In this document: in pieces, positions 1 through 64,000 of the stretch | Numbering within the stretch: the first letter of the stretch is position 1 | Layout: each line of letters opens with the position of its first letter | DNA from: Dehalococcoidia bacterium | GTDB taxonomy: Bacteria > Chloroflexota > Dehalococcoidia > Lucifugimonadales > UBA3495 | Reading direction: 5' to 3' | DNA: 64,000 nt | NCBI GenBank assembly: GCA_022827095.1 | Contig: JAJDTP010000009.1 | Coordinates: forward strand, 62,001 to 126,000 | Program-made: the position numbers and the translations under genes | Notes under the pieces: model-generated | Told to the model about the DNA's origin: nothing | What the model saw: the letters and a program-made list of their open reading frames with translations, nothing else | Databases searched by the model: none

Positions 1-2
1 AT

Positions 3-275
3 TACGATACCGAAACCGGCGAAATAGTCGCGCATCCAACGCTCACCGGTGATGCCCGCCAAAAAGCATGGGCAACCATCGCGGATCTCGGACTAAACAA
101 ACTGGATGTTGTCTTCTACCGTTTGGATTGGACGCGACAGTTCCTGGACGACTTGGGGATGTTTCCGGCAGGCGAGCGGAGAGCTTTCGTAGAGTTTTGG
201 TTTGAGCAACCGCAGGAATTCCGGGGAGCGATTGCAATGACCGTAGCCCGGCTGGAGGCTTCAGGCGAGCTCTAG
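3..275 (+). CDS. C-terminal part of an unrecognised protein (5' end outside window)
   Basis: An open frame enters the window from the left and runs to a TAG at 273-275, giving about 90 residues with no start inside the window. The visible part has aromatic, acidic helical-looking stretches (for example LDVVFYRLDWTRQFLDDLG, FVEFWFEQPQEF) and a helical end. I do not recognise the family. It converges with larC, whose stop lies at 272-274, so the two genes overlap by a few bases tail to tail. The frame choice rests on the other two plus frames being closed early and on the tail-to-tail fit. Confidence 0.55.
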   Translation, partial: YDTETGEIVAHPTLTGDARQKAWATIADLGLNKLDVVFYRLDWTRQFLDDLGMFPAGERRAFVEFWFEQPQEFRGAIAMTVARLEASGEL

Positions 276-1513
276 ACGCTTCCAATTCCCCTTTCGGCCG
301 CTCTGGTTGCGTTTTGCCACCCGATTTGGTTAGCCGCAGCCGCCGACGCCACGTCCTCGTACTCCGGCGCCGCGCTGACCACCTCGCCGGCCAGCCACTT
401 GCGTTTGAGGCGGATGGGGCCGTACTCGGTCTCGACCGTCACGGTGTCCCGGTCGGCCACATAGCGACCCACCGGGCGGACGCGGACGCCCAGCGTCGGC
501 GTGTCCCGCAGGAATACCTCCGCCAGACGGGATTCCAGGTTGGCCGGGGCCAGGGCGGATAGCAGGACGCCGGGGCGGTTCTTTTTCATCTGGATCGGCG
601 TGTGCCAGACGTCCAGAGCGCCAGCCTCGAAGAGGCGTTCCATGGCGAAACCCAACTGCTCGCCGGTGGCGTTGTCCAGGTTGGTTTCCAGCAGTACCAC
701 GTTGTCCTGCCAGCGGGCGAAGGGTTGGGCCGCCTGAGCTCCGGGAGATTGCCGCGCTCCGCTCGCAATGACAGCGGAGGGGACCGTTTCGCCCAACCAC
801 AGGCGCAGTACGTTAGGGAAGGCGGCCGGGTCTTTGCCGCCGGCGCCGACGCCGATGCGGTCAATGGTCATGGCCGGCTGGCGGAACTCGTCGGCCAGCG
901 TTGTAATCAGCGCCGCGCCGGTGGGGGTGGTCAGCTCGCCGACGCCGGCATGAAACTGACGCTCCGGCGCAACGGGCGCTCCGGCCGCCGCGATGATTTC
1001 CAGCGTCGCCGGCGCGGGATTACTGTAGCCGCCCGGTCGACGCGGACCGCCGGGTTCGCCCAGCACCAGTGGGGCAGCGTACACTCGCGCCACGTCCAGC
1101 CGCTCCAGTCCGTGAACCACGCCGACGACGTCAACCAGCGTGTCGGCGGTGCCCAACTCGTGCAGGTGGATCTGGTCGGGATCGTCGCCGTGTACCCGAG
1201 CCTCTGCTGCGAACAGGGTTTTGAGGACCGCGGAAGCGGCATCCCGCGTCCGTTCTGACAGTTCCGACGCGCCCGCCACGGCAGCCAGCATCTGCTGCGG
1301 TGAGTATCGCGGGGCGTCGGATACGTCAACCAGAACCCGGGTGCCGCGAACCTCGCACCGGATTTCGGTTGCGGTTTCGAGCTTGACGCCGGAGATACCC
1401 AGCGCGTCGACGGCCTCTCGCACTGTATCCAGCGGTAGCCCTGCATCGAGAAGCGCGCCGAGGAGCATATCGCCACTGGCGCCGCCCACCGACTGGATGA
1501 ATGCCGTTTTCAT
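272..1513 (-). CDS. larC: LarC, nickel-pincer cofactor nickel insertase (DUF111)
   Basis: LarC inserts nickel into the bisthiocarboxylated pyridinium nucleotide made by LarB and LarE, the last step in building the nickel-pincer cofactor of lactate racemase LarA and relatives. The 413-residue protein shows the family start (MKTAFIQSVGGASGDMLLGA, residues 1-20), the HLHELGTADTLVDVVG stretch near 117-131 and the C-terminal half with MKKNRPGVLLSAL near 309-321. Both halves are in one continuous frame, whereas in Lactobacillus the halves are joined by programmed frameshifting. Its ATG overlaps the TGA of larE (ATGA), so the pair is probably translationally coupled. Residues about 246-262 (AVIASGARQSPG) are an extra segment translated from a family B repeat. 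No larA or larB is in the window. Confidence 0.9.
   Translation of the reverse strand: MKTAFIQSVGGASGDMLLGALLDAGLPLDTVREAVDALGISGVKLETATEIRCEVRGTRVLVDVSDAPRYSPQQMLAAVAGASELSERTRDAASAVLKTLFAAEARVHGDDPDQIHLHELGTADTLVDVVGVVHGLERLDVARVYAAPLVLGEPGGPRRPGGYSNPAPATLEIIAAAGAPVAPERQFHAGVGELTTPTGAALITTLADEFRQPAMTIDRIGVGAGGKDPAAFPNVLRLWLGETVPSAVIASGARQSPGAQAAQPFARWQDNVVLLETNLDNATGEQLGFAMERLFEAGALDVWHTPIQMKKNRPGVLLSALAPANLESRLAEVFLRDTPTLGVRVRPVGRYVADRDTVTVETEYGPIRLKRKWLAGEVVSAAPEYEDVASAAAANQIGWQNATRAAERGIGSV
735..778. repeat. family B repeat fragment inside larC
   Basis: This stretch carries the family B core (the reverse complement of CATTGCGAGCGGAGCGCGGC) found in intergenic copies at about 6250, 31340 and 58510. 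It is in frame inside larC and lengthens the protein by roughly 15 residues between its two halves, a linker-like position, without a stop. Confidence 0.75.
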
Positions 1514-2361
1514 CCCCGGGAGTTGGCCGCGCCCACGCGCAGCACGTCGTTGAGGCTGCCGGAGCGTAGCCCGCTGAGGTCCAGCGACACCCAGAGGTAG
1601 CCCAGGGCTTTCAGTTGCAGGGTGATCTCGTCGCGGTGAGCGAAGGCCAGTTCCATCTCATCGGCGCCCACCTCGATCCGGCACAGCTTGTCGTGGTGGC
1701 GCGCGCGGACTTCCCGGAGACCCATATCGCGCAGGATGTCCTCGGCCGCCTCGATACGCCGCAGGGACTCGACGGTCACGGGAGTACCGTAGGGAATGCG
1801 CGACGAGAGGCACGGCTGAGCCGGCTTGTCCCACAGCGGCACGCCCAGCCAGAGGGCGGCGGCGCGCACCTGGGCCTTGTCCATGCCCGCTTCCACCATG
1901 GGACTGCGGATGTTGTGCTCGGCGGCGGCGGTCATGCCGGGGCGGTAATCACCGAGGTCGTCGGTGTTGGCGCCATTGGCGATCCATTGGAAGCCTTCAG
2001 CGGCGGACAGGACGGCGAGTTGGTCGTACAGCTCAGTCTTGCAGAAATAGCATCGCTGGGGAGAGTTGGCGACGTAGCCCTCCCGCTGCAATTCGTCGGT
2101 GTGAATGACCCGATGGTTGATCCCGAACTCCCTCGCCACCATCTCCGCGTCGCCCAGGTCGCGGGCGGCCAGTGCCGGCGAGATGGCGGTGACGGCCAGG
2201 GCGCGATCTCCCAGCGCGCGATGCGCAACCACGGCGAGCAGGGCGCTGTCCACGCCGCCCGAGTAGGCAACGATGACCGATCCCATCTCCCGTAGGATCG
2301 ATTCCAGCCGGTGCAGGCAGTCCGGAGCCGCATCTGTGCGCTGATGGTCGAATTTTGACAT
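1510..2361 (-). CDS. larE: LarE, ATP-dependent sulfur transferase for nickel-pincer cofactor
   Basis: LarE adenylates and sulfurates the pyridinium dicarboxylate mononucleotide. The 283-residue protein has the PP-loop SGGVDS at 34-39, a CYFC pair (Cys104, Cys107) and Cys184 in PCLSSR. The last corresponds to the sulfur-donor cysteine of the Lactobacillus enzyme. Having all three cysteines resembles the iron-sulfur-cluster type of LarE rather than the sacrificial single-cysteine type; that assignment is from family knowledge, not shown here. I chose ATG 2361 because AAGGG lies just upstream; a TTG five codons earlier is possible. It is the first gene of the larE-larC pair and divergent from the VOC gene. 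Confidence 0.9.
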   Translation of the reverse strand: MSKFDHQRTDAAPDCLHRLESILREMGSVIVAYSGGVDSALLAVVAHRALGDRALAVTAISPALAARDLGDAEMVAREFGINHRVIHTDELQREGYVANSPQRCYFCKTELYDQLAVLSAAEGFQWIANGANTDDLGDYRPGMTAAAEHNIRSPMVEAGMDKAQVRAAALWLGVPLWDKPAQPCLSSRIPYGTPVTVESLRRIEAAEDILRDMGLREVRARHHDKLCRIEVGADEMELAFAHRDEITLQLKALGYLWVSLDLSGLRSGSLNDVLRVGAANSRG

Positions 2362-2438
2362 AATCCCTTTTGGCAATCCCCAACCGGTTTCGGATCATTC
2401 TACTACAACGGGTTTTGCGCATTGCCGGGAGACTAACG

Positions 2439-2801
2439 ATGATGGTACAGAGCATCAGCGCGATAACGCTGGCGGTGCGTGACATGGCCAGATCGGTGGC
2501 CTTTTACCACGACGGAGCGGGCATCCCCATCCTGTACGGCGGGCCGGAGGCGTCATTCACCTCGCTCAGCGTCGGCGACGGTTATCTGAACCTGATCCTG
2601 GCCGCCGACGCCGACGTGCGCTGGTGGGGCCGCTGCATCCTCTACGTCGTCGACGTGGATGCTCACCATCGACGGATGGTCGAGGCGGGCTACAAGCCCG
2701 ACGGCGAACCGGCCGACGCCCCCTGGCGGGAACGCTACTACCACATCACCGACCCGGACGGGCACGAGATCAGCTTCGCGCGGCCGCTCACGTCGGGTTA
2801 G
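2439..2801 (+). CDS. VOC (glyoxalase/bleomycin-resistance fold) family protein
   Basis: A 120-residue single-module vicinal-oxygen-chelate protein. It starts with the usual ITLAVRDMARSVAFYHD strand-helix and ends with the YYHITDPDGHEISFARP strand carrying the metal-ligand glutamate (HEISFA), as in many small metal-dependent lyases, dioxygenases and resistance proteins. The substrate cannot be told. Two adjacent ATGs (2439, 2442) follow a GGGAG ribosome site. It is divergent from larE and converges on the GNAT gene, with only about 4 bases between their stops. Confidence 0.8.
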   Translation: MMVQSISAITLAVRDMARSVAFYHDGAGIPILYGGPEASFTSLSVGDGYLNLILAADADVRWWGRCILYVVDVDAHHRRMVEAGYKPDGEPADAPWRERYYHITDPDGHEISFARPLTSG

Positions 2802-2805
2802 CGGC

Positions 2806-3312
2806 TCACAACTCCAGCCCATACAGAAACAGCGTCAGGCTGGTGTGGGGGAAGGCGTGGTCTTCCAGCTCGTGGTAGCCGCGGTGGCGCAGGAAGGCGA
2901 TGGCGGCGGTCATGTGGTTGGCGGTCCAGACGATGGCCCGGGCGTACCCGGCATTGCGGCAGAACTCCTCCGCCTGGTCCAGCAATTTTGAGGCCACACC
3001 CCGGCGGCGCGCCGACCGGTCCACCGCCAAGCGTCTTATCTCCGCTTCGTCATCGTCCCTCCGGTAGGCTCCGATACAGCCCACCAGCTCGCCGTCCAGC
3101 TCGGCGATCCAGAAATTGCTGCTCCGACGCCGAAGATAGCTCTGCTCGACGTGGGCCAGGTCGTGGTTGAGGGCGCCGTCAATGTATTCGTGGAACCCCT
3201 CGCGGTCGGCCTGGGTGTGGCTGTAGCTCTCGGCGTCGTCGTCCTGGGCGTGCGCGAACAGGTCGCGGACAGCCTCAGCGTCTTCGGCGCGAAACTGGCG
3301 AATGTTGATCAT
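2806..3312 (-). CDS. GNAT family N-acetyltransferase
   Basis: A 168-residue protein with the GNAT core: N-terminal INIRQFRAEDAEAVRDLF, beta-strand ELVGCIGAYRR, then EIRRLAVDRSARRRGVASKLL at about 93-113, which is the acetyl-CoA pyrophosphate-binding motif (RRRGVA in place of R/QxxGxG/A). The C-terminal AIAFLRHRGY matches the usual FYxxxGF element. The acceptor is unknown. The gene is downstream of the YchF-like GTPase with about 5 bases between them, so the two probably share a transcript. Confidence 0.85.
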   Translation of the reverse strand: MINIRQFRAEDAEAVRDLFAHAQDDDAESYSHTQADREGFHEYIDGALNHDLAHVEQSYLRRRSSNFWIAELDGELVGCIGAYRRDDDEAEIRRLAVDRSARRRGVASKLLDQAEEFCRNAGYARAIVWTANHMTAAIAFLRHRGYHELEDHAFPHTSLTLFLYGLEL

Positions 3313-3317
3313 GGCGA

Positions 3318-4409
3318 CTACGTGTTGACTAGGAAGTTGATGATGTCGCCGTCCTTGACCGGGTAGGTCTTTCCCTCGGACCGCAGCAGTCCTTCCTTGC
3401 GCCCCTGCACCATGCTTCCGCAGGCGCGATAGTCATCGTAGGCGATGACCTCGGCCCGGATGAAGCCGCGCGTGAAATCGGTGTGGATCACCCCGGCCGC
3501 GCTGACGGCCGGCATCCCCCCGGGCACGCTCCAGGCCCGGACCTCGTCGTCGCCGACGGTCAGGAAGGACACCAGGCCCAGGGTGTCGTAGCTGGCCCGG
3601 ATCACCTGCGACGTGGCCGATTCGCCCAGGCCGAAGTCCGAGCGAAACTCGTCGGCCTCTTCGGGATCCATCGTGCTCAGCTCGGCCTCGATCCGCGCGC
3701 TGATGCTGACCTGGCCAACGCCGGCGGTGATGGCAGGATCGATGTCCAGGTCGGATACAGATATCGCATCGGCCCCTTCGTCCGTGTTGAACACGGCGAT
3801 CACGTTCTTGTCGGTGAGCAGCTGGTAGTTAACCAGTATGGAGCGTTCCGAGTCGCTGAAAGTCTGCAACCGCACGGGTACGCCGTTCTCCAGGCCGGCG
3901 CGGGCCTTGTCCACGGTCTCCTTGTGTCGCACCACCATGGGCCGTTCTGCCGGCTTGGTCTTGTTCACCTGGTCGGCCAGACGGGTCGACGCTCGCTCAA
4001 GGACTTCTAGGTCCGCAAAGGACAGTTCGCCAAGCATGGCTTCGAGGTCGCGGGCTGGGTCCACCGCGCCGGTGGGATGGGGAACCGAGTCATTCTGGAA
4101 AGCGCGCACGACCACGAGGAACGCCGTCGCGGATTGGAGGATGTTCCGATACCGTCCGCTGATCCCCTGGGACCGGGCCATGCCCTCGGGCCCGGGCAGG
4201 TCGGTGTAACGTATCTCGGCGGAAACGACCTTGCGCGGGTGGTAGATCTCTCCCAGGTGGTCCAGGCGTGGGTCGGGCACCTTGACCGTCCCGATGTGCA
4301 TTTCGGTGGGGCTGCCCGATGCGCCGCTGGCGTCGGACTTGCCCAGGGTAAGCGCGTTGAAAAGAGTGGATTTGCCAGATTGGGGGAGGCCGATGATTAC
4401 GATGTCCAT
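3318..4409 (-). CDS. YchF-like GTPase/ATPase with C-terminal TGS domain
   Basis: A 363-residue P-loop protein. G1 is GLPQSGKST (residues 7-15), the switch DLPG lies near 70, and FNTDE replaces the usual G4 in the YchF manner, where NxxE favours ATP. The last ~80 residues form a TGS domain ending KDGDIINFLVNT, like the YchF terminus. YchF-type proteins associate with ribosomes and stress responses. This copy is divergent: G1 has Gln-Ser where YchF normally has Asn-Val/Ala, and the coiled-coil region is short. It could be a paralogue, not the housekeeping YchF. It heads a two-gene unit with the GNAT gene. Confidence 0.8.
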   Translation of the reverse strand: MDIVIIGLPQSGKSTLFNALTLGKSDASGASGSPTEMHIGTVKVPDPRLDHLGEIYHPRKVVSAEIRYTDLPGPEGMARSQGISGRYRNILQSATAFLVVVRAFQNDSVPHPTGAVDPARDLEAMLGELSFADLEVLERASTRLADQVNKTKPAERPMVVRHKETVDKARAGLENGVPVRLQTFSDSERSILVNYQLLTDKNVIAVFNTDEGADAISVSDLDIDPAITAGVGQVSISARIEAELSTMDPEEADEFRSDFGLGESATSQVIRASYDTLGLVSFLTVGDDEVRAWSVPGGMPAVSAAGVIHTDFTRGFIRAEVIAYDDYRACGSMVQGRKEGLLRSEGKTYPVKDGDIINFLVNT

Positions 4410-4520
4410 GCTTCCAGTATTCAGGTGGTGAATTTGCGGTGATAGGTCTGCGAAATAGATGCCCTGAGTCAGGATGGAGACTGGCGGGCATCAGTATCAG
4501 GAGGTCATGGGTTGACGCCG

Positions 4521-4925
4521 CTAATCGGGATCCGCATCACCCATGAGCAATTTCATGACTTCAGGGGTCAGCGTGATGTGGACCGATCCGTCTTCACGTT
4601 CGCCAGCTTGCCGAAGAGCGTCAATGATCCTACGACGTTCTTCTCGACGCCCTTCTTCCCTGCCCTGCTTTCGGCCCTGTTCCCTGAGTCTTTTGATTTC
4701 GGCTGGAATTAACAGCACCATGCGACCCAACACCTCCATGATGATTGCTACGAGTAGCGCGAGGCCAGCAGCCAGAGCAAAGATCGCTACCAGTGCGAAT
4801 AGCTCATCCTTGCCCTGCTCTCGTAGCGGGTGATACCGCGATGCGCCGAATGCTACACCGGCGACGTATACCAGATAGTATACGACCAAGTAGCGCTCCG
4901 CGATGCTCCTGAGCGGGTCCACCAT
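4521..4925 (-). CDS. small membrane protein with charged C-terminal helix, unknown
   Basis: A 134-residue protein from ATG 4925 (an upstream start would extend it by 29 unlikely residues). It has two hydrophobic segments (about 12-32, YLVVYYLVYVAGVAFGA; about 43-75, LFALVAIFALAAGLALLVAI) followed by a strongly charged stretch rich in Arg, Gln and Glu (about 80-110) that should form a helix or coiled coil facing one side of the membrane. I do not recognise a family and make no functional claim. It lies downstream of the thiolase gene on the same strand. Confidence 0.55.
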   Translation of the reverse strand: MVDPLRSIAERYLVVYYLVYVAGVAFGASRYHPLREQGKDELFALVAIFALAAGLALLVAIIMEVLGRMVLLIPAEIKRLREQGRKQGREEGRREERRRIIDALRQAGEREDGSVHITLTPEVMKLLMGDADPD

Positions 4926-4956
4926 GCTGTTGGTAGCCGCCGAAGCCCTGGTCCAA

Positions 4957-6132
4957 CTAGCCGGTCGCCAGCACCACCGTGCCGGTTGAAGACAGCGAGC
5001 CGCCGGTGCCATTTACGATACTCGTTGCGGCAGCCTGGTCGGAGGAACCCTTGCGATTGACCTGGCGGTCACCGCACTCGCCGCGCAACTGGCGGACAGC
5101 CTCCACCAGCAGGAAACTGCCGTACATGCCAGGGTGAGAGTACGAAAGCCCGCCGCCGTTGGTGTTGAGGGCGAAGTCGCCTCCGGGTGCGGTACGCTGG
5201 TTGGAGACAAAGTCCGGACCTTCTCCTGGGCCGCAGAAGCCCAGACCCTCGATGGTCACCAGCGTGGTGTAGGTGAAGGAGTCGTAGATCATGGTGAGGT
5301 CGATGTCGTCATGGGTCAGGCCGGCCCTTTCCAGGGAAAGCGGCCCGGTCTCCCGGGACCACGTCGAGGTGTGGTCGGGCATGAAGCTGATCAGGTTGTG
5401 GTCGTGGCCCTCGGCCGCGCCCAACACCCACACCGGTTCCTTCTTGCAGTTGGCTGCCTTCTCGGCGGTGGTCACGATGATCGCCGCGCCGGAGTCGGTG
5501 ACCAGGCAGCAGTCAAACAGGTGGAACGGCCACGCCACCCAGCGGGAGTTGTGGTAGTCGTCGAAGGACATGGGGGAGTCGTGCATGTAGGCCACCGGGT
5601 TCAGGTTGGCCCATTTGCGGGTGGAAACGGCGATTTCGGCCAGGGCCTGGCGGGTGCGGTCCTCGCCGTACTGGTGCATGTACCGGGTACAAGCCATGGC
5701 GTAATTGATGGGCTGGCCGATCATGCCGTAGGGGGTCTCGTACTGGGCGACCGGGAGGTTGCGGTCCGCCGGCACCGGGACGCGCGTGGAGCGGCCGGCT
5801 TGCCCGTGGGTGATGAGGACGGTGTCGCAGTAGCCAGCACGGATGGCTGCCGCGGCGTGGGCGACGTGGATCACGAAGGACGAACCGCCCACCGACGTGT
5901 TGTCGGTGAAAGACGGCTGAATGCCAAAGTACTCGGCGGTGGCCAGGGTGCTGAATCCGGCGGTCATCAGCCCGTCGACGTCGGACAGGGAGAGGCCAGC
6001 ATCGTCCAGCGCGTTGTAGGCAGCCTCGGCGTGGTGCTGGAGGGAAGACTTGCTGGGAACATTGCCCATCTCGTCCGATTCGGCGACGCCCACGATGGCG
6101 ATGTCGCGTTCACGTTGTGCGGTGCTGGCCAT
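4957..6132 (-). CDS. thiolase-fold protein (SCP2-thiolase-like) lacking the nucleophilic cysteine
   Basis: A 391-residue thiolase-superfamily protein of the acyl-CoA thiolase/SCP2 type: DIAIVGVAESDEMG at the start, AAYNALDDAGLSLSDVDGLM, a C-terminal half with GGDFALNTNGGGLSYSHPG and a terminal GTGGSLSSTGTVVL. Where thiolases have the active Cys, the sequence reads NTSVGGSSF, and the second Cys motif is replaced by the NTNGGGLSYSHPG loop, which keeps a His. Such proteins are common beside DUF35 zinc proteins in archaea and Chloroflexota, but no DUF35 gene is adjacent. Start chosen at ATG 6132 after a GGAGG site. It probably acts on acyl-CoA chemistry; the reaction is not known. Confidence 0.8.
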   Translation of the reverse strand: MASTAQRERDIAIVGVAESDEMGNVPSKSSLQHHAEAAYNALDDAGLSLSDVDGLMTAGFSTLATAEYFGIQPSFTDNTSVGGSSFVIHVAHAAAAIRAGYCDTVLITHGQAGRSTRVPVPADRNLPVAQYETPYGMIGQPINYAMACTRYMHQYGEDRTRQALAEIAVSTRKWANLNPVAYMHDSPMSFDDYHNSRWVAWPFHLFDCCLVTDSGAAIIVTTAEKAANCKKEPVWVLGAAEGHDHNLISFMPDHTSTWSRETGPLSLERAGLTHDDIDLTMIYDSFTYTTLVTIEGLGFCGPGEGPDFVSNQRTAPGGDFALNTNGGGLSYSHPGMYGSFLLVEAVRQLRGECGDRQVNRKGSSDQAAATSIVNGTGGSLSSTGTVVLATG

Positions 6133-6229
6133 AAAGCTATCCTCCAGGTGCCGGCTATTGGGAATTTGAGGCCAAACGATGGTACAACATTCGCTACGGG
6201 CCGACAATCGGCGGAGCATTTACGTAACT

Positions 6230-6352
6230 GTTCAGACTTGCGGGGAAAGTGTCATTGCGAGCGCAGCGCGGCAATCTCGTTAGCGTAGGAGATCCCTTCG
6301 GGACAGACGGCGCCGCTATGGCGTCGAGATTGCCACGGCGCGAGCACGGAAG
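6230..6352. repeat. family B dispersed repeat (CATTGCGAG type)
   Basis: An intergenic copy with arms CATTGCGAGCGCAGCGCGGC and, inverted further on, GAGATTGCCACGGCGCGAGC, around a variable centre. The left edge GTTCAGACTTGCGGGG is shared with the copy at about 31319. It occupies the gap upstream of the thiolase gene (6133-6380), in which I see no gene. Confidence 0.8.
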
Positions 6353-6374
6353 TCGCGAACGCCTCACCTTGGCT

Positions 6375-6736
6375 GGGCTATACGCAATGCAAGCGGCGTA
6401 AGCGAGGGGGTCCGCCATTCGGTGGTACAGAGCGACGGGGAATTCCTGCGTGTCGGAGTTGCCGGCCGACAGTGAGAACTCCTCCGCCCGCAGCCACAGG
6501 CGCTGGCCCACCAGGGCGATGGTGTCCACGAAGGTCGGCGACGGTTTGTCGTACCAAGCCGCAGTGCGGGGGGATGGGATGATGTTTCTGCAACGCATGG
6601 GCGGCCAGTGTGGCCCAGGAGAAGAGACCCAGCAGAGCCGGCGTGGTGCGGGCGATGGCCAGGTCGGACCACTGGCGTTGGGTCTCCATGCCCAAGTGGG
6701 TCCTGACCTCCTGAAAGAGCCGGCCCCGTACTTGAT
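6375..6736 (-). pseudogene. C-terminal remnant of a DDE-type transposase, frameshifted
   Basis: On the minus strand the translation reads RTHLGMETQRQWSDLAIART then LLGLFSWATLAAHAL in one frame and continues in another as WYDKPSPTFVDTIALV and PVALYHRMADPLAYAA. These phrases together resemble the C-terminal end of a DDE transposase of the IS701/IS4-related kind, with at least one frameshift and no N-terminal part. It abuts the left end of the complete IS element at 6737, so it is an older insertion cut by the newer one, or a neighbour in an insertion hot spot. Confidence 0.6.
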
Positions 6737-8070
6737 ACCTGACAGGGGTATGTAAAGGGCCGAAATCAGGCGTGGGCTTAGCTTGGGAAGGCGCAGTGGC
6801 ATCCGGCATCTTGGTGGTGACACTACCAAACGCCGGAGACCCTCAATGCGCCTTCCCAGAGAATGCTATCAGATGCAAAAGACCATTGAAACGCATCTAC
6901 CGCACCTCTCCCAGCCACAATTACCGGCCTGGCGCTGTGGGTTTGCGGGGCCATCCTGGCGGGCAGCGCCTGCCAGAACGCCGTGGCCGCGGCCCTCTCG
7001 CCCTGGGGCAACTGGAACAGGCGACGGCAGTACCTGCGGGAGTGGCTCTATGACGGCAGCGATCGGGCCCGTCCCCGTGGGACGGAACTGGACGTGAGCC
7101 TCTGTTTCGCTCCATTGCTGAAATGGGTGTTGGCCTGGTGGCGTGGCGACCGTCTGGCCTTGGCCGTTGACCCGACGCTGAAGGGGGACGACACCGCCGC
7201 CATCGTCATCAGCGTGCTCTACCGAGGATGCGCCATTCCCGTGGCCTGGCGCATCCTGCGGGCCAAGCGGCCCGGGGGTTGGATGGACCCCATCGTGAAA
7301 CTGCTGCAAGCCCTGGCTCCGGCGGTGCCTGAAGAGCTGACCGTAATCGTGCTGTTCGACCGAGGCCTGACCAGTCCCAAATTGTGGCGCCAGATCCGAG
7401 CACAGGGCTGGCATCCCTACATCCGGTACCCGAAAAACATCACCTTCTGCACGGAGGGAGGCCGACGGCTCCCCGCCCAATCCTTCGTTTCCCATCCTGA
7501 TGCCGCGTGGATCGGCAGTGGGACCGCCTTCAAGGGCAGAGCCAAACGCCGCTGCACCCTGCTGGTGGTCTGGTACGCCGACCAGCCGGAACCCTGGGTC
7601 ATACTGACCAGCCACCCGCCGGAGGCGGTCGGCGTGAGTTGGTATGCCCTGCGTTTCTGGATCGAACTGGGTTTCAAGGCCATCAAGAGCGTGGGCTGGC
7701 AATGGCACAAGACCCGGCGCACTGACCCAACGCGCATCTCCCGCCATTGGCTGGTGCTGTCGGTGGCGACGCTGCTGGCCCTGGCCTATGGAACCCGGGT
7801 GGAGGACGCCAATGACCGGAAACTGCCTCCCGGCAATCTCAGAGCCCCTCCCAGGACACCGTCTTCCCAACGCTGCCACCCCAAGCGACGGCCAGTGCGG
7901 ACCGTCAGCATAATCCGGTACGGCATCGTCTGGCTGCGGCGGTTGCTGCATCAGGGCCGGCTGTGGCGTCGCGTTTGGCTGCTGCCGGAACCCTGGCCCA
8001 AACCCAAGCCTCAGATGCACATCACCTGCCACTCCCCTCCATGAAAACCCTTTACATACCCTTGTTAGGT
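6737..8070 (+). mobile_element. IS4-family insertion sequence with 23-bp terminal inverted repeats
   Basis: The left end 6737-6759 and the inverted right end 8048-8070 match at 21 of 23 positions (inner core GGGTATGTAAAGGG). Between them lies one transposase gene. Length is about 1.33 kb. I could not find a convincing target duplication: the 8 bases outside each end differ. Older transposase fragments lie immediately outside both ends, so it has inserted into mobile-DNA debris. Confidence 0.85.
6846..8044 (+). pseudogene. IS4-family DDE transposase, apparent frameshift near the N-terminus
   Basis: The long frame from about 6930 to 8044 carries the DDE triad of IS4 transposases: AVDPTLKGDD (first Asp), VIVLFDRGLTSPKLW (second Asp) and YALRFWIELGFKAIK, an exact Y-(2)-R-(3)-E-(6)-K signature. 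The natural N-terminus MRLPRECYQMQKTIETHLPH starts at ATG 6846 in a different frame. The reading must shift near 6923, between HLSQPQL and TGLALWVCG, to restore the usual sequence. The alternative is a late GTG start at 6983, which would drop about 45 conserved residues. So this is either an inactivated copy, a sequencing error or a programmed shift; no clear slippery site is visible. Confidence 0.75.
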
Positions 8071-8073
8071 GCC

Positions 8074-8221
8074 TGACACGGGGCAGGCTCTGGACCAGCA
8101 GCCACATCGCGTGCCACCTCTCTCTTTCCCGTGGCGTCGGCGCCCGATACATCCGCCACCGTACCTCAACCTCGTCAATTTGCCACCGCTCCAGCAGCGG
8201 CCCCATCTCCCTCATACCCAA
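8074..8221 (-). pseudogene. possible N-terminal transposase remnant outside the IS right end
   Basis: The minus strand encodes about 49 residues (LLERWQIDEVEVRWRMYRA, RERERWHAMWLLVQ) that look like the helix-turn-helix leader of IS630-type transposases. The frame runs directly into the inverted repeat of the IS4 element and has no continuation beyond it. Low confidence: the match is by eye and short. Confidence 0.3.
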
Positions 8222-8273
8222 ATCCCACCCCCACTCCGCTTTCCCTCACCGTACAACTCATCCACCGCCAATT

Positions 8274-8423
8274 CTACCCAACACCAATGCGGGTTTCACC
8301 TTGGCTTTGGTTTAGCACCAATGGTTTGTAGTCTGCGTCGTGCCGTAGCTCTTGCAGATAAACGAAGGTCTCGGCGAAGTCGATTATCGTAGCCGGAAAC
8401 CGGTTGATCGCCGACGAGATCAT
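8274..8423 (-). CDS. 49-residue ORF, possible HEPN-like C-terminal fragment
   Basis: It reads MISSAINRFPATIIDFAETF then VYLQELRHDADYKPL. The phrase xFVxLQExRHxADYxP is typical of the C-terminal helix of small HEPN-like proteins. Its ATG overlaps the stop of the ORF at 8420-8545 (ATGA), so the two are either a coupled pair or one gene broken by a frameshift. Function is not assigned. Confidence 0.35.
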   Translation of the reverse strand: MISSAINRFPATIIDFAETFVYLQELRHDADYKPLVLNQSQGETRIGVG

Positions 8424-8545
8424 TTGAGACCTCGCTCGGCCATGGTCAAGAGAGTCGACACTTCGCCGAACTTGCCGGTCAGATCGCTGCGGGTGATCTC
8501 TTCGATCCGGGCCTTTTGCTCGTCCGTCAACAGTTCGTGATCCAT
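8420..8545 (-). CDS. 41-residue charged ORF upstream of the HEPN-like fragment
   Basis: MDHELLTDEQKARIEEITRS followed by DLTGKFGEVSTLLTMAERGL and Lys. It is charged and helical, with a four-base ATGA overlap with the next ORF. It is too short for the automatic gene-length range but shows coding-like composition. It may be the N-terminal part of the same broken gene as 8274-8423. I do not know its function. Confidence 0.35.
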   Translation of the reverse strand: MDHELLTDEQKARIEEITRSDLTGKFGEVSTLLTMAERGLK

Positions 8546-8659
8546 TATGCCTCCGGGCGTTCTGGCACGGGTCGCCGATTCCAATCCGGCCCAGATGGGT
8601 CATTCTACTGGCTGCGACCGACGGCAGAAAACCCGACGTTCGCCTCGTATGTTTGGGAA

Positions 8660-9595
8660 TCATCCCAGGCTCAGCGTCGCCTCCGGGAACAACTCATCCA
8701 CTTCCACCGCCTCCGGTATCACCTTCTGCTCCACGTTGAAACGCACGAAGGTCTCCAGCGTCTTCCGCGAACTCTCGACGCCGTAGGGGATCGGGTCGTC
8801 GCCCACTACGTCAACCATCCGGTGGTAGGGCCGGTCCTCCGGCGCCGCGGCATCACCCGAGCGCAGCTTGCCCATGTACAGCGCCTTGGCCGTGTTGAAC
8901 GTCTCGAACAGTTCCGCCGCCAGGTCGGGGTTGGCATCCAGCGCGGCGTTCTTGACCACCAGCATGTGGCTGATGGGATACACTCCCGTCTTGCGGTGCC
9001 ATGCGGCGTCGGCGGCGTCCGGCTCCTCGAACAGCGGCCGCACGTCCGGCGAGTCCACCGGCCCGGCTCCGATGGCGGCGTCGATCTCGCCCGACAGCAG
9101 CATTTCGCTCAGGTTGCCGTTGGACGACGACACCACGTTGGCCGGCGCCACGTACTCCGCCACGTGCTCGTCCCCCGACAGCACCCAGGTCACCGCGTCC
9201 AGGTCCACGCCGTACTCCGTCTGCAACAGGCCGCGCGTCCACACCCCGGGCGTCAGCGTGTAGCTGCGCACGCCAAACCGCTTGCCCTCCAGGTCTTTCG
9301 GTGATTCGATGCCGCTCTTCCGGTTGACCACGATGCCGCCGTGGTAGAAGGCCCGGGTCAGGAAAACGGGTACGCCGGTGAATTGCTTGCCATGCGCCCG
9401 GGCGCACAGGTATGTGGACAGCGCCATCTCGGCCACGTCGAACTCCAGCTCCCGCACCATCCGGCGGAAGATGCTGGTCACCGGCGACACCTCGATGTGC
9501 TCCATGCTGAACGTTGCCGACGTGATGGTGCCGTCCTTCAGCGGGGTGGTGTGACCGTAGTTGCCCACGGCGGTTCGCAATACCAGGTCGCTCAT
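8660..9595 (-). CDS. substrate-binding-protein-fold enzyme/receptor, 4,5-dihydroxyphthalate decarboxylase-like
   Basis: A 311-residue periplasmic-binding-protein-II-type protein. Motifs by eye: MALSTYLCARAHGKQFTGVP, GGIVVNRKSGIESPKDLEGK (the hinge strand typical of NMT1/PhnD and Pht5-like proteins), RSYTLTPGVWTRGLLQTEYG and a C-terminal IPYGVESSRKTLETFVRF. Pht5-type decarboxylases use this fold as soluble enzymes. The absence of a signal peptide from the best start (ATG 9595, with GGGAGGA six bases upstream) fits a cytoplasmic enzyme better than a transport receptor. No permease is adjacent. The substrate is unknown, probably an aromatic acid. Confidence 0.75.
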   Translation of the reverse strand: MSDLVLRTAVGNYGHTTPLKDGTITSATFSMEHIEVSPVTSIFRRMVRELEFDVAEMALSTYLCARAHGKQFTGVPVFLTRAFYHGGIVVNRKSGIESPKDLEGKRFGVRSYTLTPGVWTRGLLQTEYGVDLDAVTWVLSGDEHVAEYVAPANVVSSSNGNLSEMLLSGEIDAAIGAGPVDSPDVRPLFEEPDAADAAWHRKTGVYPISHMLVVKNAALDANPDLAAELFETFNTAKALYMGKLRSGDAAAPEDRPYHRMVDVVGDDPIPYGVESSRKTLETFVRFNVEQKVIPEAVEVDELFPEATLSLG

Positions 9596-9752
9596 GTTGT
9601 TCCTCCCGTGCGTTGCTCGTGTTCCATCCGGAATCAGTGACAGCCGTGCGCCAATCATCTCCCAAACGGAGGCTGCCCGCAAATCCGGACGCGTCCCTGG
9701 GTCTCGATGCCGCGGCAGTCAGCCCAAATGGGACGTGATGCCAGGACTCCGG

Positions 9753-10445
9753 CTACGGCGTCATCCGGCTCAGGGCGTTGAACGCCAGCTCCTCGCCCTC
9801 CTCCTCGATGGTTTCCGCCATCCACTCGGCGATGAGCGGCGCCGCTCTCTCGATTGCGCTGGCCAAGGCGTCCCGCATCAACTCGCCGGTTGTACCGTAG
9901 CCCCAATTCTCTTCGTCCTCCTCCTGCCGTAACAGCTGCAATTCCTCTTGCAGCGCCGACTGAAGTGGTTTGTAGGCCTCGAAGACCTTCAGGCCAAAAA
10001 TGTCGACAAAGCCGGAATCCGGACGGGCGCGTCCTTTCATCTCCACCAGGCGCAGGCACTCCTGCGTCAGATGCCGTCTGAATTCGGCGGCCAATTCTTC
10101 ATCGACCCCCGCGCCGTCCAGCAAGCCGTCCACGCCGGCGCCGAAATCGTGATAATCGAAGGGCTGGTCCCAATCGGTGCCGATCTCGATCATCGGGGTG
10201 ATCACGACCGCGTCAAATTTCTCGTCGAACCCCGTCAGGTCGTCCATGTAGAACGAATCTTCATATCCCTTTTCCAGGATGTCGTTGATCGGATCGTAAC
10301 CGTCTGTCTCGACTTCGTCCGCCAGCTCACTGACCAACGCCGCGGCCAGCTGCCGGTTTTCGATCAAGTAGACAGCCAGCTCCGCTGCCGTGGAGATTGT
10401 GCGCTCCTCGCCTTCTTGCCCCGGTTGTTCCGACTGTTGAGTCAT
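9753..10445 (-). CDS. acidic hypothetical protein, 230 residues
   Basis: A very acidic protein starting MTQQSEQPGQEGEERTISTA, with ELAVYLIENRQLAAALVSEL near 22-41 and a Glu-rich, helical C-terminal third (LLRQEEDEENWGYGTTGELM, EWMAETIEEEGEEL). No signal peptide or membrane segment. The start has AGGAG nearby (CAGGAGCAAGGG before ATG). I do not recognise the family. It is in the same orientation as the 8660-9595 gene but 157 bases separate them, so co-transcription is uncertain. Confidence 0.65.
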   Translation of the reverse strand: MTQQSEQPGQEGEERTISTAAELAVYLIENRQLAAALVSELADEVETDGYDPINDILEKGYEDSFYMDDLTGFDEKFDAVVITPMIEIGTDWDQPFDYHDFGAGVDGLLDGAGVDEELAAEFRRHLTQECLRLVEMKGRARPDSGFVDIFGLKVFEAYKPLQSALQEELQLLRQEEDEENWGYGTTGELMRDALASAIERAAPLIAEWMAETIEEEGEELAFNALSRMTP

Positions 10446-10531
10446 CCCTTGCTCCTGTGTGGCAACTCAGTTTGCACCGCGCCGGCAATTGTCCGCGCAG
10501 CCCCGCAACGCCGTCAACCGCACCGCGGCTT

Positions 10532-10692
10532 ATGCGTACCCACTTTCGCAAATCGTCAGAAGCAGGATTTGCCGGATTTTATGATTGGGCAGGATTGGGA
10601 TATCTCCATCACATAACGGTTCCAATCCTGAAAATCCGATAATCTTGAAAATCCTGCTTCTGACGTTTCCCCGCCGCAAACTGGGTACGCAT
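10532..10692. repeat. family A element, full length, with outer inverted arms
   Basis: Core arms GTCAGAAGCAGGATTTGCCG (10555 on) and AATCCTGCTTCTGAC (ending 10665) surround a GGATT/AATCC-rich centre. Outside the core, ATGCGTACCCACTTT on the left and AAACTGGGTACGCAT on the right form a second inverted repeat. This is the best-preserved copy, about 160 bp, and it defines the family. It lies between an acidic hypothetical gene and gcvT. Confidence 0.85.
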
Positions 10693-10754
10693 GAGGACCG
10701 CGGATCGCCCCCGCCGTTGGGAGGGGAATGTGGACGCGCCCGCCCTTTTCGTCA

Positions 10755-10783
10755 TTGCGCCTCAACGGTCTTGGCGGTATGAT
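10755..10783 (+). promoter_or_regulatory. sigma70-like promoter of gcvT
   Basis: TTGCGC at 10755-10760, a 17-base spacer and TATGAT at 10778-10783, with a start of transcription expected near 10790 and the gcvT ATG at 10828. No glycine-riboswitch-like structure was recognised in the short leader. Confidence 0.5.
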
Positions 10784-10827
10784 GATTCTCAGAGTTTTCC
10801 AACGTCACACCGCCGCTCGAATAACCT

Positions 10828-11982
10828 ATGGCTGCTGATACCGCTGCTGAGAATCTCCGCACCGCCCTTTACGACACCCATGTAGCTCTCGGCGCCCGCA
10901 TGGTGCCCTTTGGCGGATGGGACATGCCGGTGCAGTACGAGGGGGTCATCGCCGAGGTGGCGGCGGTACGCAACGCGGCCGGCCTGTTCGACGTCTCGCA
11001 CATGGGCCGACTGCACATCGGCGGACCCAACGCCGCCAGTCTGCTGGACATTCTGCTCACCGGGTCCGCGTCCGGCCTGCGCGTGGGCCGCGCCCGCTAC
11101 TGCTTCATCTGCAATGAGCGGGGCGGTGTCATCGACGACACCATTTTCTATCGTCTCTCCGATGACGAATTCCTGCTCATACCCAACGCCGGGAACCGAC
11201 CCGCCGTGAGCCTCTGGTTCGACCGCCAGCTCGCCCAGCACTTCGATGGACGCGGCGTGCATATAACCGACCGCACCATGCTCACCGGCCTCCTTGCCGT
11301 GCAGGGGCCCAGTGCGGTGAACATCCTCGACCACCTGTGCGAGGACTTCACTCCCGGCGCGCGCCTGGCCCGCAACCCGGGACGCGACCCCGCTCCGTCC
11401 CTGCTGCGCCCCTTCACCTGGGGCCGCGGCCATATTGACGGCCGCCGCGTGTTCATCGGACGCACCGGCTACACCGGAGGAGATGGGTTTGAGCTCGCCG
11501 TGGGGTCGGCCGACGTCGTAGCGATCTGGAACAGGCTGACCGAGGCCGGCGCGGCTCCCTGCGGCCTGGGAGCCCGGGACGTACTCCGGCTGGAGGCTGG
11601 CCTCCCGCTGCACGGCCACGAGCTCACCGAGACCATCACCCCCATCGAGGCCGGCTACGGCCGGTTCGTGCGGCGCGACGGGGGCTACAACGGCGCCGAC
11701 GTGCTGGACCACCAGCGGGTGTACGGAACCGAACGCCGCCTGGTCGGGCTGACCCTGCCGGGGCGCAGCTCCCCTCGCGCCGGGTACGACGTGCTGGCCA
11801 ACGGCGAGGTCGTCGGCGCCGTGGCCAGCGGCAGTTACTCGCCCACCCTGGAGCGGTGCATCGCCACGGCCTTTGTGGACGCCGCCTACGCCGTATCCGA
11901 CACGGTCCTCACCGTGGACATTCGCGGACGTCGCGCCGACGCTACCACGACGGAACTGCCTTTCTACCAGCGGCCGAGCTAG
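10828..11982 (+). CDS. gcvT: GcvT, glycine cleavage system aminomethyltransferase (T protein)
   Basis: The T protein releases ammonia from the aminomethyl-lipoyl group of GcvH and passes the methylene to tetrahydrofolate. The 384-residue sequence shows the family hallmarks: LYDTHVALGARMVPFGGWDM near residues 13-32, FDVSHMGRLHIGG, the RTGYTGGDGFELAV folate-site stretch, and LGARDVLRLEAGLPLHGHEL. The C-terminal barrel includes the VGAVASGSYSPTLERCIATA motif. Length is normal. gcvH follows about 195 bases on, separated by a family C repeat; gcvP is not in the window. Its TAG stop coincides with the left edge of that repeat. Confidence 0.95.
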   Translation: MAADTAAENLRTALYDTHVALGARMVPFGGWDMPVQYEGVIAEVAAVRNAAGLFDVSHMGRLHIGGPNAASLLDILLTGSASGLRVGRARYCFICNERGGVIDDTIFYRLSDDEFLLIPNAGNRPAVSLWFDRQLAQHFDGRGVHITDRTMLTGLLAVQGPSAVNILDHLCEDFTPGARLARNPGRDPAPSLLRPFTWGRGHIDGRRVFIGRTGYTGGDGFELAVGSADVVAIWNRLTEAGAAPCGLGARDVLRLEAGLPLHGHELTETITPIEAGYGRFVRRDGGYNGADVLDHQRVYGTERRLVGLTLPGRSSPRAGYDVLANGEVVGAVASGSYSPTLERCIATAFVDAAYAVSDTVLTVDIRGRRADATTTELPFYQRPS

Positions 11983-12105
11983 CGCCGGTTGACAAATACC
12001 GTCATTCTCGCTTTCGCGGGAATCCAGTGTCCGAAATCGTTAATGACCTTTCTGACCATTTCACCACACCCTCTCTAGACTCCTGCTTTCGCAGGAGTGA
12101 CGGTA
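11980..12105. repeat. family C element between gcvT and gcvH
   Basis: Arms TACCGTCATTCTCGCTTTCG near 11997 and GCAGGAGTGACGGTA ending 12105 are inverted. The left border TAGCGCCGGTTGACAAA resembles the border TAGAGCATGTTTACAAA of the copy at 14275, and its TAG is the gcvT stop codon inside a CTAG tetranucleotide. No gene in this gap. Confidence 0.7.
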
Positions 12106-12177
12106 TGACTTGCCATCCGGGGCTCTCCCGGTCGCCAGAATCGTTGACTACCCTACCCTTGGGAGGTATCAGACAAA

Positions 12178-12567
12178 GTGAATCCCGAAGACCGCAAATA
12201 CTCCAGGGAACACGAGTGGGCCCTGGTTGAGGACGCCGCCGCCGGAACCGTCCTGGTGGGCATCACCCACTACGCGCAGGACCAGTTGGGCGACGTGGTG
12301 TACGTGGAATTGCCCGAGACCGGCGCTCCCGTGGGGCACATGGCCAAGATGGGTGAGATCGAATCCGTGAAGGCCGTCTCTGATCTGTATTCGCCCGTCA
12401 GCGGCGAGATCACCGAGGTCAATGGGCGCCTGGCCCAGGAGCCTGAATTGGTGAACACCGACCCCTTCGGCGATGGCTGGATGCTGCGGGTCCGCATGAG
12501 CGATCCCGCTGAGTTGGACGCGCTGCTCGACGCCGGCGGGTACAACGAGTACCTGGGGGGCCTCTAA
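12178..12567 (+). CDS. gcvH: GcvH, glycine cleavage system lipoyl-carrier (H protein)
   Basis: A 129-residue H protein. The lipoylated lysine is Lys65 in GEIESVKAVSDLYSP. The flanking ITHYAQDQLGDVVYVELPE and LYSPVSGEITEVN are standard. It shuttles the aminomethyl group between the P, T and L proteins. The start is a GTG at 12178 with GGGAGG about 12 bases upstream, slightly far. It may be transcribed with gcvT through the intervening repeat. The P protein must be elsewhere in the genome. Confidence 0.95.
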   Translation: MNPEDRKYSREHEWALVEDAAAGTVLVGITHYAQDQLGDVVYVELPETGAPVGHMAKMGEIESVKAVSDLYSPVSGEITEVNGRLAQEPELVNTDPFGDGWMLRVRMSDPAELDALLDAGGYNEYLGGL

Positions 12568-12653
12568 CTCCAGTAGACAATGCGCATGACGATGCCTTCC
12601 GATGATGCCTGACGCAAATCGTCAGCAGCCATCCGCCCTCACGAAGCAAATCT

Positions 12654-12681
12654 GGAGCCGGTCCCAGCTGGGACCGGCTCC
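12654..12681. other. 28-bp perfect palindrome
   Basis: Two 14-base arms starting GGAGCCGGTCCCAG and its exact inverse meet with no spacer. It lies just upstream of the broken oxidoreductase tail and is not followed by a T run, so it is not a standard terminator. Confidence 0.7.
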
Positions 12682-12687
12682 ATCCTG

Positions 12688-12780
12688 CTGGATGCCCAGG
12701 GCGGGCAGTTCTCGCACGCCGACACGATGTGGTCGATAGAGCTTTTCGGCAAGGAAGTGATCCCGGCGCTGAAGGATTGA
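12688..12780 (+). pseudogene. C-terminal remnant of a luciferase-like oxidoreductase gene
   Basis: A short frame ending at TGA 12778-12780 reads GGQFSHADTMWSIELFGKEV then IPALKD. This resembles the end of LLM flavin oxidoreductases; the gene at 30254 ends with REVIPALHAL. No N-terminal part is present. The rest of the gap between gcvH and the DUF3090 gene (12568-12987) holds the palindrome and a family A copy. Confidence 0.5.
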
Positions 12781-12794
12781 TGGGGCCGTGGCAT

Positions 12795-12932
12795 CGTCAG
12801 AAGCAGGATTTTCGGGATTACGGGATTGTCAGGATTGAGACCATTTGGAGGCAGAGCGCTCCTAATCCTGATAATCCACAAATCCGGCAAATCCAGCTTC
12901 TGACGTTCCCCCGCCGCAAACCGGGTATGCGT
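12795..12932. repeat. family A element
   Basis: Starts CGTCAGAAGCAGGATTTTCG and ends AATCCAGCTTCTGAC. The right outer arm CGCAAACCGGGTATGCG is present and the left outer arm is not evident, so this is a one-sided copy. Confidence 0.8.
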
Positions 12933-12987
12933 TCAGGGCGAGCGATCGCCACTTGCCAGCTTAAGAGTCGGCGACTATCATAGCCGC

Positions 12988-13521
12988 ATGGCAGAACGCG
13001 AAGTCCGCTATAAGATGGGTGCTGCCCAGTCCGTGTCCGCCGAAACCTTTGGGCGCCCCGGTCAGCGCACCTTCCGGCTGGTGGCGGAGGCCGGAAGAGC
13101 CCAGTCCTTCATCTGGCTCGAAAAGGAGCAGCTACTCCAACTGGCGCTGTATCTCCAGCAGGCCGTGAAGCAGTTGGGCGAATCGGTCGGCGACAAGGAA
13201 AGCGCTCCCGGCGAAACACCCTGGATGGGCGATCCCCTGGAGCAGGACTTTCGCGCCCGTCAGATGCAGTTGGAATACGATAGGGAAGCGAACTGCTTCG
13301 TTATCCAGGCCTTCGAGGGCGATGAGGACGATCCGGACGCCAGCACCCATACGTCCGTCAGTTTCTGGATGACCATGGCCCAGTCGTCAGAGCTGGCCGA
13401 CCAGGCGTTGCGCATCTGCGCGGCCGGCCGGCCTCCGTGCTTCCTGTGCGGCGCGCCCATCGATCCCGACGGCCACCGCTGCGCTCGCGCCAACGGCCAC
13501 GCCGTATTTGAAACCGGCTAG
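12988..13521 (+). CDS. DUF3090 family protein (TIGR03847 type)
   Basis: A 177-residue protein matching the DUF3090 pattern: an N-terminal beta-rich domain (GQRTFRLVAEAGRAQSFIWL at about 25-44, EKEQLLQLALYLQ) and a C-terminal zinc-ribbon-like end with Cys151, Cys154, His163 and Cys165 (PCFLCGAPIDPDGHRCARAN). In Actinobacteria this family sits beside the SCO1664 family, exactly as here, often near a histidine-phosphatase gene and mycothiol genes. The biochemical role is not established. The next gene starts 24 bases downstream, so they are likely one transcript. Confidence 0.85.
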   Translation: MAEREVRYKMGAAQSVSAETFGRPGQRTFRLVAEAGRAQSFIWLEKEQLLQLALYLQQAVKQLGESVGDKESAPGETPWMGDPLEQDFRARQMQLEYDREANCFVIQAFEGDEDDPDASTHTSVSFWMTMAQSSELADQALRICAAGRPPCFLCGAPIDPDGHRCARANGHAVFETG

Positions 13522-13545
13522 CCGGCCGGCAGGCCGCCTGTTCCC

Positions 13546-14277
13546 GTGGTTACCGACGGGCCATCCGACCTTGACTTGCTGCGGCATGGGGAGATCCTGA
13601 GCTGCGACCTGACGCGGCAGGGCTCGAACTACACGTATCTGGCCGAGTTGTCCCTCGGCGACCGCTACGGCCTGGCCATCTACAAGCCCCGGCAGGGCGA
13701 GTGGCCCCTGTGGGACTTCCCCAGCGGCACGCTCTACAAGCGGGAGTATGCGGCCTACCTGCTCAGTCACATCCTGGGTTGGGATTTTATTCCGCCGACA
13801 ATCATCCGAGAAGGGCCGGGTGGCGTTGGTTCGGTCCAACTCTACGTGGACCATAACCCCCGGGAAAACTACTACACCATCACGCGTGAGGAACTGAGCG
13901 AGTGCGACGCCGACCAACTGCGCACCATTTGCTGCTTCGACCTGGTGGCGAATAACACCGACCGCAAGCCGGAGCACGTCATCCGCGCCCCCGACGGCAA
14001 GCTGTGGGGCATCGACCACGGCCTGACCTTCCACGCGGACACCAAGATCCGCACCGCCATCTGGGACTTTGCGGACGAGCCTATTCCCGATCGCCTGCTG
14101 GAGCCTTTGCGTAACCTCTGCGGACAGATACTGGCGCCGACGGGAGACGTTGCCGAGCTGCTGTCCATGATGGACGCCGCCGAGGCCCGCGCCCTGATGC
14201 AGCGGCTCCAGTGGGTGCTGCAGGAAGGGACTTACCCCGGCCTCCCGGGCTATCGCCGCCGCCGGCGACGGGGCTAG
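13546..14277 (+). CDS. SCO1664 family protein (PI3/PI4-kinase-like fold, TIGR03843 type)
   Basis: A 243-residue protein with the kinase-like motifs of this family: LAIYKPRQGEWPLWDFPSGT (nucleotide-binding Lys) near 44-63, the catalytic-loop-like FDLVANNTDRKPEHVI near 127-142 and IDHGLTFH near 154-161, where NNTDR and D-H-G take the places of the kinase HxDxxxxN and DFG. It is paired with DUF3090. GTG start at 13546. The TAG stop at 14275-14277 is formed at the edge of a family C element: only the Arg-rich tail GYRRRRRRG precedes it, so the original C-terminus may have been different. Confidence 0.85.
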   Translation: MVTDGPSDLDLLRHGEILSCDLTRQGSNYTYLAELSLGDRYGLAIYKPRQGEWPLWDFPSGTLYKREYAAYLLSHILGWDFIPPTIIREGPGGVGSVQLYVDHNPRENYYTITREELSECDADQLRTICCFDLVANNTDRKPEHVIRAPDGKLWGIDHGLTFHADTKIRTAIWDFADEPIPDRLLEPLRNLCGQILAPTGDVAELLSMMDAAEARALMQRLQWVLQEGTYPGLPGYRRRRRRG

Positions 14278-14420
14278 AGCATGTTTACAAACTGAAAATT
14301 ACCCCGTCGTTCCTGCGAAAGCAGGAACCCAGGAAATCACTGCCGGCAGAAATTTGGCCTTATTTGTACTCGCTGGATTCCCGCTTTCGCGGGAATGACG
14401 AAGTTTGTAAACACGCCCTA
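14275..14420. repeat. family C MITE-like element with 17-bp TIRs and CTAG borders
   Basis: Left end GAGCATGTTTACAAACT (14277-14293) and right end AGTTTGTAAACACGCCC (14402-14418) are inverted with 2 mismatches. The inner arms are the family C core (CGTTCCTGCGAAAGCAGGAA, and GCTTTCGCGGGAATGACG). TA flanks both ends inside CTAG. The left TAG is the stop of the SCO1664-type gene and the right CTA is the stop, on the minus strand, of the HAD gene. Confidence 0.85.
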
Positions 14421-15080
14421 GTCGCTCCCCGCCAGCAGCCCGTAGTCGAAGTGCTCCAGGTTCTCGATGATCACGTCCGCCGCCGAGAGGTCCAGGTGGC
14501 GCGTGGAATCGGTCAGCGTGCAGACCGTGTAGGCCCCCGACCCGCTGGCCGCCGCCAGGCCGATGGGCGAGTCCTCGATGGCCACGCACTCCGTGGGTTC
14601 CAGCCCCAGCAGCCGGGCGGCCTTGATGTAGATGTCGGGAGCCGGCTTGCCGTTTTCGATGTCGTCGCCGCCCAGCTTCACCGGGAATGCATCGGTCAGC
14701 CCGATCACCGACAGTTTCAGGTTCACCCACTCCCGCAGCGATGACGACGCCACCGCGATGGGCAGTCCGCGCCGTTGAGCTTCGGCGATCAACTCACGCA
14801 CGCCCGGCCGCGCCACCAGATCGGAGCGCAGCACCTCCTTTACCACCTCGTTGTAGCCGGCCAGCAACTCCGCCGGCGTCTGTGGTATCCCGCGCAGTTC
14901 CTTGACCCGCACCCAGGTCTCCTCCACCGTGGTGCCCAGCAGGTGGCGGTTGTTCTCCTCCTCCGTGATCGGCGCGGCTCCGCACCGTTCCACCATCACG
15001 TTCACCGCCTTGTGGAACAGCGGCTCGCTGTCCACCAGCACGCCGTCCATGTCGAACAATATCCCCTTGTAGCCAGGCAT
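14418..15080 (-). CDS. HAD-superfamily phosphatase, beta-phosphoglucomutase-like
   Basis: A 220-residue subfamily I HAD protein. Motif I is ILFDMDGVLVDSEPLFHK (nucleophile Asp in DMDGVLVDSE, about residues 8-16), motif II VASSS near 112, motif III with Lys in NGKPAPDIY near 145-153, and motif IV IEDSPIG near 168. An all-helical cap lies between motif I and II, as in sugar-phosphate mutases and phosphatases. The substrate cannot be read. Start at ATG 15080 with AAGGAGG upstream. Its TAG stop is created at the border of the adjoining family C element. Confidence 0.85.
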   Translation of the reverse strand: MPGYKGILFDMDGVLVDSEPLFHKAVNVMVERCGAAPITEEENNRHLLGTTVEETWVRVKELRGIPQTPAELLAGYNEVVKEVLRSDLVARPGVRELIAEAQRRGLPIAVASSSLREWVNLKLSVIGLTDAFPVKLGGDDIENGKPAPDIYIKAARLLGLEPTECVAIEDSPIGLAAASGSGAYTVCTLTDSTRHLDLSAADVIIENLEHFDYGLLAGSD

Positions 15081-15293
15081 CTCCGGTTGGTCCTCCTTGC
15101 TGTGTCTTGTCTCTCGCGGGGCGTCGCAACCCGATACTTGGCATGAGGCCCGAAACGCCGTAGACCGCACTGGCGTCGGCGCGCTGCGGACGTTAGAATC
15201 CGTTATTTTGGGCATCAGAGTCCCGCTCCTTCCATGCCGGCATTATATCAAGGAGCCCCAACACGCGGCCTGTCTGATCTTCGTAATCCCCAA

Positions 15294-15450
15294 GGCTATC
15301 GCATATGAAATCACAACGGCGTCACTCCGGCGAAAGCCGGAGTCCAGAGCCTGTGAATGGCTTGACATTCCCATGGAAGCAGCCGACTTCGGTCACTGGA
15401 TACCGGCTTTCGCCGGTATGACGATACTAAACCGTTCATATGCGATAGCC
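15294..15450. repeat. family C MITE-like element with 16-bp perfect TIRs
   Basis: GGCTATCGCATATGAA (15294-15309) is exactly inverted at 15435-15450. The inner arms are the family C core (GTCACTCCGGCGAAAGCCGG; GCTTTCGCCGGTATGACG). The gap 15081-15675 holds this element, then a promoter and a leader; no gene. Confidence 0.85.
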
Positions 15451-15467
15451 CTGCCGTGTATTCCCTA

Positions 15468-15496
15468 TTGACTCGCATTGGGGGGCAGTTTATGTT
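15468..15496 (+). promoter_or_regulatory. sigma70-like promoter of the first solute-binding-protein gene
   Basis: TTGACT at 15468-15473, a 17-base spacer and TATGTT at 15491-15496, about 180 bases before the ATG. The same arrangement recurs before the second paralogue. Confidence 0.65.
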
Positions 15497-15504
15497 ACAT
15501 CCGC

Positions 15505-15675
15505 TTTCCAGATCAGTCTAAATCCTGCGAAGGACTACTCCTATATGGATGTAATTCGTACCGGTTAGCATGAATGCCGACGGGTGCTCGACAGCGCAGG
15601 CGTTGATCAATACGGGACGAACTGCGACACGGCACAGCGACCTGCCCTATTCTTCGGCAATTCGGAGGTTCTGAT
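15505..15675 (+). promoter_or_regulatory. long 5' leader of the first binding-protein gene
   Basis: About 170 untranslated bases between promoter and start. The last ~120 bases (from ATGCCGACGG.. to CAATTCGGAGG) are recognisably conserved before the second paralogue. This could be simple duplication or a regulatory leader; I see no known riboswitch. Confidence 0.35.
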
Positions 15676-17568
15676 ATGAGGCACCAACGGCTTCCATTAG
15701 GTCGACTACTGGCAGTCACGCCATTGGCTCTTGCCCTGATAATCGCGGTGGCCTGCGGAACAGCAGGGGAAGCGCCCGCCGCCGCGCCGGCGGCCCCGGC
15801 AGCAGAGGCAACCGCGATGCCCGCCGCGGCTATGGCGGAAAGCACTCCCGTCGCAAGTTCCGGTAGTTCCGGGCAGGCAATGCCCGCGGCTACCGCCATT
15901 CCCGAACCGACGGCCATGCCGGAAACCTCGGCCATGTTAGGCCCCAGGGGGACTCTAACGTTCGGACTGCCCCTGGTCCCGCCGTTCCACGTCTTCCCGA
16001 CGGTGACCGAAGGAGCCGGGTATCACCACAACGGCTTCACCACCTCGGAGACCCTCGTTCACATGAGCGAAGACCGGGAGATTGTTCCCCGGCTGTTCAA
16101 GGAATGGAGCGTTGCTCCGGACAACGTCACCTGGACGTTCAAACTGCAGGAAGGTGCGCAGTTCCACAAGGGCTACGGGGAACTGGATGCGGAAGGCGTC
16201 ATCTGGAGCATGATGATCAGCGGCGGCCAAAGCTCCCGGGTAGGGTATAACGCCCACATCCGCAGAATCTGGGGAGTCGCCGGAGACGTCAAGGAAGGCA
16301 AAACCGTCACCGACATCCTCGACGAAGGGCGGGTCCGGGCGATTGACAAGTACACCATCGAGTTGAACACCGGGACGCCGCAGTACGATACTTTGAGCCT
16401 GCTGGCCTTCCCGCACGTCAACATCATCAGCAAGCTCCAACTGGAAGACGTGGGTGTGGACGAGGCGAGCCGGAACATGTCCGGAACCGCCCCATGGGAG
16501 TTCCAGGAGCACAAGAGCGACCAGTTCACCCGGTGGTCCGCGGTGGAAGACCACTGGCGCCAGACACCCGAGTTTGCCGAGATGGTATGGCAGCACATCC
16601 CCGAGGAGAGCACGCGGGTCGCCAACTTCAAGACCGGGCAGCTCACCGCCCTGGAGATGAACCTGGACTCCATTGCAGCGGTCAAGGACGTGCCGGGCAC
16701 CAGCCTGTTCAAGATAGCCGGCGGCAGCGCGGCCAGCATGGCCTTCTATGGCAACTGGTACGTGGGGCTCAACGAGGACGGCTCACGCACGCCGGAACAC
16801 ATTGAAAGAGCCCCCGGCTTCGATGCTACTTTGCCCTGGACTTCCGGCAACCCGGACCCTGCGTCCGAGGAATGGCAGAACGCCGCCAAGGTGCGCACGG
16901 CCCTGTCCATCGCCATCGACCGCCAGACCATCGCGGATAGCCTGCTGAGCGGAGAGGCGATCCCAGACCCGCTGCCGGCCTGGTCGTTCCACCTGGACAA
17001 GCTGCCGGCGGAATACCGGCAGTGGGAGTTCAATCCCGAAAAAGCCCGGCAGCTGCTGGCCGAGGCGGGATATCCCGACGGGTTTGAGATCACCCTGACG
17101 CCCCTGGGCGGCTCGAATTACCTGGAAGTGACTTCCGCCATCGCCCAGATGTGGGACCAGATCGGCGTCAAGGCCAACCAGCAGAACCTCCCCTACAAGA
17201 CCTTCCGTCCGAGCATAGTGGAGCGGACCTACAACCAGGCATACCAGCACACCCACGTGGCGGTCGACCCCCTGGACCGGTGGTCCGGCGCCTTCAACCA
17301 CGATACCGCCTGGAATTTCGGCGTAGACCACCCGGTCCTCAGGGATCTGATGGCGGAAGCCCAGGGTACCGTTGACAACGAAGCGCGGTACGCGATCATG
17401 GCTGAGGCCGCGAAGTTCATGTACGACAACGCCCTGAGTGTCGGCCTCTATGCCCAGAACCAGGTGTTCGCCCTGAGCGGGGACACGGAGCCCTGGCCCG
17501 AGCACCTGAATTATGCCGAAACCCGGGACCTGACCGCGCTGGAGTACGCTCCCAACCTCACCCAGTAG
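15676..17568 (+). CDS. ABC transporter family 5 solute-binding lipoprotein, copy 1
   Basis: A 630-residue receptor for a peptide/opine/nickel-class importer. It has an N-terminal basic region, hydrophobic segment and lipobox IAVACG with Cys27 as the lipid anchor, followed by a 60-residue Ala/Pro/Thr linker. The mature domain has the family features YHHNGFTTSETLVHMSEDRE (early lobe), GITWTF-like NVTWTFKLQEGAQFHKGYG, ALSIAIDRQTIAD and a C-terminal LPYKTFRPSIVERTYN. A ribosome site GGAGG precedes ATG 15676. It is a close paralogue of the gene at 18196 and shares leader and 3' flank with it. Ligand unknown. Confidence 0.9.
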   Translation: MRHQRLPLGRLLAVTPLALALIIAVACGTAGEAPAAAPAAPAAEATAMPAAAMAESTPVASSGSSGQAMPAATAIPEPTAMPETSAMLGPRGTLTFGLPLVPPFHVFPTVTEGAGYHHNGFTTSETLVHMSEDREIVPRLFKEWSVAPDNVTWTFKLQEGAQFHKGYGELDAEGVIWSMMISGGQSSRVGYNAHIRRIWGVAGDVKEGKTVTDILDEGRVRAIDKYTIELNTGTPQYDTLSLLAFPHVNIISKLQLEDVGVDEASRNMSGTAPWEFQEHKSDQFTRWSAVEDHWRQTPEFAEMVWQHIPEESTRVANFKTGQLTALEMNLDSIAAVKDVPGTSLFKIAGGSAASMAFYGNWYVGLNEDGSRTPEHIERAPGFDATLPWTSGNPDPASEEWQNAAKVRTALSIAIDRQTIADSLLSGEAIPDPLPAWSFHLDKLPAEYRQWEFNPEKARQLLAEAGYPDGFEITLTPLGGSNYLEVTSAIAQMWDQIGVKANQQNLPYKTFRPSIVERTYNQAYQHTHVAVDPLDRWSGAFNHDTAWNFGVDHPVLRDLMAEAQGTVDNEARYAIMAEAAKFMYDNALSVGLYAQNQVFALSGDTEPWPEHLNYAETRDLTALEYAPNLTQ

Positions 17569-17849
17569 GCCGGGAGAACGTCACAGAGCATCGAGCTGGC
17601 TTCGGCTCCGACCGTAAGCCAGTTTGACGGCAACCGTCGGAACCATTCAGCCTGATGCGAGTGTAGGTCTGCCGGCACTGCTCGACCGGCGCCGGCGCCC
17701 GTTTCCCCAGAGAGCCTGAGGCTCAATGTACCGGGTCCTTGCTCCAGCGCCGGACGGCTATTCCGGCGCCGCGCTGGCGGTGAGCTCCGTGCGCTGCCGG
17801 AGCGGATTTGCTCGGGCAATGCCCGGGCGGCCGTCAGTTAAACATTCGC
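17569..17849. other. intergenic 3' flank shared with copy 2
   Basis: The first ~60 bases (CTGGCTTCGGCTCCGACCGT and AGCCAGTTTGACGGC) match the bases after copy 2, so the tandem duplication included the 3' flank. Near 17745-17775 the complementary GCGCCGGA and TCCGGCGC could form a hairpin, without a T run. No gene seen. Confidence 0.5.
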
Positions 17850-17983
17850 TCACGCGTACCCAGTTGTCATCGCGAGGAGCGCATCGACGTGGCGATACCG
17901 TTGCTGAAAGAGACCCTGTTGCCATCACGAGATTGCCACGCTGCGCTCGCAGTGACCGGTGCGGGAAACTGGTTACGCATTAG
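17850..17983. repeat. family B element with family-A-like outer arms
   Basis: Outer arms CACGCGTACCCAGTT and AACTGGTTACGCATTAG are inverted. Inside are GTCATCGCGAGGAGCGCATC and GATTGCCACGCTGCGCTCGC. The outer arms match those of the family A copy at 10532. Confidence 0.75.
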
Positions 17984-17995
17984 AAACATTCGCTA

Positions 17996-18024
17996 TTGAC
18001 TCGCGGCGGATGGCAGTCTATTTT
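17996..18024 (+). promoter_or_regulatory. sigma70-like promoter of the second solute-binding-protein gene
   Basis: TTGACT at 17996-18001, a 17-base spacer and TATTTT at 18019-18024, mirroring the promoter before copy 1. The second receptor can therefore be expressed separately from the first. Confidence 0.6.
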
Positions 18025-18195
18025 ACCCTGACGTTTTCAGGGCAGTCTGAATAGCTGCGAGGAGCCGGCCCGCTACCGAGCTGATTCGAACCGATGCCGA
18101 CGATCATAAGACGGCACAGGCATTGGTCAAGACGGGACGAGTTGCAATGCGGCACAGTGAACTGCCCTATTATTTCGGAATTCGGAGGTTCTGAT

Positions 18196-20088
18196 ATGAA
18201 GCACCAACGGCTCCCATTAGGCCGACTACTCGCTGTCGCTCCATTGGCTCTCGCCTTGATGGTCGCGGTAGCCTGCGGAACGGCGCAGGAAGCGCCCGCC
18301 GCCGCGCCGGCGGCCCCGGCGGTAGAAGCAACCGCGGTTCCCGCCGCGGCTGCGGCGGAAAGCACTCCCGTCGCGAGTTCAAGCTCAGGGCAGCCGAGCG
18401 TTGCGGCGACCGCCGTTCCCGCAGCGACGGCTATGCCGGAAACCGCGGATGTGATGGCGCCCAGGGGGACTTTGACCTTCGGGCTGCCCCTCGTCGCCCC
18501 GTTCCACGTCTTCCCGACGGTCACGGAGGGAGCCGGGTATCACCATAACGGCTACACCACCGCCGAGACTCTCCTTTACATGAACGAAGACAAGGAGATT
18601 GTTCCCTGGCTGTTCCGGGAATGGAGCGTTGCTCCTGACGGCGTCACCTGGACGTTCAAGCTGGCAGAGGGCGCCCAGTTCCATAAGGGCTACGGAGAAC
18701 TGGATGCGGAAGGCGTCCTGTGGAGCCTGATGATCAGCGGCGGCGAAAGCTCCCGCGTGGCGTTCAACACCCACATCCGCCGGATCTGGGGGCTTGGCGG
18801 AGACGTCAAAGAGGGTACCGTTGTTACCGGCATCATCGACGAAGGCCGGGCCAAGGCCATCGACAAGTACACCATCGAGGTGAACACCGGGACGCCGCAG
18901 TACGACACCCTGGGCCTGCTGGCGCGCCCCCACGTCAACATCATCAGCAAGGCGCAACTCGAAGAGGTGGGCGTCGACGAGGCCAGCCGGAACATCGCCG
19001 GCACCAGCCCCTGGTCATTTGCCGAGCACCAGAGCGACCAGTTCACCCGGTGGGAAGCGGTGGAAGACCACTGGCGCAAGACGCCCGAGTTTGCCGAACT
19101 GAGGTGGCTGCACATTCCCGAGGAGTCCACCCGCGTGGCCAACTTCCTCACCGACGGCCTCACCGCGATGGAAATGAACCTGGACTCCATCGCCGCAGTG
19201 GCGGACCACCCCGGCACCGACTTCGTCAGGATAGCCGGCGGCAGCGGCGTGAGCATGGCCTTCTATGGCAACTACTACGTGGGAGTGAACCCTGACGGCT
19301 CGCGCACGCCGGAACACCAAGAGAGAGTTCCGGGCTTCGATCCTTCTCTGCCCTGGATTTCCGGCAACCCGGACCCCGCATCCGAGGAATGGCAGAATGC
19401 CGCCAAGGTGCGAACGGCCCTGTCCATCGCCATTGACCGCCAGTTGATCTCTGACACGCTGCTGAGCAGCGAGGCCATCCCGGACTCCCTGCCGGCGTGG
19501 GCGTTCCACTTGGACAAGCTGCCGGCGGAGTACCGTCAGTGGGAGTTCAATCCTGAGAAGTCCAAGCAGTTGCTTGCCGAGGCGGGCTATCCCGACGGGT
19601 TCGAGATTACCCTGACGCCTCTGGGCGGCTCGAATTACCTGGAAGTGACCTCCGCCATCGCCCAGATGTGGGACCAGATTGGCGTCAAGGCCAACCAGCA
19701 GAACCTGCCCTACAAGACCTTCCGCCCGGGCATCGTGACCCGCACCTACAACCAGGCGTACCAGCACACCCACGTGGCGGTTGATCCTCTGGACCGCTGG
19801 TCCACCGCTTTCAACCACGAGAGCGCCTGGAACTTCGGCATGGACCATCCGATTCTTAGCGATTATATGAACGAAGCGCAGGGCACCGTTGACGACGCCG
19901 CGCGGTACGAGATCATGGTTGAGGCGGCGAAGTTCGTGTACGACAACGCCCTCAGCGTCGGCCTCTATGCCCAGAACCAGGTCTTTGCCGTGAACGGGGA
20001 CACCGCCCCCTGGAACGATCACCTGAACTACGCCGAAACGCGGGACCTGACCGGGTTCGAGTACGCTCCCAACCTTACTGATCAGTAG
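18196..20088 (+). CDS. ABC transporter family 5 solute-binding lipoprotein, copy 2
   Basis: A 630-residue paralogue of the upstream receptor, the same length and nearly the same through most of the C-terminal half (for example ITLTPLGGSNYLEVTSAIAQ). The signal peptide ends in the lipobox VAVACG with Cys27. Differences are scattered, e.g. GGSGVSMAFYGNYYVGVNPD here against GGSAASMAFYGNWYVGLNED in copy 1, so the two may bind related ligands. I chose ATG 18196 after GGAGG; a longer frame upstream would destroy the signal peptide. It is followed by the membrane protein and two permeases of the same system. Confidence 0.9.
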   Translation: MKHQRLPLGRLLAVAPLALALMVAVACGTAQEAPAAAPAAPAVEATAVPAAAAAESTPVASSSSGQPSVAATAVPAATAMPETADVMAPRGTLTFGLPLVAPFHVFPTVTEGAGYHHNGYTTAETLLYMNEDKEIVPWLFREWSVAPDGVTWTFKLAEGAQFHKGYGELDAEGVLWSLMISGGESSRVAFNTHIRRIWGLGGDVKEGTVVTGIIDEGRAKAIDKYTIEVNTGTPQYDTLGLLARPHVNIISKAQLEEVGVDEASRNIAGTSPWSFAEHQSDQFTRWEAVEDHWRKTPEFAELRWLHIPEESTRVANFLTDGLTAMEMNLDSIAAVADHPGTDFVRIAGGSGVSMAFYGNYYVGVNPDGSRTPEHQERVPGFDPSLPWISGNPDPASEEWQNAAKVRTALSIAIDRQLISDTLLSSEAIPDSLPAWAFHLDKLPAEYRQWEFNPEKSKQLLAEAGYPDGFEITLTPLGGSNYLEVTSAIAQMWDQIGVKANQQNLPYKTFRPGIVTRTYNQAYQHTHVAVDPLDRWSTAFNHESAWNFGMDHPILSDYMNEAQGTVDDAARYEIMVEAAKFVYDNALSVGLYAQNQVFAVNGDTAPWNDHLNYAETRDLTGFEYAPNLTDQ

Positions 20089-20143
20089 GGTCGGAGGGCG
20101 TCAGAGAATGTCGATATGGCTTCGGCTCCGGCCGTAAGTTAGC

Positions 20144-20578
20144 TTGACGGCGAGCATACTCACCATCGCTGGGCGCGCAGGGCTTGGATTTCTTATAGCC
20201 CTCGTGCTCAGCTATGTGGGTGTGTGGGTCGCGTGGGGCCTGTATTATTTCTTCACCGACACCTCATCCAAGCTGCTTCGGGATGTGATGTTCCTGGCGG
20301 GCGCGGCGATTGGGGCCGGACTGGGCGGCTCGCTGACGTGGTTGCGCCTGGACGGCAATACGTTGCCGGTACTCTTGCTGATTGGATCTGCCGGTATCGG
20401 GGGCGGAATTGTCGGGTCCTGGATGGGGTACGAATTCGCGCTGAATCGAGAAATCAAGTGCTGCTCTGAGCCGCCCATCAACGCCTTCTCCTACGCGGCG
20501 TTGGGCGCAGCCGTGGCAGCCAATCTGGGAACCTTGCTGCTTGGCGTAGTAAGAGAAATCATCACCTTCAGGCGATAA
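20144..20578 (+). CDS. small four-helix membrane protein in the ABC importer operon
   Basis: A 144-residue protein with four hydrophobic stretches (about 12-35, 49-65, 76-92, 113-136) and a short Cys-Cys-containing loop (EIKCCSEPPINAF). The only good start is TTG at 20144, which lies in the duplicated 3' flank of the binding-protein gene, so the N-terminus is uncertain. I do not recognise a family. The position between receptor and permeases suggests co-transcription, but it may be unrelated to transport. Confidence 0.6.
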   Translation: MTASILTIAGRAGLGFLIALVLSYVGVWVAWGLYYFFTDTSSKLLRDVMFLAGAAIGAGLGGSLTWLRLDGNTLPVLLLIGSAGIGGGIVGSWMGYEFALNREIKCCSEPPINAFSYAALGAAVAANLGTLLLGVVREIITFRR

Positions 20579-20621
20579 GATCGAGTTGAATGCTCTGACC
20601 ATCTGATGCTGGGACCTTGAC

Positions 20622-21542
20622 ATGCAACGGTTTTTGGTACGCCGATTTTTCCTGATGATAATCACGCTCCTCGCGGTGTCGATGATCATCTTCGTCATGG
20701 CGCGGGTGGGCGGTGACCCAAGATCACTGCTCCTGGACGATCATGCCACCCAGGAGCAATGGGAGTTGCTGGGGGAGGAGTTGGGGCTGGATAAGCCCCT
20801 GTACCACCAGTACGCGATTTTCATGGGCGGGGTGCTGCGCGGTGATTTCGGCGAGTCAATCAGCCAGCGCCGGCCGGTGCTGGAGGTAGTCGCAGAGAAA
20901 ATCCCGGCGACGCTCCAGCTTGGCGGGGCCGCCTTCCTGCTCGCGCTCATTGTCGGGATACCTCTCGGCGTGATGTCGGCAGTGATGCGGGGCAGTATTC
21001 TGGACCAGGTCGGGAGGGCTGTGGCCTTGATCGGGCAGGCGGCGCCGTCTTTCTGGCTGGGCATCATGTTCATTTTCTTCTTTGCGGTGTACCTGGGGTG
21101 GGTCCCTCCTTCAGGAAGGCAGGACTGGAACAGCTTCGTGCTTCCAACAATCACCCTGGCGTGGGGCGGGTTCCTGGCCGGCAGCCTGCGGTTGATGCGC
21201 TCGGCGATGCTCGACACGCTGGACACGGAATACATCAAACTGGCCCGGGCCAAAGGGTTGCCTGGCCGGGCGATCATCTGGAAGCACGCATTTCGCAACG
21301 CCCTGATACCGCCGTTGACCCTGGCCGGCGTGTCCATGCCGGCTATCCTTACCGGCTCCATCACCACCGAGTTGGTGTTCGCGTGGCCTGGAATGGGCCA
21401 GTTGGCAGTGCAGGCCCTCTGGTCGTCGGACTACCCTCTGATCCAGGGGCTGACCATCATGTTCACGCTGGGGTATGTGTTCATAGCGCTGCTGGTTGAC
21501 ATCCTCTACGCTTACATCGACCCCAGAATCCGATACCTGTAG
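20622..21542 (+). CDS. DppB-type ABC transporter permease
   Basis: A 306-residue inner-membrane permease of the dipeptide/oligopeptide class. Features: RRFFLMIITLLAVSMIIFVM (first helix, residues 7-26), GLDKPLYHQYAIFMGGVLRG (periplasmic loop) and the EAA coupling loop EYIKLARAKGLPGRAIIWKH near 205-224 that contacts the ATPase, and a C-terminal LVDILYAYIDPRIRYL. Length is normal. It forms the channel with the DppC-type subunit encoded next. Confidence 0.9.
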   Translation: MQRFLVRRFFLMIITLLAVSMIIFVMARVGGDPRSLLLDDHATQEQWELLGEELGLDKPLYHQYAIFMGGVLRGDFGESISQRRPVLEVVAEKIPATLQLGGAAFLLALIVGIPLGVMSAVMRGSILDQVGRAVALIGQAAPSFWLGIMFIFFFAVYLGWVPPSGRQDWNSFVLPTITLAWGGFLAGSLRLMRSAMLDTLDTEYIKLARAKGLPGRAIIWKHAFRNALIPPLTLAGVSMPAILTGSITTELVFAWPGMGQLAVQALWSSDYPLIQGLTIMFTLGYVFIALLVDILYAYIDPRIRYL

Positions 21543-21621
21543 GAGATACGGATCCTCGACGAGTGAAGCGGTTACCGCCGCATCGAGAATTCACGTTTCC
21601 AGAGAAGGCCTGGAGAAACCA

Positions 21622-22677
21622 ATGGCCAACGCTACAGTTCTTGCTCCCTCCCAACCCGTCATCGTGCGAGCTCTGAAGGCTATCTCGCGCTGGCGCCGCC
21701 CGGTGCTGATCATTCCGGTGTTCATCCTGACCTTGGTAGTGGTGGCCGGGATCACCGCCGACTGGATCTCCCCATACGATCCGGAGGTGGGGGACCCGAA
21801 CCACCGTCTCCAACCGGGGTTCTGGGCGTACGAGCCGGTGCCCCCCGTGATCGTTACTAAAGAGGTGGTGGCGGTAATCAGCCCCAGCGACATCGAAAAG
21901 CAAAAAACGCAGATCACCGAATTCAACGCCCGGCAGATAGACCCCAACGCGGTTATCGGTGACAAACTGGACGTGGTTGTCCGGGAAGGCATCGATACCC
22001 TGTATATCCTGGGCACCGACCACCTGGGACGTGATCTGTTTACTCGGATCATTTATGGAGCGCGCGTTTCCCTGGTGATGGCCGGCTTGACGCTGGCGGT
22101 GGGCGGCACCATGGGCACGGTGCTCGGCTTGACCGCCGGATGGCACGGCGGGTGGGTCGACGAGGTCGTAATGCGCATGGTGGACATCATACTTGCGCTC
22201 CCTCTCATCCTGGTCGCCCTCGTATTGGTTGTGGCCCTCGGGCCATCCTTCCAGCTGATCATCGTGATAATGGCGATAGCTATCTGGCCACTCTTCACCC
22301 GCGTGACGCGGGGGGAGGTGCTGCGCGTCAAGACCGCAGACTACGTCGCATTGGCCCGAGTGGCTGGGGCCGGGACCATTCGCATCATGATCGTCCACAT
22401 CCTGCCGGGGATAGCCAACAGCGTGATCGTGGTGGCAACTCTGCTGGTGGGCGTGGTCATCCTGCTGGAGGCCGCCTTGAGCTTCCTGGGCGCCGGCGTG
22501 CCGCCTCCGACACCCGCTTGGGGGTCCATGCTTTCCGAGGGTAGGGATCGGATCGCAATCGCGTGGTGGATTTCGACGTTGCCGGGGCTGGCGATATTCA
22601 TGACCGTGCTGTCCCTGAACCTGTTCGGCGACTGGCTGCGGGATGCCCTGGACCCCAGGCTGCGCCAACTGGAGTAG
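21622..22677 (+). CDS. DppC-type ABC transporter permease with an enlarged first periplasmic loop
   Basis: A 351-residue permease with the DppC layout: first helix PVLIIPVFILTLVVVAGITA at about 28-47, HLGRDLFTRIIYGARVSLVM near 134-153, EAA loop DYVALARVAGAGTIRIMIVH near 242-261 and the terminus FGDWLRDALDPRLRQLE. Between helix 1 and the HLGRD motif there are about 85 residues, including a charged segment (VISPSDIEKQKTQITEFNAR) longer than in standard DppC. Start ATG 21622 after GGAG. No ATPase (DppD/DppF) gene follows; a terminator comes next. Confidence 0.9.
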   Translation: MANATVLAPSQPVIVRALKAISRWRRPVLIIPVFILTLVVVAGITADWISPYDPEVGDPNHRLQPGFWAYEPVPPVIVTKEVVAVISPSDIEKQKTQITEFNARQIDPNAVIGDKLDVVVREGIDTLYILGTDHLGRDLFTRIIYGARVSLVMAGLTLAVGGTMGTVLGLTAGWHGGWVDEVVMRMVDIILALPLILVALVLVVALGPSFQLIIVIMAIAIWPLFTRVTRGEVLRVKTADYVALARVAGAGTIRIMIVHILPGIANSVIVVATLLVGVVILLEAALSFLGAGVPPPTPAWGSMLSEGRDRIAIAWWISTLPGLAIFMTVLSLNLFGDWLRDALDPRLRQLE

Positions 22678-22714
22678 CCAAAGTCCCAAATACTTTCAGC
22701 TTGGAACCGGCAGG

Positions 22715-22766
22715 GGCCGACGCTCAATTGAGGGTCATGATGTGATCCAGGAGCGTCGGCCTTTTT
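22715..22766 (+). terminator. rho-independent terminator of the ABC importer operon
   Basis: Stem GGCCGACGCTC (22715-22725) pairs with GAGCGTCGGCC (22751-22761), followed directly by TTTTT. The loop is long (25 bases). Confidence 0.8.
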
Positions 22767-22867
22767 CGTGGACGATTTGTAATACCCAGTTGGTTGTGGC
22801 TTCGCAACCGCCTCTTGATGATCTCATCTCCGCCGTTCGAGGACTTTGCGGCGGGCGAGCGCCGCCG

Positions 22868-23281
22868 TTAGATTCCCAAAGCGGCCACCCCTGCCTTGGC
22901 GATGGCCTCATCGTCGAACCCGCTGGGCAGGCCGCCCACGCCGATGGCGCCGACCACCACGCCCTCGTGGAAAACGGCGACCCCGCCCGGCAGCGCTATC
23001 AACTGCGGATCTCCGAAGGACTCCAGCGACCGGCCGGTGCTGCTGAGTTGCTCGGCGAACGCGGCAGTGTCCATGGAGCGGACCGCCGATGTGTAGGCTT
23101 TGCGAATGGCGAAGGTGGGCCGGAGGCAGCGGTCCATCCGGGCGTAGGCCAGCAGGTTGCCGGCATCGTCCACCACGGCCATATCGACCTTGCGCCGGTC
23201 GGGGTCGCGGTTGAAATCGGCGATCATGGCGGTGATGGCGTTCTGGGCCTGCTCCAGGCTGATCATGGATTTGTTGTACAT
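22868..23281 (-). CDS. GlcG/HbpS-like heme-degrading-fold protein
   Basis: A 137-residue single-domain protein of the GlcG/HbpS family. It has the family phrases KVDMAVVDDAGNLLAYARMD, KAYTSAVRSMDTAAFAEQL, LIALPGGVAVFHEGVVVGAI and GVGGLPSGFDDEAIAKAGV. Members bind heme or cobalamin, or occur as unassigned partners of catabolic operons. Start ATG 23281 follows AAGGAG. It is downstream of, and co-directional with, the arylsulfotransferase-like gene about 90 bases away, so one transcript is likely. Confidence 0.8.
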   Translation of the reverse strand: MYNKSMISLEQAQNAITAMIADFNRDPDRRKVDMAVVDDAGNLLAYARMDRCLRPTFAIRKAYTSAVRSMDTAAFAEQLSSTGRSLESFGDPQLIALPGGVAVFHEGVVVGAIGVGGLPSGFDDEAIAKAGVAALGI

Positions 23282-23373
23282 TGTTCCGTCTCCTTGAAAT
23301 TGATGCTGAAAGATCGATTGGCTCTGATTGTTGATCGGGCCATTGTCCTGACGAGGCCGGCCGTGAGTGGGTT

Positions 23374-24462
23374 TCATCCCGCTCCGTAAAGCCGGTTGAT
23401 ATTACCGTGTCGGTTGGGATCCAGGTCCTTACCCCGCAAGGCGGGATGGTCGGGACCGTACCGATGGGCACGAAACACCGCGTTGGCCGTGCCGTATTGG
23501 GACGGGACGAAAAAGGGGCTGACGTACTCCCAGACAATCTCACCGGCCGGCGTTACCTCGAACACCCGGCCCTGCTGGCCTTCGGTGATGAGGGTATTGC
23601 CGTTGGGCAGACGTTGTGCGCCGCCCGTGAAGTGGGTGAAGAAGGATACCATCGGGCGTCCCTGGTACTGCCACACGATCTCGCTGGTGGAAGGGTCGAC
23701 CTCGATGACCCGGGAGTAGCTGAGGCCGCGACGGTGGGAACCGTTGTCCAGCAGCAGCACGTTGCCGTTGTCCAGGTAGGTGGGGTGATGCTGGTGGGAT
23801 ATAACCCCCGGCCCCCACTTCCACGTGATCTCCCCCGTTGACCGGTCCACCAACGCCACGGAGTTGAGAATGCGGAAGCTGATCAGGAACGTGCTTCCGT
23901 CGGGCGACGCCGTCAGGTCGTTTGCGCTGCCCCAGGCATCGCGCCGCTCCAGGGGGCAAATCACGTCGGTGTCCGGATCCAGGTGGTCGGCGGAACTCCA
24001 AAGGCTCACCTCGGTCCCGTCGGGCGCAACCTCGACCACCTGGTCGCCGAGCATCCGCTCCGGGTCGCCGGCGGTGGTGAACCCGCCCTGGACCCGGCGG
24101 GTCAGTTCCGCCGATATCCGGTCGCGCTGCAGCAGGAACAGATTGTTGCCGTTGCCGAGCCGGTTGTGCCGGCGCAGGCTGGGATCGCGGTGCTCCCAAA
24201 CCAGCCGGCTTTCCCAGTCCAGCTCACGGATGTGCTCGGCGCCGGGCGGGTTGGCTCCCAGGTCACGGAAAAGCAGGTTGCCATTGTCCAGCAGGAAGCC
24301 GTAGGCGATGCCGCCGGGATAGCGCCAACGGTGAACGAAGTTGCCCTCCATGTCGATGAGGTAAGCGTCGTCCCCGCCGTTGGGCGAGAAGAGCGTGTAC
24401 CCCCGATACGCGCCGGACGAGTCATAGCGGATCAACCCGGTGGGACGGTAGGGTGTATCCAT
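23374..24462 (-). CDS. arylsulfotransferase (ASST)-like beta-propeller protein
   Basis: A 362-residue protein made of repeated propeller blades with the ASST-type phrases YTLFSPNGGDDAYLIDMEGN, LLDNGNLLFRDLG, HHPTYLDNGNVLLLDNGSHR, RVIEVDPSTSEIVWQYQGR and RLPNGNTLITEGQQGRVFEV. True ASSTs are periplasmic and use an active-site His to move sulfate between phenols; this copy has no signal peptide from the SD-supported ATG 24462 (GGAGG), so either the protein is cytosolic or the function differs. The closest description is arylsulfotransferase family; activity is not shown. It is divergent from the NMT1-like gene. Confidence 0.75.
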   Translation of the reverse strand: MDTPYRPTGLIRYDSSGAYRGYTLFSPNGGDDAYLIDMEGNFVHRWRYPGGIAYGFLLDNGNLLFRDLGANPPGAEHIRELDWESRLVWEHRDPSLRRHNRLGNGNNLFLLQRDRISAELTRRVQGGFTTAGDPERMLGDQVVEVAPDGTEVSLWSSADHLDPDTDVICPLERRDAWGSANDLTASPDGSTFLISFRILNSVALVDRSTGEITWKWGPGVISHQHHPTYLDNGNVLLLDNGSHRRGLSYSRVIEVDPSTSEIVWQYQGRPMVSFFTHFTGGAQRLPNGNTLITEGQQGRVFEVTPAGEIVWEYVSPFFVPSQYGTANAVFRAHRYGPDHPALRGKDLDPNRHGNINRLYGAG

Positions 24463-24618
24463 GGGGCGCTCCTCCGTTGCTGTCTGGACCAAAGCCGTCT
24501 GCTGCTTCCGCTCAAGTTTCAATCCGTGACCCACTCGCAGAGGATACCGGGTGTGAGGCCGATGGTAAACTCGGCGCAGCTCAAAGTCTCGGATCCCGGC
24601 CGGCAGGAGGCAACTCGA

Positions 24619-25545
24619 ATGCTCATCGCGGTACCTGACCTGGTATCCAACTCCTACTTCCCGGCGGTCGCTGCAGTGGAGTTGGGGTTCTTCAAGGAAC
24701 AGGGGATGGATGTGGAGTTGGAGATGGTGTTTCCGGTGGGCCGGGCCATGCAAGCCTTGCGGGACGGGGACATCGACTTCGTGGCCGGTCCTGCCCACGC
24801 CACCCTGTCGGCTTTCCCCGGCTGGCAGGGAGCCAAGTTGCTGGCCGCGCTATCCCAGCATACCTTCTGGCTGCTGGTGTTGCGTTCCAACTTAGGGGTT
24901 CAACCCGGCGACGTCGCGGCGGTCAAGGGCTTGCGGATTGGCGCGGCCCCCGGACCCGACGCCGCCCTGCGCCGGCTGCTTATCGAGTCTGGTGTTGATC
25001 CGGAGCGGGACGGCGTAACGCTGGCCCCGGTGCCCGGCAGCGGCGACGCCGGCGTGTCTTTCGGCGTCCATGCCGCCCAGGCCCTGCGAGACGGGATAAT
25101 CGACGGGTTCTGGGCCAACGCCATGGGGGCCGAGGTGGCGGTGCGCAGCGGGATTGGCAAAGTGGTCTTGGACCCGAGGCGTGGACTGGGGCCGCCGGCG
25201 GCGAGGGACTACACCTTTGCGACGTTGGTAGCCACCGACTGGCTCATCGAAGAGTCCCCCGCAATGGCCGAAGGAGCGGTGCGCGCCGTCGTGGCGGCGC
25301 AAACGGCGCTGCGGGCCGACCCGTCGCTGGCTTCCGAAGTCGGGCGGCGGCTGTTCCCGTCCGACGAGGCACTGTTAATTGAGGATCTGGTCCGGCGGGA
25401 CTCGGACTACTACGCCGCAGAGATTTCTCCGGACTCGGTAACCAGCCTCAATGAGTTCTGCCGCAATCTCGGGCTGCTCTCCGGCGACGTGGCATACGAG
25501 CAGGTGGTCGCCAGCCGGTTCATCCACCTTTGGCCCGAACGTTAG
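24619..25545 (+). CDS. NMT1/SsuA-like substrate-binding-fold protein without signal peptide
   Basis: A 308-residue type-II binding-protein fold of the NMT1/THI5/SsuA class: YFPAVAAVELGFFKEQGMDV near 14-33, LRDGDIDFVAGPAHATL near 50-66, and the hinge KGLRIGAAPGPDAALRRLL. A GCAGGAGG site lies right before ATG 24619; no export signal follows, so it may act in the cytosol or be a degenerate receptor. It is adjacent (about 9 bases) to an LLM oxidoreductase and probably cotranscribed. No permease or ATPase is nearby. Ligand unknown. Confidence 0.7.
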   Translation: MLIAVPDLVSNSYFPAVAAVELGFFKEQGMDVELEMVFPVGRAMQALRDGDIDFVAGPAHATLSAFPGWQGAKLLAALSQHTFWLLVLRSNLGVQPGDVAAVKGLRIGAAPGPDAALRRLLIESGVDPERDGVTLAPVPGSGDAGVSFGVHAAQALRDGIIDGFWANAMGAEVAVRSGIGKVVLDPRRGLGPPAARDYTFATLVATDWLIEESPAMAEGAVRAVVAAQTALRADPSLASEVGRRLFPSDEALLIEDLVRRDSDYYAAEISPDSVTSLNEFCRNLGLLSGDVAYEQVVASRFIHLWPER

Positions 25546-25554
25546 GTGCGCTCA

Positions 25555-26547
25555 ATGAAAGTTGATATCAGGGTGCCCGTCGGTTTGCCGGTCCAGGAGA
25601 CCGCCGATTTCATCGCCGAATGCGAGGCCGCGGGATTTTCCGGCGTTGGCGTCCACGACCACCAGCACAGCGGGCGGGACGTCTTTCTCGCCCTGGCCCT
25701 GGCCGCCGAGCGGACCTCGCGGCTCACCCTGTACCCCGCCACTTCCAACCCGGTCACCCGGCATCCCATGGTGCTGGCCTCCCTGGCCCACTCGCTGGAA
25801 GAGATTGCGCCGGAACGGGTGCGGCTGACGGTGGCCCCGGGTTACCTCGCGGTGCGCAATATCGGCCGGCCCCGGGCCACGGTGGACACCATGCGTCGAG
25901 CCGTCCTGACCATGCGCCGACTGCTGCGCGGTGAGCGTGTCGAGTTCAATGGCGTCGAAACCCGGCTCCGCAATATCAGCGATCCGCCCACGCCGGTTTT
26001 CATGACCGCCGCCGGTCCGCGGATGGTTGAGTTGGCCGGCGAGGTCGCCGACGGCGCCCTGCTGCTGGTCGGCCTGCATCCCAAGGCGGTCGCTTCCGCC
26101 CGTCGCCGGCTGGAGATTGGCGCGGCGCGGGCGGGCCGCAGCCTCGACGATTTCCAGACGATCTTCATCACCCCAACGACTGTATCGGATGACGGCCCGG
26201 CCGCCCGGCGCTTTCCCCAACAGTGGTTCCGGCCCGACCAGCCGTACCTGAAATACCCCAGCGATTCCAACCTTGTCTGGCTGCGAGAGGCCGGCATCGA
26301 CCTGGCCGACGACTTTGTCCCGGAGAACATCAGCGACGCCCAGGCAGCCGAAATATGCGACGCCTTCGGTCTGTTCGGCACGCCCCAGGAATGCCTGGAC
26401 AGGCTGAAACGCGCCCAGCATGAGTCGGGCATCGACCACGTCTTCATCTTTCCCACCCACACCCAGGAGGGCGGCTACGACATGCCGCGGGCCGAGGTGG
26501 ACGCCTTCCGAGAGACGATAATTCCAGGTCTGGGCGCAGTGTCGTAG
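25555..26547 (+). CDS. luciferase-like (LLM) flavin-dependent oxidoreductase
   Basis: A 330-residue TIM-barrel oxidoreductase of the bacterial luciferase superfamily, close in pattern to F420-dependent methylenetetrahydromethanopterin-reductase-like proteins: DIRVPVGLPVQETADFIAEC, FSGVGVHDHQHSGRDVFLAL, RLTLYPATSNPVTRHPMVLA near 61-80, PVFMTAAGPRMVELAGEVAD, and FGTPQECLDRLKRA near the C-terminus. The cofactor (FMN or F420) cannot be decided from sequence. Start chosen at ATG 25555; a GTG three codons earlier directly follows the previous stop. Confidence 0.85.
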   Translation: MKVDIRVPVGLPVQETADFIAECEAAGFSGVGVHDHQHSGRDVFLALALAAERTSRLTLYPATSNPVTRHPMVLASLAHSLEEIAPERVRLTVAPGYLAVRNIGRPRATVDTMRRAVLTMRRLLRGERVEFNGVETRLRNISDPPTPVFMTAAGPRMVELAGEVADGALLLVGLHPKAVASARRRLEIGAARAGRSLDDFQTIFITPTTVSDDGPAARRFPQQWFRPDQPYLKYPSDSNLVWLREAGIDLADDFVPENISDAQAAEICDAFGLFGTPQECLDRLKRAQHESGIDHVFIFPTHTQEGGYDMPRAEVDAFRETIIPGLGAVS

Positions 26548-26553
26548 GGGAAC

Positions 26554-26663
26554 GTCAGAAGCAGGATTTTCAAGATTTGGGGATTATCAGGATTGGAACC
26601 GTTCAGTGATGGAGTTCTCCCAATCCTGTCAAATCATAAAATCCCGTAAATCCTGATTCTGAC
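26554..26663. repeat. family A element
   Basis: GTCAGAAGCAGGATTTTCAA on the left and AAATCCTGATTCTGAC on the right, with a central GGATTATCAGGATTG block. It lies just after the LLM gene stop and before the promoter of the selenoprotein unit. Confidence 0.8.
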
Positions 26664-26698
26664 GATTTACGAAAGTACCCGTGCCGGCGATCGCCGCG

Positions 26699-26727
26699 TT
26701 GACGGCACTATCGGCCGGGATTACACT
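26699..26727 (+). promoter_or_regulatory. sigma70-like promoter of the UGSC two-gene unit
   Basis: TTGACG at 26699-26704, a 17-base spacer and TACACT at 26722-26727. The ATG follows about 45 bases later; no clear ribosome site is seen before it. Confidence 0.5.
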
Positions 26728-26774
26728 CGCTCCGGCCGAACTCCGGCTAATCCCACGTCTCCCATGGGCCGATA

Positions 26775-27806
26775 ATGCTTGCCACCGACGTTTCCGATGC
26801 CATCGAATTGATGTTTGAGACCGGATGGACCGACGGCCTGCCGGTGGTGCCGCCGTCCGAAGACCTGGTCCGCAAGTTCGTGGAGAGTATCGGCCGCGGT
26901 GGCGACGAACTCGTCGCGGAACTGCCGCCCCTGGGCGGAAGGGCCACCGTCGAACGCATCGCGGTTAACGCCGTCATGGCGGGCTGCCGGCCGGAGCACA
27001 TGCCGGTGATCATCACCGCCCTGGAGGCGATGATGGACGAGCGGTTCAACCTGCGGGGCGTGATGTGCTCCACCGGCATCCACACGCCGCTGCTGATCGT
27101 CAACGGCCCCATCGTCAAGGAACTGGACATCAACGGCGGTTACAACTGCTTCGGCTCAGGCTGGCGGGCCAACGCCACCATCGGCCGCGCGGTCAAGCTG
27201 GCCCTGCTCAACCTGGGCGGCGCCATCCCCGGCGAGACCAACAAGGCCACCTTCGGGCACCCCGGCGCCTACACCTACTGCGTCGCCGAGGACGAGGACG
27301 CCAACCCCTGGGAGCCGATGCACGTCGAGCTCGGCTTCGCCCCGACCGACAGCACGGTGTCGGTGTTCCCGGCAGAGGCCCCGCACAACATCATGTACCA
27401 CGCCTCCCACTCGCGGAACTTCCTGACCGTGCTGGCCGATACCATGTGCACCCTGGGCAACGTCCAGATGTACGTCATGGGCGATACTTTCGTGGTCATC
27501 GGCCCCGAGCACGCCAAGTTCCTCCACCGCGACGGGTGGAACAAGCGGGACATCCGCCAGTTCCTCTACGAGCACGCCCGCAAGCCGGTGCGGAAACTCC
27601 GCCAGGGCGGCCCGCCCCAGGGCGACTCCCGACGCGGCCACTTCTGGCCCCGGTACATCGACGCCGATGACGACGACCAGATGGTGCCGGTGGTGCGCGC
27701 CCCGGACCGCATCAACATTTTCGTCGCCGGCGGCGCCGGCGGCCCCCACTCGGCCTACCTGCCCGGCTGGGGCTCCCGCCGGGTCACGCGAAAGATCGAA
27801 CGATAA
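26775..27806 (+). CDS. conserved partner of the UGSC selenoprotein, unknown function
   Basis: A 343-residue soluble protein. Conserved-looking blocks are GWTDGLPVVPPSEDLVRKFV near 17-36, VMAGCRPEHMPVIITALEAM near 67-86, LLIVNGPIVKELDINGGYNC near 106-125, FGSGWRANATIGRAVKLALL near 126-145 and KATFGHPGAYTYCVAEDEDA near 157-176. Cys71, Cys98, Cys125 and Cys169 are candidates for redox or metal chemistry. I recognise the VNGPI..GPGxRANATIGRA pattern from proteins that occur beside, or fused to, UGSC-family (seleno)proteins, but I know no assigned reaction. It ends 22 bases before the selenoprotein start, so the two are almost certainly one transcript. Confidence 0.8.
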   Translation: MLATDVSDAIELMFETGWTDGLPVVPPSEDLVRKFVESIGRGGDELVAELPPLGGRATVERIAVNAVMAGCRPEHMPVIITALEAMMDERFNLRGVMCSTGIHTPLLIVNGPIVKELDINGGYNCFGSGWRANATIGRAVKLALLNLGGAIPGETNKATFGHPGAYTYCVAEDEDANPWEPMHVELGFAPTDSTVSVFPAEAPHNIMYHASHSRNFLTVLADTMCTLGNVQMYVMGDTFVVIGPEHAKFLHRDGWNKRDIRQFLYEHARKPVRKLRQGGPPQGDSRRGHFWPRYIDADDDDQMVPVVRAPDRINIFVAGGAGGPHSAYLPGWGSRRVTRKIER

Positions 27807-27828
27807 TTGCAGGATTGCAGAGGGAACT

Positions 27829-28386
27829 ATGACTGTCACAAATTACCAGGACCGAATGCGGGAACTGGGCTTGGCCCTGCCCATCGACCCGGACGCAGCA
27901 TCCCGCTGGCGGGCCGCGCCCCGGCTGGACACCCTGCACCACAAGGTCGGCGGCTTATTGGGCAACCGCAAGGCCAACGCTGATCTCCTGCTGCGGAACA
28001 TCGGCGAGCGGATGGCCAAAGACCTGGAACTAGGCGACATCATCGCCGTGGACAAGTTCGTCTATTCCCGCCCGGCCACCGATGAGATCATCAGCGATCT
28101 CTCCGACCGGTGCGATTTCGTGGTCACGGCGATTGCTGATTGAGGCTCCTGCACCGCGTGCAGTGTGCACGACGCAATGACCCTGGAGAACCTCGGCATC
28201 CCCACGGTGGTGCTCTGCACCGACCCGTTCCTGAACTCGGCCTTCCGCCACGCCCGCACCTTTGGCCGCCCCGACTTCCACCCCCTCGGCATCCCCCATC
28301 CCCTGGGCGGCCTGACCCCCGACCAAGTCTCGGTCCGCGCCGGTGAGCTGGAACAGGCGGTTATCGACACGCTGACAACCTACTAG
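27829..28386 (+). CDS. UGSC-family selenoprotein, TGA at codon 105 read as selenocysteine
   Basis: The frame from ATG 27829 meets TGA at 28141-28143 and continues without interruption to TAG 28384-28386. The residues after it are GSCTACSVHDAMTLENLG, so the motif is Sec105-Gly-Ser-Cys108, the defining signature of the UGSC family, with a further Cys111. The translated protein is 185 residues: a helical N-terminal part (DRMRELGLALPIDPDAASRW), the DRCDFVVTAIAD strand before Sec and a C-terminal PLGGLTPDQVSVRAGELEQA. The stop-split reading would leave the conserved C-terminal 80 residues without a start. Expression needs SelA/SelB/SelC/SelD elsewhere in the genome. Role unknown; a Sec-Cys pair suggests thiol/redox chemistry with the upstream partner. 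Confidence 0.85.
28144..28175 (+). promoter_or_regulatory. candidate bacterial SECIS hairpin after the Sec codon
   Basis: Right after the TGA the RNA can fold as CTGCAC-cgc-GTGCAG (28149-28163) or as GTGCA-gtg-TGCAC (28158-28170). The second places a G/U-containing loop about 20 bases after the TGA, within the spacing used by SelB. Both are by-eye foldings. Confidence 0.5.
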
Positions 28387-28420
28387 AACGCACTGCCCTC
28401 TCCCCCAAGAGGAGGCCAAT

Positions 28421-29143
28421 ATGGGGTCGCAGGATATTGACGCCAATCCATCGACAAGGTCAAACCTAGAGTCGACCCTACAGGAAGTCGTTATACAGGT
28501 TACCGTCGACCATTTCGAGAATGTCGAGGCTCACAATGCAGAGCCTGGAAAAGTAAAGAGACTATATCCCGAGAGCCTGCGGGCTGTGGCGGCAGCGAAA
28601 TTTATGATCGAGTACCCCGAAGAAAAGGTGGACCCTCAAGCCGAATACTTGGCCCGTTTCTTTGCAGTCTCTCCCCGATACATCAAAGCCGCACGGAGAA
28701 TGCTCACGGGCGATTGCCCAGAGCAAATCATTGCGGAGTTGAAATACGAGACAAAATCCGTCAGAGAATCCGAAATCCACTTCGACGCGTATAAATCTTG
28801 GACGCAGACAGACATCGCAGGCACCCATTATCTGTATGTGATCGTACCGGAGAAGAACCACACTGTGGGAAAAGTTGGCATCACCAACGACCTTCGCAGA
28901 CGGATTGCCGACCTTGACGCGGCGTCCACCCATAATCTTCACTTTGCCGCCAAGTTCCAAACGCGACGCAATGCCAAAGACGTTGAAGACCGGACTCTCC
29001 ACGCATATCGGATTAATCCCAGCGACAGAGAACGGATAATTGATTGGGATGACCAACAGATACTCAAGTGGACCATTTTCGGCGGAGGCAAATGGATCCC
29101 AGTTGCCGCCGGCTTTGACCGGTCGGGCCGTCTGTCGCGGTGA
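28421..29143 (+). CDS. protein with T5orf172/Mug113-type GIY-YIG domain
   Basis: A 240-residue protein. The C-terminal half reads HYLYVIVPEKNHTVGKVGIT then NDLRRRIADLDAASTHNLHF and AKDVEDRTLHAYRI, the pattern of T5orf172/Mug113-like GIY-YIG nuclease domains (the Y-V, K-V-G-I-T-N, R-R and the late Glu in VEDRTLHA). The N-terminal 120 residues include a possible helix-turn-helix (LARFFAVSPRYIKAARRMLT). Its target and role are unknown; such domains occur in phage and stand-alone proteins. A GGAGG-like AGGAGG lies before ATG 28421. GC and codon use look lower than the neighbours, suggesting transfer. Confidence 0.65.
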   Translation: MGSQDIDANPSTRSNLESTLQEVVIQVTVDHFENVEAHNAEPGKVKRLYPESLRAVAAAKFMIEYPEEKVDPQAEYLARFFAVSPRYIKAARRMLTGDCPEQIIAELKYETKSVRESEIHFDAYKSWTQTDIAGTHYLYVIVPEKNHTVGKVGITNDLRRRIADLDAASTHNLHFAAKFQTRRNAKDVEDRTLHAYRINPSDRERIIDWDDQQILKWTIFGGGKWIPVAAGFDRSGRLSR

Positions 29144-29349
29144 GGTAGTGTGACGAAAACCATCGTGCGTACCGTAACTCGGTGTCCATCCGCACACGCC
29201 CGGTTGATACCAGAGGCAATTACTCGCCGTCCGATTGTGAGTGTATCGCAGCCGTCCACGGGATCTACCTATTCAACTTTGTAACAGACCCTAGAGCGAC
29301 CAACCAGCTGCTCCCCGGGATCACCGGGCGCGATCAAGGAGGCTACGAC

Positions 29350-30249
29350 ATGACCACCGTCGGCAATGGCAAGTACACCTACGAGCAGGTCGAGAACTGG
29401 GAGAAGCTGCCCGATGGATGGCAGCTGGGGCAGACGGCCATCGTCACCGACTCCGAGAACCGAGTGTATCTCTTCAACCGCGGCGAACACCCGTTGATCG
29501 TCCTTGACCGTGACGGCAACTATCTCGCCTCCTGGGGTGAGGGCGTGCTCACCGATGCCCACGGCATGTTCATCGACGACGACCAGAACCTCTACCTGCC
29601 GGTCAAGAACAGCCACGTCGTCCTAAAGTACGACCCCAAGGGCAACCTGCTGATGACCATGGGCGAGTGGAACCAGCCCTCGGACACCGGCTGGTCGGGG
29701 AATTACAGCGACCCGGTGGTCCGGGCGGCCGGGCCGTTCAACAGCCCCAGCGACATCGCCATTTCTCCCGACGGCCTTCTGTACATCTCCGACGGCTACG
29801 GCAACGCCCGGGTGCATCGGTTCACCGCCGACGGCGAGCACGTGGACTCCTGGGGCGCGCCGGGGAAGACCGCTCCCGGCGAGTTCCACGTCCCCCACGG
29901 GGTCTGGGTGCACACCGACGGGCGGGTGTTCGTGGCCGACCGCGAGAACAACCGGATGCAGATCTTCGACTCCGAGGGCAACTTCCTGGAGCAGTGGACG
30001 GACCTGGCTCGACCCTGCGACATCTACATCGACGACGATCTGGCGGTGTACGTGCCGGAACTGGACGGGTTCATGTCCATCCTGGACATCAACGGCAACG
30101 TCCTGGCCCGCTGGGGCAGTCCTTCGGACGCAGGGTGGGGCAACGGTGCTCACGCCGTGTGGGTCGACTCCCACGGCGACATCTACGTCAACCAGAACCT
30201 CGAAGGCCAGCGGCTGATCAAGTACCGCCACGTCGGTGTGACAGGGTGA
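29350..30249 (+). CDS. NHL-repeat beta-propeller protein (peptidyl-hydroxyglycine-lyase-like)
   Basis: A 299-residue propeller with several NHL blades, e.g. LGQTAIVTDSENRVYLFNRG, GNYLASWGEGVLTDAHGMFI, FNSPSDIAISPDGLLYISDG, FHVPHGVWVHTDGRVFVADR and NGAHAVWVDSHGDIYVNQNL. These blades resemble peptidyl-alpha-hydroxyglycine alpha-amidating lyase, though many relatives of this kind are simply of unknown function. No signal peptide from ATG 29350, which has AAGGAGG just upstream (an earlier in-frame start would add 56 unlikely residues). It is 4 bases before an LLM oxidoreductase gene, so coupled. Confidence 0.75.
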   Translation: MTTVGNGKYTYEQVENWEKLPDGWQLGQTAIVTDSENRVYLFNRGEHPLIVLDRDGNYLASWGEGVLTDAHGMFIDDDQNLYLPVKNSHVVLKYDPKGNLLMTMGEWNQPSDTGWSGNYSDPVVRAAGPFNSPSDIAISPDGLLYISDGYGNARVHRFTADGEHVDSWGAPGKTAPGEFHVPHGVWVHTDGRVFVADRENNRMQIFDSEGNFLEQWTDLARPCDIYIDDDLAVYVPELDGFMSILDINGNVLARWGSPSDAGWGNGAHAVWVDSHGDIYVNQNLEGQRLIKYRHVGVTG

Positions 30250-30253
30250 GGCT

Positions 30254-31264
30254 ATGCGCGTCGGTTATCAGGTCGGGCATGTGGTGCAGCGGGACAGCAT
30301 CGACCATCAGCAACAGTGGCAGAACCACCTGGAGCAGTTCCGTGCCTCCCGCGACGCCGGGTTCGACATCTACTGCTGGGGCCACCACTACCTGATCGAC
30401 CCTTTCCAGCACTTCCAGCCCTGGCCGGTGCTGGCGCGCCTGGCCGCCGAGCCGGGAGACATGCAACTGGCCACCTCGGTGCTGTTGCTGCCGTTGCTGA
30501 ACCCGGTGGACGTTGCCGAGCAGGCGGCGACCCTGGATCACATCGCCGAAGGTCGCTTCACCCTGGGTATCGGGCTGGGCTACCGACCGGAGGAGTTTGA
30601 GGCCTTCGGAACGAAGATGTCCGAGCGCGGCGCCCGCTGCACCGAAGCTCTCGGCCTGATGCGCCGGCTGTGGACCGACGACGAGGTGACGCACCACGGC
30701 CGCTACTACAACGTGACCGGAGCGCGGCCCACCGCCCGGCCCTACCAGCAGCCCCATCCCAAGATCTGGCAGGCCGCGATGAGCGATCCGGCGGTGCGCC
30801 GGGTCGGCCGGAGCGGCGACATCCTCTACGTCGGACCCGCACAGTCCAACGCCACCATCCGGCGCCAGATATCGCTCTACCATCACACCCTGGAGGAGAA
30901 CGGCCACGACGTGCCGGAGGACATGGTCATCGTGCGCGAGTTCTTCTGCGCTGCAACCCGCGAAGCGCTGGATCGTGCCAGGGTCAACTTGGCGCGGAAG
31001 TACGAAGTTTACGCCCAGCACGGTCTCCACGGCGCCGACGACGAGCTGACCCGCAAGGTGACCGGCGACCTGGAAACGCTGATGGACGACACCTTCCTGG
31101 TGGGCAGCCCCGAGCAGTGCGTCGAGCAGATCGCCGCCTACCACGAGATGGGGTTCACCGACGTGGCGATCCGGTTGTTCTACCCGGAAATGTCCCAGGC
31201 CGAGGTGATGGAGCATATCGACCTGGTGGGCCGCGAGGTCATACCGGCGTTGCACGCCCTGTAG
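30254..31264 (+). CDS. luciferase-like (LLM) flavin-dependent oxidoreductase
   Basis: A 336-residue luciferase-superfamily monooxygenase-type protein. Motifs: MQLATSVLLLPLLNPVDVAE near 73-92, RFTLGIGLGYRPEEFEAFG near 104-122, LMRRLWTDDEVTHHGRYYNV near 135-154, FLVGSPEQCVEQIAAYHEMG near 282-301 and a C-terminal IDLVGREVIPALHAL. It lies 4 bases after the NHL gene and probably acts in the same pathway. Cofactor and substrate unknown. The remnant at 12688-12780 resembles its C-terminus. Confidence 0.9.
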   Translation: MRVGYQVGHVVQRDSIDHQQQWQNHLEQFRASRDAGFDIYCWGHHYLIDPFQHFQPWPVLARLAAEPGDMQLATSVLLLPLLNPVDVAEQAATLDHIAEGRFTLGIGLGYRPEEFEAFGTKMSERGARCTEALGLMRRLWTDDEVTHHGRYYNVTGARPTARPYQQPHPKIWQAAMSDPAVRRVGRSGDILYVGPAQSNATIRRQISLYHHTLEENGHDVPEDMVIVREFFCAATREALDRARVNLARKYEVYAQHGLHGADDELTRKVTGDLETLMDDTFLVGSPEQCVEQIAAYHEMGFTDVAIRLFYPEMSQAEVMEHIDLVGREVIPALHAL

Positions 31265-31318
31265 CTCCCCTCCGGGACTGCTACACGCTCCGGCAATGCA
31301 CCGCCGGGCTGGTAATGG

Positions 31319-31449
31319 TTCAGACTTGCGGGGAATGTGTCATTGCGAGCGGAGCGCGGCAATCTCGTTGACGTAGAGTAGTCCTCTGGGCCAGAGGTTG
31401 CGGCGGCGGCATCGAGATTGCCACGGCGCAAGCGCCTCGCAATGACAAC
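31319..31449. repeat. family B element
   Basis: GTCATTGCGAGCGGAGCGCG on the left and GAGATTGCCACGGCGCAAGC then CTCGCAATGACAACC on the right, with left edge GTTCAGACTTGCGGGG as in the copy at 6230. It fills the gap before the alpha-hydroxy-acid oxidase gene; no gene in the gap. Confidence 0.8.
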
Positions 31450-31549
31450 CCACTGGATTCTGAACACTTACCCGGGCTGGCCCAGCCCAACGGGTTCGGG
31501 TCAGATTGTTGACGCCGGCCCGCCACAGCCGATCCACTATGGAGGACGC

Positions 31550-32734
31550 ATGACCACGCAACCGACCCTGCTGACCATTGGAGACTACGAAGCCCGGGCC
31601 AGGCAGACCATGCCCCAGGCCCTGTTCGACCGGCTGTTCGGCGACCTGGGCGCGCCGGACTGGATCACCAACACCACCAACGTCCAGGCCATGAGCGAAG
31701 TCAAGCTGCGTCCCCGGATCCTGGTGGATGTCACCGAGAGGGACATGGCCACCACCGTCCTGGGCGAAGAGATCAGCATGCCGGTGATGCTGGCCCCCAC
31801 CGGCACGCACCAGCGCGCCCACCCCATGGGCGAGTTGGCTTCCACTCGGGCCGCCGGCGGCGCCGGGACCATCCTGGGGCTCAGCACCGCCTCCAGCTAC
31901 AGCATTGAGGAAGTGGCCGAGGTTGCCACCAATTCCCTTTGGTTCCAGCTCTACTTCTTCGAGAACCGGGAACTGACCGAGATCCTGGTGCGCCGGGCGG
32001 AAAACGCCGGCTACAAGGCCATGATGCTCACGGTGGACAACCTGGGCGCCAATTCCCGGGAGCGGGAATACCGCTACGCCTACATCCTGGACCAGGAACG
32101 CACCCTGAAGAACTTCCAGGGCATTGAGCTGCCCAACCTGCCCACCCGGGATAACTTCGCCGAGAGCTTTGAGTCGGGCCTCAACTGGTCTGACCTGGAG
32201 TGGCTGCGCTCCATCACCTCGATGCCGCTGGTCATCAAGGGCGCGCAAACCGCCGAGGACGCCCGGCTTTGCGCCGAGTACGGCTGCGAGGCATTGGTGG
32301 TCTCGAACCACGGCGGCCACGCGTTGCAGGGCACCGAGGGCACCATCGAGATGCTGCCCAAGATCGCAGACGCCGTGGGCGACCGGCTGGAGGTCTACTT
32401 CGACGGCGGCGTGCGCAAGGGCGCCGACGTGCTGAAGGCGCTCGCCCTGGGCGCCCGTGCGGTCTTCGTGGGTCGGCCCATCTTCTGGGGCCTGTCGGTC
32501 AACGGCGAAGAGGGGGTCCGCCACTGCCTGGAGATCCTGCGCACCGAGCTCAGCGTGGCCATGGGCCTCTGCGGCGTGACCGACGTGAAGCAGGTGGATC
32601 GCTCCGTTGCCCAGGACCCGGGCGCGGACACCGTCGGCGGCGTGGTGGGCGAACTGGAGCGCCTGGCCCGTCTGCTGGACCAGGGCTACATAACCCGCGA
32701 GGAGTTCGAGTCGCTGAAGGGCCGGCTCCTGTAA
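31550..32734 (+). CDS. alpha-hydroxy-acid oxidase-type FMN protein with C-terminal SHOCT segment
   Basis: A 394-residue FMN-dependent alpha-hydroxy-acid oxidase/dehydrogenase barrel: RPRILVDVTERDMATTVLGE, PVMLAPTGTHQRAHPMGELA near 78-97, WFQLYFFENRELTEILVRRA near 131-150, Lys230 (PLVIKG), the catalytic His254 in VVSNHGGHALQG and the phosphate site DGGVRKGADVLKALALGA. In usual enzymes the motif is SNHGGRQLDG; here the substrate-carboxylate Arg is His257. The last 28 residues (ERLARLLDQGYITREEFESL) form a SHOCT-like segment, usually an oligomerisation or tail motif. GGAGG precedes ATG 31550. Substrate unknown. Confidence 0.85.
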   Translation: MTTQPTLLTIGDYEARARQTMPQALFDRLFGDLGAPDWITNTTNVQAMSEVKLRPRILVDVTERDMATTVLGEEISMPVMLAPTGTHQRAHPMGELASTRAAGGAGTILGLSTASSYSIEEVAEVATNSLWFQLYFFENRELTEILVRRAENAGYKAMMLTVDNLGANSREREYRYAYILDQERTLKNFQGIELPNLPTRDNFAESFESGLNWSDLEWLRSITSMPLVIKGAQTAEDARLCAEYGCEALVVSNHGGHALQGTEGTIEMLPKIADAVGDRLEVYFDGGVRKGADVLKALALGARAVFVGRPIFWGLSVNGEEGVRHCLEILRTELSVAMGLCGVTDVKQVDRSVAQDPGADTVGGVVGELERLARLLDQGYITREEFESLKGRLL

Positions 32735-32885
32735 GCCTGATGCGTGCCGCCCGGGACGGCAATCGCGAAACGTGTCACGGGACCGAAGCAGACCACCCCG
32801 GATTTGGAAGGCGATGTTTATCTCAACACGACTCTCTTTTTGGGGTAATATGACGCTCGCAACGACACTATTGGAAAGCCAACTC

Positions 32886-32990
32886 ATCGCGAGGTAATCT
32901 CGTCAGGGTAGCGGACGCCGCCGCGGGAACGAGATCGCCACGTCGCTGCGCTCCTCGCGATGACAAACCGGGTACGCGTGAGCGATATGC
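32886..32990. repeat. family B element with one family-A-like outer arm
   Basis: CATCGCGAGGTAATCTCGTC and GAGATCGCCACGTCGCTGCG, CTCCTCGCGATGACAAACC are inverted; the right edge continues as AACCGGGTACGCGTGAG. Located between the oxidase and the first MaoC-like gene. Confidence 0.75.
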
Positions 32991-33024
32991 CCACGATACG
33001 CATCAAACGAAAGGAAGTGCAGCT

Positions 33025-33444
33025 ATGGTAGAAGCAGATGCGCGCATACTCCTGGATTGGGACGCGCTGGAGGTCGGCGAGACCTTTGAGACGTACCAGT
33101 ACCTCCTGACCCAGGAAATGATCGACACCTACCGCCAGGGGGTGATGGACCCGGAGGCCAGCTTCCCGACCATCTCCCACAAGGTCGACGTGAAGCAGTA
33201 CAACGCCAAATACCGGGACGCCGGTTCCGTCAACGCCCGCTGCGCGTTCTACTGCTACAACCCGCCCGTCGCCGGCAAGACGATCACGGTGCGGGCGTGG
33301 ATCGCCGACAAGTACCTGCGCCGGGGCAAGAACTACATCGTCACCGAGGCGGTTTCGGTTGACGAAGACGGCCGGCTCATCGACCGCGTGATCACCCACG
33401 AGCTCAAGCAGCCCACGGAGGTCGGCAAGAAATGGGGAGGCTAG
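33025..33444 (+). CDS. hot-dog-fold MaoC/FAS1-dehydratase-like protein, first of a pair
   Basis: A 139-residue single hot-dog domain: DWDALEVGETFETYQYLLTQ near 10-29, EASFPTISHKVDVKQYNAK, CYNPPVAGKTITVRAWIADK and a C-terminal KNYIVTEAVSVDEDGRLIDR. This is the pattern of the N-terminal MaoC-type domain in two-subunit enoyl-CoA or mesaconyl-CoA-type hydratases. It overlaps the next gene by 13 bases, so the two proteins probably form one heteromeric hydratase. Substrate is an acyl-CoA by family; the specific one is unknown. Confidence 0.75.
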   Translation: MVEADARILLDWDALEVGETFETYQYLLTQEMIDTYRQGVMDPEASFPTISHKVDVKQYNAKYRDAGSVNARCAFYCYNPPVAGKTITVRAWIADKYLRRGKNYIVTEAVSVDEDGRLIDRVITHELKQPTEVGKKWGG

Positions 33445-33884
33445 TTCGCGCCTACGAGGTGGGGGACGAGGTACCCCCTTTGATAAAGGAAATGACCCAG
33501 GAGGCCATCAACCTGTTTGAGGGCAGCTCCGGTGAACTGGAAGCCTCCCAGTTCACCGACGAGGAAACCGCTCGTGAGACCCTGGGAACCGAGGGCACCG
33601 TGGCCTCGGGCCGGATGTCACTGTCTTTCGCCCTGGAACTGCTGCGCCGTTACTTTGGCAGCGACGTGTTCAACCACAGCGGCACCGTCGACCTGAGGTT
33701 CCTGCGGCCGGTCCGCCCCGGCGATACCATCACCTTCACGGGGGCGGTAACCGGCGTGAGCCGCGAGGTGAACGGCAGCCGGGTGTCGGTGGACATCAAG
33801 GTCGAGAACCAGCGCGGCGATACCACCGGCGTGGGCCAGGGCAGCGCGGTCGTCCCCAACGCCTTTCTCCCCCAGGACGAGTAA
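33432..33884 (+). CDS. MaoC-family hydratase/dehydratase protein, second of a pair
   Basis: A 150-residue hot-dog protein with AYEVGDEVPPLIKEMTQEAI near 7-26, GTVASGRMSLSFALELLRRY (central helix) and TVDLRFLRPVRPGDTITFTG near 77-96. The usual D-x-x-x-H dyad of (R)-specific hydratases is not obvious: D43 is in FTDEETARE but no His follows at the normal distance. The catalytic residues may come from the first subunit, or this one is structural. Start ATG 33432 lies inside the end of the previous gene. Confidence 0.75.
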   Translation: MGRLVRAYEVGDEVPPLIKEMTQEAINLFEGSSGELEASQFTDEETARETLGTEGTVASGRMSLSFALELLRRYFGSDVFNHSGTVDLRFLRPVRPGDTITFTGAVTGVSREVNGSRVSVDIKVENQRGDTTGVGQGSAVVPNAFLPQDE

Positions 33885-33909
33885 CCCCCGCCCGAAAGGT
33901 GAAGCGAAT

Positions 33910-34692
33910 ATGCAACTGGAAGGCAAAGTCGCACTGGTAACCGGAGGCGGGCGCGGGTTGGGCCGCTCGATGGCGTTGGCCTACGCTCGCGAGGGCGCGG
34001 ACGTTGCCATCGTAGCCCGCACTCCCTCGGAGCTGGACGCGGTCGGTTCCGAAATTCGTGCCCTGGGCCGCCGCGCCCACACGGTCAACGCCGAACTGAC
34101 CACCAGCGAGGGCGCCAACCGGGCCGCCCACGAGACCATCGGCGAACTGGGCAAGATCGATATCCTGGTTAACAACGTGGGCGGATACCGCCTCTTCACC
34201 AACGACCTGACCCACGCCGTAACCGTCCTGGACATCACCGAAGAGGAGTGGCGGCGGGTGATGGAATCGAACCTGACCACCACCTTCATGACCTGCAAGG
34301 CCGTGCTGCCCCACATGATCGAACGCGGCAGCGGCGTCATCGTCAACCTGACCTCGATGAACGTAGCTCGCCGGGGCCGGGCCGGCCAGGCATCCTACGG
34401 AGCCGCCAAGGCCGCGGTGGAGCGTCTCAGCGAGTCGCTGGCCGACGAGGTTAAGGACTTTGGCATCGCCGTGAACATCCTCGACCCGGGCTGGAACCTG
34501 ACCCGGCCCAACGACGACTACGACGACGAAGTGCACAAGCGCATGAGGCTGCCCGACGACATCGCCGAAGTGGCCGTGTACCTGGCCCTGCAGACCCCGG
34601 CGACCATGACCGGCCAGCTGGTCTCGGCCGCCGAATACGACGAAGAGCATGGTATCGAGCGGCTTTCAGCCTACGACCGGCTCCATGCCTAG
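33910..34692 (+). CDS. short-chain dehydrogenase/reductase (SDR)
   Basis: A 260-residue classical SDR. The cofactor motif TGGGRGLG is at 11-18, NNVGG at 88-92, Ser149 (NLTSM) and the catalytic Tyr163-x3-Lys167 (YGAAK). The D/R pattern after strand 2 (VARTPSEL) is compatible with NADP(H). It follows the MaoC-like pair by about 25 bases with a ribosome site GAAAGGTG, so it likely belongs to the same beta-oxidation-like or hydroxyacyl pathway. Confidence 0.9.
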   Translation: MQLEGKVALVTGGGRGLGRSMALAYAREGADVAIVARTPSELDAVGSEIRALGRRAHTVNAELTTSEGANRAAHETIGELGKIDILVNNVGGYRLFTNDLTHAVTVLDITEEEWRRVMESNLTTTFMTCKAVLPHMIERGSGVIVNLTSMNVARRGRAGQASYGAAKAAVERLSESLADEVKDFGIAVNILDPGWNLTRPNDDYDDEVHKRMRLPDDIAEVAVYLALQTPATMTGQLVSAAEYDEEHGIERLSAYDRLHA

Positions 34693-34772
34693 ATTGTATC
34701 CGGTGAGGCCAATCGCACCCGCACGGCCGAAGCCGCTAACGACAAGAGAAACGGGCCCCAGAGGAGGAAACG

Positions 34773-36066
34773 ATGAGCACCAACGGCGCAAAGACTACGA
34801 TCATCCGCAACGGCACGCTCATTGACGCGACGGGTCAGCCGGCGGTCCCGAACGACGCGGTGGTGATCCAGGGCAACCGCATCCTCAGCGTTGGCGCGGT
34901 GCCTCCCCAGATCAACGTCGAGGACCGGGAGCACGTGGAGACCATCGACGCCACGGGCCAGTGGATCATGCCGGGCCTGATCGAAGGCCACTGCCACCTG
35001 TCCTTTGGCCAGCCGGCCATGCCCGGACTGAACATCGCCCGCGGCACCACCAGCGCCGAGTTCTCCACCATCCGGGCGGCCCGAAACGCCCGCGAGGTTC
35101 TGCGCTCCGGCGTGACCAGCCTCTCCATACCCGGCGGCACGTGGTTCATCGACGTGGCGCTTCGCGAGGCGATCAACGCCGGCATGGTCGAGGGGCCGCG
35201 CATCTACTGCGCCGGGCGGTTCATCGTCACCTACGGCAGCATCGCCGACAACGAGCCGTCGTGGATGGGCACGCCCGAGCACGTCAACGGCGTGCTGGCC
35301 AACTCCGTCGCCGAGATGATCACCGAGGTGCGCCGCCAGTGCAAGCACGGGGTGGATTTCATCAAGATGGCCGACAGCACCTGGGGCGATTTCCAGACCA
35401 TCTCCAAGGAGGAACTCCAGGCCGTCGTCGGCGAGGCCCACCGCCGCAACGCCCGCATCACCATCCACTCCCGGGGGTCCGACTCCACCCGCGCCGCCGC
35501 CGAGGCCGGCGTGGACTGGATCATGCACGCCGATCTCGCCACGGAGGCCGATCTGGAAGTCGTTGCCGAAAACGACGTGCGCATCATGCCGACGATCACT
35601 TTCCTCAAGCACGCCGTCGAGGTCGGGCGGGAGTTTGGCCGCAGCGACAAGGAAGTCGACCAGATCAAGTACAACCTGGAAGGCGGGGCCAACATTGCTA
35701 CAGCAGGCCCGCTCCATGGGCGTGAAGGTGCTGTGCGGCACCGACAGCGGCAACTCCCCGCTGACGCCCTACGGCGAGCTGCACGCCAACGAGATGGAGA
35801 TCATGGTCAAGTACGGCGGCTACACCCCCATGGAAGCCATCATGGCCAACACCAGGGACAACGCCTTCGCCGTGGGTCTGGAAGGAGAACTCGGCACCAT
35901 TGAGCCGGGAATGCTGGCCGACATCCTGATCCTGGACAAGGATCCCATCGCCGATGTCAGCGTGCTGCAGAAGGGCAAGCACCTCTCCGCCGTAATCAAG
36001 GACGGCAAGCGGGTGAACCTGAACGGGAGTGAGGACGACTACGTGCTGGCGTCGGCGGCTGACTGA
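34773..36066 (+). pseudogene. metal-dependent amidohydrolase interrupted by a single-base frameshift
   Basis: Two frames together make one ~430-residue amidohydrolase of the imidazolonepropionase/prolidase-like superfamily. Frame 1 (from 34773) has IDATGQWIMPGLIEGHCHLS (H73-x-H75), FIKMADS with the carboxylated-Lys candidate, ITIHSRGSD and WIMHADLAT. Near 35690 the reading must move by one base (AAC-ATT read as AAC-TTG) to enter LLQQARSMGVKVLCGTDSGN with the metal Asp and the terminal LAGELGTIEPGMLADILILD-type segment. It might be a real pseudogene, a sequencing error, or an authentic shift. An SD-like AGGAGG precedes ATG 34773. The SDR gene ends 80 bases upstream. Confidence 0.85.
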
Positions 36067-36080
36067 AGTACGTCGTAAAT

Positions 36081-36216
36081 CGTCAGAATCAGGATTTACG
36101 GGATTTTGTGATTGGCAGGATTGGGTGATCGCCATCGCAGAACGGTTCCCATGCTGATAATCCCTGAATCTTGAAAATTCTGATTCTGACGCTGCCCCCC
36201 GCAACCTGGGCATGCG
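36081..36216. repeat. family A element
   Basis: CGTCAGAATCAGGATTTACG on the left and AAATTCTGATTCTGAC on the right, then the right outer arm CGCAACCTGGGCATGCG. The left outer arm is absent. It fills the gap between amidohydrolase and MFS genes. Confidence 0.8.
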
Positions 36217-36228
36217 CGGGGTAAAACA

Positions 36229-37569
36229 ATGACCAACGTTACCGCCGGGCGGACGAGGCTGGCCCACGCCCTGCCCTTCTATTACGGTTGGGTCATCGCG
36301 GGAAATGGCTTGGCGTTGAGCCTGTCCACCCGCACGGTCATGGCGGTGGCCACGCTTTCCGTTTTCGTGGTGCCGATGACCCAGTCCATGGGTTGGTCGG
36401 TGGGGATGTTCTCCGGAGCGGTCAGCCTGGGAGGGCTGGTCGCGGTTTTCATCTCGCCCATTGTGGGGAGATGGCTGGACAAGTACGGCGCCGGAGTCAT
36501 CCTGAGCGCGGGCTCAGTCGCCACCGGGGTGCTGGCGATTGGGCTGGCCTTCGTGGCTCATCCCCTGGCTTTCTATTTCCTCTACGTTCCCGGTCGGATG
36601 ATCTTCTCCGGGCCCATGGAGATCGGGCTGCCCACGGCCATCAGCAACTGGTTCGTCCGGCGGCGTCCGCTGGGGCTGGCAGTGGATGCCGTCGGTAAGG
36701 GCGCCGGCCTCGCCATCGTGCCCTGGGCAATGCAGCTGATCATCACCGGGTATGACTGGCGAACCGCGTGGGTGACCCTGGGGATTCTGACCTTGGCGCT
36801 GGGAGTGGTTCCGTCCCTGTTGCTGGTGGCCCGGCGGCCGGAGGATATGGGCCTCGAACCCGATCCGGCGCCGGCGCGGGAAAACTCTGCTAGCCGGGAT
36901 ACACAGGCCGTCAAGGGTTCCGGCAACTCGGCTGCTTTCACCGAGACCAACTTCACGGTGGGGCAGGCGCTGCGGACGCGCGCATTCTGGATCCTGGCGA
37001 TCTTTTCCGGCGCCGGGATGATGGTCCAGGCGGGGATCAGCCTGCACCAGGTCTCCCATTACATCAGCCAGGGAGTTGACCCGCGCTTCGCCGCCATGAG
37101 CGCGAGCACCTTCGCTCTGGCCCAGATGCCGGCGAGCCTCTTCTGGGCGGCCCTGGCGCGGCGGATGCCCATCCGGTTCCTGATGATGTCCGCGGCCTTC
37201 GTGGTGGCGCTGGCCGCGGCGGGAACGGTGATGAGCTACTGGGTGCTGCCGGAATTAGTCTCGGCGGCGGGCGTCGGCTTCGGCGTGGGTGGCCTGCACC
37301 TGCTGATCCGCCTGGTGTGGGCGGACTACTACGGACGGCAGAACCTGGGGACAATCCGGGGCCTGACGATGTCGGTGCAGGTGGGAGGCCAGGCGCTAGG
37401 GCCGGTAATCGCCGGGTTCATGTTCGATTACTTCGACAGCTACCGGATACCGTTCGCGTTTTTCGCCCTGGCCGTGTTCCTCGCGGGGACCATGGCGCTG
37501 GCGGCCAAACCGCCCCAGGCCCCGGAACCGGAGCAGCCGCGGTTGACTCAACAAAATCCGCCTAATTGA
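36229..37569 (+). CDS. MFS transporter, oxalate/formate-antiporter-like
   Basis: A 446-residue 12-helix major facilitator. It opens FYYGWVIAGNGLALSLSTRT, has the motif-A-like GRWLDKYGAGVILSAG after helix 2, FVRRRPLGLAVDAVGKGAGL in the middle of the first half, and a long central loop near 210-245. The second half contains FMFDYFDSYRIPFAFFALAV. This is the pattern of the OFA/monocarboxylate branch, so a small organic acid is the most likely cargo, probably a carboxylate from the neighbouring catabolic genes. Not proven. Confidence 0.8.
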   Translation: MTNVTAGRTRLAHALPFYYGWVIAGNGLALSLSTRTVMAVATLSVFVVPMTQSMGWSVGMFSGAVSLGGLVAVFISPIVGRWLDKYGAGVILSAGSVATGVLAIGLAFVAHPLAFYFLYVPGRMIFSGPMEIGLPTAISNWFVRRRPLGLAVDAVGKGAGLAIVPWAMQLIITGYDWRTAWVTLGILTLALGVVPSLLLVARRPEDMGLEPDPAPARENSASRDTQAVKGSGNSAAFTETNFTVGQALRTRAFWILAIFSGAGMMVQAGISLHQVSHYISQGVDPRFAAMSASTFALAQMPASLFWAALARRMPIRFLMMSAAFVVALAAAGTVMSYWVLPELVSAAGVGFGVGGLHLLIRLVWADYYGRQNLGTIRGLTMSVQVGGQALGPVIAGFMFDYFDSYRIPFAFFALAVFLAGTMALAAKPPQAPEPEQPRLTQQNPPN

Positions 37570-37628
37570 GGGCACAGAAGCAAAGTGGAGTGCCGTGAGG
37601 TACTTCGCTTTCTCAGAGGGACTCGCAA

Positions 37629-37823
37629 ATGGCGGTACTCTTGCTGACTGTCGGGGCCATGGCATTCTTTTGTGCCCCAGTGATGGGGGTAGGCTTTCGG
37701 TTGGTCAGAAAAGGTCAGACCACTAGCTCCAGGTATGCCGGCGTGGCGCTGGTGGTCGCTGGTGGTTTGCCGCTGCTCTGCACAATTGTTTATTGGCTCT
37801 TGCTGTATTTCTTTTCCAACTGA
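37629..37823 (+). CDS. 64-residue two-helix membrane protein
   Basis: MAVLLLTVGAMAFFCAPVMG, then a short basic loop (RLVRKGQTTSSRYAG) and VALVVAGGLPLLCTIVYWLL form two transmembrane helices. Start ATG 37629. No family recognised. Located between the MFS gene and the helicase gene. Confidence 0.5.
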   Translation: MAVLLLTVGAMAFFCAPVMGVGFRLVRKGQTTSSRYAGVALVVAGGLPLLCTIVYWLLLYFFSN

Positions 37824-37925
37824 GGCCTGGAACCTCGGAGAGACGCAGCATTCGGATCATCCGTGCAGATCTAATCTGACATGCGCGGGGATGCCAACCC
37901 GCCGCGCTGTGTTAAAATTCCGCCT

Positions 37926-42437
<4,512 letters not shown>

Positions 42438-42440
42438 GTC

Positions 42441-42749
42441 TCACGCATACCCAGTTTGCCGCCAGGGAACGTCAGAGTCAGGATTTACGGGATTTTATGA
42501 TTGGGCAGGATTGGGAAAGCTCCGTCGCAGAACGGTTCCAATCCTGTAGGACTTGCGCAGTTTAGTGCCTCTACTTCCGTCATTCCGGCGAAAGCAGAAA
42601 TCCAATGGCCGAAATCGTTAAGCATCAGAACGACGCTTTCACACTACGACTCCTGGACTCCGGCTTTCGCCGGAGTGACGGGTGTGGGATTTCAAGTGCG
42701 TAACTCCAATACTGAAAATCCCAAAATCCGGTAAATCCTGATTCTGACA
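42441..42749. repeat. family A element interrupted by a nested family C element
   Basis: The left half begins with the outer arm ACGCATACCCAGTTTGCC (42443 on) and GTCAGAGTCAGGATTTACGG (42471 on). The right half is AAATCCTGATTCTGAC ending 42747. Between them, 42547-42705, lies a family C element with imperfect ends TAGGACTTGCGCAGTTTAG and CAAGTGCGTAACT and the core ATTCCGGCGAAAGC. Near-identical CCAATCCTG (42538-42546) and CCAATACTG (42706-42714) flank it. No gene in the gap 42438-42749. Confidence 0.8.
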
Positions 42750-45700
42750 ATGACAACGGACGACCCCATGCACCAAGCTGGAAATGCCAGCCCACCACGT
42801 CTCATCGTGGACCGCCTGTCTCCGGATTTGACCCGGGAACTCTGGCGGCTCATCAAAGCGGAGCAGCGAGACGACGTTCTTGCTCCGGTAACCGTGGTCA
42901 CCCCGACGCGGTACGCCGGCTTGGCCCTGCGCCAGGAGTTGGGACGCACTGGGTTCGCCAATGTCCGGTTCATGCCGGTGGCCGTGTTGTCGGAACTGCT
43001 GGGCGCGGCGGCGCTGGAGCAGCAGGGACGCAAGCCGCTGACCGGCGTGCTGGAGAACCTGGCGGTGCGGCAGGCGCTGGCGCAAACCGACGGCCCGTTG
43101 CGCGGCGTATCCGAGCATCCCAGCACACAATCCAGTGTCCGCGCCGCGTTCCGTCAACTCCGCAACACCGATGCCGCGTTGTGTTCCGCTCTCGCCTCCC
43201 GTGGCGGCATCGCCGGCGAGATGGCCCGCTTGTACGACAGTTTTCGCCGGCTCACCGCCGACGAATGGTACGACGCGGAGGACCTGGCCGAAGCAGCAGC
43301 GGCAACGGTGTCCGCCGGCGCCGCCCCCGGGTTGGACGACCTGGGACTGATCATCTTCCACCTGCCCCACGGTCTTTCACCGGGAGAAGTCAGGTTGATG
43401 GAATCCCTGGCCGGCCGCCACCGGTGCGCGGCCATCCTGGGCATCACCGGGGACGCGATGGCCGACGAGTCGACGCTGGACCTGGCGGCGCGGCTGCGTG
43501 GAAAGACCGCCTCGTCAAACGCTCCTCCGGTCCCTGAATCAGACACTCCTTTGCCCGCCGGCTCTGCACGATTGCACGTCGCGCCCACCGCCCACGACGA
43601 ACTTCGGTGGGTGATCCGCCAGATCATGCGTGAAGTCAACGAAAACGGCACTCCGTTGCACCGCATGGCAATCCTCTATCGCATGGCCGATCCCTACGCC
43701 TCCCTGATTCGCGACGAGTTGCGCATGGCCGGGATCCCCATGGCCGGCCCCGACCGCGAGACGCTGGCCGGCACCGGCGTTGGCCGCACCCTGAGCGGCC
43801 TGCTGGAGTTGTGCGGGAGCGAGTTTCCCAGGTCGGAGGTGATGGGATGGCTCAGCAGTTGCCCGGTGCAGAACCCTGGCGGCACGACCGCGAGTTTCAG
43901 CCCCAGCCAATGGGACGTGGTGACCCGCAAGGCTGGCATCGTGGGCGGCCGGCGGCAGTGGCGCGACCGGCTCGACGCCCACGGCCAACGGCTGATTGCA
44001 GACGCGGACCGCCGGGAAACCGACGGCGAAACCAGCGTGTCCCGCGCCCGTGGTATGAGATCCGAAGCGGCCGTCGCGCGTGATATCCAGGCCTTCATCG
44101 ACAAACTCGCCGATGACCTCGCTCCGCCGGCCGACGGCAGCCCCTGGAAGAAGTTCGCGGACTGGGCGAAAACCCTATTGAACAGCTACCTGGCGACTGA
44201 CATTAGCGAGGCTGACGGCGATGCCGCAGAACGCATCCGTAAATTGCTTGACGAGTTCGCCGCAGCGGATAGCGTGAACGCGAGCGCCACCTTGACTACG
44301 TTTCGACATATGGTCACGGAGTTGATGCAGACCCCCTTCGGCCATCTGGGCCCCACCGGGCAGGGCGTGTTCGTGTCCTCTTTCGCGGGAGCGGCCGGCA
44401 TGACCTTCGATGCCGTATGGCTGGTGGGCATGATCGAAGGAGCGGTTCCCCCATCGCCGCGCCGCGACCCTTTGTTGACGGAGCCCGACTGGTCCGCCGC
44501 CGGCGGTCGCGACCGTATCCGGATGCGCATGGCGGAAGAACGCTACGAATATCTCGCCGCCGTCGCGTCGGCTTCGCGTCGCACCCTGACGTACCCAGTG
44601 GCGGACGCTGCGTCGCAACGGCCGGCGTACCCATCGCGTTGGTTTCTTGAACAGGCGTCGGCTTTGGCCGATGGTCCGGTGCGAAGTGGAGACCTCGCCG
44701 GCTGGCGCGGACAAGATTGGCTCACCGTTGATGATTCGCCCCAGCAGGCCCTGGCCAATGCCGATGAAATCGCCCTGGCGGACGGGGCGGATTTCCGACG
44801 CAAGCGACTGCTGGAATGGCGACATCACGGCCAAGCCCTTCCCAACCATCCTTACGCCCGGCGGGGCCCCTTAGCCCGCGCCGGCCGGCTGTCCAGCCAG
44901 CGGTCCTTGCGATTGTTGACCGAATACGACGGTAACCTGTCGGGGATCAAAGAGATCGACGGCTTCGGCATCCGCCCCGACGGAACGCCCATTTCTCCCA
45001 CGGCGCTGGAGACCTGGGCGGCCTGTCCGTACCAATACTTCCTGGGGTACGTTCTGGGGCTAAACGTGTTGGAAACTCCCGAGGAAATCGTGTCCATCGG
45101 CCCCGCGGATCGCGGCGCCCTGGTCCATCAAATACTGGAGAGGTTCATCACCGAAAGCGCCCTGAGGGGCCATCTGCCCGCGCCCGGCGCACCATGGGGG
45201 GACGGTGACCAGGATCGCTTGATGCGGATCGCGGCCCGGTTCTTCCGGGATGCGGAAACCCGCGGCGTAACCGGCAAACGGCTGCTGTGGGATATGGTCA
45301 AAACCGAAATCCTGTCCGACCTGGAGACTTTCCTCGAAGCGGACTCAATACTGCGTGAGAGCAGCGAAACGGCGGACGTTCGAGTCGAGACCAGGTTCGG
45401 GTTCGGCGGTGATTCAACCGAGGTTATCGACCCTGATTCCGGGATCCGCTTCCGGGGAATGATCGACCGCATGGACATCAGCGGCGATGGCAAAGCGGTG
45501 CTGGTGATCGACTACAAGACCGGCAGCGCGGACCCGTACAAGGGCCTGGACGACGACCCAATCGATCAGGGTCGCCGGCTGCAACTGGGCGTTTATTCGC
45601 TGGCGGCCCGCGCGTTGTTCCCCGATGCGTACTCCTTTTCCGCCGCCTACTGGTTCAGCACCAACCGGGGCAGATTCCAGTTCGCCCCCTCCGCGCATTT

Positions 45701-45953
45701 CAACATGGCAGACGAAGCCGTCGCCGCAAGGTTCCGTGAGGGCATCGCCGGCATCGTGGGCGGCATCAACGGAGGAATCTTCCCCGCCAATCCCGGCCCG
45801 CCGGCCCGTTACGGCCCGTCCAATTGCCAGTATTGCGATTTTGATGCCGTCTGCCCCACGCGCCGCGCCGACCTCTGGGAGCGCAAGAAGTCCGATACCG
45901 TTCTTGCCGGCTATCTGCAACTGGCGGAACCCGATGGGGAGGGTGACTCATGA
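42750..45953 (+). CDS. AddB-like PD-(D/E)XK nuclease / inactivated helicase subunit
   Basis: A 1067-residue protein like the AddB subunit. It starts as a UvrD/Rep-related fold without a clear Walker A, contains MTFDAVWLVGMIEGAVPPSP near 551-570, and ends in a nuclease domain with WAACPYQYFLGYVLGLNV near 752-769, GMIDRMDISGDGKAVLVIDY (catalytic Asp/Lys) and CQYCDFDAVC near 1029-1038. The early CPYQY Cys plus CxxCxxxxxC gives the four Cys ligands typical of an Fe-S nuclease. It processes double-strand breaks with the AddA-like partner. The ATG at 42750 immediately follows the repeat end, so the start is uncertain (a second ATG is at 42768). Its stop overlaps the next start (ATGA). Confidence 0.85.
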   Translation: MTTDDPMHQAGNASPPRLIVDRLSPDLTRELWRLIKAEQRDDVLAPVTVVTPTRYAGLALRQELGRTGFANVRFMPVAVLSELLGAAALEQQGRKPLTGVLENLAVRQALAQTDGPLRGVSEHPSTQSSVRAAFRQLRNTDAALCSALASRGGIAGEMARLYDSFRRLTADEWYDAEDLAEAAAATVSAGAAPGLDDLGLIIFHLPHGLSPGEVRLMESLAGRHRCAAILGITGDAMADESTLDLAARLRGKTASSNAPPVPESDTPLPAGSARLHVAPTAHDELRWVIRQIMREVNENGTPLHRMAILYRMADPYASLIRDELRMAGIPMAGPDRETLAGTGVGRTLSGLLELCGSEFPRSEVMGWLSSCPVQNPGGTTASFSPSQWDVVTRKAGIVGGRRQWRDRLDAHGQRLIADADRRETDGETSVSRARGMRSEAAVARDIQAFIDKLADDLAPPADGSPWKKFADWAKTLLNSYLATDISEADGDAAERIRKLLDEFAAADSVNASATLTTFRHMVTELMQTPFGHLGPTGQGVFVSSFAGAAGMTFDAVWLVGMIEGAVPPSPRRDPLLTEPDWSAAGGRDRIRMRMAEERYEYLAAVASASRRTLTYPVADAASQRPAYPSRWFLEQASALADGPVRSGDLAGWRGQDWLTVDDSPQQALANADEIALADGADFRRKRLLEWRHHGQALPNHPYARRGPLARAGRLSSQRSLRLLTEYDGNLSGIKEIDGFGIRPDGTPISPTALETWAACPYQYFLGYVLGLNVLETPEEIVSIGPADRGALVHQILERFITESALRGHLPAPGAPWGDGDQDRLMRIAARFFRDAETRGVTGKRLLWDMVKTEILSDLETFLEADSILRESSETADVRVETRFGFGGDSTEVIDPDSGIRFRGMIDRMDISGDGKAVLVIDYKTGSADPYKGLDDDPIDQGRRLQLGVYSLAARALFPDAYSFSAAYWFSTNRGRFQFAPSAHFNMADEAVAARFREGIAGIVGGINGGIFPANPGPPARYGPSNCQYCDFDAVCPTRRADLWERKKSDTVLAGYLQLAEPDGEGDS

Positions 45954-48900
45954 CCACCGTGCCCGGCGCCGCCACCGGCAGCCGTCTCACCGACTTCGTT
46001 CCGGTCGATGACGACGCCAGGAAAACCATCCGAGACGACCTGGGCGCGACGCTGTTCGTCGAGGCCAGCGCCGGCACCGGCAAGACCACCAGCCTTGTCC
46101 AGCGGGTGACCAACCTCGTCGCCACCGGAACCACCACCCTGGACCGCATCGCCGCCATCACCTTCACCGAAGCCGCCGCCGCCGAGCTGAGAGATCGCAT
46201 CCGTTCCGAGCTGGAAAAGGCGTCCGGCGACGACCAGCGCGACCCGGTGGAGCGCGACCGCTGCTACCAGGGCATCGCCGACCTGGACCAGGCGGACATC
46301 TGCACCCTCCACGCTTTCGCCGGCGGCCTGTTGCGCGAGCGTCCCCTGGAGGCCGGACTGCCGCCGTCCTTCGAGACCAGCGACGAGATCCTCGCCGGCA
46401 TCAAATTCGAGGAGCAGTGGCGCGATTGGCTCGACCGCCATCTCGATGGCGAAACCGGTCTCGCGCCCCATCTAGCGTTGGCTCTCACCCTGGGCTTGAC
46501 CATGAACCACCTGAGAACCATCGCCCGGGCGTTCCACCAGAACTACAGCGACCTGTCGGACGTCGATTTCGGCGCTTCGGAAAGTCCGCATCCGTCCGTG
46601 ATGGAGCCACTCTTTGAGGCGGCGCCCGAGCTGGAAAGGCTGTGCCGCTACTCGAAGAACGGCCCGGGCGACCCGCTGTACGACCACGTCCAGAACCGGC
46701 TGGCCCTGCTCCGCCACCAACCGGCAACCGTCACCGGCCCGGCCGACGATTATCGCCTCCTGCTGGGCCTGCTGCCCCTGCGCCAGAGCCGAGGCCGCCA
46801 GGGAGACTGGAACACCGACCCGGACACCGGCCGGAACGCCTGCGCCGCCCTCAAGGACATCCTCAGCGATCTGGATCAGCAGGCCAACGATCAAATCCAA
46901 AACGCCCGCCGCACGGCGCTGATGCCCATTCTCGAGGACCTGCGGCAACTGGTGCTGGGATACGCTCGCCAGCGCCGCGCCGAGGGTCGGGCGGAGTTTC
47001 ACGACCTGCTGGTGTGGGCCCGCGAACTGCTGCGGGACGATGCGCCGGCCCGCGACTACTTCCGCAACCGTTACACCCATCTGCTGATCGACGAGGCCCA
47101 GGACACCGACCCGATCCAGGCCGAAATCGCAACGCTGCTGGCCGCCCCGGCCCGCGCCGTAACCGCGGACGAGAACCAGCCGATCCCCTGGGATCAGATC
47201 AGTCCCGAACCGGGCAAGCTGTTCGTGGTCGGAGATCCCAAGCAATCAATCTACCGTTTCCGACGCGCCGATGTCGGGCAGATGCAACGCCTGCAATCGA
47301 GCATGGAACGGTCCGGCGGCCGAACCCTCAAGCTGGTGCAGAACTTCCGCTCCCAGACACCCGTGATTAGTTGGGTCAATCACCTGTTCGAGCAGTGGAT
47401 GCAGGAACCCCAAACCGTCGGCGACGACAACGGGGATTCCCAGGCCGGATACGACACAATGTCCGCCCTCTGGGTCGGTGACACCGGAAACCCCTACTGC
47501 CCCCGGGTGTGGACGCTGGGCGACGAAGCCGTCGACGCTCCCGTCGGAGAAATCCGACAGGAAGAAGCGCGGGAGATCGGCCTCCTGCTCCGGCAGATGG
47601 TCGCCGAGCAGTGGGAAACCCTGGACCAGCCGGCCACCGACAACAACGGATGCGAGACCTACCGCCCGGTGCGCTATTCGGACGTGTGCATCCTCATGCC
47701 CCGCCGCACCGGTCTGGCGGCGCTGGAGCGCGGGCTGGAAAACGCTGACATCCCCTACCGCCTGGAAAGCGCGTCCCTGGTGTTCGAAACCCAGGAGATC
47801 CGCGACCTGTTGAACTGCCTGAAAGCCATCGATGACCCCGCTGACCAGGTGGCCACGGTGGCCGCGCTCCGCTCTCCCGCCTTCGGATGCAGCGATGCCG
47901 ACCTGCTGCGCCACCGCGCCCGGGGCGGCAGTTTCGACTACCTGAGCAACGCTTCACCGGACCGTGGCGACGAAGTGGCACTGAACGCATTCAACGTGTT
48001 GCGGTCGTTCCACCGCGCCCGCCTGGACGAAGCCACCGCGGCGTTGATCGACCGGTTCGTCCGCGAGCGCGAGCTGATGGAATCGGCCGTTGGACACCCC
48101 AGGATGCGGGAGCAGTGGCGCCGTTATCGGTTCCTGGTGGAACGGGCGGGACAATTCAGCCGGGCCGGCGGCGGCACGCTGCGCGCCTTCCTCCAGTGGG
48201 TGGACGATCAGATCAGCGAAGGCGCCCGCGTCACCGAGTCCCCCGTCCCGGAATCGGACGAAGACGCCGTGCGGGTGATGACCATCCACGGCGCCAAGGG
48301 CCTGGAGTTCCCCGTGGTGATCCTCACCGGCATCAACTCGGCGCCGGCCCGGGGCGGCAATCCCGTCATCGTGGACCGGGGCAGCGGCCGGGTGGAGATT
48401 GGCGTTGGTTCTGCGGGCGCGCGGTTCGCCACGCCCGGTTTCGAGGAACTGGCTGAAATCGACAACCGCATGTCCGCCGCAGAGCACATCCGCCTGATGT
48501 ACGTGGCGACCACTAGGGCCCGGGACCACCTGGTGCTGAGCATGCGCCGGCCGGCCAAGGGCCAAAAAACAACCGCCGCCGTGATCGCGGAATACCTGGA
48601 GAACCGCGATGATCTCTGGGAAGACGTGGAACTCAACGAATTGGTCGCGCTGGCTGAAACCCAACCCGCCGGCGAGCATGAACCCCGCGTGATCGACGAA
48701 TCCCTGCATTCAACGGAGCATCTGGACCAGTGGGTGGCAGACCGGAAACGCGCCATCGCCGAACTCAGTCGCCCCCAGTTCGTAGCCGCCACCGGACTCT
48801 CACGGGCATACCGGGATGAAGAGGCAGAGCAGGACAGCCCCGAACCCTGGCGTCGCGGCCGGGCGGGCACATCGGTGGGACGGGCAGTTCACGCGGTGTT

Positions 48901-49390
48901 GCAATCCATCGACCTTGCAAGCGGCGCAGACGTCGACCACCGGGCCCGGGCGCAGGCCGTGGCCGAGGGTGTCCCGGACCGCGAGGAGGAGATCGCCCGG
49001 CTGGCGAAAGTCGCCGTGCAGAGCGACGTCGTCCGGCGAGCCGTGGCGTCGCAACGAATCTGGCGCGAGGTTCCCGTGGCGGCGTCCGTCGGTGACGGTT
49101 CGCTGCACGGGTTCATCGACCTGCTGTTCGAAGAGGAAAACGGTCTGGTGGTGGTGGACTACAAGACCGACGCCGTTACCGAGGCGCAGTTGCCGGAGGT
49201 TGTAGACCGATATCGTCTCCAGGGAGGGGCCTACGCCCACGCCATCGCCCAGATCACCGGCAAGCCGGTCCAGGAGGTGGTATTCCTCTACCTGCAGCCA
49301 AAACGTGAAGAACGGTTCACCGACCTGGCCAACGCGATGAAAGAAGCGCAGGCAGCCGCTCAGTCGATACTGTCAGCAGACTTCGTTTGA
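45950..49390 (+). CDS. AddA-like UvrD-family helicase-nuclease
   Basis: A 1146-residue superfamily 1 helicase. Walker A ASAGTGKT near 39-46, motif Ia AITFTEAAAAELRDRI near 67-82, motif II LLIDEAQDTDPIQ near 380-392, motif III VVGDPKQSIYRFR, motif V VMTIHGAKGLEFPVVILTGI near 777-796, motif VI YVATTRARDHLV near 848-859, and a C-terminal PD-(D/E)XK nuclease with VVVDYKTD near 1066-1073. Together with the AddB-like protein it forms the recombination helicase-nuclease for double-strand-break ends. The four-base overlap with the preceding gene indicates translational coupling. Symbols addA/addB are used by analogy only. Confidence 0.88.
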   Translation: MTTVPGAATGSRLTDFVPVDDDARKTIRDDLGATLFVEASAGTGKTTSLVQRVTNLVATGTTTLDRIAAITFTEAAAAELRDRIRSELEKASGDDQRDPVERDRCYQGIADLDQADICTLHAFAGGLLRERPLEAGLPPSFETSDEILAGIKFEEQWRDWLDRHLDGETGLAPHLALALTLGLTMNHLRTIARAFHQNYSDLSDVDFGASESPHPSVMEPLFEAAPELERLCRYSKNGPGDPLYDHVQNRLALLRHQPATVTGPADDYRLLLGLLPLRQSRGRQGDWNTDPDTGRNACAALKDILSDLDQQANDQIQNARRTALMPILEDLRQLVLGYARQRRAEGRAEFHDLLVWARELLRDDAPARDYFRNRYTHLLIDEAQDTDPIQAEIATLLAAPARAVTADENQPIPWDQISPEPGKLFVVGDPKQSIYRFRRADVGQMQRLQSSMERSGGRTLKLVQNFRSQTPVISWVNHLFEQWMQEPQTVGDDNGDSQAGYDTMSALWVGDTGNPYCPRVWTLGDEAVDAPVGEIRQEEAREIGLLLRQMVAEQWETLDQPATDNNGCETYRPVRYSDVCILMPRRTGLAALERGLENADIPYRLESASLVFETQEIRDLLNCLKAIDDPADQVATVAALRSPAFGCSDADLLRHRARGGSFDYLSNASPDRGDEVALNAFNVLRSFHRARLDEATAALIDRFVRERELMESAVGHPRMREQWRRYRFLVERAGQFSRAGGGTLRAFLQWVDDQISEGARVTESPVPESDEDAVRVMTIHGAKGLEFPVVILTGINSAPARGGNPVIVDRGSGRVEIGVGSAGARFATPGFEELAEIDNRMSAAEHIRLMYVATTRARDHLVLSMRRPAKGQKTTAAVIAEYLENRDDLWEDVELNELVALAETQPAGEHEPRVIDESLHSTEHLDQWVADRKRAIAELSRPQFVAATGLSRAYRDEEAEQDSPEPWRRGRAGTSVGRAVHAVLQSIDLASGADVDHRARAQAVAEGVPDREEEIARLAKVAVQSDVVRRAVASQRIWREVPVAASVGDGSLHGFIDLLFEEENGLVVVDYKTDAVTEAQLPEVVDRYRLQGGAYAHAIAQITGKPVQEVVFLYLQPKREERFTDLANAMKEAQAAAQSILSADFV

Positions 49391-49433
49391 CCAGAGTTCG
49401 CCGGCTCACAGCCTCCGGTAGGAGGCGCCAGAC

Positions 49434-50669
49434 TCAGTCAAAGGCGCCGGCGATGGCGCACTCGTCCACCTCATCGTCGGACATCCCAAGCAGTTCGCGC
49501 AACACATAGGTCATGTCAGCTGCGAAGGCCGGCGCGCCCCGGGTTACGCTTCCCGGGGTGCGGGACATCTTGTAGGGCGCGCTCTCGATGATCCGAACCT
49601 CGCCCTGGTGGTCGGGGACCCGTCGGAAGAACCCACGCTCCTTCAGCTGTGGGTCGCGGGACAAATCTTCGCCGCTCTGCACGATGCCGGCCGCGATGCC
49701 CGCCGCCTGCAGCAAGGTCATCGCCTCCTCCGCCGTGCGTTCCACGGTCCAGGACTCCACGCAGGCGTCGAGGGCATCGGCGTTCCGCTCACGCAGGTCG
49801 CCGCTGCTGAATTGTGGGGCGGCAGCCCAATTTGGGTTCCCCAGAACTTGCACGAAAGCGTGCCATTCCTCGTCTGTAAAAACGGAGATGGCCACCCATC
49901 GGTCATCGCCCTGGCACCGGTACGCGCCGTGTGGAGCGCCGCCACCATGCGGCAGGCGGTTGCCCGTACGTGTCGAAACCGCCGCAGGTCCGTTGACGCT
50001 CATGTCCAGGGCCAGGGTATCCAGCAGCGACGTCAGCGACTCGAACTGCGAGACGTCCAGCCACTGCCCACGTCCCGTTCGCGACCGGTGGATCAGTGCC
50101 AGGAGCACTGCCTGCGCGCCGGCCATGCCGCCCACGGCGTCGCTGTACGCGCTGGCTGGCCCGCTGGGGTCGGTGTCGGGAAACCCCGTTAGCTCGGTGA
50201 ACCCCGACCACGCCTGCAGCGTCTGGCCGTAGCTGACCCGATCCTTCCACGGCCCGGTGCGGCCCAAACCGGACATGCTGAGCATGATCACGCTGGGGTT
50301 GATCGCCCTTATCGATTGGTAGTCCAGTCCCCACGAGGGCATCACCCGCCCGCTGAAGTTCTCCGCCACCACGTCGGACACCGCGGCCAGCCTTTTGGCT
50401 ATGTCGATGCCCTGGGTCGTCTTCATGTTCAGCGATATGGACAGCTTGCCGGCGTTCCAGTTGTGCCGCTGCCCCAGCCCTCGGGCCGTGGCCGACGCCG
50501 GCCCGCCCACCACCGACAGGGCGTTGTTGGACTCGACCTTGATGACCTCCGCGCCCTGGTCGGACAGGATCCGCGTGGCGGAAGGCCCGGCGTGTATCCA
50601 GGTGAAGTCCAGCACCCGTATGCCCTGGAGGGCGAGACCGGTCTGTTGGTGTTGGTTGCTGTGGTTCAT
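49434..50669 (-). CDS. CaiB/BaiF family CoA-transferase
   Basis: A 411-residue type III CoA-transferase. It opens GIRVLDFTWIHAGPSATRIL and DQGAEVIKVESNNALSVVGG, has LNMKTTQGIDIAKRLAAVSD, the conserved SYGQTLQAWSGFTELTG and YSDAVGGMAGAQAVLLALIH, where the Asp in SDAVGGM is the expected catalytic residue, and GRGQWLDVSQFESL. Start ATG 50669 follows GCGGGGC; ATG 50681 is also possible. A family A repeat separates it from the second CaiB gene, which has the same orientation. CoA donor and acceptor are unknown. Confidence 0.9.
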   Translation of the reverse strand: MNHSNQHQQTGLALQGIRVLDFTWIHAGPSATRILSDQGAEVIKVESNNALSVVGGPASATARGLGQRHNWNAGKLSISLNMKTTQGIDIAKRLAAVSDVVAENFSGRVMPSWGLDYQSIRAINPSVIMLSMSGLGRTGPWKDRVSYGQTLQAWSGFTELTGFPDTDPSGPASAYSDAVGGMAGAQAVLLALIHRSRTGRGQWLDVSQFESLTSLLDTLALDMSVNGPAAVSTRTGNRLPHGGGAPHGAYRCQGDDRWVAISVFTDEEWHAFVQVLGNPNWAAAPQFSSGDLRERNADALDACVESWTVERTAEEAMTLLQAAGIAAGIVQSGEDLSRDPQLKERGFFRRVPDHQGEVRIIESAPYKMSRTPGSVTRGAPAFAADMTYVLRELLGMSDDEVDECAIAGAFD

Positions 50670-50691
50670 TGCCCCGCGCATTCTTCAGAAG

Positions 50692-50774
50692 CAGGATTTA
50701 CCGGATTTCAAGATTTTCAGGATTACGTCCGCAAATCCCGTCAATCCGGTAATCTTGAAAATCCTGCTTCTGAC
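50692..50774. repeat. family A element between two CaiB/BaiF genes
   Basis: TTCAGAAGCAGGATTTACCG on the left and AAATCCTGCTTCTGAC on the right. Short copy without recognisable outer arms. Confidence 0.8.
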
Positions 50775-50783
50775 GAAATTCCC

Positions 50784-51986
50784 CTATTTAAGACCCAATA
50801 TCCCGCCCAGGATTTCATCGTTGTGCTCCCCGGGCGCCGGAGCCGTTCGGCGCACCGGGTGCTCGAAATCGGTCAGCTGGTACGGATCGCCCGGATACAC
50901 CATCGACGGGCCGCCATCAGACGATTCTGCGACGATCAAGTACCCCCGGCCCCATAGCTGCTCGTTCTCCAGGATTTCATCGGCCGTCGCCGCCGGACCC
51001 CACGGGTGGTGGTTGGACTGGCCGAACTCCGTTATCTCGGCCCGCGTGTGCGTCATGGCCCACCGCTCCACCAGGGCTTCGATGTGAGCCGAGTGCTCGC
51101 CCCGCAGGACGAAGTGGTCGTTGTATTGTTCGTCCATCAGGTCGCCGGCCATGCCGTCCCGATCCATCCATGCCCGCAGGTCGTCCCACGCCTTGCGAGT
51201 GTTGGTGGTGATGCTGGCGTAGCCGTCCTTGCACTTCCAGGTGGCGACGAACTGGCCGCCATGGCGGAACCCGCAGCGCACCGCCGACTCCCCGGTGTAG
51301 TTGTAGGTGGTGTTGACGTGTTCGGTGGTGGCGGCCACCGCCTCCTGCATGGACACGTCGATGTATTGTCCCTGACCGGTGGCCATGCGATGGTAGAGAG
51401 CCAGCAAGACGGCAATGTAGGCGCGGTTGGACGCCGTGTTATAGGCCTGCGAGCCCCACAGTTTCGTCGGCGGCGTGTGCGGCCAGCCCGTGACGTACAT
51501 GTATCCGCCCATGGCAAAGCCCACCAGGTCCGACGCCTTGTAGTCGCGATACGGCCCGGTCTGCCCGAATGGGGTGATGGACGCGTAAACGAGCCCCGGA
51601 GCGTCTACGACCAGGCCCCCGTACCCCAGGCCCAGCGAGTCCATGTATCCCGGCGCTCCCGTCTCCAGCAACACGTCGGAGGCCATGGCCAAATCACGCA
51701 ACGCCGCCGCTCCCTCGGCGGTGTCGATATCCAGAGTCACGCTGCGCTTGTTCGTGTTGAAGTGCAGCCAGTACAGGCTGCGGCCGGGTCCTGGTTTGCC
51801 ATCGATGAACGGGCCGATCTTCCGCATGGGATCGCCGCCCGGCGGCTCGATTTTGATCACATCGGCGCCCATGTCGGCCATCAGCTTGCCACAATAGACG
51901 CCCATCGGCCCCGACAGGTCCAGCGCCCTGTAACCGCTCAGCGGCAGCGGGATCTCAGAAGTTGGTTGTTCGGCAGTGATGGTCAT
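50784..51986 (-). CDS. CaiB/BaiF family CoA-transferase with atypical active-site region
   Basis: A 400-residue type III CoA-transferase: GYRALDLSGPMGVYCGKLMA near 19-38, DMGADVIKIEPPGGDPMR, NTNKRSVTLDIDTAEGAAAL, SDLVGFAMGGYMYVTGWP and ATGQGQYIDVSMQEAVAATT. Where most members have D or E in QADxxAG before the helix, this one has SQAYNTASNRAYIAVLLALY, so the catalytic Asp appears replaced, which should be verified by alignment. Starts at 51986 or 51995 are equally plausible. The two CoA-transferases are unlikely to be recent duplicates. Confidence 0.85.
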   Translation of the reverse strand: MTITAEQPTSEIPLPLSGYRALDLSGPMGVYCGKLMADMGADVIKIEPPGGDPMRKIGPFIDGKPGPGRSLYWLHFNTNKRSVTLDIDTAEGAAALRDLAMASDVLLETGAPGYMDSLGLGYGGLVVDAPGLVYASITPFGQTGPYRDYKASDLVGFAMGGYMYVTGWPHTPPTKLWGSQAYNTASNRAYIAVLLALYHRMATGQGQYIDVSMQEAVAATTEHVNTTYNYTGESAVRCGFRHGGQFVATWKCKDGYASITTNTRKAWDDLRAWMDRDGMAGDLMDEQYNDHFVLRGEHSAHIEALVERWAMTHTRAEITEFGQSNHHPWGPAATADEILENEQLWGRGYLIVAESSDGGPSMVYPGDPYQLTDFEHPVRRTAPAPGEHNDEILGGILGLK

Positions 51987-52022
51987 GGCGGGCATTGTAG
52001 CATCGGGCCGGGAGTGGCCGGC

Positions 52023-52031
52023 TGGTATAAT
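52023..52031 (+). promoter_or_regulatory. extended -10 promoter element before the Uma2 gene
   Basis: TGGTATAAT, a TGn-TATAAT extended -10, about 35 bases before ATG 52066. No good -35 is visible. Confidence 0.5.
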
Positions 52032-52065
52032 GCGGCACACAGCCCGCCGCTCCGCCAGGTACGCC

Positions 52066-52806
52066 ATGACTTCCCATACCAGGAAACCCGCCACCCCTGC
52101 CTCCCTATCTGCGGGCCGCTTCCGTCTGCCCGACATTCCCGAACGCGAGCCCGACGAAGTGACCCAGTTCGACCAGCTGTTCAAGACCGGACTTTCCTAT
52201 GCCCTGGCGGTTCACCTGGGCAACCCCGATACCACCCTGGTAGAGGCCGACCGCTGGATCATCGCCGAGCCGGGCACGTTCCGGGAGCTGGCGCGCTATC
52301 CCGACCTGATGGTTTCCTTCGGCGCCGACCCGGCGATTTACAAGGCCAACAACGGCTACATCGTCTCCGAACAGGGCAAGCCACCGGACTTCGTGCTGGA
52401 AGTGGCCTCGGTAAGCACCGCGAACATCGACACTGGCGCGAAGCGTGAAGACTACGCGCGACTGGGGATTCTGGAGTACTGGCGGTTCGACGAAACGGGC
52501 CAGCATCACGGGGCGCGCCTGGCCGGAGAACGGCTGGAGAACGGCGTGTACGTGCCGATGCCGATTGACGAGTTGGCGGAGGACGTATTGCAGGGGTACA
52601 GCCCAGCCCTGAACCTGCACCTGCGGTGGGAGCGCGGCGATCTGGGTTGGTACGACCCGGCCACCGGACGGCACATCACAACCTTCGACATGGAGCGCGC
52701 CCGTGCCGATAACGCCGAGGCTCGTGCTGATAACGAGCGCGCTGCCCGCCTGCGGGCCGAAGAGCGGATCCGCCAACTGGAAGCGCGGCTCGCCCAGGAA
52801 CGCTAA
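52066..52806 (+). CDS. Uma2-family (PD-(D/E)XK fold) putative nuclease
   Basis: A 246-residue Uma2-type protein: DTTLVEADRWIIAEP, RYPDLMVSFGADPAIYKANN, PPDFVLEVASVSTANIDTGA with the ExA/K site pattern near 115-134, KREDYARLGILEYWRFD and a C-terminal coiled, Arg/Glu-rich tail (RADNAEARADNERAARLRAE). These families are abundant in cyanobacteria and Chloroflexota and have the restriction-endonuclease fold; their function is largely unknown. Start ATG 52066 fits the promoter 35 bases upstream. Confidence 0.8.
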   Translation: MTSHTRKPATPASLSAGRFRLPDIPEREPDEVTQFDQLFKTGLSYALAVHLGNPDTTLVEADRWIIAEPGTFRELARYPDLMVSFGADPAIYKANNGYIVSEQGKPPDFVLEVASVSTANIDTGAKREDYARLGILEYWRFDETGQHHGARLAGERLENGVYVPMPIDELAEDVLQGYSPALNLHLRWERGDLGWYDPATGRHITTFDMERARADNAEARADNERAARLRAEERIRQLEARLAQER

Positions 52807-52853
52807 TGCCGCAACCCGATCCCACCCTTGTCCCAACCCAGCAAGGAGCCAAC

Positions 52854-54224
52854 ATGACCACAACTATTTACGACGCCGAGCGCCACGATATTTCCATCGC
52901 CCTGGGCGGCGACGCCATGATCACCCGGCGGATGCAGGCTTTCCAGGAACCCCGCTTCCTCAAGCTGGTGGACATCCTCCGGGATGCCGACGTATCGCTG
53001 GTCAACCTGGAGATGCTGTTCCACGACTACGAGAGCAGCTGGCAGTGGAGCAGCGCCACCTACACCCGCTCCGACCCGAAGAACCTTGACGAGCTCAAGT
53101 GGATGGGGATCAACGCGGTGACCACCGCCAACAACCACTCCTTCGACTTCTCCGAGGGCGGTTTTCTGACCACACTGGAACACTGCAAGGATGTCGATTT
53201 GCCCCACGCCGGCGGCGGACGCAACCTGGACGAGGCCCGTTCCCCCGCTTACGTCGACTCCGCCCGGGGCCGCGTGGCCGTGATGAGCGCCACCAGCACC
53301 TTCAGCGAGACCTCTCGCGCCGGCGCCGGCCGACCCGACTTCGCCGGTCGCCCCGGCGTCAACGCCCTGCGCCACGACATCACCCACCACGTGCAGCAGG
53401 ACGTGTTCGATGCCCTGCGCAAGGCCAACCTGGAGCTTGGTTACGAGGAGGAGCACGCCTTCATGCGCCACTTCGGCTTCCGCGGCAACCAGGACACGGC
53501 CGACGACAGCGCCGAGGTCGAGTTCCTGGAGCACAAGTTCGTCCTCGACGAGACCTTTGCCGTCCGCACCGCCCTGAACGAGGAGGACCGCCTCGGCATC
53601 GGCAACTGGATCCGCGGCGCGCAGAAGCTGTCCGACTGGCAGGTCTACGGCGTCCACTGCCACGAGAGCGGACCCGAGGGCGACTTCCACGGCCATTCCC
53701 GCATTTCTCCGCCCCATTTCTTGGTGGACTTCGCCCGCTGGACCATCGACCAGGGTTGCGCCGCCTTCGTGGGTCACGGCCCTCACTTCCTGCGCGGCAT
53801 CGAGATCTACAAGAACCGGCCCATCTTCTATAGCCTGGGCAACTTCATCTTTCAGAACGAGAGCGTCCTGTGGCTGCCCCACGAGTCCTACCGGCGTTTC
53901 GGCCTGGACTTCAACAGCACCCCCGGCGACTACCTGGACACCCGCTCCGGCGGCGGCACCCGCGCCTTCGCCGCCGACCCGGTGTTCTGGCAGAGCGTGG
54001 TGGCGGTGTGCAACTACGCCGGCGGCGACCTGAAAGAGGTCATCCTGCATCCCATCGACATGGGCTTTGGCCGACCCATCGCCCAGCGGGGCCGCCCGGT
54101 GCTGGCCGACGAGCCCATCGCCCGCGAGACCCTCACCTGGCTGCAGGAAGTCTCCCGCCCCTTTGGCACCGAGATCTCCATCGAGGAATCCGAAGGCGAT
54201 CTAGTAGGTGTGATCCGCGTCTAA
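52854..54224 (+). CDS. CapA-family (metallophosphatase-fold) protein
   Basis: A 456-residue CapA/PgsA-type protein: ISIALGGDAMITRRM with the first Asp, VSLVNLEMLFHD, INAVTTANNHSFDFSEGGFL near 88-107 (the N-H pair), VYGVHCHESGPEGD near 263-276, and CAAFVGHGPHFLRGIEIYKN near 304-323 with a second His set, IFYSLGNFIF. It is named after poly-gamma-glutamate capsule genes but often has other roles. No signal peptide, so cytosolic. AAGGAG precedes ATG 52854. It ends before a hairpin terminator. Substrate unknown. Confidence 0.85.
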   Translation: MTTTIYDAERHDISIALGGDAMITRRMQAFQEPRFLKLVDILRDADVSLVNLEMLFHDYESSWQWSSATYTRSDPKNLDELKWMGINAVTTANNHSFDFSEGGFLTTLEHCKDVDLPHAGGGRNLDEARSPAYVDSARGRVAVMSATSTFSETSRAGAGRPDFAGRPGVNALRHDITHHVQQDVFDALRKANLELGYEEEHAFMRHFGFRGNQDTADDSAEVEFLEHKFVLDETFAVRTALNEEDRLGIGNWIRGAQKLSDWQVYGVHCHESGPEGDFHGHSRISPPHFLVDFARWTIDQGCAAFVGHGPHFLRGIEIYKNRPIFYSLGNFIFQNESVLWLPHESYRRFGLDFNSTPGDYLDTRSGGGTRAFAADPVFWQSVVAVCNYAGGDLKEVILHPIDMGFGRPIAQRGRPVLADEPIARETLTWLQEVSRPFGTEISIEESEGDLVGVIRV

Positions 54225-54249
54225 AAAGCCGGAACGCTCAATGCTTTTC

Positions 54250-54285
54250 GCGCCCGGGAAACAATTCCCGGGCGCTCCGCTTTAT
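54250..54285. terminator. bidirectional hairpin between convergent genes
   Basis: CGCCCGGGAA (54251-54260), ACAA loop, TTCCCGGGCG (54265-54274), extended by one G-C pair. Followed by CTCCGCTTTATT, a weak T-rich tail. Sits between the CapA-like gene and the VOC gene on the other strand. Confidence 0.6.
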
Positions 54286-54302
54286 TCAGCGGGACTTGGA
54301 GC

Positions 54303-54752
54303 CTAGTGCGGCGTATTGAACTGCACCAGGATGCCGTCCGGGTCAAACACGTAGATGCTGCGGATGTCCCCGTCGGCGTCGGTGAACGACTCGATGGGGC
54401 CGGCCAGTTCGACGCCCTTGCCGATCAGTTCATGGGTCAGGCCCTTCACGTCGGCGACGCCAAAGGAGATGTGGCTGATGCCCACCATGTCCAGCTTGAT
54501 GGGCTCGCCGTCGGGATCCTCACCGGGATGGCTGGTAAGGGTCAGCGTGGGCGTCGCCCCGTCGCCATAGGTCAGGCTGACCCAGCGGCGCGCCTGCCGT
54601 GGTTTCAGATAGTTGTGCGTCCGCCCGTGCTCGGTGGGGTCGGTCATGCGATCGCCCAGGACCTTCATCCCCAATGCGTCCCGGTAGAATTCCAGGGACT
54701 TGTCCATATCGCTGACGCAGATTCCAATGTGGGTCACGCAGGTTGCTTCCAT
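54303..54752 (-). CDS. VOC (glyoxalase-fold) family protein
   Basis: A 149-residue vicinal-oxygen-chelate protein: CVTHIGICVSDMDKSLEFYR near 5-24, KVLGDRM, VGISHISFGVADVKGLTHEL near 89-108 and SIYVFDPDGILVQFNTP at the end. The metal ligands expected are His9 and the Glu/Gln equivalents (ILVQFN instead of ILIELV), so one ligand may be Gln. Start ATG 54752 with AAGGGAG upstream. It is followed by a half family C repeat and a second VOC gene, same strand. Substrate unknown. Confidence 0.85.
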   Translation of the reverse strand: MEATCVTHIGICVSDMDKSLEFYRDALGMKVLGDRMTDPTEHGRTHNYLKPRQARRWVSLTYGDGATPTLTLTSHPGEDPDGEPIKLDMVGISHISFGVADVKGLTHELIGKGVELAGPIESFTDADGDIRSIYVFDPDGILVQFNTPH

Positions 54753-54777
54753 AACGTTTGTCTCCCTTGGCAAATCA

Positions 54778-54816
54778 CACCGTCATTCCTGCGCAAGCAG
54801 GAGTCCATACGCCCTA
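54778..54816. repeat. half family C element at the end of the second VOC gene
   Basis: CCGTCATTCCTGCGCAAGCA then GGAGTCCATACGCCCTAA; only one arm is present. The end ACGCCCTA matches the right end of the 14275 element and supplies the TAG stop (minus strand) of the VOC gene at 54814. Confidence 0.65.
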
Positions 54817-55224
54817 ATCCATAGGCAGCTTGTGCAGCCATCCCGGCTCCGATATGTCCAGAACCTGCCCGTTGGGACCCGCCCACTTCTCCTCCGCCCG
54901 TGGGGCGCGGGGCTGGCCGTCGGTGGCAACATCGCGCCGTACGATCTCTTCGCCGTTGATCCCCCTCAGCTTGGCCCCGGTCTCCTCCAGGTCGTCCACC
55001 TGGAATCCGATGTGGTGGATCCCATCGTAGTTCTCGCCGTTGGGGCCGACATCGGCGTCCTCGTTGGTCTTCCACTTGAGGATGGTCAGGTTGATGTCGC
55101 CATCGGAAAGCTGGATCTGCCGGGCGTTGCGGGCGACTTCGAACAGGTCGAACCCTTCCTTGTAGAACGTCGCCACCTCGTCCGGGTTCTCGCAGGTGAT
55201 GGCAATGTGCTTGATCTTGGCCAC
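54814..55224 (-). CDS. VOC (glyoxalase-fold) family protein
   Basis: A 136-residue single-module VOC protein: IKHIAITCENPDEVATFYKE near 4-23, GDINLTILKWKTN, GIHHIGFQVDDLEETGAKLR near 68-87 and VLDISEPGWLHKLPMD at the end. The last strand lacks the usual DPDGxxxE ligand and reads GPNGQVLDIS. GTG start at 55224 with GGAGG upstream. The Uma2 gene and the divergent MmgE gene are on the other strand. Confidence 0.8.
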   Translation of the reverse strand: MAKIKHIAITCENPDEVATFYKEGFDLFEVARNARQIQLSDGDINLTILKWKTNEDADVGPNGENYDGIHHIGFQVDDLEETGAKLRGINGEEIVRRDVATDGQPRAPRAEEKWAGPNGQVLDISEPGWLHKLPMD

Positions 55225-55282
55225 GGGGACACCTCCAAAACTGGTATCGGCGCATTATAGCCCGCAACCCGGTATTACAAAA

Positions 55283-55392
55283 TCATCAGAATCAGGATTT
55301 TCGGGATATGGGGATTTACCGGATTGAAACCATTTGCGGCAAGACGTTCCCAATCCTGATAATCTTCAAATCCGGCAAATCCTGATTCCAAC
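55283..55392. repeat. family A element
   Basis: ATCAGAATCAGGATTTTCGG left, AAATCCTGATTCCAACG right; the right end is degenerate (CCAACG instead of CTGACG). The left outer arm AACCCGGTATTA is present. Confidence 0.75.
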
Positions 55393-55419
55393 GATTTTCA
55401 CCAGCGAGGTAATTTACCC

Positions 55420-56763
55420 ATGACCGCAACCCGAACCCTGGCCCAGTTCATCGCCGACACCGACTTTGCCGACCTGCCGCCCCCGGTGGTGGATGCCGCC
55501 AAGATCGCCATCCTGGACGGCGTGGCCAACGTGGCCGCCGGTTCGGTCCAGGAACTGGCCGACATCATCGGCCGGTACGTGCGGGACGCCGGCGGTTCGC
55601 CCCAATCGTCGGTGGTGGGCTGGGGATACAAGACCAACCCGCCGTCCGCCGCTTTTGCCAACGGTGTCTTCGGCCACTGCCTGGACTACGAGATCCAGGG
55701 GTTCCCGCCCACCCACGGCACCTCATCCTGTCTGCCGGCGGCCCTGGCGCTGGCTGAGCAACACCACACGCCCGGCAAGCAGGTCATCACCGCCTACGTG
55801 CTGGGCTGGGAGATCCAGGGACGGTTGCGGCAGGCTTCCGCGCCGGCCACTCGGCCCGGCCACCACCCGCCGGGACTGGTTGGCCCGCTGGGCGGCGCGG
55901 CCGCATCCGCCAAGACCCTGGGCCTGGACGCCGAGCAGACCCTGATGGCCCTGGGCATCGCCGCCTCGCGCACCGGCGGCCTCACCGCCAACACCGGCAC
56001 CATGGTCAAGTCCACCCACCCGGGCAACGCCGCCCGCATGGGCGCCGAGGCTGGCATCCTGGCCGGCATGGGCTACACCGCCAGCGACGAGGCCCTGGAA
56101 TCCCCCGTGGGCTACGCGGCCGCTCTGTTCGGCGGAGAGTTCGACTGGGACGTTGCCACCGGCGGCCTCGGCGCGTCGTGGCGGCTGATCGATCCCGGTT
56201 TCGACATCAAGCGATTCCCCGCCCAGGTCTACATGCAGAACGCCATCGAGGCCGCCCTCAACCTCCGCGAGCAGAACGGCGTCGACCCCAACGACATCGA
56301 GCGGGTGACCATCCGTCGCCAGGGGAGGGGCCATTCCGGTCCGGCGCCCCGCAGTGGGCTGGACGGCAAGTTCAGCGTCGAATACTGTGCTGCCGCCGCC
56401 CTGCTGGACGGACACGTTGGCATCGACACCTTCACCGACGCCCGCCGCTTCGCTCCGGACATGGACGCCATGCTCGTTCGCATCAGCGTGGAGCCCGAGG
56501 GACCCGCATCGGGCGCGACCCTCGCCACCGCCGTCCTCAAGGACGGTACCACCGTGAGCGCCGAGTGCTCCGCCTTCAGCGGTTCCTACGGGAACCCCAT
56601 GTCTCGCGACCAGCGCCTGGCCAAGGTCCGCGACTGCTTCACCCGTGCCCTCTCCGATGCCGACACCGAGCGCGTGCTGGAGATGCTGGAAAACCTCGAA
56701 AGCCTCGACGACACGGCGGAATTGATGGCCGTCCTCGGCAACGTGGCGGTGGGCAGACCCTGA
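55420..56763 (+). CDS. MmgE/PrpD family protein
   Basis: A 447-residue MmgE/PrpD-fold protein: TLAQFIADTDFADLPPPVVD, AKIAILDGVANVAAGS, NGVFGHCLDYEIQGFPPTHG with the family D-Y motif near 87-106, TALGIAASRTGGLTANTGTM-type phrase near 183-202, VKSTHPGNAARMGAEAGILA near 196-215 and DFDIKRFPAQVYMQ. Known members are 2-methylcitrate dehydratase, iminodisuccinate epimerase and cis-aconitate decarboxylase. The specific one is not identifiable. Preceded by GAGG before ATG. Confidence 0.85.
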   Translation: MTATRTLAQFIADTDFADLPPPVVDAAKIAILDGVANVAAGSVQELADIIGRYVRDAGGSPQSSVVGWGYKTNPPSAAFANGVFGHCLDYEIQGFPPTHGTSSCLPAALALAEQHHTPGKQVITAYVLGWEIQGRLRQASAPATRPGHHPPGLVGPLGGAAASAKTLGLDAEQTLMALGIAASRTGGLTANTGTMVKSTHPGNAARMGAEAGILAGMGYTASDEALESPVGYAAALFGGEFDWDVATGGLGASWRLIDPGFDIKRFPAQVYMQNAIEAALNLREQNGVDPNDIERVTIRRQGRGHSGPAPRSGLDGKFSVEYCAAAALLDGHVGIDTFTDARRFAPDMDAMLVRISVEPEGPASGATLATAVLKDGTTVSAECSAFSGSYGNPMSRDQRLAKVRDCFTRALSDADTERVLEMLENLESLDDTAELMAVLGNVAVGRP

Positions 56764-56781
56764 CCTGCGTTATAGCCCAAT

Positions 56782-56890
56782 AGTCAGAAGCAGGATTTCC
56801 CGGATTTGAGGATTATCAAGATTGAGTAGATGGCGCTGAGTATCACCGCAATCCTGAAAATCCGATAATCCCGTGAATCCTGCTTCTGAC
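56782..56890. repeat. family A element
   Basis: GTCAGAAGCAGGATTTCCCG left, GAATCCTGCTTCTGAC right, GGATTATCAAGATTG centre. No outer arms recognised. It lies between the MmgE/PrpD gene and the hydantoinase-like gene. Confidence 0.8.
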
Positions 56891-57017
56891 GAATTCCGCG
56901 GCAGCCCAACCGCGGCCACATGTTTCTGTTCATCCCGCGCTATAATCGCGCCCAATCGGGCGAAGTGCGTAAAGTGCTGCCGCTAATGTCCGAAACACGC
57001 ACGTCGGGGAGGGAATC

Positions 57018-58460
57018 ATGCTGGACTTGATCATCAAGGGCGGAACCGTGGTCACACCGGACGGAGTCGGTCTCCGGGACGTCGGCGTCCAGGGCGAGCA
57101 GATCGCGGCGGTGGCCGCCCCGGGCGTGCTCGACGACATCGGCGCCGGCGAAACCATCGACGCGACGGGCATGATAGTGCTGCCCGGCGGCATCGAACCC
57201 CACGCCCATATCAACGTGCCCGTGCCCGACTACTGGGCCGGCGGAGACGACGGCGTGTTCACCCAGCCGCCCGAAGCCGCCAGCCGCGCCGCCGCCTTCG
57301 GTGGCGTCACCACCTACGTGGACTTCGCCGGGGCGTTGCCGCTGACGCCGGGCGCAGTACCGCCGTCCGACCCCATCATGGCCCAGATCGAGACCCGTCG
57401 GGACACCTTCCGCGGGCACTCCTACACCGACTACACCTTCCACTACATCCTGGCCGGCGCCATCCCGCCCAGCACCATGGGCGAAATCGGCGAGGCCATC
57501 CAGTCCGGCGTCGCCAGCTTCAAGATCTTCACCACGTTCCACGCCCGGGTTCCCATGGGGCACCTGTGGGATATCTTCCAGGAGGTCGGCAAGCACGGCG
57601 GCATCATGGCCGTTCACGCCGAGGAGGACGACATCGTCACCTACATGGAGGAGAAGCTGGAGCGGGAGGGCCGGGACCACGGCTCCAACCTGCACCTGGC
57701 CCACAACAACATCTCCGAGGACATCTCTTTCAGGAAAGTGGTGCGTCTGGCCCAAAAGACCGAGACCGGCATCTACTTCGTCCACACCACGGCCAAGGAG
57801 GGCGTCGCCGCCATCGCCGAGGCGCGGGCCGCGCAGCTCCCCGTCTACGGCGAGGCTCTGCACAACTACCTGGAGTTCACCTGCGACGACTACCTCAAAC
57901 CCGACGGCCTGGCCATCCACACCTATCCGGCGATCAAGTTCTCCGATGACCGCGACGCCCTGCAGCAGGGCCTGGTCGACGGCCCCATCTGCACCACCGC
58001 CACCGACGAGTGGACCACCTACAAGAACATCAAGCTGGCCGGCGACACCATACGCACCCTGTGCGGCGGGCACAACGGCATCGAGACCCGCATGGCGGTC
58101 ACCTACACCAAGCTGGCCGCCAACGGGCGCATTGACCTGGAGCGCTTCGCCGCCATCACGTCCACCAACGCCGCCAAGATCCTCGGCATGTACCCGCAGA
58201 AGGGCGCCATCGCCGTGGGCAGCGACGCCGACATCGTCCTCTTCGACCCCAACCTGAAGAAGACCATCACCGTGGAAGAGTTGCACGCCGAGTCCGACTA
58301 CTCCATCTGGGACGGCTTCCAGTGCGAGGGCTACCCGATCATGACCATCCTGCGCGGCAAGGTGATCGTCCGCGACGGTCAACTTCTGGGCAGCTCCGCC
58401 GACGGCCGCTGGCTCTCCCGCAAGGTCGCCCCGCGGGTTGTCACCCAAACGTCCGTGTAG
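57018..58460 (+). CDS. dihydropyrimidinase/hydantoinase-type amidohydrolase
   Basis: A 480-residue cyclic-amide hydrolase with the metal set of dihydropyrimidinases: His62-x-His64 in GGIEPHAHINV, the carboxylated-Lys candidate Lys169 in GVASFKIFTTF, His200 in MAVHAEED, a further His in IYFVHTTAKEG near 254 and the metal Asp in TTATDEW near 330. The C-terminal beta-domain reads LGMYPQKGAIAVGSDADIVL. It probably opens a cyclic amide or similar ring; substrate is unknown. ATG 57018 follows a GGAGGGAATC-type site (GGGGAGGGAATC). Possible pathway partners are the MmgE/PrpD gene and the oxidoreductase downstream. Confidence 0.9.
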   Translation: MLDLIIKGGTVVTPDGVGLRDVGVQGEQIAAVAAPGVLDDIGAGETIDATGMIVLPGGIEPHAHINVPVPDYWAGGDDGVFTQPPEAASRAAAFGGVTTYVDFAGALPLTPGAVPPSDPIMAQIETRRDTFRGHSYTDYTFHYILAGAIPPSTMGEIGEAIQSGVASFKIFTTFHARVPMGHLWDIFQEVGKHGGIMAVHAEEDDIVTYMEEKLEREGRDHGSNLHLAHNNISEDISFRKVVRLAQKTETGIYFVHTTAKEGVAAIAEARAAQLPVYGEALHNYLEFTCDDYLKPDGLAIHTYPAIKFSDDRDALQQGLVDGPICTTATDEWTTYKNIKLAGDTIRTLCGGHNGIETRMAVTYTKLAANGRIDLERFAAITSTNAAKILGMYPQKGAIAVGSDADIVLFDPNLKKTITVEELHAESDYSIWDGFQCEGYPIMTILRGKVIVRDGQLLGSSADGRWLSRKVAPRVVTQTSV

Positions 58461-58505
58461 GGTGCCGCGCGTCTACGGCCTCGCGCGTATCCACTCCCAC
58501 CGGAA

Positions 58506-58602
58506 CCGCCATTGCGAGCGAAGCGTGGCAATCTCGTTGCAGAAGGAATGTTTGTTCTGACGACGAGATCGCTACGTCGCTTCGCTCCTGGCGATGACAA
58601 AC
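58506..58602. repeat. family B element
   Basis: CCATTGCGAGCGAAGCGTGG on the left and GAGATCGCTACGTCGCTTCG, CTCCTGGCGATGACAAAC on the right. It separates the hydantoinase-like gene from the convergent Gfo/Idh gene; right edge AACTGAGGGTTACG resembles the outer-arm pattern. Confidence 0.75.
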
Positions 58603-58608
58603 TGAGGG

Positions 58609-59589
58609 TTACGGCAAGTTGACCGGCGAACCCGTCTCCATCGACTGGTAGGCGGCGAGAACAAGCGCCAGGTCGGCCCGCCCGTCCGCCCCGGCCATGG
58701 TCGGCGGTCGGTCCTCTCGGATGCTGTCCAGAAACTCCCGCACCATGGGAACCAGCCCGTTGCCGTAGTCGTCCAGGTCAACCGTGGTCTCCGATACGGT
58801 ATCGGTTATCCGCAGCCACGGTCGGCCCGGCTCGAAGTACAGCGACGCTTCCGAGCCAGAGATCGAGACCCATGAGTGCGGGCTGGGCGGCGCCACGCTC
58901 CACGAGTGGTTGATAATCCCAACCACGCCATCGTCATCTCGCGTGACCACCACCACTCCGTCCTCGGCCTCCAGTCCCGCATGGCCGGGCAGAACCTCGC
59001 GCGCGTAGATCTCCGTGGGCGGACCCGCCAGGTACGCCACCGCGCTCAGCTTGTGGATACCGCCGTCGATGAGCACGCCGCCGCCGTTCAGATCCCTGCG
59101 GCTGCGCCATCCGCCCGGCTGGAACGGGTATTGCTCGTGCAGCTGCAACAGCCGCACCTGCCCCACCCTACCGTCCTCGATGAGTCGTTTGGCCTCCTGC
59201 ACCGGCGGCAGGAAGCGGAAGTTCTCTGCTACCATGAAAGTGACGCCGGACGCCTCGGCCTCCGCGATCATGGCTTCGGCGTCCGCTATCGTTCCGGCGA
59301 TGGGCTTTTCCACCAGCGCGTGCTTGCCGGCGCGGAACGCCAGCGCGGCGTGCTCCCGGTGCAGGTGATGCGGCGTGCAGACGTAGACGGCCTCCACCCT
59401 GGGGTCGGCTACGGCCTGCTCGTAGGAACCGAACGCGTCCGAGCCGTTGAACCGAGCAGCATAGTCCTGCGCCCGGGCGAGGTCACGGCTGGCGAAGTAC
59501 AGGTCGACCTCGCCGGCGAGTTGGGCCATCGACCTGGCGAACACCGCCGCAAAGGACCCACACCCGAGTACGCATAGACCAAGACTCAT
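58609..59589 (-). CDS. Gfo/Idh/MocA-family NAD(P)-dependent oxidoreductase
   Basis: A 326-residue protein with the Rossmann start SLGLCVLGCGSFAAVF, DLARAQDYAARFNGSDAFGS, VYVCTPHHLHREHAALAFRA near 69-88, ALVEKPIAGTIADAEAM with Lys93-Pro and GGVLIDGGIHKLSAVAYLAG near 170-189 (the second-domain His). Family members act on sugars, inositols and cyclic imines. Its ATG overlaps the TGA of the hicA remnant by four bases, an accidental or inherited arrangement. No strong ribosome site is visible. Confidence 0.88.
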   Translation of the reverse strand: MSLGLCVLGCGSFAAVFARSMAQLAGEVDLYFASRDLARAQDYAARFNGSDAFGSYEQAVADPRVEAVYVCTPHHLHREHAALAFRAGKHALVEKPIAGTIADAEAMIAEAEASGVTFMVAENFRFLPPVQEAKRLIEDGRVGQVRLLQLHEQYPFQPGGWRSRRDLNGGGVLIDGGIHKLSAVAYLAGPPTEIYAREVLPGHAGLEAEDGVVVVTRDDDGVVGIINHSWSVAPPSPHSWVSISGSEASLYFEPGRPWLRITDTVSETTVDLDDYGNGLVPMVREFLDSIREDRPPTMAGADGRADLALVLAAYQSMETGSPVNLP

Positions 59590-59683
59590 GCCTGGTCAAA
59601 CTCCTGTCTGCTGATGCCCAGGTCTCTTCGGATTCCGTGAATAGTTCCCGTGGCCAGATCCCGATGGCCCGCATGCAAACCCA
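59586..59683 (-). pseudogene. hicA: hicA remnant: C-terminal part only
   Basis: The minus strand reads LGLHAGHRDLATGTIHGIRR then DLGISRQEFDQA, the end of a HicA/YcfA mRNA interferase (HAGxDLxTGTxxxIxRDLGISxxEF). The N-terminal half with the fold core is missing: a family A half element begins directly upstream, where the missing part should be. The product would be non-functional. Its TGA overlaps the ATG of the oxidoreductase gene. Confidence 0.75.
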
Positions 59684-59768
59684 GTTTGCGGTTGGGAACC
59701 GTTCCGCGACGGAGGCTCCTCAATCCTGCTAAATCATAAAATCCCGTAAATCCTGATTCTGACGATTC
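59681..59768. repeat. truncated family A element inserted in the hicBA locus
   Basis: In plus orientation GGTTCCGCGACGGAGGCTCC (A-family central part) is followed by AAATCCTGATTCTGACG ending near 59765. The outer-arm motif AACCCAGTTTGCGG is at 59680-59693. Only one core arm is present. Confidence 0.75.
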
Positions 59769-59778
59769 ACGTGCCGGC

Positions 59779-59991
59779 CTAGGACCGAATTATCCCCTCG
59801 GGCAATGGTTTGCCCCGCTCCTTGTAGGAGAGAATGAATTGCTCCGCCACTTTGGCGAGTTCAGATAGGGCACTGGCGGCGGTTTCCCCCCATGCCCTGC
59901 ACCCGGGCAAATCCGGTGTCTCAGCCATGTAAAGCCACCCCTGGTCTGAGCAGGGTTCGTGCATGATGCAATCCAACTCGTACAGTTCCAT
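59779..59991 (-). CDS. hicB: HicB-like antitoxin
   Basis: A 70-residue HicB-type antitoxin domain: QGWLYMAETPDLPGCRAWGE near 17-36 and TAASALSELAKVAEQFILSY near 37-56 are the HicB strand-helix signature. There is no added C-terminal DNA-binding domain, which many HicB have. The gene is upstream of the broken hicA and thus probably an orphan antitoxin now. Start ATG 59991. Confidence 0.8.
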   Translation of the reverse strand: MELYELDCIMHEPCSDQGWLYMAETPDLPGCRAWGETAASALSELAKVAEQFILSYKERGKPLPEGIIRS

Positions 59992-60299
59992 TCCGAATCT
60001 CCCGCGGCGATGGCCATCGCCTTCAAACCGGCTGTGGTAACGGTCGCCTGGCGATAACCCGCGCTGCTGCGCGGCAGCCGTCCCACCTCTCTTTTTATGG
60101 CCCTGCTCTTCGAGAATGCGTGCCGCCCATTATACCCCGATGGGTGCGAGGCAAGGGCGGCGGCATTTCCATAAGTGTAGACTCCCGCGCCGCCGGTCAT
60201 CATTCGCCCCGGCTCGCGCCGACTCCCTGGTAACCAGTTCCGCATCAGCCCATGCTAGACTGGAACCGTCGCTGGATACCACGCCTCAGGAGACTCGCC
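59992..60299. other. intergenic region between hicB and the DUF104-PIN pair
   Basis: About 300 bases with no gene I can support. It should hold divergent promoters. Near 60227-60237 the odd palindrome CTGGTAACCAG could be an operator for autoregulation of the adjoining toxin-antitoxin pair; this is only a guess. Confidence 0.3.
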
Positions 60300-60659
60300 A
60301 TGAGCAAAATGGTAAACGCCAGGTTCGCCGACGGGGTCTTCACGCCACTCGAACCCGTCGCTTTCCCGGAAGGCACAATCGTCGTGCTCAACATCGAAGC
60401 GGAATCCGCCGAGCCGCCCGTGTCCCGCAGCGGCGACTTCCTGCCCGGCACGGAAGACCCCCAGAAGATCAAGCAACTCCGCAACTTAGAACCGCCGTCT
60501 GGAGAACCCACATCTGACAATGCGGGGCAATCCATTCTGGAGATGTTTGACGAAATCCACCGGTCAATGCCGGAAGGGGCCTTTGACGAGCTCCCGACCG
60601 ATGGGGCGCGAAACTACAAGCATTATCTGTACGGTTTTCCCAAAGAGGAGGACGAGTAG
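60300..60659 (+). CDS. DUF104/AF2212-like antitoxin
   Basis: A 119-residue protein whose N-terminal 40 residues (NARFADGVFTPLEPVAFPEG and TIVVLNIEAE) match the AF2212/DUF104 antitoxin beta-fold that pairs with PIN toxins. The C-terminal part is longer than the family core and helical (ILEMFDEIHRSMPEGAFDEL). Start ATG 60300. The TAG stop overlaps the GTG of the next gene by one base, so the two are translationally coupled, a classical antitoxin-toxin arrangement. Confidence 0.75.
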   Translation: MSKMVNARFADGVFTPLEPVAFPEGTIVVLNIEAESAEPPVSRSGDFLPGTEDPQKIKQLRNLEPPSGEPTSDNAGQSILEMFDEIHRSMPEGAFDELPTDGARNYKHYLYGFPKEEDE

Positions 60660-61087
60660 TGACCGGTGCCGCCGGGGAGGTGTTTGCGGATACCGGCTTC
60701 TGGATAGCCATGCACAATGCCGAGGACGAATGGCACCGGAGAGCGCGGCAGGCAGCCGCATCGTTGGTGAACAAGCGGATAATCACCAGTGAAATGGTTT
60801 TGGTTGAATTCCTGAACTTTTGCAGCAGGAGTGGAGCGGCCAGCCGACGGCTAGCTGCGATCACGGTGCGGCGGCTTTGGGACAGCCCCGGTATAAAGGC
60901 CATACCTCAAGACAGTGCGCAACTGAAAGCGGCAGTGCAACGCTACGCCGACCGTCTAGATCAACGCTGGAGCGTCACTGACTGTGCCAGCTTTCTGATA
61001 ATGGAAGAGCGTGGTATTACGGAAGCGTTGGCGTACGACGTTGACTTTGTGCAGGCCGGCTTTCGGGCTCTTCTGCGAGAATTCTGA
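60659..61087 (+). CDS. PIN-domain toxin (VapC-like ribonuclease)
   Basis: A 142-residue PIN domain. Catalytic acids: Asp11 (VFADTGFW), Glu45 or Glu50 (TSEMVLVEFLN), Asp108 (SVTDCASFLIM) and Asp127/Asp129 (AYDVDF). The N-terminal strand FADTGFWIAMHN and helix DRLDQRWSVTDC are standard. It should cleave RNA when the antitoxin is lost. GTG start at 60659. It is immediately followed by the restriction-modification gene (19 bases), so it may protect the locus. Confidence 0.85.
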   Translation: MTGAAGEVFADTGFWIAMHNAEDEWHRRARQAAASLVNKRIITSEMVLVEFLNFCSRSGAASRRLAAITVRRLWDSPGIKAIPQDSAQLKAAVQRYADRLDQRWSVTDCASFLIMEERGITEALAYDVDFVQAGFRALLREF

Positions 61088-61105
61088 ATAATCTGTACGC
61101 CTACC

Positions 61106-64000
61106 ATGCCCTCCTACCCCCACATCGAACGCTACCGCGCCGACCTCCAGCGCTTCCTCGACTTCGGCGGCTCCGACAACGAGCAGAGCATCCGCCGCGC
61201 CTTTGCCGTCTGCCTCGACTCCTACTGCCGCGACCACCGCGAGAAACTCGCCCTCGTCGACGAACTCGACGCCGGCCCCGGACCCGGCTTGCGCAATCGC
61301 CCCGACGGCACCGTCAAGGACTCCCTCCGCATGGCCCGCGGCTACTGGGAGGCCAAGGACTCCCACGACGACCTCGACGCCGAAATCCAGGCCAAGTTCA
61401 ACCGCGGCTACCCCCGCGACAACATCCTCTTCGAGGACTCCCAGACCGCCGTCCTCTTCCAGAACGGCGCCGAGGCCATGCGCGCCGACATGGCCCGCCC
61501 CGCCGATCTCCACCGCCTCATCCGCCGCTTCCTGGACTACGAACTCCCCCAGATCGAGGAGTTCCGCCAAGCCCGCCAGCAGTTCAAGGCCGACCTCCCC
61601 GCCGTCCTCGAAAGCCTCCGCGAGGCCGTGGCCGACGCCGAGGCCCACAACCCCGACTACCAGGACGCCGCCGCCCTCTTCCTGAGCCTCTGCCGCCAGA
61701 CCATCAGCCCCGACGTGTCCGACGCCGACGTCCGCGAAATGCTGCTGCAGCACATCCTCACCCGGGACATCTTCCTCCGCGTCTTCGACGACGATCAGTT
61801 TCACCGCGAGAACAACGTCGCCCGCCAACTGGACGCCCTGGAGCAGACCTTCTTCATCGGCTCGGTACGCCATCAAGCTCGGGACCGCCTCACCACCTAC
61901 TACGGCGCCATCGGCCGCGCCGCCGACGAAATCGCCTACTACGCCGAAAAGCAGCAGTTCCTCAAGGCCATCTACGAGGACTTCTACCAGGCCTACAACC
62001 CCGCCGCCGCCGACCGCCTCGGCGTCGTCTACACCCCCAACGAGGTCGTCGACTTCATCATCCGCGGCACGGACCACCTATTGCAAAAACACTTCGGCCG
62101 CACCCTGGCCGACGACAACGTGCAGATTCTCGACCCGGCCACCGGCACTGGCACCTTCATCACCGGCCTCATCAACCACCTGCCCCTGGACCGCCTGGAG
62201 TACAAGTACCGTAACGAAATCCACGCCAACGAGGTCGCCATCCTCCCCTACTACATCGCCAACCTCAACATCGAGTACACCTACAAGGAGCGCACCGGCC
62301 GCTACCTCGAGTTCCCCAACCTCTGCTTCGTGGACACCCTGGACAACATGGACTGGCAGGGCGCCAGCGGCGGCGCCGTCACCCGCCAGGGCGCCTTCAA
62401 CCTGGGCGGCGTCTCCGAAGAAAACTGGATCCGCGTCCAGGAGCAGAACGAAAAAAGCATCAGCGTCATCATCGGCAACCCGCCCTACAACGCCAACCAA
62501 CGTAACTGGAACGACTTCAACGCTAATCGTGAATATCCTGGGATTGATCGTCGAGTACGCGATACGTATGTTGCATCGAGCACTGCACAAAAAACCAAGC
62601 AATACGATATGTACAAGAGATTCGTGCGCTGGTCGTCGGACAGACTGGCGGACGACGGGATCGTCGCATTCATTACCAACAGATCTTATATTGATAAGTT
62701 CCAGGACGACGGATTCCGCAATGTCGTAACTCAAGAATTCAGTGACATCTACATCGTGGACTTAGGTGGAGATGTCCGCGGGAAGAGCCGGTCTGGCAAC
62801 ATATTCGGCATCATGACTGGGGTCGCCATTGGTTTCTTCGTGCGACGTTCCAAAAGCGAAGCTGTTAGTAATCTGAATTACTACGCTGTCGATGATCAAC
62901 AGCCGGGAGCTCAGAAACTCCACAGCTTGGCAACCCTCGATCTGGATACCATACCTTTCGACGTGATCCGGCCTGATGACAGTCACAATTGGCTTGACCA
63001 ATCCCACCCAGAGTTCGCACTTTTGTCACCGTTGGTTTATCGACAAGTCAGATCCGCCAAATACAGCGGTGATGAACAGGCGATTTTCGGTCTATGTTCG
63101 ATGGGCGTTTCGACTAACCGCGATGATTGGGTGTACGACCACTCCGTTGGTGACTTGCGTAACAAAGCCCTTTTCTTTGCCGATACCTATAACTACCTGT
63201 TGGAAAGCGACGACCATTCTTTCCCTGTGACTATCAAATGGAGTAGCACGTTGCGCTCGAAGTTCGAACGAAGGCAGTCGATCGTCTATAACGATGGTCA
63301 TCGCATTTGGTCGCTGTACCGTCCGTTTGTGAGTAGGCATCACGTAGCCCATCCAACGATGAATGACAGGCTAACTCGGAATCACTACGAGATGTTTGGC
63401 GAGGATCTCCGGCACGTTAACAAATTGATTTGCTTTCAAGCTACTGGAGCCCGCAGACCGTTTGCAACACTGGCAAGCGACCGGTTAACAGATAATCACT
63501 TGTTTTTCGATGGTACCCAATGCCTCCCCCTCTACCGCTACACCCCCGACGGCGAGCGGGTGAGCAACATCACCCAGTGGGGCCTGCGCCAGTTCCGCGA
63601 GCATTACGGCGACGACAACATCACCGCCGAGGACATCTTCGCCTACACCTACGCAATGCTCCACGACCCGGCCTACCGCCAGCGGTTCGAGATCGACCTC
63701 CGCCGCGAGTTTCCCCGGGTCTACTTCCATGAGGATTTTGCATGGTGGGCCGGCAAGGGCCGGGAACTGCTGGACCTGCACCTGAACTTTGAGACGGCGG
63801 ACCTGTACCCGCTGGAACGGGTGGACGTGGATTCCCGCGTTCGCGGGAATGACGGAGGAAAAGCCATCCTCCGCGCCGACAAAGAGCGCAACCGCATCAT
63901 CCTGGACGACCAGACCACCCTGACCGGCATCCCCGACGCAGCCTGGTGGTACCAACTGGGCAGCCGTTCCGCCCTCGAATGGGTCCTCGACCAGTACAAG
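61106..64000 (+). CDS. single-chain restriction-modification enzyme (type IIG/ISP-like), 3' end beyond window
   Basis: At least 965 residues, open to the window end. The N-terminal ~330 residues look like a nuclease (GTVKDSLRMARGYWEAKD near 69-85, an ExK site) and helical linker. The N6-adenine methyltransferase core follows with motif I LDPATGTGTF near 341-350 and motif IV NPPY near 457. After it, 62510-63520 is noticeably AT-richer and encodes a hydrophilic target-recognition-like region (residues about 469-805). The sequence then returns to high GC for the C-terminal region HEDFAWWAGKGRELLDLHLN. A family C repeat is translated inside it (VDSRVRGNDGG). This makes a mosaic gene with an exchanged recognition domain. 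Closest to type IIG/ISP enzymes; not complete here. Confidence 0.85.
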   Translation, partial: MPSYPHIERYRADLQRFLDFGGSDNEQSIRRAFAVCLDSYCRDHREKLALVDELDAGPGPGLRNRPDGTVKDSLRMARGYWEAKDSHDDLDAEIQAKFNRGYPRDNILFEDSQTAVLFQNGAEAMRADMARPADLHRLIRRFLDYELPQIEEFRQARQQFKADLPAVLESLREAVADAEAHNPDYQDAAALFLSLCRQTISPDVSDADVREMLLQHILTRDIFLRVFDDDQFHRENNVARQLDALEQTFFIGSVRHQARDRLTTYYGAIGRAADEIAYYAEKQQFLKAIYEDFYQAYNPAAADRLGVVYTPNEVVDFIIRGTDHLLQKHFGRTLADDNVQILDPATGTGTFITGLINHLPLDRLEYKYRNEIHANEVAILPYYIANLNIEYTYKERTGRYLEFPNLCFVDTLDNMDWQGASGGAVTRQGAFNLGGVSEENWIRVQEQNEKSISVIIGNPPYNANQRNWNDFNANREYPGIDRRVRDTYVASSTAQKTKQYDMYKRFVRWSSDRLADDGIVAFITNRSYIDKFQDDGFRNVVTQEFSDIYIVDLGGDVRGKSRSGNIFGIMTGVAIGFFVRRSKSEAVSNLNYYAVDDQQPGAQKLHSLATLDLDTIPFDVIRPDDSHNWLDQSHPEFALLSPLVYRQVRSAKYSGDEQAIFGLCSMGVSTNRDDWVYDHSVGDLRNKALFFADTYNYLLESDDHSFPVTIKWSSTLRSKFERRQSIVYNDGHRIWSLYRPFVSRHHVAHPTMNDRLTRNHYEMFGEDLRHVNKLICFQATGARRPFATLASDRLTDNHLFFDGTQCLPLYRYTPDGERVSNITQWGLRQFREHYGDDNITAEDIFAYTYAMLHDPAYRQRFEIDLRREFPRVYFHEDFAWWAGKGRELLDLHLNFETADLYPLERVDVDSRVRGNDGGKAILRADKERNRIILDDQTTLTGIPDAAWWYQLGSRSALEWVLDQYK
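63826..63866. repeat. family C half element inside the restriction-modification gene
   Basis: GGATTCCCGCGTTCGCGGGA followed by ATGACGG, the family C core arm, is in frame and adds about ten residues (VDSRVRGNDG) to the protein. Confidence 0.7.

Follow-up and report, generated by a model that had tools for sequence, protein, structure and literature searches.

Unrelated palindromic cores between IS4-type ends, and the same core kinds between other transposon-type ends, in a genus of Dehalococcoidia

Elements in the 64-kb window

The window, by which we mean the whole 64-kb stretch of DNA analysed, holds a number of short elements consisting of a palindromic core between inverted arms. The element in focus is 167 bp long, lies at 10529 to 10695 on the + strand, and is sited upstream of the gene for the glycine cleavage T-protein. 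Its left end (CTTATGCGTACCCACTTT, 10529-10546, + strand) has 3 mismatches to the arm sequence CTCACGCGTACCCAGTTT, referred to here as type 1, and its right end (10678-10695, - strand) has 1. Between them is the A core (10554-10665, + strand), made of two inverted halves headed by CGTCAGAAGCAGGATT. The element has a folding z of -8.7. Its target duplication is imperfect, with ACCGCGG at both flanks, and the orthologous site in a sister species (G011) is empty with a single copy of the target sequence. The same kind of arm is found on both sides of a 135-bp element at 17849-17983 (+ strand; arms 17849-17866 and 17966-17983), which has an exact 9-bp duplication, AAACATTCG, and contains a different core, B. 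The original prediction held that the same outer arms frame copies of two unrelated repeat families, and these two elements bear it out, as A and B have no evident common sequence apart from the arms. The unit common to them is 18 bp, CTC followed by ACGCGTACCC(A/G)(G/C)TTT, also written CTCACGCGTACCC(A/G)(G/C)TTT, and A and B have different linkers just within the arms.

Other type-1 elements in the window are less complete. A single arm had been proposed for three further A copies, and it is clear for the one at 12795-12935 (+ strand, with the right end at 12918-12935 alone recognisable) and for the one starting at 42440 (+ strand, left end 42440-42457), and degraded with 5 mismatches for the one at 36081-36220 (+ strand, end at 36203-36220). 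A truncated B-core element at 32866-32982 (- strand) has one type-1 end, which had been placed at 32990, about 25 bases off its true position of 32965-32982. Half of an A core at 59670-59771 (+ strand) retains one rather degraded type-1 end (59670-59687), and an A core at 26548-26676 (+ strand) has decayed ends with inner linkers still discernible.

The window also contains other kinds of ends. The A element at 42440-42749, with halves at 42470-42485 and 42734-42749, is split by a nested element at 42547-42709 (+ strand), in which a core D, a CGTC-tagged palindrome dimer, sits between type-3 ends (TAGGACTTRCGCA). A 160-bp element at 31312-31471 (+ strand) has a B core in type-4, or IS66-type, ends (31312-31328 and 31455-31471), with the 8-bp CCGGGCTG abutting both sides, so that the B core kind occurs in both type-1 and type-4 ends inside one window. 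Another B core, at 6224-6360 (+ strand), has an exact left type-4 end (6224-6240) and has lost the right one. Two more D dimers (14305-14400 within 14280-14430, and 15320-15423 within 15290-15450) each lie within their own short inverted repeat (TTTACAAACT and GGCTATCGCATATGAA, respectively), apparently representing further end kinds. An Rfam search of the window gave no match.

Distribution of the type-1 arm

The genome to which the window belongs (G000, 3.79 Mb in 35 contigs) was sampled contiguously over 797 kb (contigs C1, C14, C32 and part of C21) with targeted searches in addition, and was compared with loci from 13 relatives, making 14 species of the genus in all. Allowing up to 2 mismatches, the 18-mer arm has 144 matches in this genome versus 0 for the reversed control, and a 15-mer form has 127 versus 2. 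At up to 4 mismatches the chance level is about 0.5 matches per shuffled window. The 18-mer is found in 13 of the 14 genomes of the genus, with copy numbers running from 0 to 219 across the genus and from 1 to 219 where it is present. Outside the genus, isolated matches were all that turned up in the 99 genomes searched, and the metagenome-assembled genomes with the exact arm, among the matches listed, bear the titles Dehalococcoidia, SAR202 or Chloroflexota, apart from a single one labelled proteobacterium. An end sequence related to type 1 was also seen at one locus of another genus (L132 in G043).

Target duplications flank whole units with type-1 ends

Direct repeats abut the type-1 arms at lengths of 9 or 10 bp only, with identities of 0.43 and 0.54 versus 0.27 in cross-paired controls. 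A 9-10 bp duplication with at most 1 mismatch is found in 25 of 70 type-1 elements, versus a fraction of 0.0002 in the cross-paired controls. A similar search around armless cores detected no target duplication. The A and B units, at lengths of 135-167 bp, carry no transposase of their own, and have the 18-bp terminal inverted repeats and the 9-10 bp whole-unit duplications of miniature inverted-repeat transposable elements (MITEs). They are non-autonomous MITEs, and the insertion sequence from which they derive is described below.

The autonomous IS4-type element

The original prediction expected a complete, transposase-bearing element with these ends, and one was found in sister species. It is an insertion sequence of about 1.18 kb with type-1 ends and a probable IS4-family transposase, with three complete copies plus one diverged copy in G011, and it occurs also in G013. 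Its target duplications are exact and 9-10 bp long, for example CATATTGACG and ATCCTCACG; the IS4 family has a duplication range of about 9-12 bp. The transposase scores E = 7e-43 and 147 bits against the NCBIfam IS4-family model NF033591, whose curated cut-off is 152, and is above the cut-off for PF01609. A PDB sequence search with it gave nothing meaningful. It resembles IS4-family insertion sequences in the transposase profile, the DDE-type domain, the Y-R-E-K motif region (YRKRMQPEQYFKDGK) and the duplication length; it differs in that the transposase gene runs with its last codons, CAA ACC GGG TAC GCG TGA, into the right inverted repeat, and in being restricted to one genus (60 genomes searched). 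In G005, type-1 ends surround a 360 aa transposase, with extra DNA in the left part of the copy, and G002 has a 270-bp derivative produced by internal deletion. At one locus of G013 (L221, contig C102), the insertion sequence and its 9-bp duplication are followed immediately by a B-core element that has type-1 ends too.

When the left 139 bp of the insertion sequence is compared with the window's own genome, there are 55 matches, all within bases 1-24 and nearly all within 1-19. No copy of the IS4-type transposase was detected in this genome or in G004, both of which are rich in type-1 ends; it may have been lost, or may be absent from the draft assembly. Because what the insertion sequence has in common with the genome is the terminal 18-19 bp, and no transposase copy was detected there, the window elements are non-autonomous and would have been transposed in trans.

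Type-1 ends hold several cores

We catalogued 180 distinct type-1-framed elements across the 14 species, with at least 6 core types, A, B, C, D and two others. One end family does then hold several core families, as had been predicted, and A and B have common ends across the genome and the genus as well as in the window. Since core classes were assigned by short motifs, the census is approximate at B 126, A 16, C 6, E 3, D 1 and unclassified 10; 7 elements are the insertion sequence or its deletion derivatives, and the rest are composites. Several of the unclassified elements, all from one relative, have a further core in common (GATCAAACCGTCATGG..), and the D-like core in type-1 ends was seen in a single element (L157). 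Each combination has conserved linkers joining end to core, those of A for example being GCGGCGGGGAAA and CG(T/C)AAAT, which argues that each combination comes from an armed ancestor. Two side observations belong with this catalogue. G005 has its own core of about 490-510 bp with type-1 ends (L185, L186, L195-L197) and few A or B elements. At L035:1500-1780 (G000:C20), two B-core elements adjoin, and the second has ends of two different kinds, type 1 and type 4.

The same cores occur in other ends

Further end kinds came to light from words enriched beside the cores and from orthologous sites in relatives. Type-2 ends, CAGGGCCTTTTCAAAGTC, were found on 38 elements with a duplication of exactly 9 bp (0.72 versus 0.29), and their cores are D, B, A, C and another hairpin. 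In the window's own genome, a 1197-bp element with type-2 ends encodes an ISAs1-family transposase, and at L409 two reading frames of this transposase are both above the NF033564 cut-off, the gene apparently being split by a frameshift. Type-4 ends, GTAACTGTTCAGACTTG, were found on 30 elements with a duplication of exactly 8 bp (0.71 versus 0.28) and with cores B and D. Beside a type-4 end lies a fragment of an IS66-family transposase, above the cut-off for PF03050 and below it for NF033517; an intact IS66 element with type-4 ends was not found. Type-3 ends, TAGGACTTACGCAG, were found on 12 elements, every one with core D, with a duplication of 5 bp that is partly a common target, TGACA, since the controls are high too. 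Type-3/D elements have repeatedly inserted where a B core ends in TGACA, with duplication of TGACA (L059, L127, L289, L329, L330, L343), so that the B tag looks like a target they favour.

The modularity is therefore two-way, with one end set holding several cores and the same core kinds lying in other ends. The proposal of one transposition system holds as far as the ends in focus are of IS4 type, and is incomplete because the same cores occur in ISAs1-type and IS66-type ends.

Capture, amplification and exchange

The question of how freely cores change ends was approached by core relationships. In a tree of B cores, copies group by their ends with 8 end changes among the armed copies, a number to be taken as indicative because the tree has few informative columns and weak support. 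Nearest-neighbour core identity is mostly greater within end types than between them. Core sublineages being mostly end-specific, captures were probably few and followed by amplification, and the mostly lower identity across ends indicates that the core kind is common to them and that recent swapping is rare. The cores had been called interchangeable, which is right in that one kind of end holds several of them, and goes too far where it implies frequent shuffling.

A few elements have two different ends, namely one on contig C20 near 28050 (type 1 on the left, type 4 on the right), one on contig C14 near 225814 (type 4 and type 1), and one at L348 (type 4 and type 2). These chimeras suggest exchange by recombination inside homologous cores. 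Capture by neighbouring ends would be the alternative, and it would fit a 631-bp element at C32:57559-58189, in which parts of C-type and A-type units lie between one end pair, with a weak duplication. As a separate observation, the chimeras at L022:490-690 (the C14 element) and L348:1200-1360 have flanking direct repeats of about 18 and 10-13 bp, exceeding the normal length for either of their end types.

The reading we favour, at a probability of about 0.88, is that the arms are ends of the IS4-family insertion sequence, that the A, B and other units are MITEs moved in trans, and that the cores were captured a few times and then amplified. The type-1 arms would be the 18-bp terminal inverted repeats of the insertion sequence, and the MITEs would retain these and little or nothing more of it. 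Transposase supplied in trans would cut at the ends and carry everything between them, leaving the 9-10 bp target duplication. The cores would be palindromic, REP-like repeats existing also without type-1 ends, trapped between an end pair a limited number of times, after which each armed combination was amplified. The same core kinds would have been taken up independently by ISAs1-type and IS66-type ends, with exchange proceeding through recombination inside homologous cores or through two neighbouring ends mobilising the DNA between them. More speculatively, CGTC-type cores might be parasites of unrelated cut-and-paste transposons (IS4, ISAs1, IS66), whose ends they would take up again and again in spreading, and might switch carrier through recombination within the homologous cores themselves.

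In many core copies no ends can be recognised, so either the ends are not the sole route of spread or they have decayed. If decay were the whole answer, armless cores would be former armed MITEs with no mobility of the core itself, similar to the end-less Coxiella QMITE that resembles REPs. Decay of this kind is described in a review of MITEs (PMC10969869), and several seemingly armless A copies of the window's own genome, such as the one at 26548-26676, do retain inner linkers or arm remnants. However, A and B half-cores are found in other genera and families essentially without such ends, and in G006 and G010 A cores are numerous and ends scarce, making this account rather improbable. Less probable still is that the arms form a target palindrome, with CGTC-type REP dimers inserting at its centre by a mechanism of their own, as reported for Halothiobacillus CGTC-1 dimers. 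CGTC and GTAG dimers inside palindromes are on record (PMC3733652), D dimers are central in several different inverted repeats, including the two in the window, and armless A cores bounded sharply by (C/T)GTC are frequent in both G006 and G010. Against it, no core-free arm palindrome was seen among paired ends (the scans having a lower size limit of 30-60 bp, below which very short ones may have escaped), the target duplications flank the arms with none detected around armless cores, and the linker conservation within each armed family argues that the armed unit itself was copied. That arms of just 15-18 bp resemble each other by chance or convergence is refuted by the controls, namely the match count versus the reversed arm, the inverted pairing and the length-specific duplications.

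Relation to known systems

The elements are like the bacterial MITEs Nezha, RUP and QMITE (PMC10969869) in being short and non-coding, in having the ends of an autonomous insertion sequence and target duplications, and in folding as hairpins. They differ in that one end set holds several unrelated cores that are themselves repeat families recurring in other ends. BOX elements of streptococci are modular too, and in S. suis two kinds of end module surround the same boxB core (PMC3049150). Unlike BOX elements, the present ones have palindromic dimers from several unrelated families as their cores and, going by end sequence, duplication length and transposase, involve at least 3 transposase families.

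CGTC-tagged REPs are defined by a CGTC tag, an 8-9 bp stem, a 4-5 base loop, a CCA-like tail and head-to-head dimers (PMC3733652). As read in the sequence, core D belongs with them, having the CGTC tag, an 8-bp stem (ATTCCCGC/GCGGGAAT), a 4-base loop, a CCA tail and head-to-head dimers. Core B is similar in its TGTC tag; for A and B the tag resembles (C/T)GTC, and the stem and loop lengths are outside the published range. What differs from the published repeats is that D, B and A lie inside IS4-, ISAs1- and IS66-type ends with target duplications. REP dimers inside palindromes were already noted for Halothiobacillus and Anabaena (PMC3733652), which together with the S. suis BOX ends makes the present arrangement a wider and mechanistically anchored version of what is on record. 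A literature search with little coverage of subscription journals gave no description of such an arrangement in Chloroflexota. MITEs and modular BOX elements are known, and within the literature searched it is the breadth of the end-by-core matrix that is new.

The 2013 survey found no dedicated transposase for CGTC repeats and raised the question of mobilisation by others (PMC3733652). In the present genomes, CGTC-type repeats lie between the ends of two known transposon families at least, and probably of three, each with its own duplication length, and a single purified transposase would be enough to test the question of their mobility. The matrix of ends and cores shows that short transposon families can retain their ends yet swap their content, with ends and cargo behaving as mix-and-match parts in one Chloroflexota genus.

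Follow-up and report, generated by a model that had tools for sequence, protein, structure and literature searches.

The 142-bp palindromic element between the SCO1664-type and HAD genes is a MITE, and each of its borders coincides with the stop codon of one of the two flanking convergent genes. Comparison with related genomes indicates that the element split a pre-existing CTAG common to both stops and that each gene retained a stop. On the same sequence comparisons, the insertion parted two overlapping genes and trimmed neither of them. The causal direction is the reverse of that proposed in the initial annotation, in which the element supplies stops and so shortens genes: the element lands in stops and rebuilds them. 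Neutral landing at CTAG, with the stop rebuilt on each side by the TA duplication together with the G and C ends of an element mobilised by an IS5-family transposase, is very probably the explanation.

The window, the whole analysed stretch of 64,000 nucleotides, reads C14274-TA14275-14276-[G14277 ... C14418]-TA14419-14420-G14421 at positions 14274–14421. The MITE body (14277–14418, 142 bp) starts with G and ends with C, and its termini are formed by the inverted repeats GAGCATGTTTACAAACT at the left (14277–14293, plus strand) and GGGCGTGTTTACAAACT at the right (14402–14418, minus strand). The inverted arms 14274–14293 and 14402–14421 comprise 20 nt each and are 90% complementary. In addition to these repeats, the body is supported by covariance-model and BLAST relatives in the genus and by its folding, which lies far above that of shuffles on both strands (z −8.2 and −9.8). 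No ORF of at least 80 aa is confined within the element, the length of which is insufficient for a transposase. The element is short, possesses terminal inverted repeats, lacks a transposase gene and has dispersed copies and an empty site, all of which identify it as a MITE; multiple dispersed copies with target duplication were found for its family.

The gene for an SCO1664-family protein (ORF 13546–14277, plus strand, TIGR03843) ends at the left border, where the left TA duplication (14275–14276) and G14277 together form its terminal TAG (14275–14277). At the right border, the minus-strand ORF 14418–15215 contains the gene for a HAD-superfamily hydrolase (PF13419), the true start of which is probably internal to the ORF. 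Its terminal TAG, read 14420–14418, is composed of the right TA duplication (14419–14420) and C14418. The initial annotation of a MITE at CTAG with TA duplicated is thus borne out by the letters of the window and the inverted arms, and the ORF positions confirm its coordinates for the two border TAGs (14275–14277 and 14418–14420) as the stops of both genes. Just past the HAD gene, at 15295–15450 of the window, lies another palindromic element, the ends of which are different (AAGGCTATCGCATATG ... CATATGCGATAGCCCT).

The gene pair was compared in 13 relatives of the same genus, which include SAR202/Dehalococcoidia (Chloroflexota) metagenome bins. In 10 of the 13, the convergent pair is free of the element and the two stops overlap by 4 nt within a YTAR tetranucleotide, representing the empty site. 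The overlapping tetranucleotide is CTAG in 5 of these 10 (G001, G002, G003, G011, and G013), CTAA in G006 and G007, and TTAG in G005, G008, and G010. CTAG has a TAG on each strand, so that one TAG per gene remains when an insertion with TA duplication divides it. Particularly, in G001, G011, and G013, which are the closest relatives without the element, both proteins terminate at the same residue as in the focal pair, and the C-terminal tails of the focal proteins are not shortened. Of the other three relatives, G012 has a small gap between the two genes, both of which stop with TGA; in G009 the pair is non-adjacent, the HAD gene not having been found near the SCO1664-type gene; and G004 carries a different insert of ~0.75 kb between the genes. 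This insert of the sister species (L067, G004:C9, reverse strand, ~2229–2990) occupies the same kinase/HAD stop site and contains, between the repeats TTCTGTTGCATCAGC and GCTAATGCAACAGA, an ORF of ~200 aa that we take from its appearance to be GIY-YIG-like. Both gene stops are again intact.

Copies of the element are dispersed through the genus. A search of 14 same-genus genomes for the end pattern TAGRGNNTGTTGACA gave 43 exact matches, compared with 0 for the reversed control. Covariance-model matches were found in 13 of the 14 genomes, the best of them mostly in G004 (150 candidates scored per genome), and the lower-scoring matches include other repeat families with a common palindromic core. 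L006, L007, L008, L010, L015, L016, and L021 contain another MITE family, the ends of which are near CATAGGACTTACGCA. Its GTCATTCCCGCGAAAGCGGGAATCCAG core is almost identical, and a single palindromic core is thus common to several families that differ in their ends. Borders were tabulated for 77 full-length covariance-model matches; among the matches left out were several at ~77–90 bits and all of lower score. Four copies with more than 4 mismatches at both ends were dropped, giving 73 copies, two of which resemble by their flanks orthologues of a third (G000:C26:112852).

TA is present at many ends among the 77 tabulated copies, and it is flanked on its outer side by C at 85 of 125 ends. Two copies, G004:C6:60309 and G004:C3:38589, have TAG at the left and TAA at the right border; they imply the targets CTAA and TTAA, respectively, which indicates that only TA is duplicated and that there is no 4-bp duplication. 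An IS5-like 4-bp duplication of YTAR/CTAG had been considered from L003 and L025 and was ruled out by the borders of these two copies.

The position of the copies relative to genes is strongly non-random. Gene ends were assigned without annotation, from a codon score that had been trained on the ORFs of the window. In 42 of the 73 copies (40 of 71 once the two apparent orthologues of G000:C26:112852 are removed), a neighbouring gene-like ORF stops at the border TAG or TAA on at least one side, and both borders are stops in 2 of the 73. In a 400-kb sample of G004, 223 of 8174 TA sites and 33 of 141 CTAG sites are located at stops. Within G004 only, 31 of 47 copies lie at stops at the default thresholds, against 32 of 139 CTAG sites, and the count for copies is stable (31 or 32 of 47) over five threshold sets. 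When only non-internal positions are considered, the copies at stops (42/72) still exceed the CTAG sites (33/118, p 3e-5), so CTAG alone is insufficient as an explanation, which also requires selection or some other preference. Moreover, C precedes TA in 27 of 43 border stops, compared with 53 of 212 genomic TAG/TAA stops in the 400-kb G004 sample (Fisher p 3e-6).

In the mechanism that we propose, the non-autonomous MITE would be moved by an IS5-family (IS427-group-like) transposase; insertion is at a TA dinucleotide, preferably C-TA-G, with duplication of TA. Because its outermost bases are G and C, a reading frame that enters the element from either side runs into TAG. The focal copy landed in the CTAG where the convergent stops overlapped by 4 nt; duplication of TA then provided a separate TAG for each gene, leaving the genes 142 bp apart and both proteins unchanged. 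As a selection step, we infer that insertions inside genes or promoters would be lost, and that insertions at a stop, or a short way beyond it, would have little cost. Landings at stops would be common because CTAG is rare and concentrated at stops in these 63% GC genomes, genic insertions are lost and stop insertions are neutral.

The excess of copies at stops over the CTAG background, both in the whole set (42/73) and in G004 (31/47 versus 32/139 CTAG sites, robust over the five threshold sets), would also be expected if stops were targeted beyond the preference for CTAG, by the transposase itself or by coupling to translation or transcription termination. Among positions associated with a gene-like stop, the ratio of those at the stop to those lying 3–200 nt beyond it is 31:19 for the elements and 83:161 for YTAR sites, a difference in the same direction (p 2e-4). 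However, the corresponding ratio for CTAG sites is 32:33, and a preference for stops beyond CTAG is not significant in this comparison (p 0.12), while the remainder is explicable by the purging of insertions from genes and promoters; the CTAG preference and survival together are sufficient. We consider such targeting improbable, although a weak additional stop preference beyond CTAG may still be present. A wider proposal, that stop codons are the main neutral landing pad of the family, which was perhaps shaped for stop-rebuilding insertion or perhaps has a preference for stop context beyond CTAG, is rather doubtful.

The strong folding of both strands, and the position of the element as the sole spacer between genes that would otherwise overlap, would fit its retention between the convergent genes as a bidirectional terminator or as a structure at mRNA 3' ends. 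A terminator scan gave one weak match, however, which is near chance (1 versus a mean of 0.5); palindromic structure is general for MITEs; and the 10 relatives with overlapping stops have no spacer at all. Retention for this role appears quite improbable, and neutral landing at CTAG remains our preferred explanation.

Nine border-stop genes from eight other copies were compared with element-free orthologues: two genes at L107, one at L106, and one per copy in L179, L180, and L186, each of which holds two copies. L280 was dropped, as it has no orthologue of the gene at L179 copy 2, and the row 'L179 copy2 L frame', which is not a border stop, was left uncounted. Among the element-free orthologues, 36 of 37 terminate at the same residue and the remaining one is 3 aa longer; their stops are TAG in 30, TAA in 4 and TGA in 3.

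When the flanks are joined, the empty site implies a TAR stop for 33 of the 43 border stops and a Tyr codon for 10. According to end scores, the opposite end is decayed in most copies behind the Tyr-implied stops, L106 and L107 being exceptions. These two loci were selected since Tyr in their joined empty sites would mean that the stop had been created, and 5, 4 and 5 orthologues were used for their genes. The orthologues indicate that the stops pre-existed in both loci, so that one flank has changed since insertion and the flanks are not simple TSD partners. In L107 (1494–1641; G004:C45:82579–82726), both borders end both convergent genes and the implied target, GTAC, contains no stop. L107 was rejected as a case of trimming, with 9 of 9 orthologues ending at the same residue. 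In G000, the two homologous stretches are separated by a spacer of ~270 nt, and L107 is perhaps a hybrid resulting from recombination or deletion between two copies.

Trimming, in which the element inserts in the 3'-terminal part of coding sequence so that the border TAG becomes a new, earlier stop, has in its favour that the border TAGs are the present stops and that Tyr is implied for 10 of 43 of them, but it is scarcely credible in view of the element-free stop overlap in 10 of 13 relatives, the unshortened orthologues of other copies (36/37, including those of the Tyr-implied L106 and L107, with both ends well kept) and the frames +0/+1/+2 at 46/4/8 (ends with coding score >4), from which random truncation would differ. 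These sequence comparisons reject it in every case examined, contrary to the initial annotation. Its related statement, that insertion at CTAG gives stops in both directions, holds as to the letters, since TA plus the first element base reads TAG on each side; the stops, however, are preserved and none is made.

A stop codon at the border of an element is accordingly not evidence of gene truncation, and overlapping convergent genes are separable by such an insertion with neither protein altered. A mobile element can spread harmlessly in a dense, gene-packed genome when the tetranucleotide that it favours is rare and frequently belongs to a stop, and when the chemistry of its insertion re-forms the stop on each side. 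The sites at which MITEs survive also become countable, as copies in stop codons against the CTAG background.

A candidate partner of the MITE was found in its own genome. This 807-bp IS (L035) has ends reading TA-GGGCCTGTTGACATTT, which match the MITE ends, and its flanks read tTA...TAg, corresponding to a 2-bp duplication. It contains two ORFs with matches to DUF4096, DDE_Tnp_1, and the NCBIfam model transpos_IS5_3 (NF033580), for the last of which ORF B scores 127 bits and ORF A 108.7 against a cut-off of 110. L114, L137, and L120 also contain related transposase sequence, in pieces 82–88% identical, next to this end motif. From these matches, we infer that the MITE may be mobilised by this candidate IS5-family (IS427-group-like) transposase. 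DUF4096 and a DDE transposase in two ORFs, short terminal inverted repeats and a 2-bp target duplication are features of the IS427 group of the IS5 family.

IS5 of E. coli targets YTAR and duplicates 4 bp. The focal target core resembles YTAR and the candidate IS belongs to the same family, whereas the focal family duplicates TA only. Correia-type MITEs duplicate a TA target, and the focal element resembles these and RUP in being small and palindromic with TA target duplication. Our literature search found no report of MITEs or ISs lodged in stop codons. IS5/IS427 elements of Paracoccus are tabulated in PMC3281130 as mostly 832–865 bp with a DR of 2, in comparison with which the candidate partner IS is shorter at 807 bp; the terms CTAG and stop codon are absent from the main text of that paper, and a strong location at stop codons is unreported in its available part. 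Likewise, exact insertion in stop codons was not found for RUP in the available parts of PMC2229807 and PMC3049150. Pneumococcal RUP is over-represented between convergent genes, and SPRITE, like RUP, is biased to convergent gene pairs (available part of PMC3049150). RUP is tied to IS630-Spn1 (available part of PMC2229807), whereas the IS that has ends in common with the focal MITE is of the IS5 family.

Follow-up and report, generated by a model that had tools for sequence, protein, structure and literature searches.

The locus examined here places the gene of a 343-residue protein directly before that of a short selenoprotein with a U-G-S-C motif, and raises the question of whether the two genes make one enzyme and, if so, what that enzyme does. 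Its features are collected in Table 1, numbered along the whole 64,000-nucleotide stretch of Dehalococcoidia DNA that was analysed (the window). As the first-pass annotation had pointed out, the open reading frame coordinates leave 22 bases between the TAA of the first gene, which we call the partner, and the ATG of the selenoprotein gene, and both genes follow one candidate promoter. A consensus scan finds one match to TTGACG-17-TACACT where 0.5 are expected, which by itself carries little weight. In two related species, however, TTGAC and TTACACTCGC are the same as in the window, although the DNA on either side has diverged.

Table 1. Features of the two-gene locus and its surroundings (window positions unless a locus is named)
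Feature	Position	Strand	Basis or remark
Upstream neighbour, LLM-class flavin/F420 oxidoreductase	25546..26547	+	PF00296; context only
Candidate sigma-70 type promoter TTGACG-17-TACACT	26699..26727	+	Consensus scan; boxes kept in two related species
Partner gene, 343 aa	26775..27806	+	ORF, ATG to TAA
Cys71 codon of partner	26985..26987	+	Cys in 79/80 relatives
Cys169 codon of partner	27279..27281	+	Cys in 69/80 relatives
UGSC-family selenoprotein gene, 185 aa, Sec105 in IADUGSCTACSVHD	27829..28386	+	ATG to TAG (28384-28386)
In-frame TGA read as Sec (U of UGSC), codon 105	28141..28143	+	TGA in 7/7 own copies; SelB and tRNA-SeC present
SECIS stem-loop, five pairs 28157-28161 with 28167-28171, loop AGTGT	28155..28173	+	Covariation
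Downstream neighbour, NHL beta-propeller protein	29182..30249	+	PF01436; context only
Downstream neighbour, second LLM-class oxidoreductase	30254..31264	+	PF00296; context only
FlK-type ORF	L015:7505-7891		Directly after UGSC in own paralogous pair

The in-frame TGA of the second gene is read as selenocysteine (Sec). Each of the seven UGSC copies in this genome contains exactly one TGA, and the stem immediately 3′ of it covaries across 62 sequences, with 92.7% of cells paired and 32 double-sided changes; the loop-closing pair is GC in 37 sequences and CG in 24. When one strand of the stem was slid along the alignment as a control, pairing reached at most 54%. Single-sequence RNA energy z-scores were unremarkable in most copies, and it is instead the covariation that is decisive for the SECIS element. 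The genome encodes SelB (355 bits against a cut-off of 242) and a tRNA-SeC with anticodon tca, which ARAGORN settled as the true gene after an initial tRNA-Sec scan had also flagged tRNA-Ser-like genes. Differences that separate the window from its nearest relatives cluster at third codon positions on both sides of the TGA, indicating that the half downstream of the TGA is under purifying selection at the protein level.

The selenoprotein belongs to the UGSC family, with which it shares the motif, the length, a Sec encoded by TGA with a SECIS element, and profile scores above cut-off (PF24696, E = 2.6e-45, 155.1 bits against 25; NF041046 UGSC_fam, 129.8 bits against 125). The family was described as ‘UGSC-containing protein’ by Zhang and Gladyshev in 2008 without a function and, with 255 of the GOS selenoproteins, is among the most abundant selenoprotein families of aquatic metagenomes (PMC2398784). 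The available text of that paper presents it as a single protein, judges its fold ‘likely’ Trx-like, and already contains a fusion of UGSC to a conserved domain termed Unknown_1, which is probably the partner family. In their accessible parts, reviews from 2022 and 2026 still assign UGSC no function. The term ‘undescribed’ in the first-pass annotation therefore applies to the partner, which has no family model, and to the function, of which these accessible texts carry no report, but not to the UGSC family or its fusion to Unknown_1.

Partner and UGSC genes are found together almost without exception. The genome of the window holds seven UGSC and seven partner copies, all of them paired (7/7), with the six other partners 31-42% identical to that of the window. 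One of these pairs is a single fused gene of 573 aa broken only by the Sec TGA, and in two others DUF4058 and endonuclease/phosphatase-type genes sit between partner and UGSC and look like insertions. We collected 80 relatives' loci by partner similarity from 84,980 species genomes; in nearly all of them a UGSC gene adjoins the partner, mostly some tens of bases away and in either order (in neighbouring pairs, UGSC first in 57, partner first in 27). In about a dozen of the 80 loci the two genes are fused in frame, the Sec TGA being the sole stop; one of these fusions has the partner first. As these loci were chosen by partner similarity, the paired fraction is best read from a census of 301 Chloroflexota genomes, in which the partner occurs in 32 and UGSC in 32; of the 33 genomes that carry at least one of the two, 31 carry both (Fisher p = 6e-40, uncorrected for phylogeny). 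A UGSC gene lies on the same strand within 1.5 kb of 67 of the 74 Chloroflexota partners (median gap 92 bp), and 23 of the 75 UGSC copies are in frames of fusion size. Where a partner locus had no UGSC neighbour, UGSC was present elsewhere in the genome (8/8 genomes tested). Conserved adjacency, co-occurrence and fusion, on which the first-pass annotation had staked its two-gene unit, are thus present well beyond what the idea needed to survive.

Two variations on this arrangement were seen. In haloarchaea (L091:5977-8636, L110, L160) one Cys-type UGSC gene is flanked by two partner genes, which suggests a three-subunit version. Four poribacterial loci (L058, L062, L073, L081) have a shorter, stand-alone partner, with UGSC elsewhere in those genomes; that of L081 adjoins CBS-domain and 2-oxoacid:ferredoxin oxidoreductase-type genes.

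None of 80 partner members matches a Pfam or NCBIfam family at a meaningful E-value. The partner carries the motifs DGLPxVPPT, NAVMAGC (which includes C71), NGP and RANATIGRA; in the 80-member alignment DGxP, VPPT, T58, NAVMAGC, NGP and RANATxGRA are invariant or nearly so, as are N146, D156, E172, W179 and GG319-320. Four cysteines (71, 98, 125 and 169) had been singled out as well placed. All are present in the window, and conservation divides them: C71 and C169 are kept in most relatives (Table 1), but C125 in 21/80 and C98 in 2/80. Three loci (L051, L063, L069) encode UGSS variants of the selenoprotein, in which Ser stands in place of the resolving Cys; C71 is retained in the partners at these loci.

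The AF2 model of the partner is confident (pLDDT 94, pTM 0.93), and its top Foldseek match in the PDB is the alpha subunit of fumarase from M. jannaschii (7xky_A, E = 8.8e-5, prob 0.97). This match, along with the conservation of C71 and C169, would fit a lyase or dehydratase in which a fumarase-alpha-like partner works with Sec or Cys at a metal site and nothing is reduced. We consider such an enzyme very unlikely. The superposition on 7xky_A has a TM score of 0.28 and an rmsd of 12.6; a VIA comparison with the PDB puts fumarase at Z 5.3 among many unrelated rows, the best Z being 6.5, below the warning level of the tool; HHalign against class I fumarase alpha (PF05681) gives 0.3%, with no Pfam match in 80 members; and just two partner cysteines are conserved. 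The partner profile has no significant match in the PDB, and since the model yields a weak fumarase match and small common sub-folds only, we claim no fold for it.

A joint fold can be read from a natural fusion. AF2 with 105 relatives models L097:5359-7002 at pLDDT 91.9 and pTM 0.92 over 548 residues, which indicates a well-defined relative placement of the two domains, as a statement of model confidence and not as proof of binding. The conserved pairing, the fusions and this two-domain model bear out the earlier proposal of one redox-type unit with an interface, and the two genes almost certainly encode subunits of one selenoenzyme.

For the UGSC domain the models predict a sandwich of parallel alpha/beta (beta-alpha-beta) type, in which Sec follows the third main strand. 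In structure comparisons it comes closest to Rossmann-like, response-regulator-like and periplasmic-binding-protein-like domains (Z up to 9.6), and the UGSC profile has no match in the PDB. The predicted fold speaks against the Trx-like assignment of 2008, although absence of a fold from a match list excludes nothing. This bears on the possibility that the pair is a general thiol/selenol redox unit, thioredoxin-, peroxiredoxin- or thiol-peroxidase-like, with a dithiol-type UxxC site and the partner as client or scaffold. The UxxC motif, the thioredoxin reductase (TrxR) neighbours described below and the ‘likely’ Trx-like judgement in the available text of PMC2398784 all agree with it. We nevertheless think it unlikely, as the predicted sandwich finds its best matches elsewhere, the closest sequence relatives of UGSC are GrdB proteins, and seven diverged pairs near catabolic genes point to diverse substrates more than to housekeeping.

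The relation to GrdB, the substrate-binding protein B of glycine reductase, is seen at several levels. The model of glycine reductase selenoprotein B (TIGR01917) is matched by 27 of 59 UGSC members (best E = 2.5e-6), and other members match the sarcosine, betaine and proline versions of the selenoprotein B models. HHalign aligns UGSC with GrdB over about 93 columns across the Sec motif (95.7%, E = 8.9e-9, Sec region included); unrelated comparisons with the same profiles gave 0.1-0.3%. Both families have U-G-[ST]-C-T, E..GIPT and HP.G in common. The window protein fails as a full-length GrdB: it has 185 aa, reaches 19.2 bits on TIGR01917 against a cut-off of 602.2, has no PF07355 match and lacks the large N-terminal part of GrdB. 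Nor is the usual second subunit at hand, as GrdE (PF09338) is absent from this genome and found in 8 of the 301 Chloroflexota genomes. Profile comparison likewise rejects the partner as GrdE (0.2%) and as the GrdB N-terminus (0.1-0.3%); a PrdA-type partner is excluded only insofar as PF09338-type GrdE proteins represent PrdA (0.2%). Judged by sequence comparison, UGSC is a free-standing homologue of the Sec domain of GrdB, paired with a second subunit of another kind. As the partner is unrelated to GrdE, the pyruvoyl mechanism is not transferable to the pair.

Other likenesses to GrdB/GrdE and to FarBE go beyond the homologous Sec domain: two subunits, several paralogous pairs per genome, and TrxR/TrxA in some neighbourhoods. 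Gene order and fusions are unlike those of GrdB/GrdE, and aerobes have the UGSC pair, as do haloarchaea, whose forms carry Cys. D-proline reductase PrdB is also a short UxxC selenoprotein, with weak profile matches to 7 of 59 UGSC members (best 0.01), but the short PrdB/GrdB-like proteins of these genomes have a motif of UPxC type, not UGSC. Many such short proteins, bearing UPxC or CPLC, occur here (G000:C35:68451-68861 at L105; L123-L132).

Taken as an enzyme, the pair is probably a widespread one that degrades small organic molecules by reduction. More specifically, we put slightly better than an even chance on a selenoreductase that acts in the manner of glycine reductase protein B, though its second subunit is unrelated. 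In such an enzyme the UGSC subunit would present the Sec nucleophile in the U-G-S-C loop, where a helix of its alpha/beta domain begins, with the 343-residue partner packed against it. The partner would bind and activate the substrate and determine specificity, and a specificity set by the partner would account for seven diverged pairs in one genome. Sec would then attack or reduce a polarised bond in the substrate, a small organic acid or a catabolite of that sort, and a selenenyl-sulfide could form with Cys108, with partner Cys71, or with both. Thioredoxin reductase, with or without thioredoxin, would reset the selenenyl-sulfide.

TrxR-type genes with a CxxCD motif adjoin the pair in Roseovarius, Variovorax SRS16, V. 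boronicumulans, Arthrobacter, Neorhizobium and Haloterrigena; the Arthrobacter order is trxB-trxA-partner-UGSC, with a gene for ComA (phosphosulfolactate synthase) just upstream. These are mainly plasmid-borne or divergent copies of the pair. TrxR stands beside the pair in 6 of the 15 plasmid loci viewed, a small sample of which two lacked a gene table, and among the 80 genome loci near L032 only, at a distance of ~5 kb. With TrxR near 1 of 80 genome loci, most pairs would draw on the general thioredoxin system of the cell.

Other neighbours that recur, by raw counts in which families large in their hosts also figure, encode TTT/TRAP proteins that bind small-carboxylate solutes, CoA transferases of type III, enoyl-CoA hydratases, LLM enzymes and MmgE/PrpD proteins. 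Aconitase X, ComA, FlK-type thioesterase and PEP mutase are single cases, and no one substrate was found that fits all neighbourhoods. A substrate shared with the LLM oxidoreductases, which the first-pass annotation had proposed looking for, has little behind it, with an LLM gene within 6 kb in about 11-12 of the 80 related loci. Its other suggestion, a detoxification complex, likewise gained no specific support, the neighbours looking catabolic.

One form of detoxification would be a metal or organometal complex. Soft metals are bound by Sec and Cys, and a link to metals has been made for other selenoproteins without an assigned role. The recurrent neighbours identified at about 95 loci include no mer or ars gene and none for an efflux ATPase or metal regulator, and the seven paralogues lie near catabolic genes, so that we regard this as highly improbable, the least likely of the readings considered.

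A narrower form of the selenoreductase is a reductive dehalogenase, or an enzyme cleaving C-F, C-S or C-O bonds, acting on a particular pollutant-like or natural small acid. GrdB/GrdE-type proteins serve diverse substrates including fluoroacetate, and FarBE is linked by expression to fluoroacetate reduction (PMC10838667). Domains of FlK type (the fluoroacetyl-CoA thioesterase family) occur near the pair at L015, L041 and L102, and the ComA gene upstream of the Arthrobacter cluster points the same way. The FlK-type domains are present in 3 of about 95 loci and belong to a broad Pfam family, the aconitase X and PEP mutase neighbourhoods indicate other acids, and no halogen- or sulfur-specific gene recurs, which makes this specialised role rather improbable.

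The broader selenoreductase reading extends to the family as a whole. It is possible, though we hold it somewhat short of an even chance, that UGSC and its partner represent a new, widespread class of two-subunit selenoreductases, mostly in aerobic bacteria and with Cys forms in haloarchaea, which would combine a GrdB-type Sec domain with an entirely different activating subunit in place of the pyruvoyl protein, have many substrate-specific paralogues per genome and receive electrons from NADPH via thioredoxin reductase. If so, glycine-reductase-type selenium chemistry would take place in oxygen-living bacteria of ocean and soil, and with Cys in haloarchaea. The near-obligate pairing, the GrdB homology and the TrxR link are not found in the available text of the 2008 paper or of the 2022 and 2026 reviews. 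Seen as one of the two parts of a near-obligate enzyme that has kinship to glycine reductase and, in several organisms, ties to TrxR, the orphan UGSC family becomes a testable hypothesis.

The immediate surroundings of the pair are partly conserved. The NHL gene stays next to it in the sister genomes (L025-L027), where the second LLM-class oxidoreductase gene also stays near, and an NHL match occurs at the paralogous pair L016 of the same genome. A T5orf172/GIY-YIG-like gene at window positions 28421-29143, between the UGSC and NHL genes, is an apparent recent insertion, since the spacing in the sister species L025 (partner 97% identical) is too small to hold it. An Rfam search over the window gave no match. 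A palindromic repeat found between genes, about 95-112 bp long (one copy has 280 bp), resembles a MITE or REP-type element; its end motif, AATCCTG[AC]TTCTGACG, occurs 17 times in the window, where 0.01 matches are expected, and usually forms inverted pairs. The repeats lie at 10554-10665, 12795-12905, 26553-26664, 36081-36191, 42470-42749, 50683-50775, 55284-55393, 56782-56891 and 59749-59764, and one copy sits upstream of the partner gene.

Follow-up and report, generated by a model that had tools for sequence, protein, structure and literature searches.

A UGSC-family selenoprotein gene of a Dehalococcoidia bacterium, its conserved partner gene and a candidate two-protein reductase

The locus described here raises the question of whether a reading frame interrupted by a TGA codon encodes a selenoprotein and, if so, what such a protein might do. 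Within the window, by which we mean the whole stretch of 64,000 nucleotides that was analysed, the frame starts with an ATG at 27829, downstream of a Shine-Dalgarno-like AGAGGG, and ends with a TAG at 28384-28386. It is otherwise unbroken, the TGA at 28141-28143, which is codon 105, being its sole interruption. The features concerned are:

27829..28386, + strand: UGSC-family selenoprotein gene, 185 aa, selenocysteine (Sec) at codon 105 (PF24696, NF041046, Sec/Cys column in 81 homologues).
28141..28143, + strand: in-frame TGA, in all probability read as Sec, the U of U-G-S-C (TGA in L061-L063, Cys in some relatives, complete Sec machinery).

Around this site the product would read ...VVTAIAD-U-GSC-TACSVHDAM..., with U-G-S-C as residues 105-108. 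The read-through product scores 155.1 bits with the Pfam family PF24696 (UGSC; cut-off 25; residues 22-183) and 129.8 bits with NCBIfam NF041046 (UGSC family (seleno)protein; cut-off 125), and as both family cut-offs are exceeded the frame is far beyond chance. The original prediction had placed a UGSC-family selenoprotein at 27829-28386, and its coordinates and frame were correct. The window gene is a true UGSC selenoprotein, belonging to a family that is already named but uncharacterised.

It had also been predicted that this lineage makes selenocysteine. The source genome (3.79 Mb in 35 contigs, estimated to be 97.65% complete) contains selA (541 bits), selB (355 bits) and selD (376 bits), all above family cut-offs, together with tRNA-Sec (66 bits, above cut-off, anticodon TCA), and its selD itself has one in-frame TGA. 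Cys relatives had been expected at position 105, and alignment of 81 UGSC homologues from many phyla gave Sec in 77 and Cys in 4 at exactly the same position, the Cys forms coming from haloarchaea (Natrialba, Natronomonas) and Sphingomonadales. The TGA codon is kept in each of the three nearest relatives, L061, L062 and L063, in all of which conservation downstream of the TGA equals or exceeds that upstream of it; the ratio of non-synonymous to synonymous codon changes was 7/27 before the TGA and 2/15 after it in L061, and 28/30 and 12/23, respectively, in L062. Six further genes of the source genome, and most relatives, share this frame with its single TGA, and a sequencing error, an alternative that the original prediction had itself named, is therefore not a reasonable explanation. 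All the circumstances that the original prediction had listed as refuting it were checked, and none of them applied.

Insertion of Sec in bacteria would be expected to leave a trace in the RNA immediately downstream, where one further feature was found:

28157..28171, + strand: putative bacterial SECIS hairpin, six-pair stem CGUGCA/UGCACG with an apical GUG loop, 19 nt after the UGA (covariation).

Each of the five core pairs of this hairpin is retained in 96-100% of 74 distinct Sec homologues, and compensatory changes occur. When a seven-pair stem was considered in 77 Sec genes, 91% of cells were paired, as against at most 54% with the partner strand slid. In the same number of Sec genes the third base of codon +6 and the third (wobble) base of codon +8 were G-C in 47 and C-G in 27, with 3 exceptions. 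Variants of codon +6 in Sec genes are TGG (Trp), TGC (Cys) and GGC (Gly); the commonest residue at +8 is Val, for which GTC and GTG are synonymous, so that the covariation points to selection on the RNA. A separate count on 16 of the same rows gave a covariation score of 0.348, which was not reached in 500 shuffles. The folding energy of the window hairpin alone is unremarkable (z -0.64). The hairpin downstream of the UGA covaries, as expected for a bacterial SECIS element.

These data bear directly on whether the TGA is instead a plain stop, with two separate genes, a pseudogene or a reassigned code as the outcome. The ordinary stability of the window hairpin alone would agree with such a stop, as would the frequency of TGA as a stop in the source genome, where it ends 33 of 84 other predicted genes of at least 200 residues in the window and the genome's other loci analysed; this same frequent and normal use as a stop rules out a global reassignment of TGA. 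A full Sec machinery, the presence of this TGA in most homologues and of a Cys codon in the remainder, constraint on both sides of the codon and a covarying hairpin all argue against a plain stop, which we consider scarcely credible. On these sequence data, selenocysteine is almost certainly inserted at codon 105.

Mis-annotation of such a gene as two ORFs had also been foreseen, and has indeed happened elsewhere: the record of a Paracoccus ferrooxidans plasmid splits the UGA-containing homologue into two hypothetical proteins, and the homologue on Acidovorax p2-T1 is annotated too short, ending near the TGA. Plasmid annotations often identify the UGSC gene by name, while the gene that accompanies it, described below, is a 'hypothetical protein' or unannotated in every record. 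On P. ferrooxidans pFER4 (L186 5399-12146) the UGA-containing UGSC gene is approximately 4 kb from selB, and the IncP plasmid p2-T1 of Acidovorax sp. T1 (L188 5425-5931), which is typed as conjugative, has both a UGA-containing UGSC gene and the accompanying gene. The source genome also holds another selenoprotein candidate, at C35:68451-68861 (L145), a PrdB-like protein of half length with an in-frame TGA followed by U-P-L-C.

The original prediction dealt with the UGSC gene and made no mention of its upstream partner, of the sevenfold expansion of the family or of its kinship to glycine/proline reductase B. The first of these is the following gene:

26775..27806, + strand: partner gene, 343 aa, separated by 22 bp from the UGSC gene downstream (every UGSC gene of the source genome, and nearly every relative, has a paralogue next to it).

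The window protein encoded by this gene has no Pfam or NCBIfam match, and no consistent match was found in 80 relatives. Its invariant residues include D20, N65, C71, N133, R138 and N146, with C71 as the only invariant Cys. Seven UGSC genes, all containing a single TGA, and seven partner copies, the window gene included, are present in the source genome. All seven UGSC genes adjoin or are fused with a partner paralogue, two of them at some 800-900 bp, and in the seventh copy UGSC and partner form one fused frame with the TGA inside it; beyond the pair, no neighbour is common to most of the seven copies. A search based on the partner gave 80 loci (L061-L140) in Chloroflexota, Rokubacteria, Proteobacteria, Binatia, Poribacteria, Acidobacteria, Nitrospinota and haloarchaea, the nearest named relatives being uncultured Dehalococcoidia and SAR202 assemblies. 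The 81 near-complete UGSC genes taken from these 80 partner-drawn loci and from the source genome's own loci all have a partner on the same strand, within 300 bp in 74 of them, and UGSC comes before the partner in 55 pairs and after it in 26, with a single fused frame in 14. Because the loci had been drawn by partner, the pairing was retested in 400 Chloroflexota genomes, in which UGSC was found in 42 and the partner in 42, with both in the same 41. Pairwise distance matrices of UGSC and partner correlate with r = 0.79, or 0.65 when diverged pairs are taken, and permutations gave no more than 0.13; shared species history contributes to such a correlation. Exceptions to pairing are some Poribacteria and a few loci truncated by a contig end. 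In the Poribacteria loci L081, L094, L098, L109 and L117 the partner is without approximately 60 C-terminal profile positions, and no UGSC gene was found in the examined flank. It is very probable that UGSC and its partner are functionally paired, a pairing of stand-alone genes of which the searchable literature holds no description. The partner family is without a Pfam or NCBIfam model though it is present in many bacterial phyla and in haloarchaea.

Families that recur near the pairs are tricarboxylate transporter receptors (TctC), TRAP receptors, type III CoA transferases, luciferase-like flavin oxidoreductases, enoyl-CoA hydratases, MmgE/PrpD and ThDP enzymes. The pair in the window has a luciferase-like monooxygenase gene ahead of it and, after it, a T5orf172-domain gene (28421-29143) and then an NHL-repeat gene; the codon composition of the T5orf172-domain gene, which lies directly downstream, is unlike that of its neighbours. 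Thioredoxin reductase genes stand at three loci, arranged trxB-trxA-partner-UGSC in Arthrobacter, partner-UGSC-trxB in Roseovarius, and with trxB two genes upstream of partner-UGSC in Variovorax. All three have Cys at the Sec site, and because the Sec-type loci searched had no trxB nearby, the link to thioredoxin rests on these three Cys-type loci. The Arthrobacter UGSC protein (L182 5028-5843) is extended at its C terminus by a segment containing a C-S-D-C motif, which was not noticed in other forms, and in Halalkalicoccus and Halorientalis a single UGSC is flanked by two partners. In the fused forms of Vibrio europaeus and Sporomusa termitida (L179 2823-4508, L180 2781-4505), which are near genes for aconitase X and DUF126, M-G-T-S replaces U-G-S-C; they form a branch free of chalcogen, so that the scaffold can evidently be kept without one. 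Cys108 is lost in approximately 4% of homologues.

Structure prediction gave confident models of both proteins. The AlphaFold2 model of UGSC (70 sequences, pLDDT 93.2, Sec105 modelled as Cys) is predicted to consist of five strand-helix units, with a helix between every two strands and Sec105 lying between the strand at 97-103 and the helix at 106-121. Its structural neighbours are flavodoxin-like and receiver-like folds, with Z up to 11 and none specific. The 2008 Global Ocean Sampling survey gives the UGSC fold as 'likely Trx-like' (PMC2398784), but the thioredoxin order beta-alpha-beta-alpha-beta-beta-alpha with its antiparallel pair is not found in the predicted model, and the fold is predicted to be flavodoxin-like, not thioredoxin-like. 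For the partner model (pLDDT 92.6) no solved structure was a convincing relative. Its top Foldseek match is the class I fumarase subunit 7xky_A (E 6.1e-5, TM-score 0.27, VIA-align Z 4.7), while comparison of the partner with PF05681 (class I fumarase alpha) gave no hit in any of 81 members up to an E of 1, and hhalign against fumarase alpha subunits gave 0.2%; the fumarase relationship was thus a Foldseek lead with no sequence support. No useful sequence kinship to solved structures was found for either protein.

In comparisons of sequence profiles, UGSC residues 84-161, a match of approximately 70 residues, align with the Sec segment of GrdB-type reductases; hhalign of UGSC with Chloroflexota GrdB/PrdB-like sequences gave a probability of 93.7% (E 1.9e-7), as against at most 1.4% for unrelated controls, and NCBIfam glycine reductase B (TIGR01917) matches 22 of 70 UGSC members, with a best E of 2.3e-6. 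Some GrdB-type proteins of other Chloroflexota have U-G-S-C or U-G-T-C at the aligned place. The match of UGSC to TIGR01918 (16.3 bits) is far under the cut-off of 65.45, and PF07355 is absent from the Pfam matches of the UGSC protein. As judged by these profiles, the active-site segment of UGSC is homologous to the Sec segment of B subunits of the glycine/D-proline reductase type, a relationship that, like any link of UGSC to SAR202, is the subject of no paper in the searchable literature. That the partner might be a remnant of the rest of GrdB was also considered, and was unsupported (hhalign 1.4% with the C-terminal GrdB part tested).

The kinship to Grd/Prd Sec sites, the alternation of Sec and Cys and the nearby trxB genes together favour a reductase recharged by thioredoxin, and for this chemistry we regard the case as evenly poised. 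We infer that UGSC and its partner form a physical complex, in which UGSC would be the catalytic, chalcogen-bearing subunit and the upstream 343-residue protein the other subunit. Sec105 would open a helix in which Cys108 follows three residues later, an arrangement like that at the Sec site of the B subunits of glycine, sarcosine and betaine reductases and of D-proline reductase PrdB. The partner is likely to be the substrate-binding half, since it is larger and has most of the invariant polar residues, and it may bind and activate a small organic substrate through its invariant Asp, Asn, Arg and Cys71. This substrate would be attacked or reduced by the selenolate of Sec105, a selenenyl sulfide would then form between Sec105 and either Cys108 or the partner's Cys71, and thioredoxin and thioredoxin reductase would reset it. 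The presence of seven diverged pairs in one genome suggests different substrates, in line with the paralogue expansions of catabolic enzymes proposed in SAR202 (PMC10444878), and there may be one pair per substrate class in the catabolism of organic acids or CoA esters. Taken whole, the proposal of a two-protein, Sec-dependent and thioredoxin-recharged reductase for organic compounds, with substrate-specific pairs, has in our estimation an equal chance of being right or wrong. Weighing against it are the absence of trxB from the surroundings of the Sec-type loci searched, the shortness of the GrdB match and the lack of a pyruvoyl subunit beside it, the loss of Cys108 or of the whole chalcogen motif in some relatives, the Poribacteria partners with no UGSC gene in the examined flank, and a partner fold with no convincing solved counterpart. 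Still more tentatively, and at rather less than an even chance, it may be a widespread and so far unrecognised class of Sec-dependent two-component reductase with a stand-alone GrdB-type site and no pyruvoyl subunit, recharged by thioredoxin, whose substrate-specific pairs have multiplied in Chloroflexota and whose Cys form has been carried to, for example, haloarchaea.

Two other kinds of enzyme could be imagined for the same pair. UGSC might be a general thioredoxin-like redox protein handling thiols and disulfides or peroxides, with the partner as its protein substrate, as its UxxC motif would allow and as is compatible with the 'likely Trx-like' fold and the fusion to an unnamed domain given in PMC2398784. 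However, the confident model is an alternating beta-alpha structure with flavodoxin-like neighbours and no antiparallel pair of the thioredoxin type, the second Cys is sometimes lost, and seven diverged pairs in catabolic neighbourhoods that vary are easier to reconcile with substrate-specific enzymes than with a housekeeping role, making this an unlikely reading. It is similarly improbable that the pair is a lyase, dehydratase or isomerase in which Sec or Cys serves as nucleophile or base with no net redox change, the partner being distantly like class I fumarase. The Foldseek match of the partner to 7xky_A, the aconitase X and DUF126 genes adjoining the M-G-T-S forms and the recurrence of MmgE/PrpD genes would all suit such an enzyme, but the low TM-score and VIA-align Z of that match, the 0.2% from profile comparison with fumarase alpha subunits and the single invariant Cys of the partner speak against it, and it leaves the trxB neighbours unexplained.

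In one survey UGSC accounted for 8.2% of marine selenoprotein genes (PMC9402790). The partner, the kinship to GrdB and the link to trxB are the parts of this work able to advance the question of its function, in that a conserved partner, a homologous active site and trxB neighbours make this function experimentally approachable. The Cys-type pairs of haloarchaea, Roseovarius and Arthrobacter make study possible without selenocysteine expression.

The window gene shares with the UGSC family (PF24696/NF041046) a whole-length match, the U-G-S-C motif, Cys relatives and conserved flanking residues, and has no feature that distinguishes it; seven copies per genome is high, with similar numbers in other Chloroflexota. 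PMC2398784 describes a fusion of UGSC to a second conserved but unnamed domain, Unknown_1, which may be the present partner, and fused UGSC-partner frames were found here too. Unlike GrdB, UGSC is a single domain of approximately 180 residues without the rest of that protein, its partner has no detectable kinship to Grd proteins, nor by Pfam or NCBIfam to any known family, and no pyruvoyl subunit (GrdE/PrdA type) was found with it. What UGSC has in common with GrdB/GrdF/GrdH and PrdB (PF07355, TIGR01918) is, on profile evidence, a homologous Sec-site segment, together with the U-G-x-C motif present in both.
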